A stretch of 64,000 bases of DNA, taken from NCBI GenBank assembly GCA_903931735.1, contig CAIZDL010000062.1:1-64000 (forward strand). The letters run 5' to 3'. A model generated the notes under the pieces. That model saw only the letters and a list, made by a program, of their open reading frames with translations. It did not search any database and was not told the origin of the DNA. Position 1 is the stretch's first letter, and each line of letters starts with the position of its first letter. This document shows, one piece after another, positions 1 to 64,000 of the stretch. The stretch comes from an uncultured Rhodospirillales bacterium. GTDB lineage: Bacteria; Pseudomonadota; Alphaproteobacteria; Azospirillales; Azospirillaceae. The position numbers and the translations under genes were made by a program.

Positions 1-1
1 C

Positions 2-70
2 GGCGTGCCGATTGACGTTGAAGCTGGCGATGAGCCCGAAGGTGACGAGGACGCGGACGGCGAGGAGTAG
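2..70 (+). CDS. C-terminal end of an unidentified upstream gene (partial)
   Basis: An open frame runs from the window edge to a TAG at 68-70 and encodes 22 residues with a very acidic tail (ending DEDADGEE). Acidic tails of this kind occur on several alphaproteobacterial proteins. RecA often precedes alaS in this class, so RecA is a possibility, but nothing in these 22 residues proves it. A palindromic repeat follows directly and separates this end from the converging methyltransferase gene. Confidence 0.35.
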   Translation, partial: GVPIDVEAGDEPEGDEDADGEE

Positions 71-72
71 GC

Positions 73-214
73 GGAAAAGTCCAGGTTTCCAAAGGCCGCC
101 GGCCTTTGGTCGCCGAAGGCAATCCAAATGTTTTGTAGGGGCTTTGCCCCTCCGACCCCACCAAAGGCCGACGGCCTTTGGAAACCATCAAAACCCAGCA
201 ATTTAACGGACGCA
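73..214. repeat. Dispersed palindromic repeat, copy 1
   Basis: The core, 84-186, is bounded by 26-bp imperfect terminal inverted repeats (one mismatch), each containing a 21-bp palindrome of the form CCAAAGGCCGNCGGCCTTTGG. Similarity to a second copy near 32.2 kb extends outward on both sides (AAAAGTC on the left; CCCAGCA..TTAAC.GACGC on the right). It sits between two converging genes, so each palindrome could act as a transcription terminator or RNA-stabilising hairpin. It contains no coding capacity for a transposase. Confidence 0.75.
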
Positions 215-219
215 CCCCG

Positions 220-1524
220 CTAGCCTTTTTTCTCGATCACCAGCACCAGGCAGGCGACCGGCTGACGCTTTTCGGTACGCAAAGTAGCGGTGCTTTGGTG
301 GGTCAGGGTGAGGCCCGCCGCTTTGGCGCAAAGGTCGATGTGGGCCGCGCCATGGCGCACCCGGCGGCTGGCCATGAACTCGAAGCCTTCAAGGTCTGGT
401 GCGGACTCCACGGTGGCCAGCAGGCGGCCGTTGTGGCGGAGGGCGGCGGCGACCGCGCGCATCATGGGTTCAAGGTCGCCGAGATAGTTCAAGACATCGG
501 CGGCCAGAATCAAATCCCAGCGAAGGGGGGCGCGATTCAAGCACACGGTCAGGTCTTCGACCGAAAGCTGGTGGTAAATGCCGCGTAACCGGGCCTGATC
601 CACCATGCGTGGCGCGAGGTCGCAGCCGGCCAAATGGCGGGCGAGCGGCGCAAATTCGGCGCCCGCAAGCCCGGTGCCGCAGCCGAGGTCCAAAATATCG
701 CGGTCGCCCGGGGTGGGGCCGAGGGCGGCTCGGAGCAATTGGGGGCCGCAGTAGCCCAATTTGCCGACCAGATCGGTGTCGAACTTCACGGCGTAGCGAT
801 CGAAGAGGGCGCGGACATAGCCCGGGTCGGGCGCCGCAGTTTCATGGGGGTTGATTGGCGCAAACAGCGCGCCGCTGGCGCCAGCGGCGTCGGTCGGGTC
901 CAGCGCCAAACAATGGCGGAACGCCTGGAGCGCCTTCTCCCGTTCGCCCAACGCCCGCCAAGCGAGCCCAAGCGCCAGATGCAGCGGGGGATGGTCGGGG
1001 CTGTGGCGAAGGGCGGGTTGGGCCAGTTCAAGCGCTTCCAACGGTTGGCCGAGGGTGGTGAGCAGGTGGCACAACCGGGTCGCGCTCTCGGCGTTTTCCG
1101 GGGCCAGCATCACCGCCTCGCGGAGCGCGGCTACGGCGCCCGCCGCATCCTCCAACAGTTGCAGGGCCTCGGCGAGGGCAAGGAGCGCCGGCACGCTGTC
1201 GGGCCGGATCAGCAACCAGTTTCGGCACATGGCCGCCGCCTCTGCCGGCTCCCCCGCCCCGCTCAACGCCTCGGCCAGCGCGGCAAGCCGGTGGGGGCGG
1301 CCCGGGTCGAGCGCGTTGGCCCGGGTGAGGGCGGTGACGGCGCCGGTGAACCGCCCCTGGGCGATCCGCAAGTCTCCCAGCGCGCCATGGGTCTCGGCAT
1401 TATTGGGGAAGCGGGTGGTGGCTAGGAGAAAAGCGCGTTCGGCGCCGGCAAGGTCGCCCTGGGCACGATAGTCATGGCCGGCGGCGAGGGCCGCTTCCGC
1501 TTCGGTGTGGGGGATGTGGATCAT
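220..1524 (-). CDS. TPR-repeat SAM-dependent methyltransferase
   Basis: 434 residues. The N-terminal half (about 1-230) is a run of 34-residue TPR helices (for example the AETHGALGDL and AWRALGEREKALQAF segments). The C-terminal half is a Rossmann methyltransferase with a clear motif I, DILDLGCGTGLAG, followed by an acidic loop and an LAADVLNYLGDL motif. This is the architecture of predicted TPR methyltransferases (COG4976 type); the substrate is unknown, though a protein or glycan partner bound by the TPRs is the usual assumption. ATG at 1524 is the natural start of the TPR array. It is transcribed away from the exported transglycosylase-like gene and ends close to the palindromic repeat. 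Confidence 0.8.
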   Translation of the reverse strand: MIHIPHTEAEAALAAGHDYRAQGDLAGAERAFLLATTRFPNNAETHGALGDLRIAQGRFTGAVTALTRANALDPGRPHRLAALAEALSGAGEPAEAAAMCRNWLLIRPDSVPALLALAEALQLLEDAAGAVAALREAVMLAPENAESATRLCHLLTTLGQPLEALELAQPALRHSPDHPPLHLALGLAWRALGEREKALQAFRHCLALDPTDAAGASGALFAPINPHETAAPDPGYVRALFDRYAVKFDTDLVGKLGYCGPQLLRAALGPTPGDRDILDLGCGTGLAGAEFAPLARHLAGCDLAPRMVDQARLRGIYHQLSVEDLTVCLNRAPLRWDLILAADVLNYLGDLEPMMRAVAAALRHNGRLLATVESAPDLEGFEFMASRRVRHGAAHIDLCAKAAGLTLTHQSTATLRTEKRQPVACLVLVIEKKG

Positions 1525-2022
1525 CTGCGCTGTATGCTCGCATTCGCAATGACGGGCAAGCGCGGTGGGCCGAATCCCCTCGTGAAAACTGCATTTTTAA
1601 TAAAGTATGAACCAAAATTTTTCGCCCCAGATGAACCGAAATCCGCTGCTGCACTGCGCAAACTTGGTAAACGAAGACTTGGATAAACGGGGAATATCTT
1701 TTTTGCACTAAACGCCGATGTTACGGATATCACAAAGGTATTCGGGACGATGACCCGTTACGTCCGATTGGAAAGTTCGTTAACGGCCGTGTGTTCTCGC
1801 AAAAAAGATAAAAATCTTTGCAAAATGTGCTTGACCCCCCTGCGACATTTTGTCATTGGTCGGACAGGCGTTCGCTCATGCAGCGCCGAAATCCTTTGGG
1901 GAGGCGGTGGCGGCAACAGGCCGGATACCGGTGATTCAAGGGCGTGCCTCCCGGCACCCACCCGTCCCAGACGGGGTAACGACAGCCCCTCTCATGAGAG
2001 GCGGAAGACAGGGAGAATGGTG
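1525..2022. other. Intergenic region between divergent genes, structured on the right
   Basis: About 500 bp without a convincing gene. ORFs called here overlap one another in several frames and look like chance. The left part is comparatively AT-rich (around 1590-1720). The right part holds a cluster of hairpins (see 1921-2001). A TTGACC near 1830 has no convincing -10 partner. Confidence 0.6.
1921..2001 (+). promoter_or_regulatory. Hairpin cluster in the leader of the transglycosylase-like gene
   Basis: Four stem-loops follow one another: CCGG-ata-CCGG (1921-1931), GTGCC-tccc-GGCAC (1944-1957), CCCGTC-cca-GACGGG (1961-1975) and the palindrome CCTCTCATGAGAGG (1988-2001). The last ends about 20 nt before the start codon, next to the Shine-Dalgarno sequence. 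This looks like a structured 5' leader. I do not recognise a known riboswitch class. Confidence 0.4.
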
Positions 2023-2685
2023 ATGACGGTTACAGCGAAACGGACAGGACGAGTGGCGGGTTATGTTGCCGCCTTGATTGTTGGACTCGGATTGGGACTA
2101 CCGCTGGACCGCCCCGCCCAAGCTGGTGAAAACGACTGCCACACCAATACGTCGGTGGTCGAGCGCCAGCTTCACATTCCAAATGGTTTGCTGCTCGCCA
2201 TCTCGTTGGTTGAGAGCGGTGTCGATGGCGTCCCGCAGCCTAACGCGCTGTCGCTCGGTATCCGCACGGTTCACACCCACAGCCGGGCTGACGCGATCAA
2301 CCACATTCAGGGCCGGAACGGGGCGCTGCGCAAAGACGCCTTCGTTGGCTGTATGCAGTTGTCGGTTCGGCATCACCGGGTCGCCTTCCATTCGTTGGAG
2401 GCGATGTTGGAGCCCAAATCCAACATCTGGTATGCCGGCCACATGCTGGTTCGGATGCACGGCGAAACCGGGAGCTGGTCGGGGGCGGTGGCCAGGTATC
2501 AGGGCGGTTCACGCACCCAGGCTCACCATTACGTTTGCCGGGTCTGGAATCATCTGGCGGAATTGGATTGGAGCAGCGCCAAAACCTTGGAGCCCCGCCG
2601 TTGCGGCGAGATGGCCCCACCGGAAATTGCGCCCAAGACCCGCAAAGCTTTCGAGCAGGCGCAGGTCGCGGCGAACCCGGAATAA
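2023..2685 (+). CDS. Exported lytic-transglycosylase-like (SLT fold) protein
   Basis: 220 residues from the ATG at 2023, which has GGGAGA at a good distance; the ORF track start at 1750 adds about 90 implausible residues. A signal peptide (AGYVAALIVGLGLGLPL...AQA) precedes a goose-lysozyme-like fold. LLLAISLVESG carries the Glu expected for catalysis, VGCMQLSV matches the usual GLMQ-type motif, and SNIWYAGHMLVRM and AVARYQGG match the N-x-x-x-G and Y-N-x-G regions. The family cleaves peptidoglycan between MurNAc and GlcNAc in the periplasm. Sequence between the Glu and GCMQ motifs is longer than in common SLT domains, so activity is not certain. Confidence 0.75.
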   Translation: MTVTAKRTGRVAGYVAALIVGLGLGLPLDRPAQAGENDCHTNTSVVERQLHIPNGLLLAISLVESGVDGVPQPNALSLGIRTVHTHSRADAINHIQGRNGALRKDAFVGCMQLSVRHHRVAFHSLEAMLEPKSNIWYAGHMLVRMHGETGSWSGAVARYQGGSRTQAHHYVCRVWNHLAELDWSSAKTLEPRRCGEMAPPEIAPKTRKAFEQAQVAANPE

Positions 2686-2715
2686 GGTTGGGCGGAGTTG
2701 TCGAAATAGATATCC

Positions 2716-2746
2716 GGGGCCGCCGTCGCGCGGCCCCGTTGTATTT
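2716..2746 (+). terminator. Rho-independent terminator after the SLT gene
   Basis: A GGGGCCG / CGGCCCC stem with an 8-nt loop is followed by GTTGTATTTT. It lies 30 bp after the transglycosylase stop and before alaS. Confidence 0.65.
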
Positions 2747-2865
2747 TGTGGAAATCGCGTGCCTGTGCGGCTATCGTTGTTTCGGTATCGGGAGTGTCAG
2801 CGAGGGCTGGGGCTGCCGGTGTTTCAGTATTGCTCGGGTGAGCATTGTTCGGAGCCTTGTCGGCC

Positions 2866-5484
2866 ATGAAAGCCTCTCTTATCCGTAACCGGTTTCTCGA
2901 GTTCTTCCAGGCACGCGGGCATACGGTGGTGAGGCCCAGCAATATTATTCCGGCCAGTGACCCGACGTTGCTGTTCACCAACGCCGGCATGAACCAGTTT
3001 AAAGACGCGCTGCTCGGCAGAGAAACCCGGTCTTACAATCGGGCGGCCGATTGCCAGCCTTGTATGCGGGTTGGTGGTAAGCATAACGACCTCGATGCCG
3101 TGGGTAAGGATGGCCGTCATCATACGTGGTTCGAAATGCTCGGGAATTGGTCCTTCGGCGATTATTATAAAGAAGAGGCGATCGTTTTTGCCTGGGACCT
3201 GATTACGAAGGAATACGGCGTCGATACGTCGCGTATCTATGCCTCTGTCTATAAAGACGACGACGAATCCGCGCTGATCTGGAAAAAGGTTGCCGGGTTG
3301 CCCGATAGCCGCATTGTTCGTTTGGGCAATGTCGAGGCCGGCGATGAGGAGAATTTTTGGTCGATGGGGCCAACCGGCCCGTGCGGGCCATGTACCGAGC
3401 TTTACATCGACCAGGGGCCATCGTTCGGCGAGGATGTGGTTGGCGGTCCGACCGATCGTTACCTGGAATTCTGGAACTTGGTTTTCATGGAATATGATCG
3501 GGGCGAAGATGGCTCGATCAAGAAGCTGCCTATGCAGTCGGTGGATACCGGGATGGGGCTGGAGCGCATTGCGGCGATTCTCCAGGGCAAGACCAACGTG
3601 TTTCACACCGATCTTTTTATGCCGATTATCCAGGCGATTTGCGAAAAGACCGGGCGCGAGTTTGCCGGCGACGATGCGCCGCCGATGTGCGTGGTCGCTG
3701 ACCATATCCGCGGCCTGACCTTTGTTTTGAACGACGGCGGCGAGTTTGATCGGGTGGGGCGCGGCTATGTGCTGCGGCGGATTTTGCGCCGCGCCGTGCT
3801 GCATGGCGACCAAATCGGCATGAAGGAGCCCTGGCTCTACACGCTGGTGCCGATCGTGGTTGAGACGACCGGGGCTTATCCGATCGACCCCGCGCGTATG
3901 GCGACCATTCAGGCCACGATTCGCGATGAGGAAGCAAAGTTCTTCCGCACCCTCGACCGGGGACTGGTTTACTTCAACCGGGTGGTCGGCGATTTGCGGG
4001 GGCGGTCCGAATCGGTGATCTCGGGGCCGGCGGCGTTCCAGCTTTACGACACCTATGGCTTCCCGGTCGATCTGACCCGCATTTTGGCGGAAAAGCAGAG
4101 CGTTGACGTCGACCTGGCCGGCTTTGAGACCGAGCTGGAACAGCAGCGTGCCCGGTCCCGCGCGTCCGAGGCGTTTTACGATGCCGGCGGGTGGGTTGCG
4201 GTGGCCGAGGGGGTCGATGGCGGGTTTGCCGGCTATGACCTGGAAAGCCTCGATGTTCGAGTGCTGCGCTATCGCGGCCGGGCCGATGGCGGGGTTGATC
4301 TCATTCTCGATCGCACGCCGTTTTACGTCGAAGGCGGCGGCGAGCAGGCCGATTGGGGCGTTCTGTCGGCGCTATCGGTGGAAATCGCGGTGGATGATGT
4401 GCGCCGAATCGATGTCGGCGTTGTCCATGGCGGCCGGTTGGTTCGGGGCACGCTGGCCGATCTTGCCGGGGAGCCGCTGCTCACCGCTACTGTGGATTTG
4501 GGGCGGCGCCGGGCCAAGGCGGCCCACCACACCGCAACCCACTTGCTCCACGCGGCGCTGCATCAAATTGTCGATCCTGGTGCCCGGCAGAAGGGGTCGT
4601 TGGTCGCCCCCGATCGCTTGCGCTTCGATTTTGCGGTTACCCGCGCGCTGACCCCCGACGAGATAAGGGCGCTGGAGGAGCGGGTCAACGGCTGGATTCT
4701 GGAAGACCACGCGCTGGTTAAGCAGGTCGATGTTCCTTATGCCGATGCGGTGGCGCGGGGTGCCATGGCGCTGTTTGGCGAAAACTATGGCGAGACGGTG
4801 CGGGTGATCGAGGTTCCCGGGCTCAGCCTTGAGCTGTGCGGTGGCAACCACGTGCGGCGGACCTCGGAAATTGGCTCGATGGTGATTCTGGCCGAGGAAA
4901 GCGTCGGCGCCGGGGTGCGGCGAATCGAGGCGGTGACGCATTTGGCGGCGGTGCGCCGGGGTCGCGAGGTGCGGGATTTGCTGGCGGCTTCGGCTGGCGT
5001 CCTCAACATTACGCCCGAGCAACTGCCTGGCCGGGTGGTTCAGCTTACCGACGAGATTAAGAAGCTCGCCCGGGAGAAAGAGCAGCTTTCCCGCGATGCG
5101 TTGACCGGCAAGGGCGGCGACGCCCTTCTCGATGGTGCGGAGACGATTTCGGGCGTGCTGGTTCAGGTCAAGGTGCTGCCCGGCACCGATGTCAATTTGT
5201 TGAAGCAAGCGCTCGATACCTTGCGCGCCCAAAACCCCGACAGTGTGTTTGTGCTGGTGACCGAAGCCGAGGGGCGCGGCAGTATCCTGATCGGGTGCGG
5301 CGCGCTGGCGGTCAAGCGCGGGCTGAAGGCGGGCGATTTGGCGAAAACCATCGCGGGGCAGGTTGGGTCCGGCGGCGGCGGTCGGCCTGATTTTGCGCAA
5401 ACCGGCTTTAAGGGGGTTGAGGCAGGCGTGGTGGTCGAGATTGCGCGGACGGCGGTAATCGCAGCGGTCAAGGCCTTGGGCTAG
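2866..5484 (+). CDS. alaS: Alanyl-tRNA synthetase
   Basis: 872 residues, the family's usual length. It charges tRNA-Ala with alanine in the cytoplasm. The N-terminal class II catalytic core is typical (FTNAGMNQFKDALLG). The editing domain shows the zinc-binding HxxxH of HTATHLLHAAL and the C-x3-H of CGGNH (Asn replaces the usual Thr). A DHHA1-type domain ends the protein (GRGSILIGCG, GGGGRPDFAQ). The start was moved from the TTG at 2845 to ATG 2866, because AlaRS proteins begin with this MKASLIRNRFL-type sequence. A terminator hairpin follows the stop. Confidence 0.97.
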   Translation: MKASLIRNRFLEFFQARGHTVVRPSNIIPASDPTLLFTNAGMNQFKDALLGRETRSYNRAADCQPCMRVGGKHNDLDAVGKDGRHHTWFEMLGNWSFGDYYKEEAIVFAWDLITKEYGVDTSRIYASVYKDDDESALIWKKVAGLPDSRIVRLGNVEAGDEENFWSMGPTGPCGPCTELYIDQGPSFGEDVVGGPTDRYLEFWNLVFMEYDRGEDGSIKKLPMQSVDTGMGLERIAAILQGKTNVFHTDLFMPIIQAICEKTGREFAGDDAPPMCVVADHIRGLTFVLNDGGEFDRVGRGYVLRRILRRAVLHGDQIGMKEPWLYTLVPIVVETTGAYPIDPARMATIQATIRDEEAKFFRTLDRGLVYFNRVVGDLRGRSESVISGPAAFQLYDTYGFPVDLTRILAEKQSVDVDLAGFETELEQQRARSRASEAFYDAGGWVAVAEGVDGGFAGYDLESLDVRVLRYRGRADGGVDLILDRTPFYVEGGGEQADWGVLSALSVEIAVDDVRRIDVGVVHGGRLVRGTLADLAGEPLLTATVDLGRRRAKAAHHTATHLLHAALHQIVDPGARQKGSLVAPDRLRFDFAVTRALTPDEIRALEERVNGWILEDHALVKQVDVPYADAVARGAMALFGENYGETVRVIEVPGLSLELCGGNHVRRTSEIGSMVILAEESVGAGVRRIEAVTHLAAVRRGREVRDLLAASAGVLNITPEQLPGRVVQLTDEIKKLAREKEQLSRDALTGKGGDALLDGAETISGVLVQVKVLPGTDVNLLKQALDTLRAQNPDSVFVLVTEAEGRGSILIGCGALAVKRGLKAGDLAKTIAGQVGSGGGGRPDFAQTGFKGVEAGVVVEIARTAVIAAVKALG

Positions 5485-5532
5485 AGCGGATCGCGAAGAG
5501 GTGGCTTCACCTCGCAGCGTGAATTCGCTCTA
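5482..5532 (+). terminator. Nested hairpin after alaS
   Basis: An outer TAGAGCG / CGCTCTA stem encloses an inner GAGGTG-gctt-CACCTC stem-loop. It starts at the alaS stop codon. No long T-run follows, so efficiency is uncertain. The same TAGAG...CTCTA frame recurs after rpsD and proC. Confidence 0.55.
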
Positions 5533-5616
5533 GAGCAACACGTTGACCGCGTGTGCTCATAAATTTGGTGTTTGGCTGCGTTCTTAATCGCGCGTTACAA
5601 CCGGGAGTAGTGACCA

Positions 5617-6234
5617 GTGGTCGATTTGGGGTTTCTTGAGGGGCGGCATCGGTTGGTCGCCATCGATGCCGAAACGACCGGATACCGGGTGATGACTGCC
5701 GATGAGGTTCGTAAAGCCCCAAAGGGGTTGCGGATTCCGGGTGTGGTGATTGAGATCGGCTGCGTTGAACTGCTGCGTGAAAACGGCGTTTGGCGCAAGG
5801 GTGAGACGTGGCAGAGCCGGGTCAACCCCGAAGCCCCGATTAGCTTGGGCTCGATCGGTGTTCACGGGATCAAGCCGGGCGATTTAAAGCAGGCGCCACG
5901 ATTTGATCAGATCGTCGAGGCCTTTCAGGCCTTCATCAAAGATGATTATCTGGTCGCCCACGCCTATCGGAACGAAAAGCAGTTCTTTGATTACGAAATG
6001 GCGCGGATTAAGCGAATCGGTTGGGATGAAGAGGCATTCCCCGAGGACCGTTTCATCTGTACTCAGGAGATTTATGCCGATTTGTTTCCGGGGGCGCCGA
6101 AATCGCTTGATGCCATGACCGATCGCCTGTGGGTTGATCGGTCGGAGCGGTTCAAGTTTCATGGCGCGCTGCTCGATGCGGACCTTACCGCCGATGCCTT
6201 TATCGAGCTTGAGCGCCAACTCGCTGCCGGGTGA
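5617..6234 (+). CDS. DnaQ-like DEDDh 3'-5' exonuclease, Exo II residue altered
   Basis: 205 residues from a GTG preceded by GGGAG. Exo I is intact (AIDAETTG, D17/E19). Exo III is intact and very like E. coli DnaQ (FHGALLDADL, H182/D187). At Exo II the usual HNAxFD is HAYRNE, so the metal-binding Asp is Glu at position 120. The family removes nucleotides from 3' ends, as the proofreading subunit of Pol III or as free nucleases. This looks like a DnaQ paralogue rather than the replicative epsilon, since it is short and not beside coaE or secB. Its stop codon directly abuts the stop of convergent lipB with no intervening base. Confidence 0.8.
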   Translation: MVDLGFLEGRHRLVAIDAETTGYRVMTADEVRKAPKGLRIPGVVIEIGCVELLRENGVWRKGETWQSRVNPEAPISLGSIGVHGIKPGDLKQAPRFDQIVEAFQAFIKDDYLVAHAYRNEKQFFDYEMARIKRIGWDEEAFPEDRFICTQEIYADLFPGAPKSLDAMTDRLWVDRSERFKFHGALLDADLTADAFIELERQLAAG

Positions 6235-6891
6235 TTAGGCGAGGGGCGGAAACACCTCGTCCCACGCGGCACGAAGGGCGGCGTCGACCTCTTCCATCGT
6301 CACCAAATGGCCGAGGGCGTGGATCGAGGTGACTCCGTGTTCGCGGATGCCGCAGGGGACGATGCCGCGGAAATGGCTGAGGTTGGGCTCGACATTCAGC
6401 GCGACGCCGTGAAAGCTCACCCAGCGCCGGACCCGCACACCGAGGGCGGCGATTTTTTCTTCCTGGCCGGGCGCGCCGCCATAGGGCTTTTTATCGACCC
6501 AAATGCCGACGCGGTTGGGTCGGCGCTCTCCTTTGATCCCGAACTGCGCCAGGGTGTTGATCAGCCAGCGTTCCAGATCGCAAACAAAGGCCCGGATATC
6601 GGGTTTGCGCCTTTGCAGGTCGATCATAACATAGCCGACTCGTTGTCCCGGCCCGTGGTAAGTATATTGGCCGCCGCGTCCGGCTTGATACACCGGAAAG
6701 CGGCCCCGGTCGAGTAGATCCCCCGGCTGGGCGCTGGTCCCGGCGGTATAGAGCGAGGGGTGCTCCAACAGCCAAACCAATTCGGGCGCGGTCCCCGCGC
6801 GAATCGCGGCAACCCGAGTTTCCATCTCGGCCAAAGCTTCAGGATAAGACACCGGTTGCTCGCTGATTTTCCATTCAAGGGCCGAGGTCAT
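6235..6891 (-). CDS. lipB: Octanoyl-[acyl-carrier-protein]:protein octanoyltransferase
   Basis: 218 residues from the ATG at 6891, with GGAAG upstream; the track start 50 codons earlier is not supported by the family. It transfers octanoate from ACP to lipoyl domains of 2-oxoacid dehydrogenases and the glycine cleavage H protein, the first step of lipoate synthesis. [13 protein letters not shown] is the substrate-pocket motif. The catalytic Lys (EEKIAALG) and Cys ([12 protein letters not shown]) are present. Confidence 0.95.
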
Positions 6892-7285
6892 GGCGAGGCT
6901 TCCAAGCTGTTGGGAGGAGTGGGTGATATCGGTGCGCCGAGCCGGGAAATCCAGTCTTGCCCTTTTGCACCGCAGCGCGATGGAGGCGGATGTAACCTTA
7001 TCGCGATGGCCAATGCCAAGGTTGATGTGGCATTGCGGCAAAATCTCGTGGTAGTGTCCTGGCCCTGTGCTTCCCTTGTTCGCGGTCAGCGGTTGGGGCG
7101 GCGGCGCTGGTCTTGTCTCGGGCTTTTCAGGTTGGGGTTTCGGCCGGCAGAATTTTTTCGGTGGGGTAGTGGGAACAAAAGACCGAGCCGAATGTTTATT
7201 GGTTGGCGGGTCAGGAGGCGGCGGTGGTGCTGGTCTCTCGGATGCCCGTTTCGCTCCGTCCCCGTTAGGGAACAGTAGGCATTCG
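6892..7285. other. Intergenic region between divergent lipB and the sugar transferase
   Basis: About 390 bp. It holds an 8-bp inverted repeat CAATGCCA/TGGCATTG (7012-7036) and a G-rich, repetitive stretch (7080-7240) whose translation is low-complexity. No gene is supported here. Confidence 0.5.
7012..7036. promoter_or_regulatory. Inverted repeat, possible operator
   Basis: CAATGCCA and TGGCATTG are perfect inverted arms separated by 9 bp, in the divergent region. The spacing fits either a dimeric repressor site or an RNA hairpin. No known regulator motif is recognised. Confidence 0.35.
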
Positions 7286-8776
7286 ATGACCCTTCAACAA
7301 TCCGAACGACCAATTCCGGCATTCGTGGGCTCGTCGTCGCGCGGCCCCGTCAAGGAAGATCCGGCCGCCGTTCCGGCCATCGGCAATTCGGGTGCGCTGC
7401 TGCTGGGCGATCTGGTGGCGCTGGCGCTGGCGTTTTTGTGCGCGGGCGTGCTGTCGTTGCTGGTCGAGGAGGAAATCTTTAATAAGGTTTCTGATTATAC
7501 CGTCAATGCCGAGGCGCGCGCGCGGCTGTTTCAGTTTTTGTTGTTGTCGGGCTTTGTTTTGATTTGGCACAACGAGCGCGGCCACTACGATACCCGGTTG
7601 CCGTTCTGGACCGAAACCAAACAGGTCTTGATCGCGCTGTCCCTTGCGGCGGTGCTTGATGGCTTTCTCCAATACATTATGAAGGTTCAGGTTTCCCGCG
7701 CCTGTTTGCTGGAAAGCTGGGTGTTTTCCTTTGCGCTCGTGATGATCAGCCGCGAGTTGGTCAAGCGCGGGTTGCGGACCCGGGGCACTTGGGATCTGGC
7801 AACGGTGATCGTGGGCAGCAGGGCCGATGCCGCCGCTGCGGCCCGTATGGTCAAGGCCGAGCGCAACCTCGGCTACCGGGTGGTGGCGACGGTGGACCCC
7901 TCCGATATCGCGGTTAGCGACGGGGTGGATTGTGCCGAGGCGCTCTATCGCCGCTTTGACGCCGACTTTGTGCTGGTGGTGCCCGATGCCCACGACTCGG
8001 TGCATTGCAACGCCCTCACCGCAATTTTGACCCGCCAGACCATGCCGTTCGCCTTGGTGCCCGCCACCGCCGGCATTCCGGTGTTTGGGTTGACGCCGGT
8101 TTATGTGCTGAGCCACGACATGGTTATGTTGATGGGGCGCAGCAACCTCGCGCATCCGGTGGCTCAGGCCTTTAAGCGGGGGGCCGACCTTGCCGGCGCC
8201 GCCGTGATTGTGCTCGCGCTGTTGTTGGCGTCGCCCCTGTTGGCGTGGATCATTTACTCAATTCGCGCCGATGGCGGCCCCGCGCTCTACCGGCAGGTGC
8301 GGGTTGGCCTTGATGGGCGCCGCTTTCATTGCTTCAAATTCCGCTCGATGATCGTTAATTCCGATCAGGTCTTGAAGGATTTCTTGGCGCGCAACCCCGA
8401 CGCTGCCGCCGAATGGCAGCGCGATGTCAAGTTGCGCCACGACCCGCGGATCACCAAGGTTGGCAATTTCCTGCGTAAGACCAGCCTTGATGAGTTGCCC
8501 CAACTGCTCAATGTCATTCGCGGCGACATGAGTTTGGTCGGGCCACGGCCGATCGTGCCGGCCGAAATTGAACGCTACGGCGCCGATATCGCCTATTATT
8601 ATCAAGTGCGGCCGGGTGTCACCGGGTTGTGGCAGGTCAGCGGCCGAAACGATGTCGATTACCCGACCCGGGTTCGGCTTGATTGCTGGTACGTCAAGAA
8701 CTGGACCTTTTGGCACGATGTCGCGATCTTGTTCAAAACCATTCCCGCTTTGGTCACCGGGCGCGGCGCCTGTTGA
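7286..8776 (+). CDS. Undecaprenyl-phosphate sugar phosphotransferase (WbaP/CpsE type)
   Basis: 496 residues from ATG 7286; the longer N-terminus in the track is low-complexity and lacks family support. Four or so N-terminal membrane segments (from about residue 35) precede a CoA-binding-like central region with a nucleotide-type fold, one more membrane helix ([20 protein letters not shown]), and the C-terminal bacterial sugar transferase domain. That domain has [22 protein letters not shown] and MSLVGPRP. The family places the first sugar-phosphate on undecaprenyl phosphate at the inner membrane to start exopolysaccharide or O-antigen units. No other polysaccharide genes are adjacent, so the final product cannot be inferred. 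Confidence 0.85.
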
Positions 8777-8806
8777 TGCCCCGCCCGGCGCCGGTGCGGT
8801 TGGTGT

Positions 8807-8834
8807 TTGACATCTGGGCCGGTATCCCTATAGT
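8807..8834 (+). promoter_or_regulatory. Sigma-70 promoter for rpsD
   Basis: TTGACA (8807-8812), a 16-bp spacer, and TATAGT (8829-8834). The predicted transcription start near 8841 gives a leader of about 105 nt before rpsD. This is the best housekeeping promoter match I found in the window. Confidence 0.7.
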
Positions 8835-8947
8835 GCGTGGCTTCCTTCCGAAAACGCGGGCGTGCCTCACCATAACGCCCCGCCCCTTGCCGTACCCGGC
8901 GATCGGGACTATCGGGACACCACAACGAACCGGAAAACGGATCAGAG

Positions 8948-9562
8948 ATGAGCAAGCGTCAAGAATCTAAATATAAGATTGATCGCCGTCTTAACGTCAA
9001 TCTGTGGGGCCGCTCCAAGAGCCCGATCAATCGCCGCGCTTATGGCCCGGGTCAGCACGGCCAGCGCCGCAAGAAGCCGTCGGATTTCGGCTTGCAGCTC
9101 ATGGCGAAGCAAAAGCTGAAGGGCTATTACGGCAACATCGGCGAGCGGCAGTTCCGCCGTTTGTACGCCGAGGCGGTTCGTCGCAAGGGTGATACCGGCG
9201 AGAATTTGATCCAGTTGTTGGAGCGCCGGCTCGACGCCACCGTTTATCGCATGAAATTCGCGCCGACCCCGTTCGCGGCCCGTCAGATCGTCAATCATGG
9301 TCACATCCGGGTCAACGGCAAGCGCGTCAACATTCCGTCGTTCCAGGTGCGCGATGGCGATGTGATCGAGGTCCGTCAGAAGTCCAAGCAAATGGCGCTG
9401 ATTCTCGAGGCTCAGGGCTCGCGCGAGCGCGATATCCCCGATTACCTCAACGTCGATACCGGCGCGATGAAGGGAACCTTCGTTCGTGCGCCGCTGTTGG
9501 CCGACGTGCCTTATCCGGTCCAGATGGAGCCGAATCTGGTCATCGAATACTACTCGCGCTAA
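8948..9562 (+). CDS. rpsD: 30S ribosomal protein uS4
   Basis: 204 residues, typical for the family. uS4 nucleates assembly of the 30S body by binding 16S rRNA. The N-terminal region ([17 protein letters not shown]) and the S4 RNA-binding domain ([30 protein letters not shown] region) are intact. It stands alone with its own promoter and terminator, as is usual in alphaproteobacteria where rpsD is outside the large ribosomal operons. Confidence 0.97.
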
Positions 9563-9565
9563 TAA

Positions 9566-9618
9566 TTAGAGTGGGCAGCTTCGGGGGGGCAGCCCCCCGA
9601 AGCGCAAATCCGCTCTAA
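9566..9618. terminator. Bidirectional terminator between rpsD and the YmdB gene
   Basis: A perfect 11-bp stem GCTTCGGGGGG / CCCCCCGAAGC with a 4-nt loop (9578-9603) is enclosed by TTAGAG / CTCTAA arms. It sits between two converging genes and could stop transcription from both sides. Confidence 0.7.
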
Positions 9619-9628
9619 ACCGAGGCCG

Positions 9629-10447
9629 TTATACCGCTGGTATGTGCCGGCTCAGGCGCCCACCGCATCGAATGGGTTCGATGCGGTGGGCGAGCCCGGT
9701 TTGGTCTGAGATCTCGACGTAAGTGCCGCAGACCGTGGCCTCGTCTTCGGCGGGGGTCATGCGCTCGGTGGGCAGGCGCTTTACGAAGCGCGCAACCGAC
9801 AATTCCTTTTTCATGCCGATGACGCTGTTATAGTCGCCGCACATTCCGGCGTCGGTTTGATAGGCTGTGCCTCCGGGCAAAATCCAGGTATCGGCGGTGG
9901 GAATGTGGCTGTGAGTGCCGACCAGGGCCGAAATCCGTCCGTCGAGGAAATGGCCCATGGCCATTTTTTCGCTGGTCGCCTCGCCGTGAAAATCGACAAA
10001 AATGGCATCTGTGCTGCCGGCGCCGAGCGGGTGGTGGGTCAAGAGCTGGTCGATGGCCGCAAATGGGTCGTCGATCATGTCCATGAACAGCCGGGCCAGC
10101 AGGCAGACCACCAGCACTGACCGGCCGTCGGCGGTGGTAATCCGCGCCCAGCCCGAGCCGGGAGTTGCTCTGGGATAGTTGAGCGGCCGGAGCAGGCGGG
10201 GCAGGCGCTCAATGGCGGCCACCATCTCCTTTTGGTCCCAAACATGGTTGCCGGTGGTGAGGCAATCAACCCCGGCGGCCAGAAACTCTTCGGCGATTTT
10301 GGCGGTAATGCCAAAGCCGCCGGCGGCGTTTTCACAGTTCACCACCACCACATCGGGCGTAAGGGCGCGGCGCAATTCGGGTAAATGCCGAAGCACGGCA
10401 TCCCGGCCGGTGCGGCCGACGACATCCCCCAGAAACAGCAAACGCAT
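9629..10447 (-). CDS. YmdB-family metallophosphoesterase
   Basis: 272 residues, the usual length. Metal-binding motifs are FLGDVVGRTG, CENAAGG, TTGNHVWD, DFHGEATSEK and GTHSHIPTAD, the full calcineurin-like set of the TIGR00282/YmdB family. Studied members hydrolyse 2',3'-cyclic nucleotides and affect biofilm and sporulation programmes in Bacillus; the role in alphaproteobacteria is not settled. It lies 6 bp after the 5-FCL gene, so the two are probably co-transcribed. Confidence 0.88.
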   Translation of the reverse strand: MRLLFLGDVVGRTGRDAVLRHLPELRRALTPDVVVVNCENAAGGFGITAKIAEEFLAAGVDCLTTGNHVWDQKEMVAAIERLPRLLRPLNYPRATPGSGWARITTADGRSVLVVCLLARLFMDMIDDPFAAIDQLLTHHPLGAGSTDAIFVDFHGEATSEKMAMGHFLDGRISALVGTHSHIPTADTWILPGGTAYQTDAGMCGDYNSVIGMKKELSVARFVKRLPTERMTPAEDEATVCGTYVEISDQTGLAHRIEPIRCGGRLSRHIPAV

Positions 10448-10453
10448 CTGATC

Positions 10454-11059
10454 TTACTCCGATAAGAGTGGCCGGGCGCCAGCTTCTGTTATTAGCCGGA
10501 CACTGGCCTCGGTGACAATCCAGTTAAGGGGCTGGTCGTGGTGGGTGGCGGGAAGCCGTGGCAGCTCTTGGGCCGCGAAGGCGAGTCCAATCGCGTTAAT
10601 CGGGTCGCCCGAGCCGCGCATTGCGGCGAGTGTGCGGTCGTAATGGCCGCCGCCCTGGCCGAGCCGGTGGCCGGTGGCATCAAACGCCAGGAGAGGCACC
10701 AGCACAATCTCGGGCAGCAGCTCGGGCGCGCCATCGGCGGGCTCCAGGGTGCCGGCCGAGCCGCGGACCAAGATGCCGCCGGGCTGCCAAAGCCGGAAGC
10801 GCAACGGCTGGGCCGCGCCAACCACCACCGGCAGCGCGCACCAGCATCCCAAATCGTGGAGCGCGTGCAACAGCGGCCGGCAGTCCAGCTCGGTCCCGGT
10901 GGGCCAGTAGCCGCCAACGGTTGCCCCGGCGGGCACCAGATTTTGGGCAAGAACGCTGTGGCAAACCGCAAGGGCGGCGGACTCGTCCCCGGCGGCAAAA
11001 GCCATCGCCCGCGCCGCCCGGGCTTGACGGCGAAGGGCCGGCTTCGGGTCCGGGCTCAT
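10454..11059 (-). CDS. 5-formyltetrahydrofolate cyclo-ligase
   Basis: 201 residues from ATG 11059. It converts 5-formyl-THF to 5,10-methenyl-THF with ATP, returning a storage folate to the one-carbon pool. Motifs are ALRRQARAAR at the N-terminus, GGYWPTGTELD, and the C-terminal GQGGGHYDRTLA that binds folate and ATP. An upstream ATG at 11131 has a GAGGG at good spacing, but would fall inside the probable 6S RNA and add a low-complexity tail, so the inner start is preferred. The pairing of 6S RNA with this gene is conserved from gamma- to alphaproteobacteria (ssrS-ygfA). Confidence 0.88.
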   Translation of the reverse strand: MSPDPKPALRRQARAARAMAFAAGDESAALAVCHSVLAQNLVPAGATVGGYWPTGTELDCRPLLHALHDLGCWCALPVVVGAAQPLRFRLWQPGGILVRGSAGTLEPADGAPELLPEIVLVPLLAFDATGHRLGQGGGHYDRTLAAMRGSGDPINAIGLAFAAQELPRLPATHHDQPLNWIVTEASVRLITEAGARPLLSE

Positions 11060-11107
11060 GACGCGAACATCATCGGGCAGGGGGGGGCAGGGGGGAGTTG
11101 ATGGGGA

Positions 11108-11265
11108 AGAAGCCGCCATGGCCGTTGGCATGTAAAATCCCTCTGCGGCCTGCACGTGCAGGTGGGAACCATGTACCGGAGCCACGACTCCGACAGGGAC
11201 AGTCCCCGAGAGGTGTATTTAAGGCCCCGGGGATTTATGACCTGACGCACCGGGCAGCATCTTCT
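11108..11265 (-). ncRNA. ssrS: Probable 6S RNA
   Basis: The segment between zapA and the 5-FCL gene on the minus strand folds into a long rod. A closing stem pairs AGAAG..CTGCC near 11265-11253 with GGCGG..CTTCT near 11117-11108, AAATCCC pairs with GGGATTT further in, and a strong CCTGCACGTGCAGG hairpin lies in the 3' half. The predicted size is about 160 nt. Position (zapA - RNA - 5-FCL), size and rod shape all fit 6S RNA, which sequesters sigma-70 RNA polymerase in stationary phase. The ends are approximate; a covariance-model search would settle the identity. Confidence 0.68.
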
Positions 11266-11277
11266 CCAACTCGCAGT

Positions 11278-11604
11278 CTAGGGCCGTTCGAGTCTGGCTG
11301 CAAGGTCTTCGATGCGCCGGGTCAGTGCGTCGATGGTGGTGGCCGCTCCCGGATGGCGGTCGGTGGGCGCGCTAAGGCCCGATCGCCCGGCCTTTACGGT
11401 ATCGGTGAGGTCGAAAAGTTCGTCGGTGATCAACAGCGTGGTGAGCGCCAGCATGTGGGCGTCGCTGCCGGTGACCCCGGTATCGGCCAATTCCCGGAGT
11501 CGGCCGCCGACGTAATCGGCAAGTTCGCGCAAGCGCGGCTCCTGGCCAACTTCGCATGAGACGGTGTATTTGCGGCCGCTAAGAAAAATATCGACGTGAG
11601 CCAT
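11278..11604 (-). CDS. zapA: Cell division protein ZapA
   Basis: 108 residues. ZapA binds FtsZ and bundles its filaments at the division ring. The N-terminal beta-hairpin region (VDIFLSGRKYTVSCEVGQE) and the following helix (LRELADYVGGRLREL) match the family, and a coiled-coil tail ends in DALTRRIEDLAARLE. It is preceded on the same strand by a small coiled-coil protein only 5 bp away. Confidence 0.9.
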   Translation of the reverse strand: MAHVDIFLSGRKYTVSCEVGQEPRLRELADYVGGRLRELADTGVTGSDAHMLALTTLLITDELFDLTDTVKAGRSGLSAPTDRHPGAATTIDALTRRIEDLAARLERP

Positions 11605-11609
11605 GGCAG

Positions 11610-11834
11610 TTACCGCTCCAGCACCGCGTTAAGGCGTTCAATCGCACCCTCCAGCCGGGCCGAAACGCCTTCGGCGGCGGCGGCGGTGTGGGCCCGGTCG
11701 GAGCGCGCCGCCTGGAGCGCCTGGGTCAGCGTGCTTCGCTCTTTGTCGAGTCGCTGATCGCGGAGATCGACCGCCGTTTCCAGCCGGTCCACCGCCTTTG
11801 CGAGGCGCTTGATGGCAATGTCGAGAGGGTCCAT
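11610..11834 (-). CDS. Small coiled-coil protein, DUF4164-like
   Basis: 74 residues from ATG 11834; the longer track ORF adds 80 residues without family character. It is almost wholly helical with heptad spacing (IAIKRLAKAVDRLETAVDL ... RLEGAIERLNAVLER). A short protein of this kind commonly sits next to zapA in alphaproteobacteria and is assigned to DUF4164. The function is unknown; a role near ZapA is inferred only from adjacency. Confidence 0.7.
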   Translation of the reverse strand: MDPLDIAIKRLAKAVDRLETAVDLRDQRLDKERSTLTQALQAARSDRAHTAAAAEGVSARLEGAIERLNAVLER

Positions 11835-12096
11835 GGGCGAGCGACCACGCTTCGGAAAAAGCCGGGAGAGGCGGAGGATATCGGGGCCGTCGGTAAACCG
11901 CAGCTCCTCAAATACAGTTAAGCCCCTCCGCCCGCCTTCGTCAACCGCCCTCGCGGGTAGCATGACGGTTAGTCGGCCTGTTGGTGCTTTAGGCGCTTGA
12001 CCGATATTGATTTTAGCCCTCCAACGGAGCATGGTCGCCGCGATTGTCGGGGCGGCAAGTCCGGCGCCCGGCATTTCTCAAGACCGGAGGGAAGTA

Positions 12097-13110
12097 ATGG
12101 CTGTTCGGGTTGCGATTAACGGCTTTGGCCGCATCGGTCGTTTGGTTCTGCGGGCCCTTTACGAGTCGGGTCGGACCGATGTCGAAGTGGTCGCGATCAA
12201 CGATCTCGCCAGCGGCAAGACCAACGCTCACTTGTTGAAATACGATAGCGTTCATGGCCGCTTTCCGTTCCCGGTCGAGGCCGCCGACGGCGCGCTGGTG
12301 ATCAATGGCCGCCCGGTTCGGACCGTGCAAGAGCGTGATCCGACCAAGCTGCCTTGGAAAGAGCTGGGTGTTGATATCGCGTTCGAGTGCTCGGGCATCT
12401 TCACCAAGCGTGCCGATGCCGCCAAGCACCTCGAAGCTGGCGCCGGCAAGGTGTTGATCTCCGCACCCGCCACCGACGAAGACCTCACCGTGGTTTACGG
12501 CGTCAACCACGACAAGCTGGTTGCCGGCCACCGCGTTGTTTCCAATGCGTCCTGCACCACCAATTGCCTCGCGCCCGTCGCCTTCGTGTTGCAGAACACG
12601 GTCGGGATCGAGCATGGCTTCATGACCACCATTCATAGCTATACCGGCGATCAGCGGATCGTCGATACCATGCACAGCGACCTGCACCGCGCCCGGGCGG
12701 CTGCGCTCAACATGATTCCGACCTCGACCGGCGCCGCCAAGGCGGTGGGCAAGGTGCTGCCGGAACTGAAGGGCAAGCTGGATGGCACCGCCATGCGCGT
12801 GCCGACTCCGAACGTTTCGGTGGTGGACTTCAAGTTTGTTGCCAAGCGGGCGACCTCGGTTGAAGAAATCAACGCCGCGATTCGCGAGGCCGCAAACGGC
12901 ACCCGGCTCAAGGGCATTCTTGGGTGCTATGACGAAGAGCTGGTTTCCAGCGACTTCAATCACGACACCCGGTCGTCGATTTTTGCGCTCAACGAAACCA
13001 AGGTGATCGAGGGCACGTTTGTGCGCATCCTCTCCTGGTATGATAACGAGTGGGGCTTCTCCAACCGCATGTGCGACACCGCCGTCGCCATGGCGCGGGT
13101 TGGTCTTTAA
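12097..13110 (+). CDS. gap: Glyceraldehyde-3-phosphate dehydrogenase, type I
   Basis: 337 residues from the ATG with GGAGGG upstream. It oxidises G3P to 1,3-bisphosphoglycerate with NAD(P)+. NAD-binding INGFGRIGRLVLRAL starts the protein, and the catalytic Cys lies in SNASCTTNCLAP. The C-terminus is typical (WYDNEWGFSNRM). In many alphaproteobacteria tkt precedes and pgk follows gap; here neither is present, with the zapA cluster divergent on the left and an unrelated gene converging on the right. Confidence 0.96.
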   Translation: MAVRVAINGFGRIGRLVLRALYESGRTDVEVVAINDLASGKTNAHLLKYDSVHGRFPFPVEAADGALVINGRPVRTVQERDPTKLPWKELGVDIAFECSGIFTKRADAAKHLEAGAGKVLISAPATDEDLTVVYGVNHDKLVAGHRVVSNASCTTNCLAPVAFVLQNTVGIEHGFMTTIHSYTGDQRIVDTMHSDLHRARAAALNMIPTSTGAAKAVGKVLPELKGKLDGTAMRVPTPNVSVVDFKFVAKRATSVEEINAAIREAANGTRLKGILGCYDEELVSSDFNHDTRSSIFALNETKVIEGTFVRILSWYDNEWGFSNRMCDTAVAMARVGL

Positions 13111-13135
13111 GCCTTACGGGCTTTGTTCCGTTTGG

Positions 13136-13164
13136 GGGCGCCGCCGGTGGGTGGCGCCCTTTTT
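13136..13164 (+). terminator. Rho-independent terminator after gap
   Basis: A perfect GGGCGCC / GGCGCCC stem with a 10-nt loop is followed by TTTTT. It begins about 25 bp after the gap stop. Confidence 0.85.
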
Positions 13165-13191
13165 CGTGGCTGGGTATGGGGGGTCTGGATT

Positions 13192-13728
13192 TTAGTGCTG
13201 GGTTGGCGAACTGAGCGCCGGGTGGAGATGGCCTCCGCCCAGCAGCATCCGGTATTCCCGCAGCGACTCGCCGACCGCCGAGCCGCAATGGCCGAAATCG
13301 TCGGTGACAATCACCGGCTTCAGCGCGTTCTTTTCAACGAAGCGCATGAGGGCGATGATCGATTTCGTTGCGCGCCCGGTGATCGCGTCGTCGTCGAACT
13401 CCAGCGCGATCTCGGTGCTTTGCGCCCACACGTTGATGGTGACCCGCGCCCAGCCCAACACATGCTTGGCATATTCCACGAACTGCCAGCCGGGGTTGGC
13501 CTTGTCCGCCAAACGGGGCTCCGAGCCGCACCGGCTGCGCATCCAGCTCCAGCCCTCGGGGGAAACGGCGCGCCCGCAGGCAACGGTGTGAACCTCTTGG
13601 AAGGCGCCGCCGTGGGTGCGGTCGAGGACGTGAACGCCTCCGTCGCCGTCAATCCAAACCCGGTCTTCTCCGGTAAGGGTGATCGCCGTGAAATTTTGGC
13701 GAACCCCCTGGCTTACATTCTGGCTCAT
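13192..13728 (-). CDS. Hypothetical protein
   Basis: 178 residues, not recognised. It has no signal peptide or membrane segment. Two Trp/Cys-containing stretches (GWSWMRSRCG and ARVTINVWAQ) and an acidic EFDDDAITG suggest a compact globular protein. Codon use matches its neighbours. It lies alone between gap (convergent) and the end of the histidine kinase gene, with about 270 bp of AT-richer DNA upstream that could hold its promoter. Confidence 0.6.
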   Translation of the reverse strand: MSQNVSQGVRQNFTAITLTGEDRVWIDGDGGVHVLDRTHGGAFQEVHTVACGRAVSPEGWSWMRSRCGSEPRLADKANPGWQFVEYAKHVLGWARVTINVWAQSTEIALEFDDDAITGRATKSIIALMRFVEKNALKPVIVTDDFGHCGSAVGESLREYRMLLGGGHLHPALSSPTQH

Positions 13729-13999
13729 GGCACCAACCCCCAGCCTCTTTCATCCGGCGGCATCGCTCGCATTTGATGCGTGTTTGATTTTTGCTTGATA
13801 GATGTTTGATCGGCCCTGTACCAAAACCCACAGGTCCATCGACCCCGCCCCATCATCACGAAAAACCATCGCCGACTGAAGCCCAAAACCTCGCCAACCT
13901 ATCAAAGAAGAAGTTATGCTGCAATGCGACAAACCGCCTCAGAGTGTTAGATATTAACACACTATTTACTTTCACCGGCGCTTTGGGCTGGGGGGAATT

Positions 14000-16453
14000 T
14001 CAGTCGGGGGTGTTAGACGACGGGGGAAGCCGTATCCGCGCGCCATTGACCACTTCCGCGATTGAGGCGCGGAGGGCTTCCAGCTTATCGTCGAGCGCTT
14101 GGGAGTCGGGGGTGCCTTTCAGGGCCATTTCCATGAGGCCGGCGGCGGCGGCCATTTGAGTGGCGCCAAGATTGCCGGCCACGCTGCGCAAGGAGTGGGC
14201 GTGACGCCGGGCGCCGTCGAGGTCGCCCTCACGAATCGTCCGTGCGATCAGATCGGCGTCGTTGGCGTTGTCGGCGATGAAATCGGCAAGGAGCGTCCAG
14301 AAAAGTTCAACCATGCCATCGGTTCGGCGCATGGCGAGGGCGCTGTCGATGCCGGGCAACTCGGCCCCAAGGGGGGAGTTTGGGGCTATCGTCTGCTGGG
14401 AGGGGGGCATCACCGACTTTAGCGCCGCGTTGAGCACCGCCCAATCGATTGGCTTTGCCACCATACCGTCCACGCCGGCCGCAAGGAACTGGGCGCGGTG
14501 GTCGGGGAGAACATCGGCAGTGAGGGCCAGAATCGGCACCCGGCAGCGCGGCCCCGGCAGGGTGCGGATCGCGCGCGTGGCGGCGCTGCCATCCATCACC
14601 GGCATTTGCATGTCCATCAGGACGATATCGAACTTGCCCGCCTGCACTGCCGCCAGCGCCTCTTGTCCGTTTTCGGCCACCTCGACGGTATGGCCGAATT
14701 TGCGCAGCATGGTGGCCACCAGCACTCGGTTGATGCGGTTGTCTTCAGCCACCAGAATGCGCAACGACGGCGCGCGTTCCGGCGCGGAAACGGGGCTGGC
14801 GTTGCACGGTTTTGGCCTCGCCGTTGGCGGAACCTCCAGCGGTAGCGTGAACCAGAAGCGGGAACCGCGTCCCGGCTGGCTCTCCACGCCAATCTCGCCG
14901 CCCATCATCTCCACCAATCGTCGGGAAATCGCAAGGCCAAGCCCCGAGCCGCCAAAGCGCCGGGTTGAGCTGGGGTCCAACTGCGAAAACGGAATGAACA
15001 ATTCGTGCTGTCGCTCGGGTGCGATGCCGATCCCGGTATCGCTGACCTCCAGGGTAATAAGCGGCTGGTCGCCGGCTTTTTGTACCCGTGACAGCAGAAG
15101 AGAGACGCTGCCGCTATCGGTGAATTTGATGGCGTTGCCGACGAAGTTTTGCACCACCTGCCGGACTCGCGTCGGGTCTCCCATCAAGGTCTCCGGAACA
15201 TCAAGGGCGATCTCGACGGTCAGGCGCAGCGATTTTGCCTCGGCGGTGGTGCGGTTGAGCGTCACCACATCGCGCACCACCGCGCGAAGGTCAAACGCCA
15301 TGATGTCCAGCGCCAGCTTTCCCGCCTCGATTTTGGAGTTATCGAGGATATCGTTGAGGATTACCAGCAGGGCCCGGGTTGATTGGGTGAGCGCGTCGAG
15401 ATAGCCCGATTGCTCGCAGCTTAGCGGCGTTAGGCGCAGCAGTTGCGCCATGCCTAGCACCCCGGTCAACGGCGTGCGGATTTCATGGCTCATCATGGCC
15501 AGAAACTCGGTTTTGGCGCGATTGGCCTGCTCCGCCACCTGTTCGGCGCGCTTGATCTCGGTAACGTCGGTGATCAGCGCATAAAACCCGACGACTCCGG
15601 TCTCGCGGATATCGGGGACGTAATAGGTTAATCCATGGCGGGGTGCGGCGGCCAACGGGAGGGTGGTGACTTGGGTGAATGACTGCGGCTCGCCCCGGAG
15701 CGCGCCTTCCACATAGGGCAAGGCCCCGGCATATTGGTCCTGATCGAGCACATTTTGAATGTGCGCTCCCACCGCCCGGCCGGCACTGACGGCAAACCAA
15801 TCATTGTTGGCCCGGTTGGAAAAGCGGCAGGTGAGCGAGGTATCCCAGTAACAAATCGCGGCCGGAACATTGTCGAGAATCGCCACCAGATCGTGCCGTG
15901 CTTGTTCAAGTTCGGCGTCCCGGGATGCGATCTCTTTGCGAAGGCCATTGCGGCTGCTGGCAACGCTTTCAAGCGCCAAATTTCTGCGTGTTTCGTGGTC
16001 TCGCGCGGTTTCGAGGGCGCGGCCGAGGAAGGTGAGAAAGGGCTGGAGTGCTGCCGCCAACTCACGATAGTCCCCCGCCTCGCCCCAAAGCCGGAGCGCG
16101 CCAACCACATCTCCGTTTGCCATCAGTGGCGCGTAAAACCCGCAAGCGTCGCAATGGGTCTCGCGGGTTTCCAACAGCGTGCGGATTTCGCCGGGATCGA
16201 GCCGGCCGGTGTCGCTATGGCAGACCGGAGAAAGCTTACCCCCGGTATAATAGCAGAGCAGAGCGCCGCTTGCGCCCAACCGCGACATCATCGCCGAAAG
16301 GGCGCGCGTGACAACCTCGTCGGGGGTGTGGGCGCCGCCAACGTCGCACATCAAATCGATGATGCGCCGAAGCGATGAATTTTCGGCCGCCAAGTGCCGA
16401 TCACGCTGCCGCCGGCTCCGGCTGGAGCGAACGGAGGATGCGGACTTCGCCAT
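14000..16453 (-). CDS. Soluble hybrid sensor histidine kinase (GAF-PAS-HisKA-HATPase-REC-HPt)
   Basis: 817 residues from ATG 16453, which has GGGGAGG six bases upstream. An N-terminal GAF-like domain (about 25-150) contains THCDACGFY. A coiled coil and PAS domain (about 180-300) follow. HisKA carries MMSHEIRTPL (His323). The ATPase has N (QNFVGNAIKF), G1 (DTGIGI) and G2 (GGSGLGLAI) boxes. REC has the phosphoacceptor Asp614 in VLMDMQMPVMDG, and the HPt domain has His751 in RRHAHSLRSVAGNLGA. No membrane segment is seen, so the signal is probably cytoplasmic. There is no response-regulator partner beside it. This full phosphorelay layout resembles BarA/ArcB-type kinases. Confidence 0.88.
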   Translation of the reverse strand: MAKSASSVRSSRSRRQRDRHLAAENSSLRRIIDLMCDVGGAHTPDEVVTRALSAMMSRLGASGALLCYYTGGKLSPVCHSDTGRLDPGEIRTLLETRETHCDACGFYAPLMANGDVVGALRLWGEAGDYRELAAALQPFLTFLGRALETARDHETRRNLALESVASSRNGLRKEIASRDAELEQARHDLVAILDNVPAAICYWDTSLTCRFSNRANNDWFAVSAGRAVGAHIQNVLDQDQYAGALPYVEGALRGEPQSFTQVTTLPLAAAPRHGLTYYVPDIRETGVVGFYALITDVTEIKRAEQVAEQANRAKTEFLAMMSHEIRTPLTGVLGMAQLLRLTPLSCEQSGYLDALTQSTRALLVILNDILDNSKIEAGKLALDIMAFDLRAVVRDVVTLNRTTAEAKSLRLTVEIALDVPETLMGDPTRVRQVVQNFVGNAIKFTDSGSVSLLLSRVQKAGDQPLITLEVSDTGIGIAPERQHELFIPFSQLDPSSTRRFGGSGLGLAISRRLVEMMGGEIGVESQPGRGSRFWFTLPLEVPPTARPKPCNASPVSAPERAPSLRILVAEDNRINRVLVATMLRKFGHTVEVAENGQEALAAVQAGKFDIVLMDMQMPVMDGSAATRAIRTLPGPRCRVPILALTADVLPDHRAQFLAAGVDGMVAKPIDWAVLNAALKSVMPPSQQTIAPNSPLGAELPGIDSALAMRRTDGMVELFWTLLADFIADNANDADLIARTIREGDLDGARRHAHSLRSVAGNLGATQMAAAAGLMEMALKGTPDSQALDDKLEALRASIAEVVNGARIRLPPSSNTPD

Positions 16454-16602
16454 AACGCACCTCCCCGATCTGCCCTTCACTCTGGCAGACCCTTCCCGTG
16501 AGGACGAGCCGATACACACTAACTTTATCATTTTCTGGCGCCAACGCCAAGCAGGCCCGGCTGAGTGTTAGGTGGTCAAATGACGAGGGGCCGTTAGAGA
16601 CA

Positions 16603-18297
16603 TTATTTGAACGCCAGACTGGCGATAAGCGCAAGGGTCAGCAAAACCGAAACCCCCTGCCAGAACCGGACCGGGTTGCGCTGGAGCAACGGCAAATGCT
16701 TGAGGGGCGGTATTTGGCCGGCGAGGCAATGCTCCAGTTGGAGTGCAAATTCGAGCACGTCGCCAAAGCGTTCCGTCCGTTCGGTTGCAATCGCCCGGCC
16801 GATTAAGGCTTCGAGCCAAGCCGGCAGGTCGTGGCGGTGGGCCGTGAGCGCTACGGGTGTGCCAAACCGGGGCCGGGTGAAGGGCTCAACCTCGCCATAG
16901 GGGTAGGCCCCGGTAAAGGCGCGGTAAACCGTGACCCCCAGCGCAAACAGGTCGGAGCGCTCGTCGGCGGCCCGGCCGACAAACAATTCGGGCGCCATGT
17001 AGCTGGGGGTGCCGGGGCTGTCGGTTTCGGGGGTCTCTTCCAGGCGCGGCAACCGAACGACGCCCAGGTCGATCAGCCGCAACCCTTGATCGCGACAGAG
17101 CATTACGTTGTCGGGTTTGATATCCCGGTGAACGATTCCCGCCCGGTGCAGGCTGGCAACGCCCTTGGCCAGCCGTACCGCGATATTCACCCCCTCGGCC
17201 AGAGTGAGGGGCGGCGTGCGGGCCAAGCGCTGTTCGAGCGTCTCGCCTTCGTAGAAGGGCATCACGGAATAGAGCCGGGTCTGCCGGCCGGGCGCAAGCT
17301 CGATCACCTCGCCAAGCCAAGGGCTGCGCACCCGCCCCGCAACCCAGGCTTCGCGCAGGAAGGCCCGGCGGCAAGCATCGGTTTCAATCGCCTCGGCATG
17401 GGGAAACTTGAGCACCACGGTGCGGCCATCGGCGGGGCTGGCGGCTTTGAACAGCCGGCTGAACCGGCCGTCGGAGATTTGGGCTTCAAGTCGGAAGCCG
17501 TCCACCACGTCGCCGACTTTGGGCGGCGCCCCCGAGGGAAGTTCGGCCAACGCTTGGGCCAGGGCGGCGTGATCCACCGCCGGAACCGCCAGCACGTCGA
17601 TCACCAACGCGCTGATATTGTCGTTGCTGCCGGCATCCAGCGCCGCGTTCACCACCGCCTGAGCCACCGCTTCGGGCGCCGAGCCATCCCGCAGCAGCGC
17701 CCGGATGCGCTTATCGCTTAGGGCGCCGTGCACGCCATCGGAGCAGAGCAGGAAGCGGTCGCGGGTTTGGAGCGAAAGCTGGATGTGGTCCAGCCGAACC
17801 GCCGGCTCGATCCCCACCGCCCGATACAGCACATGGGAAAGCCCGCCCCGATTGAGGGTATGGTCTTCGGTTAGGCAGGCCAAATGGCCGTTGCTCAAAC
17901 GATAGGCACGCGAATCGCCAACATGCAGGATATGCGCCGTTCTTCCGCGCAGAATTAACGCGGTAAAGGTCGTTGCACAATTTTCGAGCGCCGGATCGCT
18001 GCGTCCTTGGGCATTCAGCCAACGGTTGATGCCCTCGATCGACCGCGCAGACGCCTGGAGCACGCCAATTGTCGACGATAGCGCATAATAGGTCTCGGTG
18101 AAGTCGCGGATGGTCAACTCGGCCGCGATCCGCCCGCCTTTGCCGCCGGCAACACCATCGGCCACGGCGGCCAAAATGCCGTGGCTGGCGCGGAGCCCGG
18201 CCGGAGGCAGGCACAGCCCAACGCAATCCTGGTTATCTGGCCGGCGCCCGGTGGTGCTGACCCGGCCGGTGGCAATATCGAGCTGAGACGGCGGCAC
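16603..18297 (-). CDS. Fused PP2C protein phosphatase / Ser-Thr protein kinase
   Basis: 564 residues from a GTG at 18297 with GGGGGGAA upstream; this start puts the PP2C motif RPDNQD near the N-terminus as in homologues. PP2C motifs: VADGVAGGKGG, HVGDSRAYRL, CSDGVHG, GSNDNIS. Kinase motifs: Lys in VVLKFPHAEA, HRDIKPDNVML, LIDLG (DFG variant), SYMAPELF. The glycine loop (SDGRFSRLF) is weak. One C-terminal membrane helix anchors the protein. Such fusions lie next to nitrate-assimilation genes in Pseudomonas and Azospirillum relatives. Here it is divergent from narK, which suggests a regulatory link, but the substrate is unknown. Confidence 0.87.
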   Translation of the reverse strand: MPPSQLDIATGRVSTTGRRPDNQDCVGLCLPPAGLRASHGILAAVADGVAGGKGGRIAAELTIRDFTETYYALSSTIGVLQASARSIEGINRWLNAQGRSDPALENCATTFTALILRGRTAHILHVGDSRAYRLSNGHLACLTEDHTLNRGGLSHVLYRAVGIEPAVRLDHIQLSLQTRDRFLLCSDGVHGALSDKRIRALLRDGSAPEAVAQAVVNAALDAGSNDNISALVIDVLAVPAVDHAALAQALAELPSGAPPKVGDVVDGFRLEAQISDGRFSRLFKAASPADGRTVVLKFPHAEAIETDACRRAFLREAWVAGRVRSPWLGEVIELAPGRQTRLYSVMPFYEGETLEQRLARTPPLTLAEGVNIAVRLAKGVASLHRAGIVHRDIKPDNVMLCRDQGLRLIDLGVVRLPRLEETPETDSPGTPSYMAPELFVGRAADERSDLFALGVTVYRAFTGAYPYGEVEPFTRPRFGTPVALTAHRHDLPAWLEALIGRAIATERTERFGDVLEFALQLEHCLAGQIPPLKHLPLLQRNPVRFWQGVSVLLTLALIASLAFK

Positions 18298-18412
18298 GGC
18301 AGGTTCCCCCCTGGTAAAACGTGCCCGATCATGGCATATAATTGCCGATGCTGCACTGCGGTATGACGGTTTGGTCAGAAATCGGGCGCGGGCCATTCAC
18401 TGCCTAAATTGG

Positions 18413-18428
18413 TGGCATGAAGTTTGCT
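18413..18428 (+). promoter_or_regulatory. Sigma-54 (-24/-12) promoter for narK-nirBD-nasA
   Basis: TGGCATGAAGTTTGCT matches the consensus TGGCAYR-N4-TTGCW at every defined position, with the required GG-to-GC spacing. It lies 80 bp before the narK start, and the predicted transcription start is near 18440. Sigma-54 promoters need an enhancer-binding protein; NtrC is the expected one for nitrate assimilation. I could not find a convincing full NtrC palindrome upstream. Confidence 0.8.
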
Positions 18429-18507
18429 TAGAAAATGTCCTGTCGCGGTTTATCATGAGATTTCGTTGGGTGCGCCGCTTCGATTCCCGCTCGCTTCCGG
18501 AGGTCAA

Positions 18508-19716
18508 ATGAACAAGGGTTTTCTCAAGGCTGGACATCTGCCAACGCTGTTTGCCGCCTTCCTCTATTTCGATTTGAGCTTCATGGTCTGGGTCATCCTG
18601 GGTCCACTGGGGGTCCAGATCGCGCGGGACCTGGGGCTCAGCCCGGCCGAAAAAGGCTTGATGGTGGCAACGCCGGTTCTGGCCGGGGCGCTGTTGCGTA
18701 TGGTCAACGGTGTGCTGGTCGATCACTTGAAACCCAAGCTGGCCGGAGCGATTTGCCAAGTGCTGGTGATCGCGGGGCTCGCTGTTGCCTGGTATTTTGG
18801 GGTTCACAGCTTTCAGCAGGTTCTTGCGCTGGGCGTGGTGCTCGGGGTGGCCGGGGCTTCGTTTGCGGTGGCGCTGCCATTGGCGTCCCGCTGGTATCCG
18901 CCCGAGCACCAGGGCACCGCGCTTGGCATCGCCGGCGCCGGCAATTCGGGCACTGTGCTCGCGGCCCTGTTTGCCCCTGGCCTTGCGGTGGCTTATGGCT
19001 GGAACAACGTGTTTGGCCTCGCGATCATTCCGCTGGCGGCCACCTTTGCGATTTACCTGATGATGGCCAAAAACGGCCCCGATTGCCCGCCGCCCAAAAC
19101 CCTGCCCGAGTATCTCAAGGTGTTTAAAATTGGCGATGCCTGGTGGTTCATGCTGTTTTACAGCGTGACGTTTGGCGGTTTCGTTGGCCTTGCCTCTTCG
19201 TTGACCATTTATTTCGCCGATCAATATGGGCTGAGCCCGGTGATGGCCGGGTACTTTACCGCCGCCTGCGTTTTTGCCGGGTCGTTGGTGCGGCCGATGG
19301 GGGGAGCCCTGGCCGACCGGGTGGGCGGTATCCGGACCCTGACCTTCGTTTACGTGATCGCGGCCCTGGCTTTGGGTGTGGTTAGCGTTGGGCTTCCCCA
19401 GTCGTGGATGGCGCTCACCGGGTTCGTGGTGGCGATGCTCGCGTTGGGGGCCGGCAATGGCGCGATCTTCCAACTCGTGCCCCAGCGGTTCCGCCGGGAA
19501 ATCGGCGTGATGACCGGCCTTGTGGGCATGACCGGCGGCATTGGCGGTTTTTATCTCGCCTCCAGCCTGGGTTTTTCCAAACAGTTGACCGGCAGCTATC
19601 AATCCGGCTTCTTGATCTTTGCCGGGCTGGCGATTGTGGCGCTGGTTGGCCTGACCAGCGTTAAGCGGCGCTGGCGGACCACCTGGGGCGCGACGCTCCA
19701 GGGCGTTCGGATCTGA
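18508..19716 (+). CDS. narK: Nitrate/nitrite MFS transporter
   Basis: 402 residues from the ATG with GGAGG five bases upstream; the track start adds 28 residues. There are twelve predicted membrane helices. The nitrate-signature regions are seen as GIAGAGNSGTVLAALFAPGL in the first half and LALGAGNGAIFQLVPQRF plus GMTGGIGGFYLA in the second. It imports nitrate, and perhaps exports nitrite, across the inner membrane. It is the first gene of the sigma-54-driven assimilatory operon; nirB follows after a hairpin. Confidence 0.92.
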   Translation: MNKGFLKAGHLPTLFAAFLYFDLSFMVWVILGPLGVQIARDLGLSPAEKGLMVATPVLAGALLRMVNGVLVDHLKPKLAGAICQVLVIAGLAVAWYFGVHSFQQVLALGVVLGVAGASFAVALPLASRWYPPEHQGTALGIAGAGNSGTVLAALFAPGLAVAYGWNNVFGLAIIPLAATFAIYLMMAKNGPDCPPPKTLPEYLKVFKIGDAWWFMLFYSVTFGGFVGLASSLTIYFADQYGLSPVMAGYFTAACVFAGSLVRPMGGALADRVGGIRTLTFVYVIAALALGVVSVGLPQSWMALTGFVVAMLALGAGNGAIFQLVPQRFRREIGVMTGLVGMTGGIGGFYLASSLGFSKQLTGSYQSGFLIFAGLAIVALVGLTSVKRRWRTTWGATLQGVRI

Positions 19717-19739
19717 GAGCGGCCCATTGTGTATCAAGG

Positions 19740-19767
19740 CGGGGGCTGCGCGCCCCCGTTGCTTTTT
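19740..19767 (+). terminator. Intrinsic terminator/attenuator between narK and nirB
   Basis: A CGGGGGC / GCCCCCG stem with a 5-nt loop is followed by TTGCTTTTT. It lies inside the operon, 24 bp after the narK stop codon and 26 bp before nirB, so it would lower or gate expression of the reductase genes rather than end the operon. Confidence 0.65.
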
Positions 19768-19792
19768 CCCCACCACGGATGCGGGCGGACCC

Positions 19793-22243
19793 ATGAGCAA
19801 CCCCACGAGCACGAAAGAGCGGCTGATCCTCGTTGGCAACGGTATGGCCGGCGTTCGCACCCTCGAAGAGGTGTTGGCCCGCGCCCCGGACCGCTACGAC
19901 ATCACGGTGTTTGGCGCCGAGCCGCATCCCAATTACAACCGAATTATGCTGTCGCCGGTGCTCGCCGGTGAAAAGACGTTCGATCAAATCATTCTCAACA
20001 GCCTCGATTGGTACGCCGAGCGCGCCATCACGCTCCATGCTGGCGATAAGGTGACCGCGCTGGATCTGGCGGCGCGCACTCTGCGCTCGGCTGCCGGCCG
20101 GGTTGTGTCTTACGACAAGCTGCTGCTGGCCACCGGCTCCGCGCCGTTTATCTTGCCGGTGCCAGGGCGGGATTTGCCCGGCGTGGTCGGCTTCCGCGAT
20201 CTTTCCGACGTTGAGGCGATGATCGCCGCTGCCCAAAAGGGCGGTCATGCCGTGGTAATCGGTGGCGGCCTGCTTGGGCTGGAGGCCGCCAACGGCCTTG
20301 CGGTCAAGGGCATGGATGTGACGGTGATCCATCTGATGCCCACGCTGATGGAGCGGCAGCTCGATGAAGCGGCCGGCTTCCTGCTGCAAAAGGAGTTGGA
20401 GCGCCGGGGGATTCGGGTGGTTCTCCGGGCGCAGACCGAGGCGATTGTCGGCGAGGATCGGGTGCGCGCCGTCAAGCTCGCCGATGGCCGCGAGTTGCAA
20501 GCCGATTTGGTGGTGATGGCGGTGGGTATCCGGCCGGAAACCACGCTGGCCAAGGCCGCCGGCCTCTCGGTCAATCGGGGGATCGTGGTCGATGATGGCA
20601 TGACCGCTTCCGATCCGGCGGTGTTTGCGGTGGGCGAGTGCGTGGAGCATCGGGGCCAAACCTATGGGCTGGTCGCGCCGTTGTGGGACATGGCCAAGAC
20701 CTGCGCCGCCCGGCTGGCCGGGGATGCGGGGAGCGTCTACACCCCCACCGTGACCGCGACGCGGCTTAAAGTCACCGGGGTTGAGCTGTTCTCGGCCGGC
20801 AGTTTCGGCGAGGCGGGCAGCGAGGATATCGTGTTCCGCGATGCAGCGCGGGGCGTTTATAAGCGCTTGGTTCTGAGCGAAAACCGGCTGGTCGGCTCGG
20901 TGCTTTACGGCGATACCCGCGATGGGGCGTGGTATTTCCAGCTCATGCGGGATGACGCCGACATCTCCACCCTGCGCGACACCATCATATTCGGCCAGGG
21001 TGCCGGCGCCGCCGTCTCGGACCCCTTTGCTGCTGTGGCAGCCCTACCCGATAATGCCGATATCTGCGGCTGTAATGGCGTCAATAAGGCCAGCATCGTT
21101 TCGGCCATCAAAACCAAGGGCTGTTGCTCGGTCGATGATATCCGCATCCACACCAAAGCCTCGGCCTCGTGCGGCGGCTGCACCGGCTTGGTGGAAAAGC
21201 TGCTGGCGGCGACGCTCGGCGACCAATACAGCGCCGAGGCCGCCGCCAAGCCGATGTGCAAATGCACCTCGATGACCCACGACGATGTGCGCCGTCTGAT
21301 CCGGGTCGATAAGTTGACCTCGATTCCGGCGGTGATGCAGGCGCTCGAATGGAGAACGCCCGAGGGCTGCGCCTCTTGCCGGCCCGCGCTCAACTACTAT
21401 TTGCTCTGCGCCTGGCCGGGTGAATATAAGGATGATCAGCAGGCGCGGTTTGTGAATGAGCGCCTCCACGCCAACATTCAAAAAGACGGCACCTATTCGG
21501 TGATCCCGCGCATGTGGGGCGGGCTCACCAGCCCGGCGGAGCTGCGCGCCATTGCCGACGTTGCGGAAAAATTTAAAATTCCCACGGTCAAGGTTACCGG
21601 CGGTCAGCGGATCGACTTGCTTGGGGTGCGTCGCGAGGATTTGCGCGCGGTGTGGGCGGATCTGAATGCCGCCGGCATGATCTCGGGCCACGCCTATGGC
21701 AAGTCTTTGCGCACAGTAAAAACTTGCGTCGGCTCGGAATGGTGTCGGTTTGGCACCCAAGCATCCATGGCCATGGGCGTGAAGCTGGAAAAAATGTGCT
21801 GGGGCTCGTGGACGCCGCACAAGGTCAAGCTCGCGGTCTCCGGCTGTCCGCGCAATTGTGCCGAGGCGACGATCAAAGATTTCGGCGTCGTCGCGGTGGA
21901 TAGCGGCTGGGAGCTGCATGTGGGCGGCAATGGCGGGCTCAAGGTCCGGGCCTGCGACCTGCTTTGCAAGGTCGAGACCGAGGCGGAGGTGTTGGAATAT
22001 TGCGGCGCTTTCCTTCAACTTTACCGGGAAGAGGCCCGCTATCTTGACCGCACCGCCGCCTGGATCGAGCGGGTCGGGCTCGATTACATTCACGCCCGGA
22101 TCGTCGTCGATCCCGAGCACCGGGAATTGCTCTATCACCGTTTCAAATTGTCCCAAAAGTTCGAACAGGTGGACCCCTGGGCCGAACGCGCGGCCCATGG
22201 TGTGGATGCCCATGATTTTGCCCCCCTCGCCAGGATTGGATAA
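19793..22243 (+). CDS. nirB: Assimilatory nitrite reductase [NAD(P)H], large subunit
   Basis: 816 residues from ATG 19793. It reduces nitrite to ammonium with NAD(P)H in the cytoplasm. Order of parts: FAD/NAD(P)H oxidoreductase (LVGNGMAGVRTLEEVL; VVIGGGLLGLEAANGL), two BFD-like [2Fe-2S] segments (CGCNG..., CGGCTGL..., KPMCKC... CASCRP), then the ferredoxin-like half-domains. The siroheme/[4Fe-4S] Cys pairs are TCVGSEWCRFG and VSGCPRNCAEA. nirD follows 5 bp later. Confidence 0.96.
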   Translation: MSNPTSTKERLILVGNGMAGVRTLEEVLARAPDRYDITVFGAEPHPNYNRIMLSPVLAGEKTFDQIILNSLDWYAERAITLHAGDKVTALDLAARTLRSAAGRVVSYDKLLLATGSAPFILPVPGRDLPGVVGFRDLSDVEAMIAAAQKGGHAVVIGGGLLGLEAANGLAVKGMDVTVIHLMPTLMERQLDEAAGFLLQKELERRGIRVVLRAQTEAIVGEDRVRAVKLADGRELQADLVVMAVGIRPETTLAKAAGLSVNRGIVVDDGMTASDPAVFAVGECVEHRGQTYGLVAPLWDMAKTCAARLAGDAGSVYTPTVTATRLKVTGVELFSAGSFGEAGSEDIVFRDAARGVYKRLVLSENRLVGSVLYGDTRDGAWYFQLMRDDADISTLRDTIIFGQGAGAAVSDPFAAVAALPDNADICGCNGVNKASIVSAIKTKGCCSVDDIRIHTKASASCGGCTGLVEKLLAATLGDQYSAEAAAKPMCKCTSMTHDDVRRLIRVDKLTSIPAVMQALEWRTPEGCASCRPALNYYLLCAWPGEYKDDQQARFVNERLHANIQKDGTYSVIPRMWGGLTSPAELRAIADVAEKFKIPTVKVTGGQRIDLLGVRREDLRAVWADLNAAGMISGHAYGKSLRTVKTCVGSEWCRFGTQASMAMGVKLEKMCWGSWTPHKVKLAVSGCPRNCAEATIKDFGVVAVDSGWELHVGGNGGLKVRACDLLCKVETEAEVLEYCGAFLQLYREEARYLDRTAAWIERVGLDYIHARIVVDPEHRELLYHRFKLSQKFEQVDPWAERAAHGVDAHDFAPLARIG

Positions 22244-22248
22244 TCGTT

Positions 22249-22560
22249 ATGCGTTGGATCGACATCGGTTCCCTCTCCGATATTCCGCGCCGGGGCGCGC
22301 GGGTGGTGAAGACCGCCGCCGGCGATATTGCGGTGTTTCGCACCGGTAACGACGAGGTTTACGCCCTGCGCGACCGCTGCCCCCACAAGGGCGGGCCGCT
22401 CTCGGTTGGCATCGTCCATGACCGCCGCGTCACCTGTCCGCTGCACGGGCTGGCGGTGGATTTGCGCAGCGGGCAGGCGGTGGCGCCCGACGAGGGGTGC
22501 ACCCCCACGGTGCCGGTTGAGGTCGTCAACGGGATGCTGCGTCTTGGGCTCGATGAATAG
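22249..22560 (+). CDS. nirD: Nitrite reductase small subunit, Rieske type
   Basis: 103 residues. The Rieske motifs CPHKGGPL and CPLHGLAVDL are intact, so a [2Fe-2S] cluster can bind; many NirD proteins have lost these residues. It partners NirB in NAD(P)H-dependent nitrite reduction. Its last codons overlap the nasA start by 8 bp, indicating translational coupling. Confidence 0.92.
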   Translation: MRWIDIGSLSDIPRRGARVVKTAAGDIAVFRTGNDEVYALRDRCPHKGGPLSVGIVHDRRVTCPLHGLAVDLRSGQAVAPDEGCTPTVPVEVVNGMLRLGLDE

Positions 22561-25234
22561 CGGCGCTTCGGCTCGGGGCGGGGCTGCCGTCCGCACCGCG
22601 TGCCCTTATTGTGGCACCGGTTGTGGCGTGCTGGCGCGGCCGGGCAGCGGCGGCGCGGGCTGGTCGGTGGCCGGCGACTCGGGCCATCCCGCCAATAGCG
22701 GCCGGCTTTGCAGCAAGGGCAACACCCTTGCCGAGACGCTGGGGCTGGAAGGCCGGCTGTTGGCGCCCAGGGTTGACGGCAGCAAGGTCGCGTGGGACGA
22801 AGCGCTGGATGTGGTGGCCGGGCGGATTCGCGCGGTCATCGATGAACACGGGCCGGACGCGGTGGCGTTTTATGTCTCGGGGCAATTGCTGACCGAGGAT
22901 TATTATGCCGCCAATAAGCTGATGAAGGGCTTCATCGGCTCGGGCAACATCGACACCAATTCCCGGCTGTGCATGGCCTCGACCGTGGCGGGGCATCGCC
23001 GGGCGTTTGGCGAGGATTTGGTTCCAGGCTGCTACGATGATTTGGAAAGTTGCGATCTGGCGGTGCTGGTTGGCTCCAACGCCGCTTGGTGCCATCCGAT
23101 TTTGTTTCAAAGGCTCAACCGGGCGCGCGGTGAGCGCGATGCCCGGTTGGTGGTGATCGATCCGCGCCGGACCGCGAGTTGCGACGGCGCCGATTTGCAT
23201 CTGGCGCTCAAGCCGGGTAGCGATGTGCTGTTGTTCAATGGCTTGCTGGCCGATCTCGCCCGCACCGGGGCCATCAACGCCGAATTTATCGCCGCTCACA
23301 CCGAGGGCTATGCCGAGGCGTTGGCGCAGGCGATGGCCGAGGCGCCCGATATCGAGGCGGTGGCGGCGGGCTGTGAGCTGCCGGCCGAGCAGGTCGCGCG
23401 CTTTTATCAGTGGTTTGGCCGCACCCGACGCACTGTTACCTTGTTTTCTCAAGGGGTTAACCAGTCCTCCCAGGGAACCGATAAGGTCAATGCGATCCTC
23501 AATGTTCACTTGGCCACCGGCCGGGTCGGGCGGCCGGGGATGGGGCCGTTTTCGCTCACCGGCCAGCCCAACGCCATGGGCGGGCGCGAGGTGGGCGGCC
23601 TTGCCAATCAGCTTGCCGCCCACATGGATTTCAGCGCCGACACGATCGACCGGGTGCGGCGGTTTTGGCGGGCGCCGGCCGTAGCGGAGCGGCCGGGGCT
23701 GAAGGCGGTGGATCTGTTCCGCGCTGTGGGCGAGGGCCGGATCAAGGCGCTGTGGATTATGGGCACCAACCCGGCAGCCAGCCTGCCCGAGGCCAATGGG
23801 GTGACAGCGGCGTTGGCGGCGTGCCCGTTTGTGGTGGTCTCCGACTGTGTGGAAGACACCGACACCACCGCCTTTGCCCATGTGGTGTTGCCAGCGCTGA
23901 CCTGGGGCGAAAAAGACGGCACCGTTACCAACTCCGAGCGCCGCATTTCCCGCCAACGTGCGTTTTTGCCGGCGCCCGGCGTTGCCCGGCCCGATTGGTG
24001 GATCGTGGCCCAAGTGGCGGCTCGGCTCGGTTGGGGCGAGGCGTTTGGCTGGGCGAGCCCTGCCGAGATATTCCGCGAGCACGCTGCGCTCTCGGCCTTT
24101 GAGAACGAGGGCGAGCGGGCCTTTAATCTTGGGCCGCTGGCGCGCCTTGGGGATGACGATTACCGCGACCTGGACCCGGTACAATGGCCGGTGCGGGCGG
24201 ATGGGCAAGGGACGGCGCGGCTGGCCGCCGATGGCCGTTTTCCCACCCCGAGCGGCAAGGCCCGGTTGGTTGGCGTGTGCGCAAAACCGCCGGCCCGGCT
24301 CGCCGATAAGGCCTATCCGCTGATCTTGAACACCGGGCGGCTGCGCGATCAATGGCATACCATGACCCGAACCGGCGCCGTGCCCCGGCTGGCCTCCCAC
24401 ACCAACGAGCCATTTTTAGCCATCAACCCCGACGATGCTGCAATCGATGGGGTGGAGGATGGCGCCATCGCGCGGGTGGAAAGCGTGAGCGGCGGTGTTG
24501 CGTTGCTGCGGGTGCGGCTAACGGCGGACCAGCCGCGCGGGAGCGTTTTTGCGCCGATCCACTGGAATCGAAGCTTTGCCGCAGCCGGCGGCGTTGGTCC
24601 GTTGGCGCTGGCGGTGACCTGCCCGGTTTCGGGGCAGCCGGAATTGAAGCACGCCCCGGTGCGGGTGGCGCCTTGGCGGCCGGGGTGGAACGGCTTTTTG
24701 GTGAGCCGGCGGCGCCTTTCGCCCTGCGCCGACTATTGGGTGCGGACGGCGGCCGATCATTGCTGGGTTTATAGTTTGGCCGGGGCCGCGCTGCCGACCG
24801 ATCTGGAAGGTTGGGCCGAAACGCTGGTTGGACCGGCGGACGGCCGGCTGGAGGTCCATGACGCCCGCCGCGCTGTTCACCGTTGGGTGCGGCTAGCGGG
24901 GAATCGGCTGGAGGCGGCGCTCTATGTGGCGCCGGGCGGCCCCAATGTGCTGACCGCTCCGCCGCCGTGGCTGGTTGAACGTTTTGCTCTCGAACTTATT
25001 CCGGATGCGGAACGGCCGTGGCTTTTGTGTGAGCGCCCGGCATCGGGTGTGGCGGCTCCCGCCGGGCGGACCGTGTGCGCGTGTATGAATGTCAGCGAGG
25101 CGGCCATCGTTGAGGCGGTGCGCAATCGTGGTTTGGCGAGCGTGGACGCAATTGCCAAAGCCACCCGTGCCGGCACCAATTGCGGGTCTTGCCGGGCTGA
25201 AATTGGGGATTTATTGGCGCAAACGCGCAAATAG
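22553..25234 (+). CDS. nasA: Assimilatory nitrate reductase catalytic subunit
   Basis: 893 residues from the ATG inside the nirD end. It reduces nitrate to nitrite. The N-terminal [4Fe-4S] motif is CPYCGTGCGVL...LCSKG. The Mo-bis-MGD core has SRLCMAS, GSNAAWCHP and LTGQPNAMGGREVGG. The C-terminus carries a BFD-like [2Fe-2S] domain (CACMNVSEAAIVEAV ... GTNCGSCRAEI), as in Klebsiella NasA. No separate reductase subunit (NasC) is in the operon, so the direct electron donor is unclear. The stop codon lies in a hairpin shared with the convergent gene. Confidence 0.95.
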   Translation: MNSGASARGGAAVRTACPYCGTGCGVLARPGSGGAGWSVAGDSGHPANSGRLCSKGNTLAETLGLEGRLLAPRVDGSKVAWDEALDVVAGRIRAVIDEHGPDAVAFYVSGQLLTEDYYAANKLMKGFIGSGNIDTNSRLCMASTVAGHRRAFGEDLVPGCYDDLESCDLAVLVGSNAAWCHPILFQRLNRARGERDARLVVIDPRRTASCDGADLHLALKPGSDVLLFNGLLADLARTGAINAEFIAAHTEGYAEALAQAMAEAPDIEAVAAGCELPAEQVARFYQWFGRTRRTVTLFSQGVNQSSQGTDKVNAILNVHLATGRVGRPGMGPFSLTGQPNAMGGREVGGLANQLAAHMDFSADTIDRVRRFWRAPAVAERPGLKAVDLFRAVGEGRIKALWIMGTNPAASLPEANGVTAALAACPFVVVSDCVEDTDTTAFAHVVLPALTWGEKDGTVTNSERRISRQRAFLPAPGVARPDWWIVAQVAARLGWGEAFGWASPAEIFREHAALSAFENEGERAFNLGPLARLGDDDYRDLDPVQWPVRADGQGTARLAADGRFPTPSGKARLVGVCAKPPARLADKAYPLILNTGRLRDQWHTMTRTGAVPRLASHTNEPFLAINPDDAAIDGVEDGAIARVESVSGGVALLRVRLTADQPRGSVFAPIHWNRSFAAAGGVGPLALAVTCPVSGQPELKHAPVRVAPWRPGWNGFLVSRRRLSPCADYWVRTAADHCWVYSLAGAALPTDLEGWAETLVGPADGRLEVHDARRAVHRWVRLAGNRLEAALYVAPGGPNVLTAPPPWLVERFALELIPDAERPWLLCERPASGVAAPAGRTVCACMNVSEAAIVEAVRNRGLASVDAIAKATRAGTNCGSCRAEIGDLLAQTRK

Positions 25235-25266
25235 CCCTTGGGATGCCGCCGCGACGGGCTATTTGC
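25227..25266. terminator. Bidirectional terminator spanning two stop codons
   Basis: GCAAATAGCCC (25227-25237) and GGGCTATTTGC (25256-25266) are perfect 11-bp inverted arms with an 18-nt loop. One arm holds the TAG of nasA, the other the TAG of the convergent exported-protein gene. On either strand the 3' arm ends in an ATTTG run. Confidence 0.65.
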
Positions 25267-25765
25267 CGGCCGGCTTGGTGGCGTTCGGGTCGAGGTTTGC
25301 GGTGGTCAACACTTCGCAGGCCGTGGTGCCGCCCTGCCAAAAAAGATAGATCATCCCCGGTTTGGCCTTGCGGTCGGGATCATAAATATTGAGGCCATGG
25401 CCGAAGGCCACTCCCAAGGTGCTATCTTTGTAAATGGCCCGAAAAAGCAAATATTCCCGTTCGCGAAACCGTTTGGCCCGGCATGCGGCGGTGAGGGCTT
25501 TGTCGAGTTTGCCCGCCTTGCGCCACTCTTTCTTCGCATCCCTGATGACGACTTGGGATTTTTTTGGCGAAAGGGTCAGGCGGTTTTGTTCAAAGTGCGG
25601 GTCGTCGGCCGCCGGCGGGGCCAGATGACCCGGGTTGGTCTGCACCGGGTCGGCTTGGGCTGCGGCGCAAAAGGCGAGGATGCCGGCCAAAAGAGCGAGC
25701 GCCGGGGCGGTCCTTGGCACTGGTGGTGAGCCACAGCGCCACTGGGTGAAGGCCGCCCCGGTCAT
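25259..25765 (-). CDS. Hypothetical exported protein
   Basis: 168 residues from ATG 25765, or 153 from an inner GTG at 25720 that would put the signal peptide (PALALLAGILAFCAAAQA) right at the N-terminus. The mature part is basic with a KKSQVVIRDAKKEWRKAGKLDKAL helix and a hydrophobic end. It contains two Cys. The family is not recognised. It starts 5 bp after the pccA stop on the same strand, so the two genes are probably co-transcribed, but a role in propionyl-CoA metabolism is not implied by its sequence. Confidence 0.6.
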   Translation of the reverse strand: MTGAAFTQWRCGSPPVPRTAPALALLAGILAFCAAAQADPVQTNPGHLAPPAADDPHFEQNRLTLSPKKSQVVIRDAKKEWRKAGKLDKALTAACRAKRFREREYLLFRAIYKDSTLGVAFGHGLNIYDPDRKAKPGMIYLFWQGGTTACEVLTTANLDPNATKPAGK

Positions 25766-25770
25766 CGGGG

Positions 25771-27756
25771 TTATGCGAACTCGAGAATGACTTGATCGAC
25801 GGCGAGGCTGTTGCCGGCCTCAACGTTGATTTTGGCGATCACGCCATCCCGTTCGGCGCGCAAAATGTTTTCCATTTTCATGGCTTCGACCACGCAAAGC
25901 TCTTGGCCGGCTTTCACCTCTTGCCCAACCTTTACCGGCAATTGCATGAGCAGGCCGGGCATCGGCGACAGCAACAGCTTGGAGCGGTCGGGCGGGATGC
26001 GCTCGATCATGAGGTCGGAGAGTTCGGCTGCGCGCGGGGTGAGCACTTTGGCGCGAATCGAGGCGCCGCCGTGGAAGACGGTGTAGCCGTCGCCAACAAC
26101 GTCGATTTGAACCGTCATCTTGCGGCCCTCGACCGAGCCGACCCACAGCGTATCGCCAATCCGCCAACTGGTGCTGAGGCTGAACACCTGCCCGCCAACG
26201 CGGACATCGGCCCCGCCCTCGGTTTCATCGACAAACACCGGGGCGTTGATCCGGTTGATCCGGACCATCCAGAAATTTTGCCGGGGCGGCTGATAGCCGG
26301 GCAACTGGCCCGACAGGTTGCGGTTGCGCTCGGCCAGCTTGTCGTGGACAAACGCGGTCACTGCGACCAGCCGGTCGGTGGTTTCGGTATCGAGTTCCAC
26401 GCCGGTAAAGCCGTCCGGGAACTCTTCGGCGATAAAGTTGGTGGTCAGCCGGCCGTCGAGGAAGCGCTGCTTGTGCATCACCGCCGCAAGGAAGCTGATG
26501 TTGTGGCCGACGCCCCGGATTTGGAAAGCGTCCAGCGCTTCCCGCATGTGGCCGATTGCGGTCTCGCGATCCATTCCGCGTGTCACCAGCTTGGCGATCA
26601 TCGGGTCGTAGAACATGCTGATCTCGCCGCCTTCATAGACGCCGGTATCAACGCGCACAAACTGGCTCTCGACCGGCGGCCGGTAGCGGGTGACCCGGCC
26701 GGTGGAGGGCAGGAAATTGCGAGTCGGGTCTTCCGCGTAGATGCGCGCCTCGATCGACCAGCCGCGCAGCTTCACATCGTCTTGGGTGAAGGGGAGCTTA
26801 TCGCCCGCCGCGATCCGGATCATGAGTTCGACCAGATCGACCCCGGTGATCATTTCGGTTACCGGATGCTCGACCTGGAGCCGGGTATTCATTTCGAGGA
26901 AATAGAAGTTGCGGTTGGCGTCGACAATGAACTCCACCGTTCCCGCCGACTTGTATTGCACCGTTTTTGCCAGAGCCACCGCTTGTTCGCCCATGGCCTT
27001 GCGGGTCTTGGCGTCGAGGAACGGGCTCGGGGCCTCTTCGATCACCTTTTGGTGGCGGCGCTGGATCGAGCATTCGCGCTCGCCCAAATATACCGCGTTG
27101 CCGTGGCCGTCGGCGAGCACCTGAATTTCGATGTGCCGAGGCTCGACGATGTATTTTTCAATGAATACCCGGTCGTCGGCAAAGCTGGTGCGTGCCTCGT
27201 TGGTGGCCGAGCGGAAGCCCTCGCGCGCCTGCTGCTCGTTCCACGCCACGCGCATCCCCTTGCCGCCACCGCCGGCCGAGGCCTTGACCATCACCGGATA
27301 GCCGATTTCACCTGCGATTTTCGCCGCCTCGTCGTCGTCGGCGATTACGCCAAGGTAGCCGGGCACGGTGTTGACGCCGGCCTTGGCGGCCAGCTTCTTC
27401 GACTCGATCTTGTCGCCCATGGCGCCAATGGCGAGCACGTCCGGGCCAATGAAGGCGATGCCCTCGGCCTTCAGCGCCTCGCAGAACGACGCGCGCTCAG
27501 AGAGAAACCCATAGCCGGGATGGACGGCCTGGGCGCCGGTCTGCTTGCAGGCCGCGATGATTTTCTCGGCGACCAGATAGCTCTGCGCCGATGCAGCAGG
27601 GCCGATCAGCACCCGTTCGTCGGCAATCTCGACGTGGAGCGCGTTGGCGTCGGCCTCGGAATAGACGGCCACGGATTTGATATCCATGCGGCGGGCGGTT
27701 TTGATGATTCGGCAGGCGATTTCGCCCCGGTTGGCAATCAGGATTTTTGAAAACAT
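25771..27756 (-). CDS. pccA: Propionyl-CoA carboxylase alpha subunit (biotin carboxylase + BCCP)
   Basis: 661 residues, as in other alphaproteobacterial PccA. It carboxylates its own biotin with ATP and bicarbonate; a beta subunit then passes CO2 to propionyl-CoA. Domains: biotin carboxylase N (KILIANRGEIACRI), ATP-grasp (KASAGGGGKGMR; FLEMNTRLQVEHPVTE), BC C-terminal, a BT linker region, and biotinyl-lipoyl with the biotinylated Lys in VVEAMKMENIL. The beta subunit gene is not in the window. A related acyl-CoA carboxylase specificity (for example methylcrotonyl-CoA) is possible, but length and linker favour PccA. Confidence 0.88.
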   Translation of the reverse strand: MFSKILIANRGEIACRIIKTARRMDIKSVAVYSEADANALHVEIADERVLIGPAASAQSYLVAEKIIAACKQTGAQAVHPGYGFLSERASFCEALKAEGIAFIGPDVLAIGAMGDKIESKKLAAKAGVNTVPGYLGVIADDDEAAKIAGEIGYPVMVKASAGGGGKGMRVAWNEQQAREGFRSATNEARTSFADDRVFIEKYIVEPRHIEIQVLADGHGNAVYLGERECSIQRRHQKVIEEAPSPFLDAKTRKAMGEQAVALAKTVQYKSAGTVEFIVDANRNFYFLEMNTRLQVEHPVTEMITGVDLVELMIRIAAGDKLPFTQDDVKLRGWSIEARIYAEDPTRNFLPSTGRVTRYRPPVESQFVRVDTGVYEGGEISMFYDPMIAKLVTRGMDRETAIGHMREALDAFQIRGVGHNISFLAAVMHKQRFLDGRLTTNFIAEEFPDGFTGVELDTETTDRLVAVTAFVHDKLAERNRNLSGQLPGYQPPRQNFWMVRINRINAPVFVDETEGGADVRVGGQVFSLSTSWRIGDTLWVGSVEGRKMTVQIDVVGDGYTVFHGGASIRAKVLTPRAAELSDLMIERIPPDRSKLLLSPMPGLLMQLPVKVGQEVKAGQELCVVEAMKMENILRAERDGVIAKINVEAGNSLAVDQVILEFA

Positions 27757-28168
27757 GACGCGCGCCGCTTCCTCTTACTAATGCCCGGCCCTTGGCCGCT
27801 GCTAAGTCCCGACCAATCGCGGTGTCCCCAAAGACCCCGCCCTGTCGCAGTGCGGATTTGCAGCTTAAATCGACCCGGTTGTCAACTGCGGCCCGTTTGC
27901 TATTTGCGGCAAGTTGACGCGGCAGGAGTTGGCGGGGCCGCTTGCGACACTGTGTTGCTTTTTGGCGGTTCTAGATGGTTGTCCGTTGCGCCGATTTTGG
28001 GCCGCGCCCGGCCGAACCGAAGAAAACACCCGGCGCCAATCCCCTGCGGTCGACTCGCATCCCTGGCCCAGGCACCGGTTCGCGGTCCCGCTGTGCAGCT
28101 ATGCGTGGATACCGTTTTGCGGACCAGATCCGATGATCGACGATCGCGGCTTTTGGAGGGGAAAGCCT
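27757..28168. other. Intergenic region between divergent pccA and the thioesterase
   Basis: About 410 bp. ORFs in this stretch are extensions of the thioesterase frame without family support. A weak promoter-like pair, TTGTCA-N16-TATTTG, lies near 27879-27906 pointing right. No gene or clear operator is seen. Confidence 0.5.
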
Positions 28169-28642
28169 ATGCCGGCCCTGGGGATCGAAGAACTGTCAGC
28201 GCTATTCCGCGATAGTGTGTCGCTGGTGAGTAAAATGGGGATGATTGTCGAGGCGGTGGGAGATGGCTCGGTACGGTTGCGCCTGCCGTACCGCGACGAT
28301 TTTGTTCGTCCTGGCGGTACCGTGAACGGCCCGACGATGTTTGCGCTGTCCGATGTCGCGCTGTTTGGCGCCGTGCTCAGCCTGATCGGCCCGGTGGAAA
28401 TGGTGGTGACCACCAGCATGACCATAAATTTCCTCCGCCGTCCGGCGCCGGTCGCGGTCACGGCCGAGGCGCGGGTGCTGAAATTGGGCAAGCGCCTTGC
28501 TTATGGCGAAGTGCTGTTGTGGTCCGAGGGGGACCCCGAACCCGTGGCCCATGTCACCGGCACTTACTCCATTCCGCCCCATGGGCCGGTTGCGGTGACA
28601 CCGCCCCACTACTTGCCCGAGGCGGCGGAGGAGGGCGTCTAA
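28169..28642 (+). CDS. PaaI-family thioesterase (hotdog fold)
   Basis: 157 residues from the ATG preceded by GGAGGGG; the track ORF starts 85 codons too early. The hotdog motif PGGTVNGPTMFALSDVALFGA resembles the HGG-x-A core of PaaI, with Asn-Gly in place of His-Gly. TTSMTINFLRRP is the following strand. The family hydrolyses acyl- or aryl-CoA thioesters in the cytoplasm. The substrate is unknown. It precedes the large unknown gene by 108 bp. Confidence 0.8.
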   Translation: MPALGIEELSALFRDSVSLVSKMGMIVEAVGDGSVRLRLPYRDDFVRPGGTVNGPTMFALSDVALFGAVLSLIGPVEMVVTTSMTINFLRRPAPVAVTAEARVLKLGKRLAYGEVLLWSEGDPEPVAHVTGTYSIPPHGPVAVTPPHYLPEAAEEGV

Positions 28643-28750
28643 CCGGCGGAATTTTCAAGGGTTTTTGCCTTGATCCTCCCATGCGAGCGGGCTAGAATGC
28701 GCGAATATCATCAGCGGCGCGCGTCTCCGGAAGAGTTTAGGGAGGGTTTC

Positions 28751-31738
28751 GTGAGGTCATCCGATCGAATTGTGCCGGAGGTGATGCGCACGGCGGCGAT
28801 GCCGGAGCGGGCGAAAAAGACCCATAAGCTGATGGAGCACCCGATTCTCGGGCACACCTCCCAGATGTGGGAGTTTTTCCTTCAAGAACTGAAGGATATC
28901 GCCGACGTCGCCGATCTCTTTCCCGAGACGAGAACGGCAGTGGAGTTGGCGCTGGCCATGCGCCAAGATGCCGTGAGTATGCTGGGTCGCGATGAAACGG
29001 TGGATGCTAAGATATCGACCAGCCTCCTGACCGCGCTGTATTTCCTCAATATTCGGCCGGGCACGGAAATTTCAGACGGCGCCTATGGCGATATTCTGGC
29101 CGATGTGGCGCGGATCAGGGCAATCATCCAGGGTGTTCATGGCGCGTCGCCCGGCCTGCGCATGGTGGAGAAGACCGATTATTACGGCTGGCTGGTGATG
29201 TTTATGCTGGCCAACGCCGTCAATAAGGCGTTTTCGGAGATGTCCGATAAGTCTTGGCTGGAAAGCAACCTGTTGCTTGATAGCGCGCTGCGGGTTTGTC
29301 GCAATGTTTATGGCCATATTTTTGAGAACACCGTCATCTTTATCAATGGCGGAGAGCTGGGCGGTGCGACAACCGCTTCGTGGCACGCTCATTTGCTGGA
29401 AAAGTTGAACGAGTCCTATATCCGGTCGTTGCCGGTCTCGGGTGAGCATCACCTGATCACCCAGGATGATTTTGCCCGGTTGCGCCGGCGCCGGCTCGAT
29501 GGCGCGCTGGTCCAGGATTTTCTCTGTGATATCGCGACCGAGAATTTTCTGTCGCTGGGCGCCAGCTTACCCAAGAGTGAGATGGTGGGTGGACATGGCC
29601 CGTTTATCGGTCGGATTCGCCATTTGGCCCAGGAGCTTTCGAGCCCCGATGTGGACTCGGATTTTGGCGCCGTGTTGGCCAAGTTGGTAAAACGCGACAT
29701 TCGCAATCCGTTTGGCCCCGAGCCCGCTTACCTGAGTGCGCTGGACTTTCTGAAGTCGGGCGGGAGCGATTATTTGTTTCCGGTGCCCCCGGCGCCGGTG
29801 GCGGAAGGCAAAAAGAAGGCCGGTACGCTCAGCCTCATCGAGCGCAAGCGCTTGTTTTGCCGGCATGTTGCGACATATACCCGCAAGATGGCGTTCTGGG
29901 AGCGGCAGCGGCGCACCGTCAGCCTCTCTCCTGCAACCGAGATATTTTCCGGGGCGGTGTTGGCCCGGCTGAAGGAGTTGGGGCTCGGCGAGCGGATCAA
30001 CACCAGTTTACAGACCAGCCGGGCCGTGCCCGACGATTTGGTGATCGGCGTTGCTATCGTTTCCGATATCCGCTCCTTTGGCGGCGCCCATAGCGTGCCC
30101 GAGATCCGCTTCAGCGCCGAGCCTAAGCTGTGGTCGCTTTATGGCAAAGAGGTGTGCGCGGCGGCCGAGCAAACGCTCAACGATTGGTGGGGTCGGGTGT
30201 TCGATATCACCGCCGCCTACCTCAAATCGGCCAACAGCGGCGGGGGCGAGCATCGGCGGGTGATCCGGGACCTTGACGCCCTCTTTGGCCTGACGAAATA
30301 TTTCAACGATTTGAAGTGGCGAAATATTCCGTTTGAATGCGAGCCGGGGGCGCTGAATTATGCTGCCGGCCGTCATGCCCGGCTGGAAGATATTGGGCGC
30401 GCGGTTGAAAATTACCTCGATTATTTTATCGCCTGTTTTGCCCGTTCGGCCAAACATTCTAAAAAATCCGGCCTTCATAAACGCACGCTGTGCCCGCGCA
30501 ATACCACCATCCGGCTGGTGGCGGGGGCCGAGGGCGAGCTGCGGGAAACCATCATCCGCCCGATGCTGGCCTACAAACCGTTAATGCCGGTGGCGGCGTT
30601 TAACGCCCTTTTGGGGCCGGTGGATCTTTTGTCCGAGGCCAACGCGCGGTTTGAGGTGGTTGGCACGGGGGCGCGGCGGTGGGTGGTGCAGAAAATGGGC
30701 GGCGAGGATGTGTTGTTTCAGCGCGACAAGCGCAAGCAGCATTACGCCCTTCGGTATCAACGCCAACAAGGGGAGCGGGATTTTATCGGCGGCATCAATC
30801 AGGTCATGAAGACCGAGATGATGGACGATGGCTGCCTTGGCGGCATCGACGAGCTTTACCGGCTTTATTATGTGCGGGAGCATTGCGCCAACAGCGGCGG
30901 GGATTTTCGTACCGTGCTGACGACGTTGGCCGACCCGGAGCCGGGCGGCCCCGGCGCTGCGGCTTTGGCCTATGCCGAGTGGGAAATGGGCAAGGTGCGG
31001 CGCCGCCACCAGGACCGGGCGCATGGGTTTTTGCATTACCGGCGGGTTGAGCGGGTGCTGCGGCCGTTGCGGACCGAGGCGGCGTTTAATGCGCGGCTTG
31101 ATTCCGGCGGTTTGCCGATTAACAAAATTTTGCGCGATCATATCACCCAAATCCTCGCGATCCGCGAGTTGGAGCGGGCGCCTGCGTTGTTACGCCAGGA
31201 TGATGCCCCCGACGGGGCGGTGCTTGAGGCGCGCGCCGCGCTCGAAGAGGATAATCTCGACACCATCGTGTTTTTCAATTTGGCCGAGTACATGGTCAGC
31301 CACGCCTTTGCCGATGTGGTGGCGGCGCGGGAAACGGCAGAAGGCAATCGGCCCAAGAAACAAAAGGCGATTTTGCGCGATACCCGTAACGCCACCTCGC
31401 TGTTGGCCGATACCATCGCCCGCCTGCTCTATCGCTGTGTCGCATCCCATGAACAGCGCGAAGAGTTTCAGGCCGCGATGCGCGACGGGCAGTTAAGCCC
31501 TGAGTTTTTTACCAGTATGTTGGGCTACGTTATTAAGGGCCTCGCCTATAGCGGCTATAAAACCCGGGAGTTTTGGGAGCTGGAAGGGGCGCCGGCCCCG
31601 GAAGGGTATGTTGAGCTGCTGGAGGAAAAGTCGGTTCCGGGTGCGCTGTTGCAAACCATTGTTGCCGGCCGTCAACGGTGCCGCGATGCAATCCGCGAGG
31701 TGTCGCGTTTGCTTGGGCGGCGGCTTAATGAAAATTGA
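28751..31738 (+). CDS. Large protein of unknown function (995 aa)
   Basis: Not recognised. The GTG at 28751 is chosen because AGGGAGGG lies five bases upstream; the track start at 28670 lacks a site. The protein is 995 residues, mostly helical, without a signal peptide or a certain membrane segment (YYGWLVMFMLANAV is the most hydrophobic stretch). It is rich in Arg and Asp/Glu. Notable strings are GGATTASWHAHLLEKLNESY, SDIRSFGGAHSVPEIRF and CPRNTTIRLVAGAEGELRETI. Codon and base composition match the neighbours, so recent transfer is not indicated. A 111-residue gene follows 67 bp later and may form a unit with it. Confidence 0.72.
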   Translation: MRSSDRIVPEVMRTAAMPERAKKTHKLMEHPILGHTSQMWEFFLQELKDIADVADLFPETRTAVELALAMRQDAVSMLGRDETVDAKISTSLLTALYFLNIRPGTEISDGAYGDILADVARIRAIIQGVHGASPGLRMVEKTDYYGWLVMFMLANAVNKAFSEMSDKSWLESNLLLDSALRVCRNVYGHIFENTVIFINGGELGGATTASWHAHLLEKLNESYIRSLPVSGEHHLITQDDFARLRRRRLDGALVQDFLCDIATENFLSLGASLPKSEMVGGHGPFIGRIRHLAQELSSPDVDSDFGAVLAKLVKRDIRNPFGPEPAYLSALDFLKSGGSDYLFPVPPAPVAEGKKKAGTLSLIERKRLFCRHVATYTRKMAFWERQRRTVSLSPATEIFSGAVLARLKELGLGERINTSLQTSRAVPDDLVIGVAIVSDIRSFGGAHSVPEIRFSAEPKLWSLYGKEVCAAAEQTLNDWWGRVFDITAAYLKSANSGGGEHRRVIRDLDALFGLTKYFNDLKWRNIPFECEPGALNYAAGRHARLEDIGRAVENYLDYFIACFARSAKHSKKSGLHKRTLCPRNTTIRLVAGAEGELRETIIRPMLAYKPLMPVAAFNALLGPVDLLSEANARFEVVGTGARRWVVQKMGGEDVLFQRDKRKQHYALRYQRQQGERDFIGGINQVMKTEMMDDGCLGGIDELYRLYYVREHCANSGGDFRTVLTTLADPEPGGPGAAALAYAEWEMGKVRRRHQDRAHGFLHYRRVERVLRPLRTEAAFNARLDSGGLPINKILRDHITQILAIRELERAPALLRQDDAPDGAVLEARAALEEDNLDTIVFFNLAEYMVSHAFADVVAARETAEGNRPKKQKAILRDTRNATSLLADTIARLLYRCVASHEQREEFQAAMRDGQLSPEFFTSMLGYVIKGLAYSGYKTREFWELEGAPAPEGYVELLEEKSVPGALLQTIVAGRQRCRDAIREVSRLLGRRLNEN

Positions 31739-31805
31739 TCTTGGTGCGCGGACCGGTTACACATCTTGTCACGGTTAGGGTGATATCGCGAAAGGCGGCG
31801 CACGG

Positions 31806-32141
31806 GTGTCGGATTTTTATGATCGCGCCTCGGTTGGATTGTTGATCGAGGCGACATCGCGTCACGAGCGCGCTGCCAACCGCGAGATCGTGGCGGCGCT
31901 GCGCGCACTGCACGATCATTTGGAAAAGCCGACCGAGTGGTCTTTTTCGGCCGCGTGCCAAAAGTTCAACACGATCGACGAGGATACCCGGGCGCAGATA
32001 TTCAACGACGCGACCCAGTTGGCGGGCGCGTTTGCTTCGGTTTCCAACGTCCGCGTCACCCTCGAAGGCTTTTTGAACAATCTTGCTTTGCGGCACCGGC
32101 CCGCCCAGCGGCCGGGCATTCTTGGTGCCATCAACCGCTGA
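31806..32141 (+). CDS. Small helical protein of unknown function (111 aa)
   Basis: 111 residues from GTG 31806. It is predicted all-helical and soluble (SRHERAANREIVAALRALHDHLE). The family is not recognised. It lies downstream of the 995-residue protein on the same strand with a short gap, so the pair may function together. A dispersed palindromic repeat follows and separates it from convergent fadD. Confidence 0.55.
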   Translation: MSDFYDRASVGLLIEATSRHERAANREIVAALRALHDHLEKPTEWSFSAACQKFNTIDEDTRAQIFNDATQLAGAFASVSNVRVTLEGFLNNLALRHRPAQRPGILGAINR

Positions 32142-32176
32142 GGTTATCGAGTACGGATACGATCGTTAAATCGCAC

Positions 32177-32306
32177 GGTAAAAGTCAGGGTTTCCAAAGG
32201 CCCCGGCCTTTCGTCGCCGAAGGCAATCTGAAAGTCTTTGCCCCTCCGACTCCACCAACAGCCACAGGCCTTTGGAAACCGTTACCCCAGCACGTTAACT
32301 GACGCG
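32177..32306. repeat. Dispersed palindromic repeat, copy 2
   Basis: This is the second copy of the repeat at 73-214, in the same orientation, with a core at 32189-32280. The left palindrome is degraded (CCAAAGGCCCCGGCCTTTCG) and the right one retains AGGCCTTTGG. Similarity continues into the last codons of fadD (CCCAGCA..TTAAC.GACGC), so the last residues of that protein (ASVNVLG) lie within the repeat. Like copy 1 it sits between two converging genes. Confidence 0.7.
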
Positions 32307-33994
32307 CCGCGCCTCTCTTCGTCGAGTAGGTCCTTGCGGGAAAGCTTGCCGACCATGGTTCGGGGCAGAGACGGGCGGAATTCCACCAGCTTTGGCATTT
32401 CGATCGGCGAGAGCTTGTCTTTGAGGAAGGCCAGCAGGGCCGGCTTATCGAGGGTCGCGCCATCGGTGAGCTTGATATAGGCCTTAACGGTCTGGCCGCG
32501 ATAGGCATCGGGGATGCCGGCCACCACCACTTCTTCAACATCGGGGTGGAGGTAAATCGCCTCTTCCACGTTGCGTGGATAGATATTGAAGCCGCCGGCA
32601 AGAATGAGGTCTTTGATCCGGTCGACGATGGTGACATAGCCTTCGCTGTCCATGATGCCGATATCGCCGGTATGAAGCCGTCCATTCTTTATGGTGCGCG
32701 CGGTGTCTTCGGGGCGGTTCCAGTAACCTTTCATCACCTGGGGGCCGCGAATGCAAATTTCGCCGCGCTCGCCGGGGGGCAGCACAACGGTGTCGTCGGT
32801 GAGGCTGACAATCTCCACCACCGTTCCCGGCACCGGCAACCCGACCGAGCCCGCTTTATAGCTGCCCCGGATCGGGGTAATGCAGGCGACCGGCGACGAT
32901 TCGGAGAGGCCATAGCCCTCGATCACCACGCAACCGGTGTGGGACTCAAACTGCTCCTTCACCTCTTGGGGCAGCGGCGCTCCGCCCGAAATGCAAAAGC
33001 GGATGGAAGAGAGATCGTGGTCGGCCCGCTCGGGGTGGGCGTTGATGGCGGTGTAGATTGTCGGCACCGCCGGAAACAAGGTCGGCTTTTTGGTGTCGAT
33101 CAGGTCGAGCACATCATCGAGGTCGAAGCGCGGGACGAGCACGATTTCCGCACCCAGGATCATCGCGGCGTTGAGGGCCACGGTCATGGCGAAAACGTGG
33201 AAGAACGGCAGCACTGCCAGCATTCGTTCCTCGCCCGGTTCGGCTTCAGAAAACCACAGGACACATTGATAGGCGTTGGCGGTGAGGTTGGCATGGGTCA
33301 GCATCGCGCCCTTGGGGGTGCCGGTGGTGCCCCCGGTATACTGCAACACCGCGACATCTTCGGCGGGGTTGATCTCCACTGGCTTGGGGCGGCCCATAGT
33401 GGTGGTGAGGCTGCTGTAGCTGAGGTGGGCGGAGTCGTGGGGAATGTGGTGAGCGATTTCGGACCGCCGGACCACCGGGAAGAGCATACTTTTTGGGAAC
33501 GGCAGGCAATCGGCCATCCGGCACACCACGATGCGCTTTAGCGCGGTTTTGCCCAAGAGCGGCGCCAATTTATCGTAGAGTATGGCAAGGTCGAGCGTGA
33601 ACATGATCGAGGTGCCGCTATCGTCGATTTGGTGGGTAAGCTCCTGCTCGGCGTAGAGCGGGTTGAAATTAACCACCGTCGCCCCGATCCGCAAAATAGC
33701 GAAGTAGGCGATAACGTAATAGGGCGTGTTGGGCAAGAAGAGGCCAATGTGATCGCCCTTGCCCAGCCCGAGTTTTTGCAAGCCCTCAGCCAGATATCCA
33801 ACCTGCCGGGCCACTTCCCGGTAGGTATAGTGTTTGTCCATAAAATCGAGGAAGCGGTGACTGCCATATTTGGCGACCACGGTATCGAAGGCTTCGGGGA
33901 GCGATTGGGCCGGGAGCGGGGCATCCCAGTCCACCCCTTCGGGATAATGCGCGAGCCAGGGGAAGGGGTGTTCGGTTGCGCTGGTCTGGTCCAT
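32282..33994 (-). CDS. fadD: Long-chain fatty-acid--CoA ligase
   Basis: 570 residues from ATG 33994, which has GGGAGAG upstream. It activates fatty acids to acyl-CoA through an acyl-AMP intermediate. ANL-superfamily motifs: the P-loop YTGGTTGTPKGAMLTH, YGLSESSP, the Asp of LHTGDIGIMD, DRIKDLILAGGFNIYPRNVEE, and a late Lys in GKLSRKDLL. The final residues fall inside a dispersed repeat, so the natural C-terminus of the family may have been modified here. It diverges from the cold-shock gene. Confidence 0.9.
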   Translation of the reverse strand: MDQTSATEHPFPWLAHYPEGVDWDAPLPAQSLPEAFDTVVAKYGSHRFLDFMDKHYTYREVARQVGYLAEGLQKLGLGKGDHIGLFLPNTPYYVIAYFAILRIGATVVNFNPLYAEQELTHQIDDSGTSIMFTLDLAILYDKLAPLLGKTALKRIVVCRMADCLPFPKSMLFPVVRRSEIAHHIPHDSAHLSYSSLTTTMGRPKPVEINPAEDVAVLQYTGGTTGTPKGAMLTHANLTANAYQCVLWFSEAEPGEERMLAVLPFFHVFAMTVALNAAMILGAEIVLVPRFDLDDVLDLIDTKKPTLFPAVPTIYTAINAHPERADHDLSSIRFCISGGAPLPQEVKEQFESHTGCVVIEGYGLSESSPVACITPIRGSYKAGSVGLPVPGTVVEIVSLTDDTVVLPPGERGEICIRGPQVMKGYWNRPEDTARTIKNGRLHTGDIGIMDSEGYVTIVDRIKDLILAGGFNIYPRNVEEAIYLHPDVEEVVVAGIPDAYRGQTVKAYIKLTDGATLDKPALLAFLKDKLSPIEMPKLVEFRPSLPRTMVGKLSRKDLLDEERRGASVNVLG

Positions 33995-34290
33995 GGCTGC
34001 TCTCCCGTTGCCGCTGCCGACTCGAAAGCCGGGCCTTTCATGCTGCATTAAGCCATTCACGGGGCCGAGGCAAGACCGGCGGCCGGTCGCGTCATTGCCG
34101 AAGGGGCGGGAAAATAGGCCTCATCCTATTGATATTTCGAAATGCTGGGCCGGACCTCTATAAAATTATTCTGGTGAAGTTTATCGGGCTGTGCCTACAC
34201 TGCCCATTGGCGGAAGTGGCTCTTTTGCCTACCGGGGACCCCGGTTCGTTCAACAGCGCTCGTGCGCGTCGGTGCGGAGGTGGTCAGGAC
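33995..34290. promoter_or_regulatory. Divergent region between fadD and the cold-shock gene
   Basis: About 300 bp, with an AT-rich patch TATAAAATTATT near 34159-34170 that is a plausible -10 region for the cold-shock gene, although no -35 at the right distance is convincing. CCGGGGACCCCGG near 34232-34245 can form a short hairpin in the leader. Long leaders are common for cold-shock genes. Confidence 0.35.
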
Positions 34291-34830
34291 GTGTCTCGCC
34301 TCAGTCAGCAGAATGCCGAGACGTTCGGTAACGAAGGTACTCAGGCAAAAGCCATGGTGAAGTGGTTTAACGTCATCAAGGGCTTTGGATTCGTGGCTCC
34401 GGTTGATGGGACCCCGGATGCTTTTCTTCACATATCCGTGCTTAACCGGGCCGGTTTGCAAGAACTGGCCGATGGCACCGAGATTTCGTGCGAAATCGTG
34501 GCCGGGCCGAAGGGGCCTCAGGTCGCGCGGATCGTCGATGTGCTGGAGGGCGCTCCTGTTGCTCTGCCGCCGCCGGAGCGGGGCCGGAATGGACGGGAGG
34601 TGGATGCGGTGCTCGGGCCGGCGGTGGAGATGGCCGGCACGGTGAAGTGGTTTAAGGCCGACAAGGGCTTTGGCTTCGTCACCGCCGACGATTCGTCCAA
34701 AGATGTCTTTGTCCATAAAAGTGTGCTGCGCCGGTGCGGCCTTACCCAACTGGAGGCCGGACAGCGGGTGCAGATGAAGGTTCAGGACGCTCAAAAGGGC
34801 CGAGAGGCGACCTGGATTCTTCCGGTTTAG
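34291..34830 (+). CDS. Double cold-shock-domain protein
   Basis: 179 residues from GTG 34291, with CAGGA and GGAGG just upstream. Two CspA-like domains are joined by a charged linker. The first is VKWFNVIKGFGFVAP...DAFLHISVL, the second VKWFKADKGFGFVTA...DVFVHKSVL. Each shows RNP1 (KGFGFV) and RNP2 (DxFxH) nucleic-acid-binding motifs. Two-domain Csp proteins are characteristic of alphaproteobacteria (as in Caulobacter) and act as RNA chaperones in cold or stationary phase. The first domain's RNP1 is preceded by an unusual Val-Ile. Confidence 0.92.
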   Translation: MSRLSQQNAETFGNEGTQAKAMVKWFNVIKGFGFVAPVDGTPDAFLHISVLNRAGLQELADGTEISCEIVAGPKGPQVARIVDVLEGAPVALPPPERGRNGREVDAVLGPAVEMAGTVKWFKADKGFGFVTADDSSKDVFVHKSVLRRCGLTQLEAGQRVQMKVQDAQKGREATWILPV

Positions 34831-34842
34831 CGGGGCTTGTCC

Positions 34843-35691
34843 ATGCCTCTTGCCCCCCGGCCCGGCCGGCTGTTTTGTTTTGGCATCGGTTATAGCGGCG
34901 GGGCCTTGGCGCGCGCCTTGCTCGCTAGAGGCTGGCAGGTTGCCGGAACCTGTCGCAGCCCTGAAGGGCTGGCGGCGTTGGCCGGTCTCGGGATCACAGC
35001 GTTTCCGTTCGACGATCTGCCCGGCGGCGCGTTTGCCGGGATTACGCATGTGCTGAGCAGCGTTCCCCCGGGCGCAGACGGCGACCCGGTTCTGGCTCGC
35101 TATGGCGCGATGATGGCGGCGGCGGCCGGGACGACCGAGTGGGTCGGCTATCTTTCAACCACAGGGGTTTATGGCGATACCGGCGGCGCCTGGGTCGATG
35201 AATGGGCCCCGCTGGCGCCCTCGGTGGCTCGGCAGGCCCGCAGGGTTGACGCCGAGCGGGCATGGCGCGAGGGGCTGTCGGCTCATATTTTCCGTCTCGC
35301 CGGGATTTACGGCCCCGGGCGCAGTGCGGTCGATTCGGTGCGTGCGGGGACCGCGAGGCGTATCGATAAGCCATCTCATGTGTTTTGCCGCATTCATGTC
35401 GACGATATTGCGGCTGTTTTAATGGCGTCGATCGCTCGGCCTAACCCGGGCGCGGTTTATAATGTTTGCGATGATCTCCCCAGCGCCCCTTCGGAGGTGG
35501 TGGATGAGGCGTGTCGGCTGCTTGGGGTGGAGCCCCCGCCGCTGGTTTCGCTGGAGCGGGCCGGTTTGTCGCCGATGGCCGCGAGCTTTTGGCGCGACAA
35601 TCGGCGGGTGCGCAATGATCGGATCAAGGCCGAACTCGGGGTGACTTTGCGCCACCCCGATTTTCGCTCGGGGCTCGCCGCCTGTTTATGA
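34843..35691 (+). CDS. NAD-dependent epimerase/dehydratase family protein (YeeZ-like SDR)
   Basis: 282 residues from ATG 34843. The Rossmann motif is FGIGYSGGALARALLARG, an atypical extended-SDR glycine pattern (GxGYxG) typical of YeeZ/SDR_a5-like proteins. YLSTTGVYGDTGG holds the Thr-rich active-site region, but the Tyr-x3-Lys motif is not obvious. FRLAGIYGPGRS and IHVDDIAAVL are family signatures. The enzyme's substrate is unknown. It lies 12 bp after the cold-shock gene and may be co-transcribed with it. Confidence 0.82.
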   Translation: MPLAPRPGRLFCFGIGYSGGALARALLARGWQVAGTCRSPEGLAALAGLGITAFPFDDLPGGAFAGITHVLSSVPPGADGDPVLARYGAMMAAAAGTTEWVGYLSTTGVYGDTGGAWVDEWAPLAPSVARQARRVDAERAWREGLSAHIFRLAGIYGPGRSAVDSVRAGTARRIDKPSHVFCRIHVDDIAAVLMASIARPNPGAVYNVCDDLPSAPSEVVDEACRLLGVEPPPLVSLERAGLSPMAASFWRDNRRVRNDRIKAELGVTLRHPDFRSGLAACL

Positions 35692-35703
35692 GCCGGCGGT
35701 TTA

Positions 35704-36795
35704 TCAGGCGGCGGGGAAAAGTGCCTTTAGCCCAGCTTCCGTTGCAGCGCAAACGCCGCGTTCAGTGATAAGCCCAGTCACCAGACGAGCCGGAGTTACA
35801 TCGAACCCCCAGTTCCCGACCGGGCTGCCTGCGGGGGTAAGGTGGACCGTGACCATCTCGCCGGTCTTGGTGCGGGCGGTGACTTCCGACAGCTCGCGAC
35901 CATCGCGTTCCTCAATGGGAATTTCTTTAACACCGTCGCGCAGACGCCAATCGATGGAGGGTGAAGGCGCCCCGACGTAAAACGGCACGCCATTATCGTG
36001 GGCGGCCAGGGCCTTGAGATAGGTGCCGATTTTGTTGCAAACGTCACCGGTGGCCGTGGTGCGGTCGGTGCCCACAATGCAGATATCGACCATGCCATGC
36101 TGCATCAAATGGCCGCCGACATTATCGGCGATCACGGTGTGGGGAACGCCGTGCTTGCCCAGTTCCCACGCGGTAAGGCTGGCCCCCTGGTTGCGCGGCC
36201 GGGTTTCATCGACCCAAACGTGGAGCGGCACGCCGCGCTCAAACGCGGTATAGACCGGGGCCAGCGCCGTGCCCCAATCCACCGTGGCGAGCCAGCCGGC
36301 GTTGCAATGGGTAAGGATATTGACCCGCCGCCCGGTCGCTTGTGCATTGGCGATCGTCTCTATCAGCGTTGCGCCATGCCGGCCTATCGCTTGACACATC
36401 GCAACATCTTCATCGGCCATCGCCGCCGCCTCGGCATAGGCAGCCGTTAGGCGGTGGCTTACCGGCAAGGGCCGGAGCAAGCGCTCCATCCGTTCCAGCG
36501 CCCAGCGCAGGTTGATCGCGGTGGGGCGAGTTCCCTGTAACACCTCAATCGATTGGGTGAGGGCGTCGTCGCTGGCGTCCTCCCGCAGGGCCAGCGCCAG
36601 ACCATAGGCGGCGGTCACCCCGATCAGCGGCGCGCCACGTACGATCATCGATTGAATGGCGTGGGCGGCCTCGGTGCGGTTGGTCAGGCGCACGACCTCA
36701 AACCGGTGGGGCAGCTTGGTTTGGTCGATTACGTCCACCGACCAGCCATCCTTGGCGAGCCAAATCGTGCGGTAACCCGTTCCGTCAATTCTCAT
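35704..36795 (-). CDS. mtnA: S-methyl-5-thioribose-1-phosphate isomerase
   Basis: 363 residues from ATG 36795 with GGAG upstream. It isomerises MTR-1-P to MTRu-1-P in methionine salvage or related MTA disposal. Family motifs: [34 protein letters not shown] (catalytic Cys), [17 protein letters not shown], and [17 protein letters not shown] (catalytic Asp). No other salvage genes are adjacent. It follows the nitrilase gene by 19 bp and probably shares its transcript. Confidence 0.94.
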
Positions 36796-36814
36796 GCCAA
36801 ATCTCCGTTGGAAA

Positions 36815-37642
36815 TCAGGGGCCTTTAAAGGCACGGTCGTGGCTTAGCGCGGGCACCATGCCGCGGCACTCGGCAACGCGGCCGATATCGATGCGGGCGG
36901 TGATGAACCCCGGTTCCTCGCCCCCATCGGCCAAAACCTCACCCCAGGGGTCGATAATCAGCGAGTGGCCAAAGGTGCGCCGGCCTTCATCATGAACCCC
37001 GCACTGGGCCGGGGCGATAATGAAGCCGCCGGTTTCAATGGCCCGGGCGCGCAATAGGGTGTGCCAGTGTGCGCGGCCGGTGGGTGCGGTAAACGCCGCG
37101 GGAACCGCAATCATGCCGGCTCCCCCGTGGGCGAGCGCCCGAAACAGGACGGCGAATCGAACGTCGTAGCAAATGGTCAGCCCGAGCGCGGTCCAGGGTG
37201 TTGGCGCCACCACCGCGCGGTCGCCGGGCCGGAAGGTTGCCGACTCGCGGTAGCTTTCCCCGCCCGGCAAATCCACGTCAAACATATGGATCTTGTCGTA
37301 GCGAGCGCGGATTGTCCCTTCGTTGTCGATCAGGAAGCTGCGATTGGCCACCTTACCGCAGTCGAGTGCAATCCCGAGGGAGCCGACCAGCAGCCACGCC
37401 CCGGTTTCCAGCGCGAGCTCGGTGAAATAGGCCACCGCCGGGTGATCCGCCTCGGGGCGGACCCGCGCCAGCAGCTTGTCCCGTCCCTGAACGATCAACG
37501 AAACATTTTCGGGCAGCGCAATGAAATCGGCCCCGGCATCGCGGGCGCGGCGGACCAGCGTGCCCGCGACGTCCAGGTTGGGGGCAATCTCGGGGCCGGC
37601 GTTGACCTGAACGCAGGCGGCGGTGAAGGTTGCCGCCGTCAC
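36815..37642 (-). CDS. Carbon-nitrogen hydrolase (nitrilase superfamily, Nit1/Nit2-like)
   Basis: 275 residues from a GTG at 37642 that overlaps the grxC stop (GTGA). The Glu-Lys-Cys triad is visible in [24 protein letters not shown] and LTICYDVRF. The closest known families are Nit1 (deaminated glutathione amidase) and Nit2 (omega-amidase). Position directly after glutaredoxin is common in alphaproteobacteria and agrees with a glutathione-repair role, but that is inference. Confidence 0.88.
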
Positions 37643-37902
37643 GCCGTCAGCCCAAGCAGCGGGTCGAGCTTGCCATCGGCCTCCAGCGCGTGGAGATCGT
37701 CGCAGCCGCCAACATGGCGACCATCGATAAAGATCTGCGGGACCGAGGTGCGCCCCCCGGCCCGCTCGACCATTGCGGGCTTTTGTGCCGGGTCGGCGCC
37801 AATGTCGATGTCGGTGTAGGCCACGCCCTTGCTCTGGAGCAGCGCTTTGGCCCGCGCGCAGTAGCCGCAAGTTATCTTGGAGTAAATTACAACCTCGACC
37901 AT
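37639..37902 (-). CDS. grxC: Glutaredoxin 3
   Basis: 87 residues. The redox motif is CGYC in YSKITCGYCARAKALL, and TSVPQIFIDGRHVGGCDDL is the glutathione-binding region with cis-Pro. It reduces protein and low-molecular disulfides using glutathione. It is translationally coupled to the nitrilase gene by a 4-bp overlap and preceded by comF. Confidence 0.95.
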   Translation of the reverse strand: MVEVVIYSKITCGYCARAKALLQSKGVAYTDIDIGADPAQKPAMVERAGGRTSVPQIFIDGRHVGGCDDLHALEADGKLDPLLGLTA

Positions 37903-37940
37903 CCCCGACGCCCTCCGGCAAATTTATAATCCGCTGCGTT

Positions 37941-38690
37941 TTACTCAGCCTTGACCGCCCGCGCCAGTGTCAAGACGTCGACCCTGGCAGCGCCGCCACG
38001 CAAAAGCACCCGCGCGCACTCGCTGAGGGTGGCGCCAGTGGTCATCACATCGTCGATCAGGACGATGTGGGCCGCGGCGACGGTCGGCAGATATTTATTT
38101 CGGATCCGAAATGCTCCAGCAACGTTACGCTGTCGTGCGCCGCCGATCAAGCCCACCTGGGGCAGGGTTTGGCGGTGGCGCACCAGCACGTCGGGGCGAT
38201 AGGCGATGATACCGGTCTTTTGTAAATGCCCCGCCAGCAGCGCCGCTTGATTATATCGGCGCCGTAACAACCGCCAGCGATGCAGCGGCACTGGCACCGC
38301 CAGCGTTGCCCCGGCCAGGATATCGGCGCCCGCCCGCGCGAGCCAGGCACCATAGGCGTGGGCGGCATAGGTCTGGTCGCCGTATTTCAGCCCCGCGACC
38401 AAGCGCCGGCTGGCATCGTCATAGACCAAAACCGAGCGGGCGCGGGCGAAGGGCGGGGGGTGGGCGATGCACGCACCACACTCGGCACCGGCCAGAATAT
38501 CGACCTCGAACGGTAAGCCGCAGTGGTCGCAAAAAGGCGGAGCGATAAAGCTGAGGCCCCGCCAACACAGCGGGCAAACGCCGCCCTGGCGGTCGACGGC
38601 ATCACCGCAGGAAAGACAGCGCGGCGGCAACACCGCGTCGAGCGCCCGGCCGGCGAGTTTGGCCAGGGCCTCAGCGGCAGCGGCTATCAT
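37941..38690 (-). CDS. comF: ComF family phosphoribosyltransferase-like protein
   Basis: 249 residues. An N-terminal double zinc-knuckle (CLSCGD...CPLCWRG and CDHCGLP...CGACIAH) precedes a type I PRTase fold with the PRPP loop HIVLIDDVMTTGATLSE. ComF is needed for DNA uptake in competent bacteria and is conserved in many non-competent ones. It is first in a comF-grxC-nitrilase-mtnA run. Confidence 0.92.
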   Translation of the reverse strand: MIAAAAEALAKLAGRALDAVLPPRCLSCGDAVDRQGGVCPLCWRGLSFIAPPFCDHCGLPFEVDILAGAECGACIAHPPPFARARSVLVYDDASRRLVAGLKYGDQTYAAHAYGAWLARAGADILAGATLAVPVPLHRWRLLRRRYNQAALLAGHLQKTGIIAYRPDVLVRHRQTLPQVGLIGGARQRNVAGAFRIRNKYLPTVAAAHIVLIDDVMTTGATLSECARVLLRGGAARVDVLTLARAVKAE

Positions 38691-38795
38691 GGGGTTTGCC
38701 TTGGGGGCCTTGCCTTGGGCCAGCGGCCTGTCTTGGGGGAGCCGGCCTGCCTTGGGCGATCGAGGGGCGCCGCCCCCCGCTCGGGTTCAAGACCG

Positions 38796-39359
38796 TTAAG
38801 CAGCCCGCTTGACTTGATGGCATTCGGCGAACAGTTTCAAGAGCTGCGCGACAAACTCCGGCAGGGCGGTAACGTCGCGGCCGGTGAGCAGAACGCCATC
38901 GAGAACGATCGCCTCGTCCACCAGTTGGGCGCCGCTCGTCCCAATCGCCTCGTGGATGCTTTCCGGCGCGGTCATCTGCCGGCCGTTCAGCTTGCGAGCC
39001 TGGGCGAGCAGACCAACCCCCTGATCGATGGCGGCAATCGGCTTGCCAGCGTCGAGGAAGTGGCCAACAATGCGCTTGGTGTGGGGGTTCAGGCTCAGCT
39101 TGTTGACGCTGCGCTCCCCGCCTGGCAGCACCAAAGCATCGAAATCGGCGCCGAGCACGTCGCCAATCTGGAGGTCGATGGGGAAGAAGTGGCCCCAGCC
39201 TTTGCCATGCCAGCCGTTGGCGAGGCCCTGATCGGTGGAAATTGTTTTAACGGTCGCGCCGGCCTTAAGCAGTGCCCGTTGCGCCTCAGTCATCTCGGTT
39301 TCTTCAAACCCGGAAGCCATAATGATGGCCACGTTGCAGCCAACCAGCTCTTTCTCCAT
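38796..39359 (-). CDS. DJ-1/PfpI family protein with altered nucleophile
   Basis: 187 residues. The fold motifs are clear: VAIIMASGFEETEM with the conserved acidic residue and FDALVLPGGERSV. At the nucleophile elbow, where the family has AICHG, this protein has AIDQG (Asp112-Gln113). Both the catalytic Cys and its neighbouring His are therefore absent. Glyoxalase, protease or deglycase activity by the standard mechanism is unlikely. It may be a stress or structural protein, or use a different chemistry. It diverges from glnD. Confidence 0.85.
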   Translation of the reverse strand: MEKELVGCNVAIIMASGFEETEMTEAQRALLKAGATVKTISTDQGLANGWHGKGWGHFFPIDLQIGDVLGADFDALVLPGGERSVNKLSLNPHTKRIVGHFLDAGKPIAAIDQGVGLLAQARKLNGRQMTAPESIHEAIGTSGAQLVDEAIVLDGVLLTGRDVTALPEFVAQLLKLFAECHQVKRAA

Positions 39360-39811
39360 TTTTCGTGCTCTCCCCTGTTGTTGATAATCAATAATTCGTC
39401 ATGGTGACGCCGTTTATCCCGCCCGATGGTGCCCACCCGGCGCCTGATGCGCCTTGCACCCATGGCGCCTATGCGCCTTGCACCCATTTGCCGGGCAACC
39501 ACCGGACACACCCACGACCGCTAGGTGTCGCCGGTCGGCGCCGCCTAATCGGCCGTGCTCAAGATTTACCCAAGGTGGCGGCTCGCCGGTGCGCTGTCAA
39601 CCCCACATTTTGCAATGCCGAAGACCGCCGCTACAAGAAATTGACCAAGATTTCCGGTAACGCTCTTAAGCGGCCCCTTGTTCGGGGGAAGTGAGGAGAC
39701 TAGGTTACCGTTCGTTAATATATTTGGTGCATAACTCTCTTGGCGCAACGGGACCCTTGGTTGTGGTTTCCCGGCTTTGCCTCGGCGCGTGCCCCTATTG
39801 AGGGATTGTTG
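39360..39811. other. Intergenic region between divergent DJ-1-like gene and glnD
   Basis: About 450 bp. It contains two tandem copies of a 24-25 bp unit (39439-39487) and an AT-rich segment TTCGTTAATATATTTGGTGCATAA (39713-39736) that probably holds the glnD promoter. A 97-codon ORF (39401-39694) translates to a low-complexity basic peptide across the repeat and is not considered a gene. Confidence 0.5.
39439..39487. repeat. Tandem direct repeat (2 x 24-25 bp)
   Basis: GGCGCCT(G)ATGCGCCTTGCACCCAT occurs twice head to tail, the second copy lacking one G. Each unit also contains GGCGCC and TGCGCC repeats. Confidence 0.75.
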
Positions 39812-42715
39812 ATGATGGTCAAGGCGGAAGTCCTGGTCCTCGATGTCACGTCGGGCGCGGCCGTGCCTGCCCCGGTTATTCCGGCGCGGTTGCCGTTGAG
39901 CGCTACGTTAAAAGAGTTGGCGGCGCAGCATGGCGGCACCGAGGCGCTACGGCCGGCGGTGCTTGCGGCGACCCGGCAGGCGTTGAGCGAAGGCCGGGCC
40001 GAGATCCGGCAACAATTCGATGGCAACGGCAGCGGCGAAATTTGCGTTCGGCGCAATAGCGAATTGATGGATACGATCATCATTTCGCTGGCCGATCTGG
40101 TGCAGAATTATGTTTATCCCAGCGCCGGCCCTTCCACCGGGGAGGCGTTTGATATCGCGGCCACGGGCGGGTACGGCCGGGGCGAAATCTGCCCGCAATC
40201 CGATATCGATCTGCTGTTTTTGCTGCCCTACAAGCGCACGGTGCGGGTCGAGCAGATCGTCGAGTACATGCTCTATATCCTGTGGGATTTGGGGCTGAAG
40301 GTCGGGCACGCGGTGCGTCCGGTTGAAGATTGTTTGCGCCAAGCCAAAACCGATGTGACGATTCGCACCAACCTTTTGGAAACCCGCCGCCTGTGGGGCG
40401 ACGGCCAATTGCTGGCACTGCTCAAGCGCCGGCTCTCTAAAGAGGTGATCCAGCCCAATGGCCCGGAATTTGTGCTGGCCAAGCTGGCCGAGCGCGATGA
40501 GCGCCACCAGCGCATGGGCGACAGCCGCTATGTTTTGGAGCCGAACGTCAAGGAAGCCAAGGGCGGGCTGCGGGATCTGCAAACGCTGATCTGGATCGCC
40601 AAGCACCTTTATTATGTCAACTCGATGGATGATCTGGTTACCTGCGGCGTGCTGCTGAAGGAAGAGGCGACCCGGTTTATCAAGGCGCAAAACTTCCTGT
40701 GGACCGTCCGCTGCCACTTGCACTACCTGAGCGGCCGACCCGAAGACCGCCTGACCTTCGACGTTCAAACTGAAATCGGTCGGCGCATGGGCTACATGGA
40801 CCGTGCCGGGCTGGTGAGCGTCGAGCGTTTCATGAAGCACTATTTCCTGATCGCCAAAGATGTTGGCGACCTCACGCGGATTTTTTGCGCCGCGCTTGAG
40901 GCCGACGCCAAACGGCCGCCGCGCTTCAACCTGTTGCGGCTGGGTCTTGCCAAAGTCAAAGAGATCGAGGGCTTTCAGCTTGACGGCGAGCGGCTGAACC
41001 TGCGGCACGACCGCCAGTTCCGCGAGGAGCCGGTGGATATGATCCGGCTGTTTTACGTTTCCCAGCGCCATGGGCTCGATGTTCATCCCCATGCGCTGCG
41101 GGCGCTCAGCCGGGCGTTGGGTGGGCTTGCCAAGCTGCGCCAGGACCCCGAAGCCAACCGCCTGTTCATGGAGATTTTAACCAGCCGCAAGGACCCGGAA
41201 GAATCGTTGCGCCGGATGAACGAGGCCGGCGTGCTGGGCCGCTTTCTGCCCGACTTCGGCCGGGTGGTTGCGCAAATGCAATACGACATGTACCACGCCT
41301 ATACGGTGGATGAGCACACCTTGCGGGCGGTTGGCATTATGAACAAAATCGACACCGGCGGGTGTGTCGAAGAATTGCCGCTGGCCTCCCAGGTCATTCA
41401 TAAGTTGACCTCGCGCCGCGCCCTTTACGTTGCCATGTTGTTGCACGATGTTGCCAAGGGCCGGGGGGGCGATCATTCGGTGGTCGGCGCCAAGCTTGCG
41501 GAAAAGCTCTGCCCGCGCCTTGGTCTCAGCGCCGAAGAGACCGAGACGGTGGCGTGGTTGGTCTTCAACCACCTGAAAATGTCGTTCATCGCCTTCAAGC
41601 GCGACTTTGAGGACGAGCGGACAGTGCGGGATTTCGTTAAAATGGCCCAGTCGCCCGAGCGGCTGCGGTTGTTGCTGGTGCTGACGACCGCCGACATCAA
41701 CGCCGTCGGTGCCGGTCGGTGGAACAACTGGAAGGCGACGCTGCTCGCCGAGCTGTATCACCGCACCGAGGAGGTTTTGGCCGGCGGCGTCACGGCCGAG
41801 GGCCGGGTCCATCGCATCAAGCACGCCCAAGAGGTGCTGCGGGGCAAGCTCGATGATTGGGGCGGGGCGCAGTTTGAACGCCACATCGCCCTGGGTTCGC
41901 CTGACTATTGGTTGTCGCTGGATAGTGAGACCCACGCCCGCCACGCCCGGATGATTCGCGACGCCGAGCGCGAGGGCCGGTTATTGACCATCGATACCCG
42001 GGTTGATTTGTCCCGCGCCGTGACCGAGGTGACGATTTACACCGGCGACCATCCGGGGCTGTTTTCGCAATTGGCCGGGGCGCTGGCCCTGAGCGGCGCC
42101 AACATTGTGGATGCCAAGATCTTCACCCTGCGCAACGGTCAGGCGTTGGATATCTTCTCGGTCCAGGATGCCCATTCGGGCGAAGCCTTTGATGCGCCGG
42201 AAAAGCTGGCCAAGCTGACCGTCATCACCGAGCAAACCTTGGCCGGGCAAGTCCGGCTGCTTCAGGAGTTGGCCAAGCGCCGGCCCGCCGCGCCTCAGCG
42301 CACCAGCATGTTTAAGGTGCCGCCACGGGTGATGATCGATAATACCGCCGGCACCAATCACACCGTGATCGAGGTGAATGGCAAAGACCGGCCGGGTTTG
42401 CTTTACGATGTGACCCGCACGCTGACCGACCTCGGGCTCCAAATTTCGTCGGCCAAAATTTCGACCTATGGCGAAAAGGTGATCGACGTTTTTTATGTCC
42501 GCGATGTTTACGGGCTTAAGATAACCCATGACGCCAAGCTTCAGCGCATCCGCGACCGGTTGCTTCATTCGCTGACCAGCTCGGCGACACCGGGGAGCGC
42601 CACCCCGGTAGTACGGCCGGCACCCCCAAGCGCGAGCGGCACCGAACGGCGCCGCGCCCGGATTCGGCCAGCCAAGCCCCGGTCCGGCGGCCCAACTGGG
42701 GCGGGCGGGGCGTAG
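39812..42715 (+). CDS. glnD: [Protein-PII] uridylyltransferase/uridylyl-removing enzyme
   Basis: 967 residues from ATG 39812, with GAGGGA seven bases upstream (the track uses a TTG 72 bp earlier). It senses glutamine and uridylylates or deuridylylates PII, controlling NtrB/NtrC and glutamine synthetase. Domains: nucleotidyltransferase (ATGGYGRGEICPQSDIDLLF), central helical region (EAKGGLRDLQTL), HD hydrolase (YVAMLLHDVAKGRGGDHS), and two C-terminal ACT domains (VTIYTGDHPGLFSQLAGAL; VIEVNGKDRPGLLYDVTRTL). It links the cell's nitrogen status to the sigma-54 nitrate operon earlier in this window. Confidence 0.96.
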   Translation: MMVKAEVLVLDVTSGAAVPAPVIPARLPLSATLKELAAQHGGTEALRPAVLAATRQALSEGRAEIRQQFDGNGSGEICVRRNSELMDTIIISLADLVQNYVYPSAGPSTGEAFDIAATGGYGRGEICPQSDIDLLFLLPYKRTVRVEQIVEYMLYILWDLGLKVGHAVRPVEDCLRQAKTDVTIRTNLLETRRLWGDGQLLALLKRRLSKEVIQPNGPEFVLAKLAERDERHQRMGDSRYVLEPNVKEAKGGLRDLQTLIWIAKHLYYVNSMDDLVTCGVLLKEEATRFIKAQNFLWTVRCHLHYLSGRPEDRLTFDVQTEIGRRMGYMDRAGLVSVERFMKHYFLIAKDVGDLTRIFCAALEADAKRPPRFNLLRLGLAKVKEIEGFQLDGERLNLRHDRQFREEPVDMIRLFYVSQRHGLDVHPHALRALSRALGGLAKLRQDPEANRLFMEILTSRKDPEESLRRMNEAGVLGRFLPDFGRVVAQMQYDMYHAYTVDEHTLRAVGIMNKIDTGGCVEELPLASQVIHKLTSRRALYVAMLLHDVAKGRGGDHSVVGAKLAEKLCPRLGLSAEETETVAWLVFNHLKMSFIAFKRDFEDERTVRDFVKMAQSPERLRLLLVLTTADINAVGAGRWNNWKATLLAELYHRTEEVLAGGVTAEGRVHRIKHAQEVLRGKLDDWGGAQFERHIALGSPDYWLSLDSETHARHARMIRDAEREGRLLTIDTRVDLSRAVTEVTIYTGDHPGLFSQLAGALALSGANIVDAKIFTLRNGQALDIFSVQDAHSGEAFDAPEKLAKLTVITEQTLAGQVRLLQELAKRRPAAPQRTSMFKVPPRVMIDNTAGTNHTVIEVNGKDRPGLLYDVTRTLTDLGLQISSAKISTYGEKVIDVFYVRDVYGLKITHDAKLQRIRDRLLHSLTSSATPGSATPVVRPAPPSASGTERRRARIRPAKPRSGGPTGAGGA

Positions 42716-43101
42716 GGGCGCCGCTTCTCTGTGACTGTATGGCCACAATTGGGAGCGGAATTCCGGGCGGGCGCGGGGGTCGGCGTCTGGCCTTGGCTCC
42801 GAGCAAAGAAGTCGGGTATCAGATGCGGGCCTGACGGCGCCGGCTAGTTGGCTGGTTTTGCCCGAAAAATTGACATTTCAGTCGGCTGACCCGTGCAACT
42901 CGGGAGGTGAAGTGTGGTCGGGGACCGGGACTCTCCGATCAAAGGGTGCCAGTAAAACCTTCGTTTGTGTTGGGGGGCGAGAGGTACAGGTTGACCGGTT
43001 CCCTAGAAATATCGCATAGTCGACGTACTCAACGTACACCACCTAGATTTTGTTTCGGTGGTAGCAATCCTTACTACATCATGTAGCTCAGAGAATCGCC
43101 C
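42716..43101. other. Intergenic region after glnD, with hairpins and a weak promoter
   Basis: About 385 bp. CCCG-N7-CGGG (42890-42904) and TCGGGGA/TCTCCGA (42917-42940) are adjacent stem-loops after a TTGACA at 42870-42875. TTGACC-N18-CATAGT (42991-43020) is a plausible promoter for the next gene. No coding ORF is supported. Confidence 0.4.
43074..43086. promoter_or_regulatory. Palindrome CTACATCATGTAG upstream of small exported gene A
   Basis: A perfect 13-bp palindrome ending 15 bp before the start codon, where it could form a small hairpin over the ribosome binding region or be a repressor site. No regulator is identified. Confidence 0.35.
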
Positions 43102-43452
43102 ATGATTCGTGTCCGCGCTCTTCTTCTTTCGCTGGCGATTGTAATGACGGCCGGGTCTATTTCCGGAGTCGCGCTGGCGGAGACCGCAATGCCCGCTCCG
43201 GCACAGCCTTTCATCGATAAGGCCGTGCCGTTCTATGGCTGTGGCATTGGCGTTGCTATTGGCGCAGCCTCGGTTGCTTTTCCCCGGTCGATGACACAGT
43301 GGACGTTTTACCAGGGGGTTTATCCCTCGATGGCAACGGTGCTGTGGCGCTCGACGCTGGGCTGCTTTTATGGCGTGGTTGGCGGTACGGTGCTCTCGGC
43401 GACGCAGTCGACCTTCCGCAAGGTCGGCGATGCTTGGCATCGCGTGTTCTGA
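43102..43452 (+). CDS. Small exported glycine-rich protein, family member A
   Basis: 116 residues with a signal peptide (LLLSLAIVMTAGSISGVALA). The mature part starts PFIDKAVPFYGCGIGVAIGAA and continues STLGCFYGVVGGTVLS. Each hydrophobic stretch has one Cys and spaced glycines, suggesting two helices that pack in the inner membrane or assemble as oligomers. It is clearly paralogous to the next gene and more distantly to the gene at 63062. The function is unknown. Confidence 0.72.
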   Translation: MIRVRALLLSLAIVMTAGSISGVALAETAMPAPAQPFIDKAVPFYGCGIGVAIGAASVAFPRSMTQWTFYQGVYPSMATVLWRSTLGCFYGVVGGTVLSATQSTFRKVGDAWHRVF

Positions 43453-43509
43453 GGACGAACCCGTGATCCAATCCCGCGCAAAATGGCACTCGCTGGCGAT
43501 GAGACGGGC

Positions 43510-43899
43510 ATGAGAGTCCTCTTGGTGCTCATGGCTGTGCTGGTGATGCTCGGGTCGGTGGCCGGGGAGGTCCGCGCAGCGCCAGCGATGGCAGCCGAGT
43601 CCGATGCGCCGGAGGGGCGGCCGCTCGATTCCTCCAAGCTGCCCAAAAAGCCGCCCTTCATCGATAAGAACGTGGTGTTCCTGACCTGTGCCAGCGGTGC
43701 CTCGCTCGGCGCGCTGGTTACCGGTTTGCCGCCGGTGATGGGCTGGATTCCCTATTCGGGGTGGCCGACCCAGGTCAGCTCGCTCGCCCTGCGCATGGGC
43801 TTTGGCTGTTACTATGGTGTGATGGCGGGCGTTGCCGCCTCTGGCACCTATTCCTTGACCCGGATGGCCGGCGAGGCTTGGAACAGCTTTTTCCATTGA
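43510..43899 (+). CDS. Small exported glycine-rich protein, family member B
   Basis: 129 residues from ATG 43510, chosen so the signal sequence (MRVLLVLMAVLVMLGSVAGEVRAA) is N-terminal; ATG 43483 is possible. Mature motifs PFIDKNVVFLTCASGASLGAL and GFGCYYGVMAGVAASGTY match member A in order and spacing, and the C-terminal AGEAWNSFF matches A's VGDAWHRVF. It arose by tandem duplication and lies 57 bp after A. The function is unknown. Confidence 0.72.
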   Translation: MRVLLVLMAVLVMLGSVAGEVRAAPAMAAESDAPEGRPLDSSKLPKKPPFIDKNVVFLTCASGASLGALVTGLPPVMGWIPYSGWPTQVSSLALRMGFGCYYGVMAGVAASGTYSLTRMAGEAWNSFFH

Positions 43900-43957
43900 A
43901 TTTGAAGAGGGTGCGCGGGAGTGCCGGGGCGCTGGTCGGTTGGGCCGGGTGTCGTCG

Positions 43958-46921
43958 TTACTCGGCGCCGCCTTCGTTGGTCGACCACTCCTCGACCCGC
44001 GCCAGGTGGGTGTAGTCGTTGAAGCGCGGGGCGTGGCGTGGCCGGGGCAGAGCGCGGTAGGGAGTTGCCGGGTCATCGAAGGTCCAGATCAGGGCCTCCA
44101 GGCCTTGGTGTGCTTCGCGCGCCAAATCGCTGGCGGTTCCTCGCACCGGCTTTTCTTCCCCCGGCGGGTCGCCGCCGCCAAGGCGCCAATAGGCCAGCTC
44201 CGTCACGGTGGCGGGGCCAAGGCCGTCAAATCCGCCCGATTCGGCCAGCGCCGCCTCCAGTGCCATTTGGGGCGAAAGCCCAAGGGCGATGTCGCCGGGG
44301 CTGGGCAGGGTGCCGGTTTTATAATCGATGATACTAAGCCCGCCGGTTTGTAACCGGTCGATTCGGTCGGCCTTGGCGGTGAGGGTGAAGGGGCCGGCGC
44401 GGCCATCAAATTCCATCCGCCCCAAAACTTCGGTTGCAAGCGGCAGGCTGTGGGGCCGGCGCCCCCGTTCCATCGCCACAAACCAGTGAGCGACGCGCTC
44501 GAACCGCGGCCACCAAAAGGCCCAAACCTCGGGCCGGGCCAGCATGTTGCCGAAGGCGTCGCGGCCGTGCTGAAGCAACAGGTCCACCGCATTGGCCGGC
44601 AGCGCGGTGGGCCACTCCTTAATAAAGTGGTCGAGCGCTTTGTGGATGAACTGACCGCGTTCGGCGGCGCCGGGGTCGGCTGCAATCGGCTCCAGCGCCC
44701 GCAGCTTCAGCACATGGCGAGCGTAAATGATGTAGGGGTCGCGCATCCAGGCTTCAATCTCGGTCACCGCCAGTTTGCGGGGGCGGGCCGAAACCGGCGG
44801 GCGCGGCTCGGGCGCGCTCACCGGGCGCACGAAGTCGGGCTCGTCCAGGCCGCGCGCCCAGGCCAGCCATTGGGGGGCCTCTTGTTCAATGTGCCGGTCG
44901 AGGTTCAGCGCGCGAAGCACGGTTTCCAGCCGCGATAGCCAGCGCGATGGCACCGTGGGCGCCCCTTCCACCCGCACGGCGCGGGTCAACACCACCTCGG
45001 GCGCGGTGGCGGCTTGGGCAAAATCGTGCGCTGAAAGGCCAATCGAGCGCTCGGGCGCCGGCAGCCCAAAGGTCTTGCGCATCGGCCGCGAAAGCCACGG
45101 GTCGGGCGCGGGCTCGGCTGGCCAGCCGCCTTCGTTGAGCCCCGAAAGGACCATCAGGTCGACGTGCTGAAGCCGCGCTTCCAGCGGCCCGAGAATCGCC
45201 AGCCGGGGGTGATGGCCAAAGCGGGGCCGAACCACCCGCCCCTTCATCAACGCCTCAAACAATCCGGGATAGTCGCGGGCCGGGACGGCGGGAAAGTCGC
45301 GCGCCGCGCTCAGCAGATCGTTGATCAGCGCTGCCGCTGTTTCGCCGTCGTCATGCCGCCATAAACGCTCGGCGCCGCTCATCTCGGTGGTGCGGGCCAT
45401 GGCTTCGGCAAAGGCGATGTGGGCACGCAAAAAATCGGCGAAGGGTGCTCCGCTCGGCTGCCGTGCCAGAGCCAAAAACGGCGCGGCGTCGGCGCCCAAC
45501 CGCTCGACCCCGGCCACCAGCTCGGCAGAGAAGCGGGTTTCGGCAACGGCGGTGAGGCCGGCGAGCAGGCCTTCAATCCCCTCCGCCGGGCGCGGGCCGC
45601 GCAGCACCGCCTTTTCCAGGCCACGGGTAAAGGCGTGGCAGCCGCTGGGGGTGGTGCCGGCAGTGGTGAGCGGGTGTTTGAACAGCGCCAACAACGCCAC
45701 CGGGGCAAACCGTGCTTCAAGCGCGCCGGCGCACAGGTTGAGGAAACTGCCCGCTGCGGTGTCGGCCAGAGGCTGTCCGCCCGAGTCGTTGACCTTGATC
45801 TCCCACCGGCTGAGGGCAGTGGCCACCCGGCGCGCGAGGGTGCGGTCGGGCGTGACCAGGGCTGCCGAGCGTTCGGGTGTTTCGAGAGCGTGGCGCAACA
45901 GCATCGCCACCACCTCGGCCTCGTCTTGGGCGGTTGGGCAATCGATGCGGGTGAGGCCGGCGAGGGCCGAGCCATCCAATCCCTCCAGCGCCCGCCAATG
46001 GTCGGTGGTGGCGGCCGGGCGCAACACTTCGGCGATCAGGCGCGCGCGGGCGCCTCGCTCTGGCTGCACCCCCGGACGCCAGGGCGCGACCTTGCTGCGC
46101 GGCAGGTGGAGTCGTTCCAGTAACCGGGCCAGCGTGTGTTGGGGGTGGGCTTCGTCGGCGCTGATCGCCTCCCAGCCGGCTTCATCGGTGGTGGTATCGA
46201 GGCCGGGCAGCACCAACATGCCCTGGGGCAGCCCCGCGATCACCTCCAGCAGCGCGCCGGTCGCGGGGATTGAGCCGGTGGAGCCGGCGGCAATCACCGG
46301 CCCCGAGGGCGGGCGGTCGCGCCACGCGGCGGCTTGGGCCGCCAGCACCCGGTTGCGTCGGGCGGCGGCGTCGATTGCGCCCTCTTCGGCCAAAATTTCG
46401 GGCCATTGCTGGGTAAGGATGGTGAGAAAGCACAGCGTCAATTGCCAGTGGTGGGCATAATCTTCCGGCACCAGCCCGTTGAGGGCGGAAAAGCTCAGGC
46501 CCTCGGTTTCGACCTGATCCAGCAGGTGCGTAAGATCGGCGGCGAGGCGCACCGCCTGGGGCGCGGTTGCGGCCATATTGGGGGCAGCAAGAACGAACCG
46601 GGTTAGCAACAACCGCCGCCGCAGCTCGTTAATCGCCGGGGGCAGATCGAGTGCGCCGGCCAGCGCCGGGAGTTCTTCCAGCGTCAACCCCAGCTCCTCG
46701 GCGTCGAGGTCGCCCAGCGGGGCCATGCCGGGCAGCAACAGGGGCTTGCCATCGGTTTGGCGGAGAAACGCTTCCCGCAGCGAGCGGCAGGCGCGCCGGG
46801 TGGGCAACAACACCGTAACTCCGGCCAGCACCAACGGGTCGGTTCCGAAACGAGAGAGTATCCCCGTGGCTAGTTCATCAACGAACGAGAAGCCGGCCGG
46901 AATCGTGTAAACACTCGTCAT
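43958..46921 (-). CDS. addB: Double-strand break repair protein AddB
   Basis: 987 residues from ATG 46921, overlapping the murU end by 44 bp. The N-terminus begins VYTIPAGFSFVDELATG, as in alphaproteobacterial AddB, then VLLPTRRACRSLREAFL. The C-terminal nuclease has the PD-(D/E)xK signature ADRIDRL...LSIIDYKTG. AddB works with the helicase-nuclease AddA to resect DNA ends at Chi-like sites. AddA usually follows immediately; here the gene ends against two convergent small exported genes, and no addA is in the window. Confidence 0.9.
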   Translation of the reverse strand: MTSVYTIPAGFSFVDELATGILSRFGTDPLVLAGVTVLLPTRRACRSLREAFLRQTDGKPLLLPGMAPLGDLDAEELGLTLEELPALAGALDLPPAINELRRRLLLTRFVLAAPNMAATAPQAVRLAADLTHLLDQVETEGLSFSALNGLVPEDYAHHWQLTLCFLTILTQQWPEILAEEGAIDAAARRNRVLAAQAAAWRDRPPSGPVIAAGSTGSIPATGALLEVIAGLPQGMLVLPGLDTTTDEAGWEAISADEAHPQHTLARLLERLHLPRSKVAPWRPGVQPERGARARLIAEVLRPAATTDHWRALEGLDGSALAGLTRIDCPTAQDEAEVVAMLLRHALETPERSAALVTPDRTLARRVATALSRWEIKVNDSGGQPLADTAAGSFLNLCAGALEARFAPVALLALFKHPLTTAGTTPSGCHAFTRGLEKAVLRGPRPAEGIEGLLAGLTAVAETRFSAELVAGVERLGADAAPFLALARQPSGAPFADFLRAHIAFAEAMARTTEMSGAERLWRHDDGETAAALINDLLSAARDFPAVPARDYPGLFEALMKGRVVRPRFGHHPRLAILGPLEARLQHVDLMVLSGLNEGGWPAEPAPDPWLSRPMRKTFGLPAPERSIGLSAHDFAQAATAPEVVLTRAVRVEGAPTVPSRWLSRLETVLRALNLDRHIEQEAPQWLAWARGLDEPDFVRPVSAPEPRPPVSARPRKLAVTEIEAWMRDPYIIYARHVLKLRALEPIAADPGAAERGQFIHKALDHFIKEWPTALPANAVDLLLQHGRDAFGNMLARPEVWAFWWPRFERVAHWFVAMERGRRPHSLPLATEVLGRMEFDGRAGPFTLTAKADRIDRLQTGGLSIIDYKTGTLPSPGDIALGLSPQMALEAALAESGGFDGLGPATVTELAYWRLGGGDPPGEEKPVRGTASDLAREAHQGLEALIWTFDDPATPYRALPRPRHAPRFNDYTHLARVEEWSTNEGGAE

Positions 46922-47636
46922 GGCGGTCGAACCAATCGTTGGTGGCTTGGAGGGCTTCGGGCGTGCCGACGTGGAACCACTCGCCATCGTGGACGACGCC
47001 TTGAAGGCGCCCGGTCCGCAGCGCCCGGTCCCAAACCAAGTTGGTTGAAAACGCCCCCTCGGGGGTGTCGGCAAAGAGGCGCGGCGAGATGATCTGTACG
47101 CCCGAAAAAACGTAAGGCGCGGCGTTGCCTTTGCCGGGGCGGGCCAGCCGGCCATCTATTTCGATATCGAAATCACCCTGGCCGTGATAGCCGTGCGCGC
47201 GCTCGGTCGGCATGATCAGCAACAGCGCGTCCATGGTGGCTTCGTTCCAGGCGCCGACCAATCGTCGGATGGCCTGCTCTTTGCCATCGAGCCACAAAAT
47301 ATCGGCGTTGGCGGATAGAAAGGGCCGGGAGCCCAAATGCGCCAGCGCGAGCTTGATCCCGCCCCCGGTTTCCAGTGGACTGGGCTCGGGAGAAAGGATG
47401 ATGGTGGGCTGGGTGCGCCGGCTAAGGTGATCTGCGATCATTTCGCCAAGGTAACAATAATTCACCACCGCCGTGGTCAGCCCGGCCGCCGCGATCCGGT
47501 TGAGCGCGTGGTCAAGCAGGGTGATACCGGCCACGGTCAGTAGTGGCTTTGGCCGGGTCAGGGTCAGCGGTCGCATCCGCACCCCAAGGCCGGCAGCCAG
47601 GACCATTGCATGGGTAATCGGCGAGCGCTCGGTCAT
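46878..47636 (-). CDS. murU: Nucleotidyltransferase, likely MurNAc-alpha-1-phosphate uridylyltransferase
   Basis: 252 residues. The sugar-nucleotidyltransferase signature VLAAGLGVRMRPLTLTRPKPLL opens the protein, and NADILW supplies the metal-binding Asp. In Pseudomonas the pair AmgK-MurU recycles MurNAc to UDP-MurNAc, bypassing de novo synthesis. The same pair is found here, overlapping by 4 bp. Assignment rests on this context, since the fold alone would also fit glucose-1-phosphate transferases. Confidence 0.8.
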   Translation of the reverse strand: MTERSPITHAMVLAAGLGVRMRPLTLTRPKPLLTVAGITLLDHALNRIAAAGLTTAVVNYCYLGEMIADHLSRRTQPTIILSPEPSPLETGGGIKLALAHLGSRPFLSANADILWLDGKEQAIRRLVGAWNEATMDALLLIMPTERAHGYHGQGDFDIEIDGRLARPGKGNAAPYVFSGVQIISPRLFADTPEGAFSTNLVWDRALRTGRLQGVVHDGEWFHVGTPEALQATNDWFDRHDECLHDSGRLLVR

Positions 47637-48631
47637 CGTTCCGTATCCGTAATTAGTATTGCACGGCGAGCTGGCGGGAGGTGGTGGTTAAACCAGCCGG
47701 CAACCGGCGCCAACTCCGGCTGGGCGAGGTGGCGGTCAAGATAGCACCAGAGCCGGGTCACATGCTGAAGATAGCCCCGCTTGCCGGCGCGGGCGAGGCG
47801 TAAAAAAACGGCAATCACCCGAGTATGGCGAATAGCGGCGAGCACCGTCCCCGCCACCAGAAACGTCGAGCGGTCGAGGGCGGGAAATGCTGCGAGATAA
47901 AACGCGATAACCTCACGCGCCAAATCTTCGGGCAGATCGCGCCGGGCGTCTTCCACCAGCGACACGAGGTCGTAGGCCGCTGGGCCGCTGCCGGCGTCTT
48001 GAAAGTCCAACAAGCCGCAGGCGGCGGCGCCGGGCCGCTCGGGCAGGTGCATGAGGTTGCCGGCGTGGTAGTCGCGCAGCAAAAGCGAGGTCGGGCCAGC
48101 CAGCGCCAGTGGCATCACCGCCCGCCACGCGGCTTCGAACTCCAGGCGAACCGCGTCGTTGCCGGGGAATATCATGTCTGGTAGCAACGCCACCTGAGCG
48201 AGGAAGGCCGCGCTGTCGAACACCGGCAGCCCGGCGGTATCGATGGCGCTGCGGTGCAGGGTGATCAACGCGAGCGTGGCCAGCCGATAAAGCGGTGCCG
48301 GCGCCGCCCCGCGATCGAGCGCGCCGGTAAATGTTTCGGCCCCGAAATCTTCCTGCAAAAGCAGCCCCGCATCGGCGTCGACCGCGATAATTTTTGGTAC
48401 GGATAGCCCGAGTGGGGCCAGCCGTTGGGCGATGGCGACAAATGGCACCAGCTCCCGCGTCGGGTCGGGCGCCTGCATCAAAATCAGCGATGGCCCGGTT
48501 TGGGGTGTAATCCGTTGGTAACGGCGGCACGAGGCGTCGCCGGCCAGCGGGTGACGGGGGGCGGTTTCTAAGCCGAAGGGCGCGAGGAAGGCGGCCACCC
48601 GGTTCGGGTCGGCGCATGGTGGCCGGGTCAT
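47633..48631 (-). CDS. amgK: Anomeric MurNAc/GlcNAc kinase-like phosphotransferase
   Basis: 332 residues of the aminoglycoside phosphotransferase fold. Catalytic-loop motif LLLRDYHAGNLM and metal-binding LLDFQDAGSGPAAYDLVSL are intact. It is expected to phosphorylate the anomeric position of MurNAc for MurU. It overlaps both tsaE and murU by 4-bp ATGA junctions, so the four genes tsaE-amgK-murU-addB form one operon. Confidence 0.8.
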   Translation of the reverse strand: MTRPPCADPNRVAAFLAPFGLETAPRHPLAGDASCRRYQRITPQTGPSLILMQAPDPTRELVPFVAIAQRLAPLGLSVPKIIAVDADAGLLLQEDFGAETFTGALDRGAAPAPLYRLATLALITLHRSAIDTAGLPVFDSAAFLAQVALLPDMIFPGNDAVRLEFEAAWRAVMPLALAGPTSLLLRDYHAGNLMHLPERPGAAACGLLDFQDAGSGPAAYDLVSLVEDARRDLPEDLAREVIAFYLAAFPALDRSTFLVAGTVLAAIRHTRVIAVFLRLARAGKRGYLQHVTRLWCYLDRHLAQPELAPVAGWFNHHLPPARRAILITDTER

Positions 48632-49119
48632 GCGGGGAGACTTTCGCAGCGGTTATACCAGTGTTTACCGTAAGTTAGTACGGCAGTGCGGGACGAGGGG
48701 CCGGTCACGGCGAGGGTAAGCTCAAGGCGGTCGGCCGGGGCGAGCGGACCGAGCCGGTCGGGCCATTCCACCAGCACGATGGCGGTGCCGATGGCCTCGT
48801 CCCAGCCCAGTTCCAGCATTTCATCGGGGCAGCACAGGCGGTAAAGGTCAAAGTGCCAGACGGCACCGCTGGGCGTGTCGTAAGTTTGAACTAGCGTAAA
48901 GGTCGGGCTTGGCACTTCCTCATCGGGGTCGGCGGTAAGGGCGCGGATCACCGCGCGGGCAAGGGTGGTCTTGCCGGCGCCAAGGTCGCCGCCGAGGCTT
49001 ACCACGTCTCCCGGGAGCAGCACGCGGGCGAGTGCGGACGCAAGCCGCTCGGTCGCCTCCTGGCTGGGCAGGGCGATGGTGCGGGTGAAAGCGGGCGGGC
49101 TCGGTGGGGGCAGGGGCAT
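48628..49119 (-). CDS. tsaE: tRNA t6A biosynthesis ATPase TsaE
   Basis: 163 residues from ATG 49119; the longer track ORF extends through a tandem repeat and is not supported. Walker A is GGDLGAGKTTLARAVI, and PSPTFTLVQTY, WHFDLYRL and VLVEWPDRLG are family motifs. TsaE drives the TsaB-TsaD cycle that makes threonylcarbamoyladenosine at position 37 of ANN-decoding tRNAs. It is first in the operon with amgK, murU and addB. Confidence 0.93.
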   Translation of the reverse strand: MPLPPPSPPAFTRTIALPSQEATERLASALARVLLPGDVVSLGGDLGAGKTTLARAVIRALTADPDEEVPSPTFTLVQTYDTPSGAVWHFDLYRLCCPDEMLELGWDEAIGTAIVLVEWPDRLGPLAPADRLELTLAVTGPSSRTAVLTYGKHWYNRCESLPA

Positions 49120-49180
49120 GGCTGGGCCAAACTCGAAAGCATCGAGAGCCGAGTGTCGTTGATCCGAAGCTCGGGAACAA

Positions 49181-49255
49181 GGGCTTAGCGGACTGGGGCT
49201 TAGCGGATTGGGGCTTAGCGGATTGGGGCTTAGCGGATCGGGGCTTAGCGGATTG
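49181..49255. repeat. Minisatellite, 5 x 15 bp
   Basis: Five head-to-tail copies of GGGCTTAGCGGATTG with only two base changes, in the divergent region between tsaE and the DUF4159 gene. The unit is a multiple of three, so the array stays open in several frames, which explains the spurious ORF extensions there. Confidence 0.95.
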
Positions 49256-49332
49256 GGCCTTCGCCGATTCGGGGGTTGGCCTCTGCCGGCCCTTGGGTTA
49301 AAACGGGCCTCCTGTCGCCTGTGGGTGCCTTT

Positions 49333-52023
49333 ATGCTGACCTTGGGTCCGCTCGCCTTTCTGACACCCTGGATGCTGGGCGCCGTGGTACTGCTCCCGGG
49401 GATATGGTGGTTGGTGCGGCTCATCCCGCCCGCACCCCGGCACCTGCGCTTTCCCGCGCTTTGGTTGCTGCGATTATCGACAACGCCGGAAGAAACGCCG
49501 GCCCACACCCCTTTGTGGCTGTTGGCGATGCGGCTCGCCATCGCGGTGCTGTTGATTGGCGCGTTGGCCGGGCCGGTTTGGCATCCGGGGGCGGCGTTGC
49601 CGGGGACTGGCCCGCTGGTGCTGGTCATCGACGATGGCTGGTCGGCCGCGCCGGGCTGGCCGGCTGTTATGCGGGTCCTGGGCGGGCTGTTGACCAGAGC
49701 CGAGCGCGAAGGGCGGGGGCTGGTGATTGCCACCACCGCCGTCCCGCTGGTGGTGGCCGGGCCGATGCCGGCGGTCGAGGCCCGCGCCCGGCTCCTGGGG
49801 CTGGAGCCTAAGCCTTGGCCCACCGACCGGCGGGCAACGGTGGCGGCGCTTCAGGCGTTGGCGCTTCCCGGCGCCCATAGCGGCTTTTGGTTGACCGATG
49901 GGCTGGCCGATAGCGGCGCTGCGGGGCTGGTCGATTGGTTTCGGCATTCGGGCGGCCGGCTTGAGGTGCTGGCGCCGACGCAATCGCCGCTTCTGCTGAT
50001 GCCGCCAGCGGCCGACGGGCCAGAGCTGGCCATTCCGGTCGCGCGTGCGCCCGGCGCTGCCGAGCGGTTGGTGACGGTCCGGTTGCTGGCCGGCGACGGG
50101 CGGGTGCTGGCGCGGGATGGGGTGCGGTTGGCAGCGGGTGCGGTTGCTGGGCGGGTGGTGTTCGACTTGCCGTCGGAGCTGCGCAATCAGGCGGTTCGGG
50201 CCAGCCTTGAAGGTGAGGCCGGGGCTGGGGCCACGGTGCTGCTCGATGAGCGCTGGCGCAGGCGTCCGGTTGGGTTGGTGGATGGCCGGGGCGAAAGCGC
50301 GCCCCAGCCTTTGCTCAGCGATCTCCACTATCTCGAACAGGCGTTGGTGCCGATTGCCGAAGTTCGGCGCGGGTCGCTGAAGGATTTGTTGGGCAGCCAG
50401 CGCGCGGTGTTGATCCTCGCCGATGTTGGTGCGCTCGGGGCCGAGGAGACGGCCTTGCTGGCGCAATGGGTAACCCGGGGGGGTTTGCTGCTGCGGTTTG
50501 CCGGGCCCCGAATGGCGGCGGTGTCCGATAGTTTGCTGCCGGTGCGGTTGCGGCCGGGCGGGCGGGTGCTTGGCGGGGCCTTAACCTGGGAAAAGCCCGC
50601 CGGATTGGCGCCCTTTGACGCGGGCAGCCCGTTTGCCGGGCTCGCGGTGCCGGCCGACGTGACGGTGAGCCGGCAGGTATTGGCCGAGCCCGGCCCAGAG
50701 ACCGCCGCGCGCACGTGGGCGCGGCTGGCCGATGGCACGCCGTTGGTCAGCGGGGAGCGGCGCGGCGCGGGTGCGCTGGTGCTGGTCCACACCACCGCCG
50801 GGCCGGAGTGGTCGAACCTTGCGCTCTCGGGCCTCTATATCGATATGTTGCGCCGCTTGGTGGCGTTGAGCGCGGGCGTGGCCGGTGACGGCGGTGAAGG
50901 GCTGTTGCAGCCGCTCGAAACACTCGATGGTCTTGGCCGGCTGGGCGAACCGCCGGCCACCGCGCGGGCATTGGAGGGCGCAGGCGGGGGGGGCGGCGAG
51001 GCGGGCGGGCCAAAAAAGGCGGACGGGGTTGGACCCACGCACCCGCCGGGCTTTTATGGCACCTCGCTTGCCCGGAACGCGCTGAATCTTGGGGCGAGCG
51101 GCCTTGGTTTAAAGCCGTTGCAGCTTCCCCCCGGGGTGGCCGTGGCGGGCTATGCCGGGGCGGAGGGCGAGACTGGTCTTGCGGCGGCGTTGTTGCTGGC
51201 GGCGCTGGTGCTGGCGCTGGCCGATATGCTGGTTGGGTTGCGGCTGCGTGGGCTGGCCGGGGTTGCGCTGGCGGTGATGATGGCCGCAGGCTCCGCCTTT
51301 GCCGCCCCGCTCGATGTTCCCGCCGAGGCCGATGTCACCGCCCCGCCCGATGTCACCGCCGAAGCTGCGATGCGGACATGGCTCGCCTATGTTCAAACTG
51401 GCAACGCTGCGCTTGACGATACCAGCCGGGCCGGGCTGGAGGGGCTGGCGCAGGTGTTGTCGCGGCGGACGGCGGTTGATGTTGGCGGCGTTACCGCGGT
51501 ATCGGTGGACCAGAGCGACCTTGCGGTGTTCCCCCTGCTTTATTGGCGGGTGCCGCCGCGCCCGGCGCCGTTATCGGGCGAGGCGGTGCGCCGGGTGGAG
51601 GATTATCTCCGTCAGGGCGGCTTGATCGTTTTCGACGGGCCGGATGTGACGGCGTTGCGGGTCGTGACCGACGGGTTGGACTTGCCGCCGCTGAGCTTGG
51701 TGACCGCCGACCATGTGTTGACCCGCGCGTTTTATCTTCTCACCGATTTTCCCGGCCGCGTTGGCACGGGTGAAGTGTGGGTGGCGGCGGGGCGCGAAAC
51801 GCTGCTCGATGGCGTATCGTCAGTGGTGGTGGGCGGCAATGACTGGGCGGGAGCCTGGGCGATCGACGATCAGGGGCGGCCGGTGAACGCTATGCCCGGG
51901 GGCGAACGTCAACGCGAGATGGCGTATCGGTTTGGCGTCAATCTGGTGATGTATGCACTCACCGGCAACTATAAGGCGGATCAGGTTCATGTGCCTGCGA
52001 TCCTCGAAAGGTTGGGGCGATGA
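49333..52023 (+). CDS. DUF4159-type membrane protein with BatA-like N-terminus
   Basis: 896 residues from ATG 49333. An N-terminal BatA-like segment has two membrane helices (LTPWMLGAVVLLPGIWWLVRL; LLAMRLAIAVLLIGALAGP) and a vWA-like region lacking a full MIDAS. A central domain has ILADVGALGAEETALLAQWV. After further helices (LAAALLLAALVLALADML) comes the DUF4159 domain (SDLAVFPLLYWRVPP...GEAVRRVEDYLRQGGLIVFDGP). It is probably inner-membrane with large periplasmic parts. It usually stands behind a MoxR ATPase and a DUF58 protein, which are not here. The next gene overlaps by 4 bp. Confidence 0.82.
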   Translation: MLTLGPLAFLTPWMLGAVVLLPGIWWLVRLIPPAPRHLRFPALWLLRLSTTPEETPAHTPLWLLAMRLAIAVLLIGALAGPVWHPGAALPGTGPLVLVIDDGWSAAPGWPAVMRVLGGLLTRAEREGRGLVIATTAVPLVVAGPMPAVEARARLLGLEPKPWPTDRRATVAALQALALPGAHSGFWLTDGLADSGAAGLVDWFRHSGGRLEVLAPTQSPLLLMPPAADGPELAIPVARAPGAAERLVTVRLLAGDGRVLARDGVRLAAGAVAGRVVFDLPSELRNQAVRASLEGEAGAGATVLLDERWRRRPVGLVDGRGESAPQPLLSDLHYLEQALVPIAEVRRGSLKDLLGSQRAVLILADVGALGAEETALLAQWVTRGGLLLRFAGPRMAAVSDSLLPVRLRPGGRVLGGALTWEKPAGLAPFDAGSPFAGLAVPADVTVSRQVLAEPGPETAARTWARLADGTPLVSGERRGAGALVLVHTTAGPEWSNLALSGLYIDMLRRLVALSAGVAGDGGEGLLQPLETLDGLGRLGEPPATARALEGAGGGGGEAGGPKKADGVGPTHPPGFYGTSLARNALNLGASGLGLKPLQLPPGVAVAGYAGAEGETGLAAALLLAALVLALADMLVGLRLRGLAGVALAVMMAAGSAFAAPLDVPAEADVTAPPDVTAEAAMRTWLAYVQTGNAALDDTSRAGLEGLAQVLSRRTAVDVGGVTAVSVDQSDLAVFPLLYWRVPPRPAPLSGEAVRRVEDYLRQGGLIVFDGPDVTALRVVTDGLDLPPLSLVTADHVLTRAFYLLTDFPGRVGTGEVWVAAGRETLLDGVSSVVVGGNDWAGAWAIDDQGRPVNAMPGGERQREMAYRFGVNLVMYALTGNYKADQVHVPAILERLGR

Positions 52024-54122
52024 TCGGTGGCCATTTTCTGTCTTTGGCGCCGTTGCTGTCTTGGCCGGTGCTGGCGGTGGCCGCCGGGGTGGCCTTGCTG
52101 GTGGCGGGCTATGGTTTGGTGCGCCGGGCGCGCGGCGCTGCGTGGCGGCTGGCCGCGCTGTTGGTGATTCTGACCGGCCTGCTTAATCCGTCGGTTGGCG
52201 TTGAGCGGCGCGAGGCGGTGAAAGACACTGCGGTGATCGTGCTGGACCAGTCGCCCAGTCAGTCGTTGGGAAGCAGGACCGCACGGGCCACCGCCGCCCT
52301 TGCCGAGTTTCAGCACCGGCTGGAGGGGACGCCGGGGTTGGAGCTGCGTGTGGTGCGGGTGGGGGAAAGCCCGGCGGGCGAGACCCGGTTGCCGGCGGGC
52401 GAGACCCGGTTGCCAGCGGGCGAGACCCGGTTGTTTGAGGCGTTGACCCGGAGTTTCGCCGATGTCCCGAAGCGCCAGCGGGCGGGGGCGATTTTAATCA
52501 CCGACGGGCAGGTTCACGATGTCCCTGTTGATGGGGCGGCGGCAGCGCAGTTCGGCCCGATTCACACGGTGTTGACCGGCGACCACGAGGAGGCCGATCG
52601 GCGCTTGGAGATCATTGCCGCGCCGCAATATGGCTTGGTGGGTAAGCCGGCGACGCTGGTTTTTCGGGTCACCGACCTGCCCCGGCCCCAGAGCGTGGAC
52701 GCTGTGGTGACGGTGCGGGAGGATGGCGGGCCGGCGCGCTCGCTTGCGGTGCCGGTGGGTCAGGAAATTTCGTTGCCGGTTACGCCCGCTCATGGCGGCC
52801 AGACGGTGGTGGAACTGGTGGCCGAGCCAGCCCCCCAAGAACTCACGCTTGTCAACAACCGCGCCGGGGTGGCGATCAACGCGGTGCGCGACCGGTTGAA
52901 GGTGCTGCTGGTTTCGGGCGAGCCTTATGCCGGCGAGCGCATTTGGCGCAATGTGTTGAAGTCCGACCCGGCGGTTGATCTGGTCCATTTCACCATTTTG
53001 CGGCCGCCGGACAAGCAGGATGGGACTCCGATCCGCGAATTGTCGTTGATTCCATTTCCAATCCGCGACCTCTTTGAAGTGAAGCTGGCCGAGTTTGATT
53101 TGGTGATTTTCGATCGATACCGCCAGCGCGGGGTTTTGCCGGTTCGGTATCTCGACAATATCGCCGACTATGTGCGCAAGGGCGGGGCGCTGCTGGAGGT
53201 GGGGGGCGCGGGCTTTGGCGATCTTCAGGGGTTGCGCGGCACGCCGCTCGGCGCCGTGCTTCCGGGGCAGCCGGTGGGGCGGGGCATCAGCCAACCGTTT
53301 CAGCCGGTCGTGACCGAGCTTGGCCGGCGTCATCCGGTCACCGCTGGCCTTACCGGGTCGGGGGCGCCCGGTTGGGGGCGCTGGCTGCGGCAGGCCGATC
53401 TGGCGGTCAACCGGGGCGTGGTGGTGATGTCGGGGGCCTCGGCACGGCCTTTGCTGATCCTCGATCGGGTCGGCGCCGGCCGGGTCGCGCAGTTGGCGTC
53501 CGACCAAATCTGGCTGTGGCAGCGCGGCTATGACGGCGGCGGTCCCCAGGCCGAGTTGCTGCGACGACTGGCCCACTGGTTGATGAAAGAGCCGGAGTTG
53601 GAGGAGGACGAGTTGCATGGCCGGGTGGAGGGCTCTCGGCTGACGGTGGAGCGACACAGCCTCAAGCCCTCGAGCCGGCCGGTTGGTGTCACATTTCCCG
53701 GCGGTGAGACCCGCGAGATTGCCCTGCACGACGATCCCGATGGCGTCGCCCGCGCCGAACTGACCGCTGGTGCGCCCGGCCTTTATCGGTTGGCAGATGG
53801 CGAGCATCAGGCGGTGGTGCTGGTGGGCAGCGCCAACACTGCGGAATTTGCAGACGTTCGCACCACGCCCGAGCGGTTGGCGGGCGTTGCCGCCGCGACC
53901 GGGGGCGGCGTGTTTTGGCTGGCCGACGGCCAGGGCGCCCTGCCCGAGATCCGCCGCCCGAAACCGGGAAGCACCACTGCGGGGCCGGGGTGGCTGGGCC
54001 TTACCGCCAACGGCGCTAGTCTCTTGAGCGGCAAGGAGGAAACGGCCCTCTTGCCAGCGCCATTGTTGTTGGTTTTAGTGCTGGGGGCGCTTGGGGCGGC
54101 GTGGTGGCGCGAGGGCCGTTAG
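52020..54122 (+). CDS. Membrane protein with vWA-like and glutamine-amidotransferase-like domains
   Basis: 700 residues, starting at an ATGA overlap with the DUF4159 gene. Two N-terminal helices lead to a vWA-like region (DTAVIVLDQSPSQSL; AILITDGQVHD), then a large domain with VLLVSGEPYAGERIWRNVL and LVIFDRYRQRG...GGALLEVGGAGFG, similar to amidotransferase-like folds seen in these operons. A C-terminal helix is followed by WWREGR. A 21-bp tandem repeat inserts PAGETRL three times at about residue 118-138. The function is unknown; co-translation with its neighbour implies a shared complex. Confidence 0.78.
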   Translation: MIGGHFLSLAPLLSWPVLAVAAGVALLVAGYGLVRRARGAAWRLAALLVILTGLLNPSVGVERREAVKDTAVIVLDQSPSQSLGSRTARATAALAEFQHRLEGTPGLELRVVRVGESPAGETRLPAGETRLPAGETRLFEALTRSFADVPKRQRAGAILITDGQVHDVPVDGAAAAQFGPIHTVLTGDHEEADRRLEIIAAPQYGLVGKPATLVFRVTDLPRPQSVDAVVTVREDGGPARSLAVPVGQEISLPVTPAHGGQTVVELVAEPAPQELTLVNNRAGVAINAVRDRLKVLLVSGEPYAGERIWRNVLKSDPAVDLVHFTILRPPDKQDGTPIRELSLIPFPIRDLFEVKLAEFDLVIFDRYRQRGVLPVRYLDNIADYVRKGGALLEVGGAGFGDLQGLRGTPLGAVLPGQPVGRGISQPFQPVVTELGRRHPVTAGLTGSGAPGWGRWLRQADLAVNRGVVVMSGASARPLLILDRVGAGRVAQLASDQIWLWQRGYDGGGPQAELLRRLAHWLMKEPELEEDELHGRVEGSRLTVERHSLKPSSRPVGVTFPGGETREIALHDDPDGVARAELTAGAPGLYRLADGEHQAVVLVGSANTAEFADVRTTPERLAGVAAATGGGVFWLADGQGALPEIRRPKPGSTTAGPGWLGLTANGASLLSGKEETALLPAPLLLVLVLGALGAAWWREGR
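52371..52433 (+). repeat. In-frame 3 x 21 bp tandem repeat
   Basis: CCGGCGGGCGAGACCCGGTTG occurs three times, with one change in the last copy, encoding three PAGETRL heptads inside the 700-residue membrane protein. Being in frame, copy number could vary without loss of the protein. Confidence 0.95.
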
Positions 54123-54192
54123 GATAAGGGCGTTGCAACAGCGGCGTGATGCCGCCATACTCGGGCGCTGGCGAGAGAGGACCCAAGGGACA

Positions 54193-54441
54193 ATGCAGGT
54201 GGAAAACAGACTTCTCGACGATCTTGCGAAGGTTGCGGGCGGCGCCCTTGGTGCGCTTAGCGGTCTGCGCGGCGAGGTTGAGGCGCAAATTCGGCAGCAA
54301 ATGGAGCGCGTTCTCAGCCAGATGGATGTGGTGAGCCGCGAGGAATTTGAGGCGATGAGGGAAATGGTCGTCAAGGCGCGGCAAGAACAAGAGGCGATGG
54401 CCGAGCGGTTGGCGGCGGCTGAAGCATGCCTATCGGGTTGA
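54193..54441 (+). CDS. ubiK: UbiK/BMFP-family ubiquinone biosynthesis accessory protein, C-terminus altered by insertion
   Basis: 82 residues from ATG 54193 with AAGGGA upstream. The family motif MQVENRLLDDLAKVAGGALGAL and the long coiled coil EEFEAMREMVVKARQEQEAMAERL are typical. UbiK helps the Ubi complex in aerobic ubiquinone synthesis; it also causes membrane fusion in vitro. The reading frame runs into a small mobile element and ends CLSG. If the element and one target duplicate are removed, the frame continues AEARLAGLTTGKSA and stops, giving 89 residues with a continuous coiled coil. The conserved region is intact, so function may be retained. Confidence 0.88.
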   Translation: MQVENRLLDDLAKVAGGALGALSGLRGEVEAQIRQQMERVLSQMDVVSREEFEAMREMVVKARQEQEAMAERLAAAEACLSG

Positions 54442-54557
54442 CGCATACACCTACCAGATGTAGGTGCGTCTCAGGGGAAATAGCCAACGTTTCCAGCAAA
54501 CCCCCACTCCCAAGCCCACTACCTATTGTGGGTGTATGCGTCAACCCGATAGGCATG
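54425..54557. mobile_element. MITE-like element (133 bp) inserted in the ubiK 3' end
   Basis: Perfect 27-bp terminal inverted repeats (54425-54451 and 54531-54557) enclose 79 bp. The element is flanked by identical 8-bp direct repeats, GGCTGAAG at 54417-54424 and 54558-54565, the expected target site duplication. It encodes no transposase, so it must move with help from a full-size relative elsewhere. Inside the left arm CACCTAC-cagat-GTAGGTG forms a competing hairpin, and CCCAC/GTGGG forms one on the right. Confidence 0.88.
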
Positions 54558-54737
54558 GGCTGAAGCTCGTCTTGCTGGGTTGACCACGGGAAAAAGCGCC
54601 TGATTGTGTTGGCAACGCCAGGCTCGCATGGCCCAGCGCGAAATTCTGTTGCGCCGGATGGTGCCTTCTGGCACCGTCGCGCGGGAGAGCGTTAGTTTGG
54701 GCTTGAACCACAATATATTGGTTTGGGGAGGGTGCGC

Positions 54738-55241
54738 ATGTCGATAGCGGCGCAAGAAACCGCGAAGGCGACACACAATCCGCTCGATATCGTCGAGGAA
54801 ATCGTCGCCGCAAACGAGTGGCCCTTTGACCGCTCCAGCGACGAAGAGATGGTGGTCGAAATCAGCGGCCGTTGGTGCGACTACCGGCTCTATTTCGTCT
54901 GGCAGCAAGACCTGAGCGCGATGCAGTTTTCCTGTCAGTTCGACATGAAGGTTCAGAGCCATCGCCGCTCGGTGGTCAACGACTTGCTGGCCGAGGTCAA
55001 CACCCGAATGTGGCTTGGGCACTTCGATATTTGTGCCGAGGAGCAAACGCCGATGTTCCGCCAGACCACGTTGTTGCGCGGCCCGAACGGGGTCAGCGTC
55101 GAACAACTGGAAGATCTGGTCGAGATCGCGCTTTCCGAGTGCGAGCGGTTTTACCCTGCGTTCCAGTTTGTCATTTGGGGTGGCAAGACGCCGACCGAGG
55201 CGGTTTCGGCGGCGCTGCTCGATACTGTTGGCGAGGCTTGA
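54738..55241 (+). CDS. YbjN domain-containing protein
   Basis: 167 residues from ATG 54738 with GGGAGGG five bases upstream. The YbjN fold (related to type III secretion chaperones) is suggested by MVVEISGRWCDYRLYFVWQQD, VNDLLAEVNTRMWLGHFDI and FYPAFQFVIWGGKTPTEAV. E. coli YbjN influences stress and motility when overexpressed; no molecular function is proven. It commonly precedes proC in alphaproteobacteria and does so here with a 5-bp gap. Confidence 0.88.
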   Translation: MSIAAQETAKATHNPLDIVEEIVAANEWPFDRSSDEEMVVEISGRWCDYRLYFVWQQDLSAMQFSCQFDMKVQSHRRSVVNDLLAEVNTRMWLGHFDICAEEQTPMFRQTTLLRGPNGVSVEQLEDLVEIALSECERFYPAFQFVIWGGKTPTEAVSAALLDTVGEA

Positions 55242-55246
55242 GCCCG

Positions 55247-56053
55247 ATGGCCCTTACTTTGCTCTTGGTTGGTTGCGGCAAAATGGGCGGCGCGTTGCTG
55301 GAGGGCTGGCTCGCCACCGGGTCGGTCGCGCGGGTGGTGGTGGTCGAGCCGAATGATTTTGGCGCCAACGTCGGTCACGAGCGGGTGTTGCGCTGCGCCG
55401 GCGCCGATGCGCTGCCCTCGCGGTTCTCGCCCGATGTGGTGGTGTTTGCGGTCAAGCCCCAAGTGTTGGGCGGGGTGGTGCCTGATTATCGGCGCTTTGT
55501 TGGTCCGGGCACGGTTTTTCTCAGCATTGCCGCCGGTAAGCCGATTGCGTGGTTTGAGCAGCAGCTCGCCCCAGCGGCGGCGGTGGTTCGGGCCATGCCC
55601 AACACACCGGCATCGGTCGGGCGGGGCATTACCGTCGGCTGCGCCAACGCCGCCGTGTCTGAGGCGCAGCGCGAGGCCTGCGAAATGTTGCTTCGGGCGG
55701 TGGGCGATGTTGCCTGGATTGACGATGAAGCGCTGATCGACCCGGTGACGGCGGTTTCGGGCAGCGGTCCGGCCTATGTTTTCTTGGTGATCGAGGCGTT
55801 GGCGTTGGCGGGCGAGAAAGCGGGCTTGCCGCCCGAGCTGGCCATGCGTCTTGCCCGGGCTACGGTTGCCGGCTCGGGAGAGTTGGCGCACCGGTCCATT
55901 GAGTCCGCCGCGACCTTGCGCCGTAACGTGACCAGCCCCGGCGGCACCACTGAAGCCGCGCTAAGGGTGTTGATGGCCGCGGACGGGATGCAGCCCTTGT
56001 TTGATCGCGCCGTTGCCGCCGCAACCAAGCGGGCGGGCGAACTGGCTGGGTAG
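55247..56053 (+). CDS. proC: Pyrroline-5-carboxylate reductase
   Basis: 268 residues from ATG 55247 (the track start lies in another gene's frame). It makes L-proline from pyrroline-5-carboxylate with NAD(P)H. The Rossmann motif is LLLVGCGKMGGALLEGW. AVKPQ, RAMPNTPASVGRG, VSGSGPAYVFLVIEAL and TSPGGTTEAALRVL are family signatures. A TAGAGCAT palindrome follows the gene. Confidence 0.95.
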   Translation: MALTLLLVGCGKMGGALLEGWLATGSVARVVVVEPNDFGANVGHERVLRCAGADALPSRFSPDVVVFAVKPQVLGGVVPDYRRFVGPGTVFLSIAAGKPIAWFEQQLAPAAAVVRAMPNTPASVGRGITVGCANAAVSEAQREACEMLLRAVGDVAWIDDEALIDPVTAVSGSGPAYVFLVIEALALAGEKAGLPPELAMRLARATVAGSGELAHRSIESAATLRRNVTSPGGTTEAALRVLMAADGMQPLFDRAVAAATKRAGELAG

Positions 56054-56078
56054 CGTTGATCCGCGCTAAAACAAAAGT

Positions 56079-56095
56079 TAGAGCATGATGCTCTA
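56079..56095. terminator. Palindrome between convergent proC and the HD-GYP gene
   Basis: TAGAGCATGATGCTCTA pairs TAGAGCAT with ATGCTCTA around a single base, followed by TAAAATTT. The right arm includes the TAG of the HD-GYP gene. It may act as a terminator for proC; the very short loop means a cruciform or operator role is also possible. Confidence 0.5.
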
Positions 56096-57208
56096 TAAAA
56101 TTTCCCCACCGGTGGTATCGAGTACCAGCTCTTTGAAGAGGCGCAGCAGGTGTTGGTCGAGGTGGGCGGCCATTGGGCCGGTCATCATCGCCAGCGCCTC
56201 GCTGACCGGCATTCCCGGCTTGTAGACCCGGCGGTCGGTGAGGGCGCTGAAGATATCGACAATCGCGGCCATGCGCGCCAGCTCGTTGATCTCTTTTCCC
56301 TTAAGGCCTTTGGGATAGCCCGAGCCGTCGAGCTTTTCGTGGTGCTGCCCGGCGATGATGATTGCGGCCTTGGGGATGGTGAGGCTCGCTTGGAGAAAAT
56401 CCAGCGTGACCGGGACGTGGGAGCGCATCACTTCCCATTCCCCCGCATCGAGTCGGCCGGGTTTGTTGAGCACCGCGTGGGGGATCAGCATCTTTCCGGT
56501 GTCGTGGAGCAGGCCGCCGCACGCGAGCAGCAATTGCTCGTTGTGGTTGAGGCCGATGGCACTGCCAAACAGGCAGAGCATGGTCGCGACCTTCAACGAG
56601 TGGGCGTAGGTGTAATTATCGTGGCTTTTGACGCCGTTGAGCAGGGCGCGAAAATCGCTGGCGGCGATCACGTCGACCAAGGGCTCGCACGCCGTCCGCA
56701 TCCCGGCATAATCGATTCGGGTTCCCGTCTCCATGATTTCGGAAAGGCTCTGGAAAACGTCGAGGGTGCCGCGGAGCGCCGCGCGCTCTTTGGGCGGCAA
56801 CAGATCCCATTGCGCCTCGACGTGAAGGCTGAGCTGGGTGGTAACCGCGTGCATCAAGGCGCTGTAGCGGTAAGGCTTCACCAGATAGGCGTTCGCATCG
56901 CACTTGCGGACGGCGTGCTGAAGCGCTGATTCCTCCAGCTTGGAGGTGATGATAATCGGCATATCGGCGATGTCGGGGTTCTGATCGCGCCGTATCTGCC
57001 GGACCAGCTCATAGCCCCCTTGGGGCGGGGCCAGATCATCGATGATGATCAGATCGGGCGTCCGGGTCCGGATTCCCCGTAGCGCCGAGTCGGTGTCGGC
57101 GTAGTAATTGACTCGATAGAAATTGATCAGCGCCCGTACGATCTGATCGCGGTGGCTGGTGGCCGGGTCGACAATAACCAGAAGGGGAACCTGACGAAGC
57201 TCAGGCAT
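56093..57208 (-). CDS. Response regulator with HD-GYP domain
   Basis: 371 residues. The receiver domain (1-120) has Asp57 in DLIIIDDLAPPQGG, a Thr/Ser at IIITSK and Lys in AYLVKPYR. The output domain has the HD motif (LLHDTGKMLIP) and the GYP motif (HHEKLDGSGYPKGLKG), with upstream NYTYAHSLKVA. HD-GYP proteins hydrolyse cyclic di-GMP. With all key motifs present, this is probably an active phosphodiesterase controlled by phosphorylation. No kinase is adjacent. Confidence 0.92.
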   Translation of the reverse strand: MPELRQVPLLVIVDPATSHRDQIVRALINFYRVNYYADTDSALRGIRTRTPDLIIIDDLAPPQGGYELVRQIRRDQNPDIADMPIIITSKLEESALQHAVRKCDANAYLVKPYRYSALMHAVTTQLSLHVEAQWDLLPPKERAALRGTLDVFQSLSEIMETGTRIDYAGMRTACEPLVDVIAASDFRALLNGVKSHDNYTYAHSLKVATMLCLFGSAIGLNHNEQLLLACGGLLHDTGKMLIPHAVLNKPGRLDAGEWEVMRSHVPVTLDFLQASLTIPKAAIIIAGQHHEKLDGSGYPKGLKGKEINELARMAAIVDIFSALTDRRVYKPGMPVSEALAMMTGPMAAHLDQHLLRLFKELVLDTTGGEIL

Positions 57209-57308
57209 GGCCCCCCCTCATTAAGTTCACAGTCCGACGCGACCGATCGGCCGGAGTATGACGTTAGCGGCGCCGGGTCGTCAACCAACCCCTTGCCGAG
57301 GCCGCCTT

Positions 57309-58073
57309 TTACCGCGACTTTGCGAACAGTGTGTTGATGCGCTGCTGAATGGCCTCGGCGGCGGCGCGGGGGTTTTCGGCGTCCCGGATCGGCCGGCCGA
57401 CCACAATATAATCGGCACCCTTCCGAAACGCCTCTTCAACATCCACCGTGCGCTTCTGGTCGTCGGTTGCGCGGTTTTCCACCGGGCGGATGCCAGGGAC
57501 GATGATCAGGAAATCTTTGCCGCTGTCCTGGCGCAGCGCGTTGACCTCAAGGCCCGAGGAAATAACGCCGTCGCACCCAAGCTTAATGGCCCGGCGGGCG
57601 CGCGAGAGCACCAGCGCTTGAACATCCACCGCAAAGCCCAGATCGTCGAGATCGCCCCGATCAAGGCTGGTCAAAATCGTGACCGCAAGAATTTTGAGAG
57701 TGCCCTTCGCCCGGCAAGCGGCTTCAAGAATGGCGTCGTTGCCGTGGACGGTGGCAAAGGTCGCGGGGTGGTCGCGTAGCCGCGCAACCGCCCTTCCAAC
57801 CGTTTCGGGAACGTCGAAAAACTTGAGGTCGACAAAGATTTTTTTATTCTTCGTCGAGAGCCAGTTCAAAAACTCGAAATAGTCGCCGGCCATGAAAAGT
57901 TCGAGGCCGATTTTGTAGAATTTAACGCTGTCGCCCAGCCGCTCCACCATCGCTTTTGCAGCATCGATGCTGGGGAGGTCCAGCGCAAAAATAAGCCGCT
58001 CATCGGCCGGAATGTCTTTGTCGGAAAGCCAGCAATCCATCGTCGTCGCGCCCAACTCATTGGTTATCATCAC
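57309..58073 (-). CDS. pyrF: Orotidine 5'-phosphate decarboxylase
   Basis: 254 residues from ATG 58073 with GAGGAGA upstream. It forms UMP from OMP, the last step of pyrimidine synthesis. The catalytic Asp-Lys-Asp array is in FVDLKFFDVPETV; Phe-Phe replaces the more usual Leu-His. VPGIRP and ADYIVVGRPI are the phosphate-binding motifs. An alternative start at MDCWLSD, 11 codons in, would also fit. It follows lepA by 26 bp. Confidence 0.94.
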   Translation of the reverse strand: MMITNELGATTMDCWLSDKDIPADERLIFALDLPSIDAAKAMVERLGDSVKFYKIGLELFMAGDYFEFLNWLSTKNKKIFVDLKFFDVPETVGRAVARLRDHPATFATVHGNDAILEAACRAKGTLKILAVTILTSLDRGDLDDLGFAVDVQALVLSRARRAIKLGCDGVISSGLEVNALRQDSGKDFLIIVPGIRPVENRATDDQKRTVDVEEAFRKGADYIVVGRPIRDAENPRAAAEAIQQRINTLFAKSR

Positions 58074-58099
58074 GCTGTCTCCTCGCCCCTCCCCGCTCG

Positions 58100-59902
<1,803 letters not shown>

Positions 59903-59982
59903 GGCGTGCGCGTTCAAACCCCAAAGCTGCGCCGGGACCATAAGGCCCCCGGCGCCGCCGCGCAATGCTGGTCACGTCCTTC

Positions 59983-60873
59983 TTAAAATACCGACTCGGC
60001 AACCTTGCGGACCAGGAAATCGCGGAAGACGGCGATGCGTTTGGAGTGGCGCAGTTCTTCGGCGTAAACGAAGTAAGATTCCAGCTTTGGGGTCTCGACC
60101 TCGGGCAGAATTTTTACGATGTCGGGGCGGCCCTCAACCATATAGTCGGGCAGCACCGCGATGCCGAGCCCGCTTTCCACGGCGCGGAAGATGGCGTGCA
60201 TGTTGTTGACCCGCAGCACCGGCTTGCGCGCCGACTGGCCGCTGGAGCCCGACTCCATAAGCAGGTTGATGTCGTTGATCAGCGGGCGGTTATCGTCGGT
60301 GAAGGCGATAATGTCGTGTTGGTCCAATTCCGCCGCCGTCTTGGGCGTGCCCCGCCGTTTGAGGTAGCCGATATGGGCAAAAATGTGAAAGCGCAGGGTC
60401 ATCAAGTGGCGCTGGATCAGGTCTGGCTGGCGCGGTGTGTTCATGCGAATGGCGATATCCGCCTCGCGCATCGCCAGATCAAGCTCGTTGTCGTCCACCA
60501 GCAGGGTGAACTGAATGTCGGGGTAGAGCGCCAAAAACTCGCGGATGCGCGGCGCGAGCCAAGTTGTGCCAAAGGCCACGGTGGTGGTGACTTTCAACGG
60601 CCCTTTGGAATGCTCCCGGCTTTCTGAGAGCATGGCTTCGGTCATCGAGAGTTTGGCGAACACGTCGCGGGCGGTGCGGAACAGCAACTCGCCTTGCTCG
60701 GTGAGGATCAACCCGCGCGCGTGCCGGTGAAACAGCGGCACATTCAGGCTTTCCTCAAGGGCGCTAATCTGGCGGCTTACCGCAGATTGGCTAAGGTTGA
60801 GGGCCTCGCCAGCGTGAGTGAAGCTTCCGGCCTCAGCCACGGCGTGAAAAACCCTCAGTTTATCCCAATCCAT
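59983..60873 (-). CDS. LysR-family transcriptional regulator
   Basis: 296 residues from ATG 60873 with GAGGG upstream. The N-terminal winged helix-turn-helix is clear (LRVFHAVAEAGSFTHAGEALNLSQSAVSRQISALEE), followed by the periplasmic-binding-like effector domain (VTTTVAFGTTWLAPRIREFL; RVNNMHAIFRAVESGLGIAVLPDYM). LysR regulators often control a divergent neighbour, and here that is gpsA; no typical T-N11-A palindrome is obvious. The effector is unknown. Confidence 0.9.
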   Translation of the reverse strand: MDWDKLRVFHAVAEAGSFTHAGEALNLSQSAVSRQISALEESLNVPLFHRHARGLILTEQGELLFRTARDVFAKLSMTEAMLSESREHSKGPLKVTTTVAFGTTWLAPRIREFLALYPDIQFTLLVDDNELDLAMREADIAIRMNTPRQPDLIQRHLMTLRFHIFAHIGYLKRRGTPKTAAELDQHDIIAFTDDNRPLINDINLLMESGSSGQSARKPVLRVNNMHAIFRAVESGLGIAVLPDYMVEGRPDIVKILPEVETPKLESYFVYAEELRHSKRIAVFRDFLVRKVAESVF

Positions 60874-61019
60874 CGCACCCTCGATCCGATTCAGGCGGTT
60901 GGCCGATATGTTATCTTCGCAACAATATACCTCACGTCCCACGGAAAACACAGGGGGCTTGTGCGTGTGGGCGGGGTTTGCGACAGTATCCTTTGGTGTG
61001 TATTAAAGGAGATAGGGCG

Positions 61020-62024
61020 GTGGCGGCTTCGATGGAGATGGCACGGATCGGGGTGGTTGGCGGTGGGGCCTGGGGCACGGCGTTGGCCCAGGCGGCAGCG
61101 CGCGCCGGGCGCTCGGTCCTGCTCTGGGCGCTGGAGCCGGGTGTGGTGGACGCCATCAACAACGCCCACGAGAATCGGGTTTTTTTACCGGGCATCCCGC
61201 TCGATGGGGCCATCCGGGCTACCGGAAGTCTGGCTGAGGTTGCCGAGACCGATGCCGTGCTGCTGGTGGCGCCGGCTCAGCATTTGCGCCGAGTCGGGCA
61301 ATCACTGGCGCCGTTCATGCGCCCTGGCGTGCCGGCGGTGATTTGCGCCAAGGGGGTTGAACTTGGCACCTGCTCGCTCATGACCGAGGTGGCGGCGGCG
61401 GTGTTGCCCAAGGCACCGCTCGCGGTGTTGTCGGGGCCGACGTTTGCGGCCGAGGTGGCGCGCGGGTTGCCAACCGCCGTTACTCTCGCCGCGGCCGATG
61501 CCGAAATCGGTACCCGGCTGGTCGAGGCGTTGGGCGGACGGATGTTCCGGCCCTACCTCACAGATGACCCGATTGGCGCCCAGATCGGCGGCGCGGTCAA
61601 AAACGTGTTGGCCATCGCGTGCGGCGTGGTCGAGGGCCGGGGCTTTGGCGATAACGCCCGCGCGGCCTTGATCACGCGTGGTCTGGCCGAGATGGTTCGG
61701 CTGGGAGCGGCGCTCGGCGGTCGGGCCGAGACGTTGATGGGCCTGTCCGGGCTCGGCGATCTCACCCTCACCTGCACCAGCCGGCAATCGCGCAACAACT
61801 CTTTGGGCGCGGCCCTAGGCGAAGGGCGGTTGCTCGCCGATATCCTTGGGGAGCGCAAAACGGTGGCCGAGGGTGTGCATAGTGCGGCGGCCGTGGTGGC
61901 GCTCGCCGGCCGGCTCGGAGTCGATATGCCGATTTGCGAGGCGGTCGACGCCATTCTCAATCGTGATGCCGTGATCGAGGACGTTATTGGCGGCTTGCTC
62001 GCCCGGCCGTTTAGGGGCGAGTAG
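61020..62024 (+). CDS. gpsA: Glycerol-3-phosphate dehydrogenase [NAD(P)+]
   Basis: 334 residues from GTG 61020, preceded by AAAGGAGA; ATGs at 61032 and 61038 are alternatives. It reduces DHAP to sn-glycerol-3-phosphate for phospholipid synthesis. Motifs: IGVVGGGAWGTALAQAAA, LLVAPAQHL, CAKGVEL, VLSGPTFAAEVARGLPTA, GGAVKNVLAIA (catalytic Lys), LSGLGDLTLTCTS. The usual neighbour tsaD is absent. A lipoprotein gene follows by 27 bp. Confidence 0.95.
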   Translation: MAASMEMARIGVVGGGAWGTALAQAAARAGRSVLLWALEPGVVDAINNAHENRVFLPGIPLDGAIRATGSLAEVAETDAVLLVAPAQHLRRVGQSLAPFMRPGVPAVICAKGVELGTCSLMTEVAAAVLPKAPLAVLSGPTFAAEVARGLPTAVTLAAADAEIGTRLVEALGGRMFRPYLTDDPIGAQIGGAVKNVLAIACGVVEGRGFGDNARAALITRGLAEMVRLGAALGGRAETLMGLSGLGDLTLTCTSRQSRNNSLGAALGEGRLLADILGERKTVAEGVHSAAAVVALAGRLGVDMPICEAVDAILNRDAVIEDVIGGLLARPFRGE

Positions 62025-62051
62025 CGGGGCCGGACGGGGAGGGACGAGGCG

Positions 62052-62519
62052 ATGGTGGTGAGGATCGGCCGGGCGGGACTCGGGCTGTGCATGGCGGCTT
62101 TGATAGCGGTGGCCGGGTGCGTCCCGCAATCCGATCGGGGCGAGCAGGTTACGATCGCGCCGGCCTATGTTTTCGCGCTCGGCGTCCACCAAGACGACGT
62201 GGTGGGGATGCTCGGCTGGCCCAACGTCGGGCCGCGCTTCGATAACCGGACCCAGACCTATGAGTTGATTTATACCTATCCCTTCTTGGCGATTCAGGCT
62301 GAAACCCGATTTTCCAACGGCACCACCCGGGCCGAAATGGTCGATACCGTGCATCTCTTTTTCTCGCGCGCGGGGCAGCTCACGAGCATGGGCACGCGGA
62401 CCGATCGTTGGTATTCCACCTTTATCGAGCAACCGGTGCAGCGGATCACGGTGTTGCCGCGGGTTATCCATGCTTCGGGGCTGGTTACGGCGCCGGTGCC
62501 GAAGTCGTCGGGAGATTAG
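62052..62519 (+). CDS. Lipoprotein of unknown function
   Basis: 155 residues. The signal sequence LCMAALIAVAGC ends in a lipobox (VAGC), so the mature protein is expected to be lipid-anchored. VHQDDVVGMLGWPNVGPRFDNRTQTYELIYTYPF has the look of an SmpA/OmlA-like fold (a short helical pair then strands), which in BAM-complex lipoproteins helps outer-membrane assembly. This similarity is by eye only. Confidence 0.7.
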   Translation: MVVRIGRAGLGLCMAALIAVAGCVPQSDRGEQVTIAPAYVFALGVHQDDVVGMLGWPNVGPRFDNRTQTYELIYTYPFLAIQAETRFSNGTTRAEMVDTVHLFFSRAGQLTSMGTRTDRWYSTFIEQPVQRITVLPRVIHASGLVTAPVPKSSGD

Positions 62520-62549
62520 AGCGGGGTGAGCAAGGGAGGGGGAGGCGTT

Positions 62550-63068
62550 ATGGTTTCGCTGCCGGTTGCAAAGTTTCGGGTTGGGCTCATCGGCCTTGGG
62601 CTTGGTGCCGGGGCGGGGCTTGCGGCGTGCGAATATCCGGCGGTATCGAAGGTTGAGCCCAACCCCGTCGCTTATGTTCGGCCGGCGGGCGCGCCGCCCA
62701 TTGCCAGCGGCAGCGGCGGCCTTGTTCCTTATGTGGCGATAACCGTGCCGCCGTCGCAGCAGCCCCGGCCACCGCAAAAGCAAGCCCCGCCGCCGGCACT
62801 GCCGCCGTCGCCACCGCCGTTGCCCGCGCGGCCCGATAATCTTTCGTGGTGGGAAAGCTTGCTCTATGGCGCGACGGTGGGCGGCATTTTAGCGGTCGAT
62901 CAGGCCGATAAACTCGCCGACAAGGCCCTTGATCAGGCGGAGAAACTGGGCGGCGTGGCGGTCGATCAGGCTGATAAGCTGACAAAGCCGGTGCCGCCGC
63001 CGGTGGTGACGGTGCCGGTTTATACCGCGCCGGTTTATGGCCCCGCCGGAGCGCGCTCTGGTTATTGA
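62550..63068 (+). CDS. Proline-rich lipoprotein of unknown function
   Basis: 172 residues from ATG 62550 (GGGGGAGG five bases upstream). A lipobox-like GLAAC lies at about residue 20. The mature part has a Pro/Gln-rich segment, a short WWESLLYGATVGGILAVDQ helix, then repeated DQADKL / DQAEKL heptads and another Pro-rich tail. This layout suggests an envelope-anchored spacer. Its stop overlaps the convergent gene's stop by 7 bp. The function is unknown. Confidence 0.65.
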   Translation: MVSLPVAKFRVGLIGLGLGAGAGLAACEYPAVSKVEPNPVAYVRPAGAPPIASGSGGLVPYVAITVPPSQQPRPPQKQAPPPALPPSPPPLPARPDNLSWWESLLYGATVGGILAVDQADKLADKALDQAEKLGGVAVDQADKLTKPVPPPVVTVPVYTAPVYGPAGARSGY

Positions 63069-63466
63069 GGCGGGGCGCTCTGGCCTTTAGCCAGGTTGAG
63101 CAGCCATTGGGTGCCGATTGCGGTGGCGCCCCCGCCGGCGCCGATTGCGCAGCCGAACAGCCCGGTTCCCAGGAGCGCCACTGCGGTAAGCGGTGCGGCC
63201 ACGCCGGCAAGAGCGGGCAGGCTGTGGGCGACCATGCCGGCGACCGCGCCAGCGCTACAGGCGATGATTACGGTGTCGGGGCTCATAAATTTTTCGGCGC
63301 GCTTTTTGAGCAGCAGCACCGACGGGCCATCGCTGACCGGCCCCGCCATCATGCTGATGATGTAGGGATCAAAGAGTTGGGCCTGGGCGCTTCCTGGCAA
63401 TCCAAGGGTGGTTGCTCCCCCGAGCGCGAGCGCCGCGCCGGAAAGGGCGCCGATAAATCGTTTCAC
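63062..63466 (-). CDS. Small exported glycine-rich protein, family member C
   Basis: 134 residues from a GTG at 63466 in a GTGA overlap with the upstream EAL gene; the track ORF begins inside that gene. A signal peptide (FIGALSGAALALGGATTLGLPGSAQA) precedes a loop and the hydrophobic core. The core FMSPDTVIIACSAGAVAGMVAHSLP ... GLFGCAIGAGGGATAIGT matches members A and B (43102, 43510) in the order F-x(5)-V, C-x2-G-x3-G, Pro, GC-x2-G-x3-G. The function is unknown. Confidence 0.68.
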   Translation of the reverse strand: MKRFIGALSGAALALGGATTLGLPGSAQAQLFDPYIISMMAGPVSDGPSVLLLKKRAEKFMSPDTVIIACSAGAVAGMVAHSLPALAGVAAPLTAVALLGTGLFGCAIGAGGGATAIGTQWLLNLAKGQSAPPQ

Positions 63467-64000
63467 GATGACGGAGCGCTTTCTGCATCGGCGCCGCCGG
63501 AGGCGAGCTTGTCGATGATCCAGCCTTGGTACTTGTTGAGATTGAACGCCTTGCCCACCGGCAGCACCGAGTCCTTTTCGCAGTGGCATAAGATGATTTT
63601 TTCGCGGGGCAGTTTTTTTAGCGATGCCAAGCAGTCGCTATCCCTAAGGAGCCACATTGTTGACGGTGAGATCACGATTTTGATGTAATCGAAGTCGACG
63701 CGTTGCAAATTGGTGATGCCTAAAAGGTCGAGCGTGATGCCATCGAGGGCGATGCCGACTTCGGCTTCGCGCATTATTTTGAGCGCTTTCGCCGTGGCGC
63801 GAGGTTGGTGCATGAGATCCGAGCGGTTGATCTCCAGGATCATCGATTTGCGATCGAGTTGGGGCGCGTCGTGAATGAGCTTGGTGAAATAGGGGCCGGT
63901 GAAGGTGCTCAGCCCGATGTTGAGGCTAAACCGGCGCCCGGGTCTGGCGTGGTTTCGGCGGATAATTTCGGGGATGCTGCGCCGGTCCAGCGCCCGGCAC
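63463..64000 (-). CDS. Degenerate EAL-domain protein (5' part beyond the window)
   Basis: The frame stays open to the window edge, so the track ORF starting at 63843 is only the C-terminal part. Reading upstream gives FSLNIGLSTFTGPYFTKLI and then MILEINRSDL, which match the EAL domain's NLS..TL..P.F and LVLEITES regions. The later catalytic motifs are eroded: DDFGTG is LDGIT, DYIKID is DYIKIV, and AEGVET is CHCEKD. It therefore probably does not cleave c-di-GMP but may bind it or a protein. Translationally coupled to the small exported gene. Confidence 0.72.
   Translation of the reverse strand, partial: CRALDRRSIPEIIRRNHARPGRRFSLNIGLSTFTGPYFTKLIHDAPQLDRKSMILEINRSDLMHQPRATAKALKIMREAEVGIALDGITLDLLGITNLQRVDFDYIKIVISPSTMWLLRDSDCLASLKKLPREKIILCHCEKDSVLPVGKAFNLNKYQGWIIDKLASGGADAESAPSS

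Follow-up and report, generated by a model that had tools for sequence, protein, structure and literature searches.

The question raised by the window (the whole 64,000-nt stretch of DNA analyzed here) is whether the perfect palindrome lying across the 3' end of ubiK, a ubiquinone-accessory gene, is a mobile element; and, if so, to what family that element belongs, where else it occurs, and what its arrival has meant for the gene.

Structure of the Element

The mobile element comprises 133 bp (54425-54557) between two copies of GGCTGAAG, with its outermost 27 bp, CATGCCTATCGGGTTGACGCATACACC, constituting perfect inverted repeats (TIRs) whose imperfect arms reach 39 bp at 90% complementarity (Table 1). 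The 64-kb window contains no other inverted repeat of at least 20 bp with its arms within 300 bp, and the RNA fold of the element exhibits a 30-bp stem at -70.1 kcal/mol, with z = -9.5 against shuffles; from the uniqueness of the repeat and a fold 9.5 s.d. below the shuffles, we conclude that the palindrome is not a product of chance. The element is non-coding and lacks a transposase gene, having one 44-codon open frame per orientation, stop-free to the end. The sequence-only reading, which had given 27-bp perfect TIRs, a size of 133 bp, and a flanking 8-bp duplication, proved correct to the base in those facts; and its interpretation of a MITE-like, non-autonomous element is borne out by the lack of a transposase, the target duplication, a second genomic copy, and an empty site in the sister species.

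Table 1. Coordinates of the element and of the ubiK features that it affects, as positions in the window.
Feature	Position	Strand	Basis
Present ubiK ORF, 82 aa, with the CLSG-stop end derived from the left end of the element	54193..54441	+	PF04380 (BMFP), residues 3-78
Left target-site duplication, GGCTGAAG	54417..54424	+	Sequence
Left TIR, 27 bp, perfect; first 40 bp like the right end of IS1595-family ISs	54425..54451	+	
Element core, 79 bp, no transposase; common to the sister MITEs	54452..54530	.	IS interiors: no consistent similarity
Right TIR, 27 bp, perfect	54531..54557	-	
Right target-site duplication, GGCTGAAG	54558..54565	+	Sequence
Former ubiK terminus, now displaced: RLAGLTTGKSA, stop TGA 54601-54603	54566..54603	+	Restored-frame comparison

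The Empty Site in ubiK

Four congeneric species (G001-G004) have a ubiK that reaches its own stop without the element, which comparison is the one that the sequence-only reading had proposed as a check. Since YbjN and then proC follow ubiK in the same order in those sisters, at 80-95% protein identity, their unoccupied site is orthologous to the one in the window. When the two flanks are fused so as to leave one GGCTGAAG, ubiK regains an 89-aa frame ending in AEARLAGLTTGKSA and a stop, so that the predicted restoration of the frame by excision of the element plus one duplicate is upheld; in the closest sister, G002, the UbiK end LEARLAAAPSAAKSA, likewise followed by a stop, agrees with that restored frame, with G002 terminating in RLAAAPSAAKSA-stop. 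As judged from these sequence comparisons, the element at ubiK is a true and recent insertion, and the event may be called datable in a relative sense—it is later than the split from the four sisters, and the two genomic copies are identical—but not beyond that.

A Second Copy in a Methyltransferase Gene

When the genome was searched with the element, as had been suggested, a second copy was found on contig C17, identical at 133 of 133 positions, in the opposite orientation, and flanked on both sides by GTCCGAAC; an exact search of the 3.48-Mb genome for the 24-bp end yields just four occurrences, which number corresponds to two complete elements. The C17 copy sits in the 588-aa ORF of a C5 cytosine methyltransferase (PF00145, TIGR00675; C17:3567-5330, L002 753-2519), where the element plus one duplication (133 + 8 = 141 bp, or 47 codons) is read through in frame as an insert from residue 251 on, MPIGLTHTPT...VCVNPIGMVRT. 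Because the alignment of this methyltransferase to M.HhaI ends at residue 218 and the stretch RELKMHERLQLLGFP, which we take to be motif IX-like, comes after the insert, the latter would lie in the variable target-recognition region, presumably between motifs VIII and IX. An IS1595 end likewise forms the 3' terminus of this ORF, as YEPCLSG and a stop, which CLSG-stop recurs in the clipped UbiK.

An empty site for this copy was sought among 385 genomes of the class, in which no close homologue of the methyltransferase was present at E<=1e-60, and in viral contigs, with the same outcome; distant phage homologues could be aligned only loosely over the variable region, and no clean gap emerged there, so that the ancestral state is here read from the duplication by itself. 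That the MITE might serve as a protein-modifying insert—adding 47 codons exactly, with one frame open whichever way it is oriented, lengthening the motif VIII-IX region of the methyltransferase and possibly altering its DNA target—we consider improbable. Nor is selection for the open frame of the element supported, because the 134-bp relatives in other genomes would shift the frame and mostly carry stops; those relatives add 142 bp and therefore cannot insert in phase.

Assignment to the IS1595 Family

IS1595 is a common family of bacterial transposons. Its ISs usually lie between 8-bp duplications, and an N-terminal zinc domain is present in every group except IS1016 (PMC8101967). The genome under study contains dozens of them, with PF12762/NF033547 transposases, 8-bp duplications, and ends similar to those of the element. 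A search with the TIR, allowing three mismatches, retrieved about 40 further ends in the genome, located almost without exception near contig termini, as is expected from a repeated IS. One abundant IS1595-family IS accounts for 38 exact left ends (CCTGCCTATCCGGTTGACGCAGAC) and 46 exact right ends (CTTGCCTATCCGGTTAACGCAGACACCC); the contigs bearing them run into an IS1595 transposase, the transposase fragments matching one, and pairing of the left and right flanks, among the fetched ends only, recovered eight 8-bp duplications. The flanks and 8-bp targets of this IS are A+T-rich (66% versus 37% for the window), the genome itself being rich in G+C. A separate full-length IS1595 IS of 1156 bp, with the duplication GAAAGAAC, is located on contig C81, and its 341-aa transposase passes PF12762, PF12760, and NF033547.

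With respect to the element itself, its TIR differs from the IS1595 ends of this and other genomes at 2-7 of 27 positions, its first 40 bp match the IS1595 end on contig C252 at 85%, and at least three of the IS1595 types present here have TIRs that resemble its own. The sequence-only reading had not recognized the TIR as that of a described family, which family can now be named as that of the IS1595 ISs in this genome; as to a full-length IS with the same ends, for which it had proposed a search, the assembly yielded IS1595 ISs with similar ends, but none was found whose TIR is exactly that of the element, the nearest IS ends differing at about 3 of 27 positions. Between the 79-bp core and the IS interiors there was no consistent significant similarity; and the only score above all shuffles, that of L084, proved to come from a degraded MITE relative in G003, for which reason this locus was rejected as an IS source of the core. 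Since the core shows no consistent likeness to any examined IS interior, descent of the element from a known IS by simple internal deletion is not established; such dissimilarity of cores is common, MITEs and their partner ISs being usually alike at the ends only (PMC3852290). A conserved subterminal hairpin in the left end of the MITE and the right ends of the ISs was likewise considered and set aside: although most of these ends can fold in this way, the hairpin has little strength in the relatives (z about -1 to -2).

The abundant IS, for its part, has multiplied to about 40-46 copies within the 3.48-Mb genome and is associated with about 84 contig ends, so that much of the fragmentation of the genome into 291 contigs can be ascribed to it. 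In the first 360 bp of contig C163 (L035), its partial left end meets an opposite-facing right end after about 245 bp, which arrangement reflects the insertion of one IS copy into another, a rearrangement between two copies, or a joint made in assembly.

Relatives in Other Genomes and Plasmids

A TIR scan of 85,462 species genomes produced matches in the same-genus MAG bog_933, the alphaproteobacterial MAG nDJH14bin10 (G106), and an Acidiphilium MAG (G107). The sister species G003 contains a 134-bp relative of the element at 78% identity, and G106 contains two relatives of 134 bp, one of which (L079) has the duplication ATTCTTTC. The other (L078 3585-3859; JADFXL010000175.1) directly adjoins the last ~140 bp of an IS1595 IS, where the transposase gene has its 3' end, and the right TIR of that IS is identical to the TIR of the adjoining relative. 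The Acidiphilium MAG bears a full 1092-bp IS1595 with the duplication GAATAAGG; and in the Tardibacter plasmid pHSL4 a 40-bp match, with the duplication ATATGGAC, adjoins an annotated IS1595 family transposase. Five MITE copies align end to end, with the core included. The element had no match in phages, and in plasmids the matches were to IS1595-type ends only.

Two further observations concern the state of these relatives. The copy at G003:C156 (L084, 1501 to about 1645) is a degraded, older one, with a decayed right TIR, and the gene downstream from it we take, from reading its sequence, to be seryl-tRNA synthetase-like. The relative at L078 has no matching 8-bp duplication, which finding suggests an insertion followed by the loss of the remaining IS through deletion.

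The evidence for the assignment therefore consists in IS1595-like ends, 8-bp duplications (GGCTGAAG and GTCCGAAC here, ATTCTTTC in the G106 relative), two copies that are identical in sequence but unrelated in site, and the unoccupied ubiK locus of the sister species, in addition to the small size of 133 bp without a transposase gene and the autonomous IS1595 relatives in the same genome; on this basis the element is almost certainly a non-autonomous IS1595-family MITE, and the naming of that family for it is new here. A DDE transposase would be supplied in trans by a resident IS1595-family IS or by a lost partner, the exact partner IS being presumably divergent, lost, or unassembled; and through that activity the element would have inserted after codon 78 of ubiK and its other identical copy in phase in the C5 methyltransferase gene. 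Mobilization by the transposase of another family generating 8-bp duplications, such as IS66 or ISL3, for which the lack in the assembly of an IS with an identical TIR might be invoked, is very unlikely, because both the TIR and the subterminal sequence match IS1595 ends, for as many as 40 bp, within this genome as well as in the sister MAG G106, in which a MITE relative and an IS1595 IS have one TIR in common without a difference.

Consequences for UbiK and Its Transcript

The insertion occurred after ubiK codon 78, at the same place where the Pfam BMFP match (3-78) ends. Because the TIR contains a TGA in one frame, the last 11 residues of UbiK were lost and replaced by four (CLSG), the present frame stopping four codons into the element, exactly as had been read. 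The length of UbiK past the end of the BMFP domain varies, with 90-94 aa in the genus and mostly longer proteins in the family. The end of ubiK had been described as rewritten: the end is indeed changed, but the conserved BMFP domain is untouched, the change lying beyond it; and since that domain is whole, UbiK probably still works and the effect is probably mild.

The same reading had proposed that the element might terminate or process the ubiK transcript. A scan of 54100-54800 revealed neither terminator nor promoter-like sites, there being no U-tract and no G+C-rich hairpin followed by a T run, and a role in termination is not supported; processing of the long hairpin in the transcript is possible. 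The local arm hairpins that had been predicted can form (-12.5 and -10.3 kcal/mol), but have only a fraction of the stability of the full stem. The sole Rfam match, below threshold and to a miRNA family, was dismissed as a chance hit due to the hairpin.

These data also bear on the possibility that the palindrome is not mobile at all, but instead a resident regulatory or structural sequence—a terminator or an mRNA-stability hairpin—at the 3' end of ubiK, as its position at the end of a gene, its very stable 30-bp RNA stem at -70 kcal/mol, and the local hairpins of its arms might lead one to suppose. That origin is refuted: the palindrome is missing from ubiK in all four sister species, an unrelated gene harbors an identical copy, there bordered by another 8-bp duplication, and neither a U-tract nor a terminator-like site accompanies it, so that we assign to such an explanation only a very slight probability. 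Finally, an assembly artefact joining two repeats, conceivable in a draft genome of 291 contigs with many ending in repeats, has a negligible likelihood, because the 8-bp duplications match on both sides of both copies and the context continues through each one (the ubiK-YbjN-proC synteny in one instance, a single open frame in the methyltransferase in the other), both of which continuities swapped flanks would break.

Separately from the element, the window contains at about 54640-54680, between ubiK and YbjN, a block (CTGTTGCGC...CCTTCTGGCACCGTC) that is conserved in the sister species and that, as it stands in the window, can pair as GGTGCC-TTCT-GGCACC; this block is possibly a promoter or a regulatory site of YbjN.

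Comparison with Known Elements

With the IS1595 ISs, which have ISXO2-like transposases, the element has in common similar TIRs (CMTGCCTATCSGGTTRACGCAKACACC-like), the 8-bp duplication, and the presence of such transposases in its genome, whereas it differs in being 133 bp long and transposase-free, with a core that is not recognizably IS-derived. The IS1595-associated MITE of Haloquadratum walsbyi, of 165 bp with 25-bp inverted repeats, an 8-bp duplication, the partner ISHwa6, and 7 copies (PMC3852290, Table 4), is comparable by description, not by sequence, as a MITE with an 8-bp duplication and an IS1595 partner; that element, however, is archaeal, while the present one has 133 bp, 27-bp repeats, and 2 copies in an alphaproteobacterium. 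MITEPye1 of Paracoccus yeei (PMC11578231), likewise an alphaproteobacterial MITE present in few copies, also possesses TIRs and a long stem-loop RNA, but is associated with the IS1182 family. The Rickettsia palindromic elements, for their part, are palindromes of about 150 bp read in frame within genes (PMC10969869), as is the C17 copy; but those are many and recurrently in frame, a conserved encoded peptide being expected of such inserts, whereas here the C17 copy is in frame and its counterpart in ubiK truncates the gene.

Since in-frame MITE fusions are already known, above all in Rickettsia (PMC10969869), the insert in the methyltransferase is not a new kind of event; and, with an IS1595-type MITE having 25-bp repeats and 8-bp duplications already recorded in Haloquadratum, neither is the kind of element new, which element is, as such, an ordinary and well-documented genome parasite. 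What the locus offers is a clean, fully resolved, recent MITE insertion, for which four sisters preserve the unoccupied site, the two copies are identical and bounded by 8-bp duplications, and the likely partner family has expanded in the same genome; and, by virtue of a TIR with a stop in one frame that is open in the others, such an element can either clip or lengthen the proteins into whose genes it inserts.
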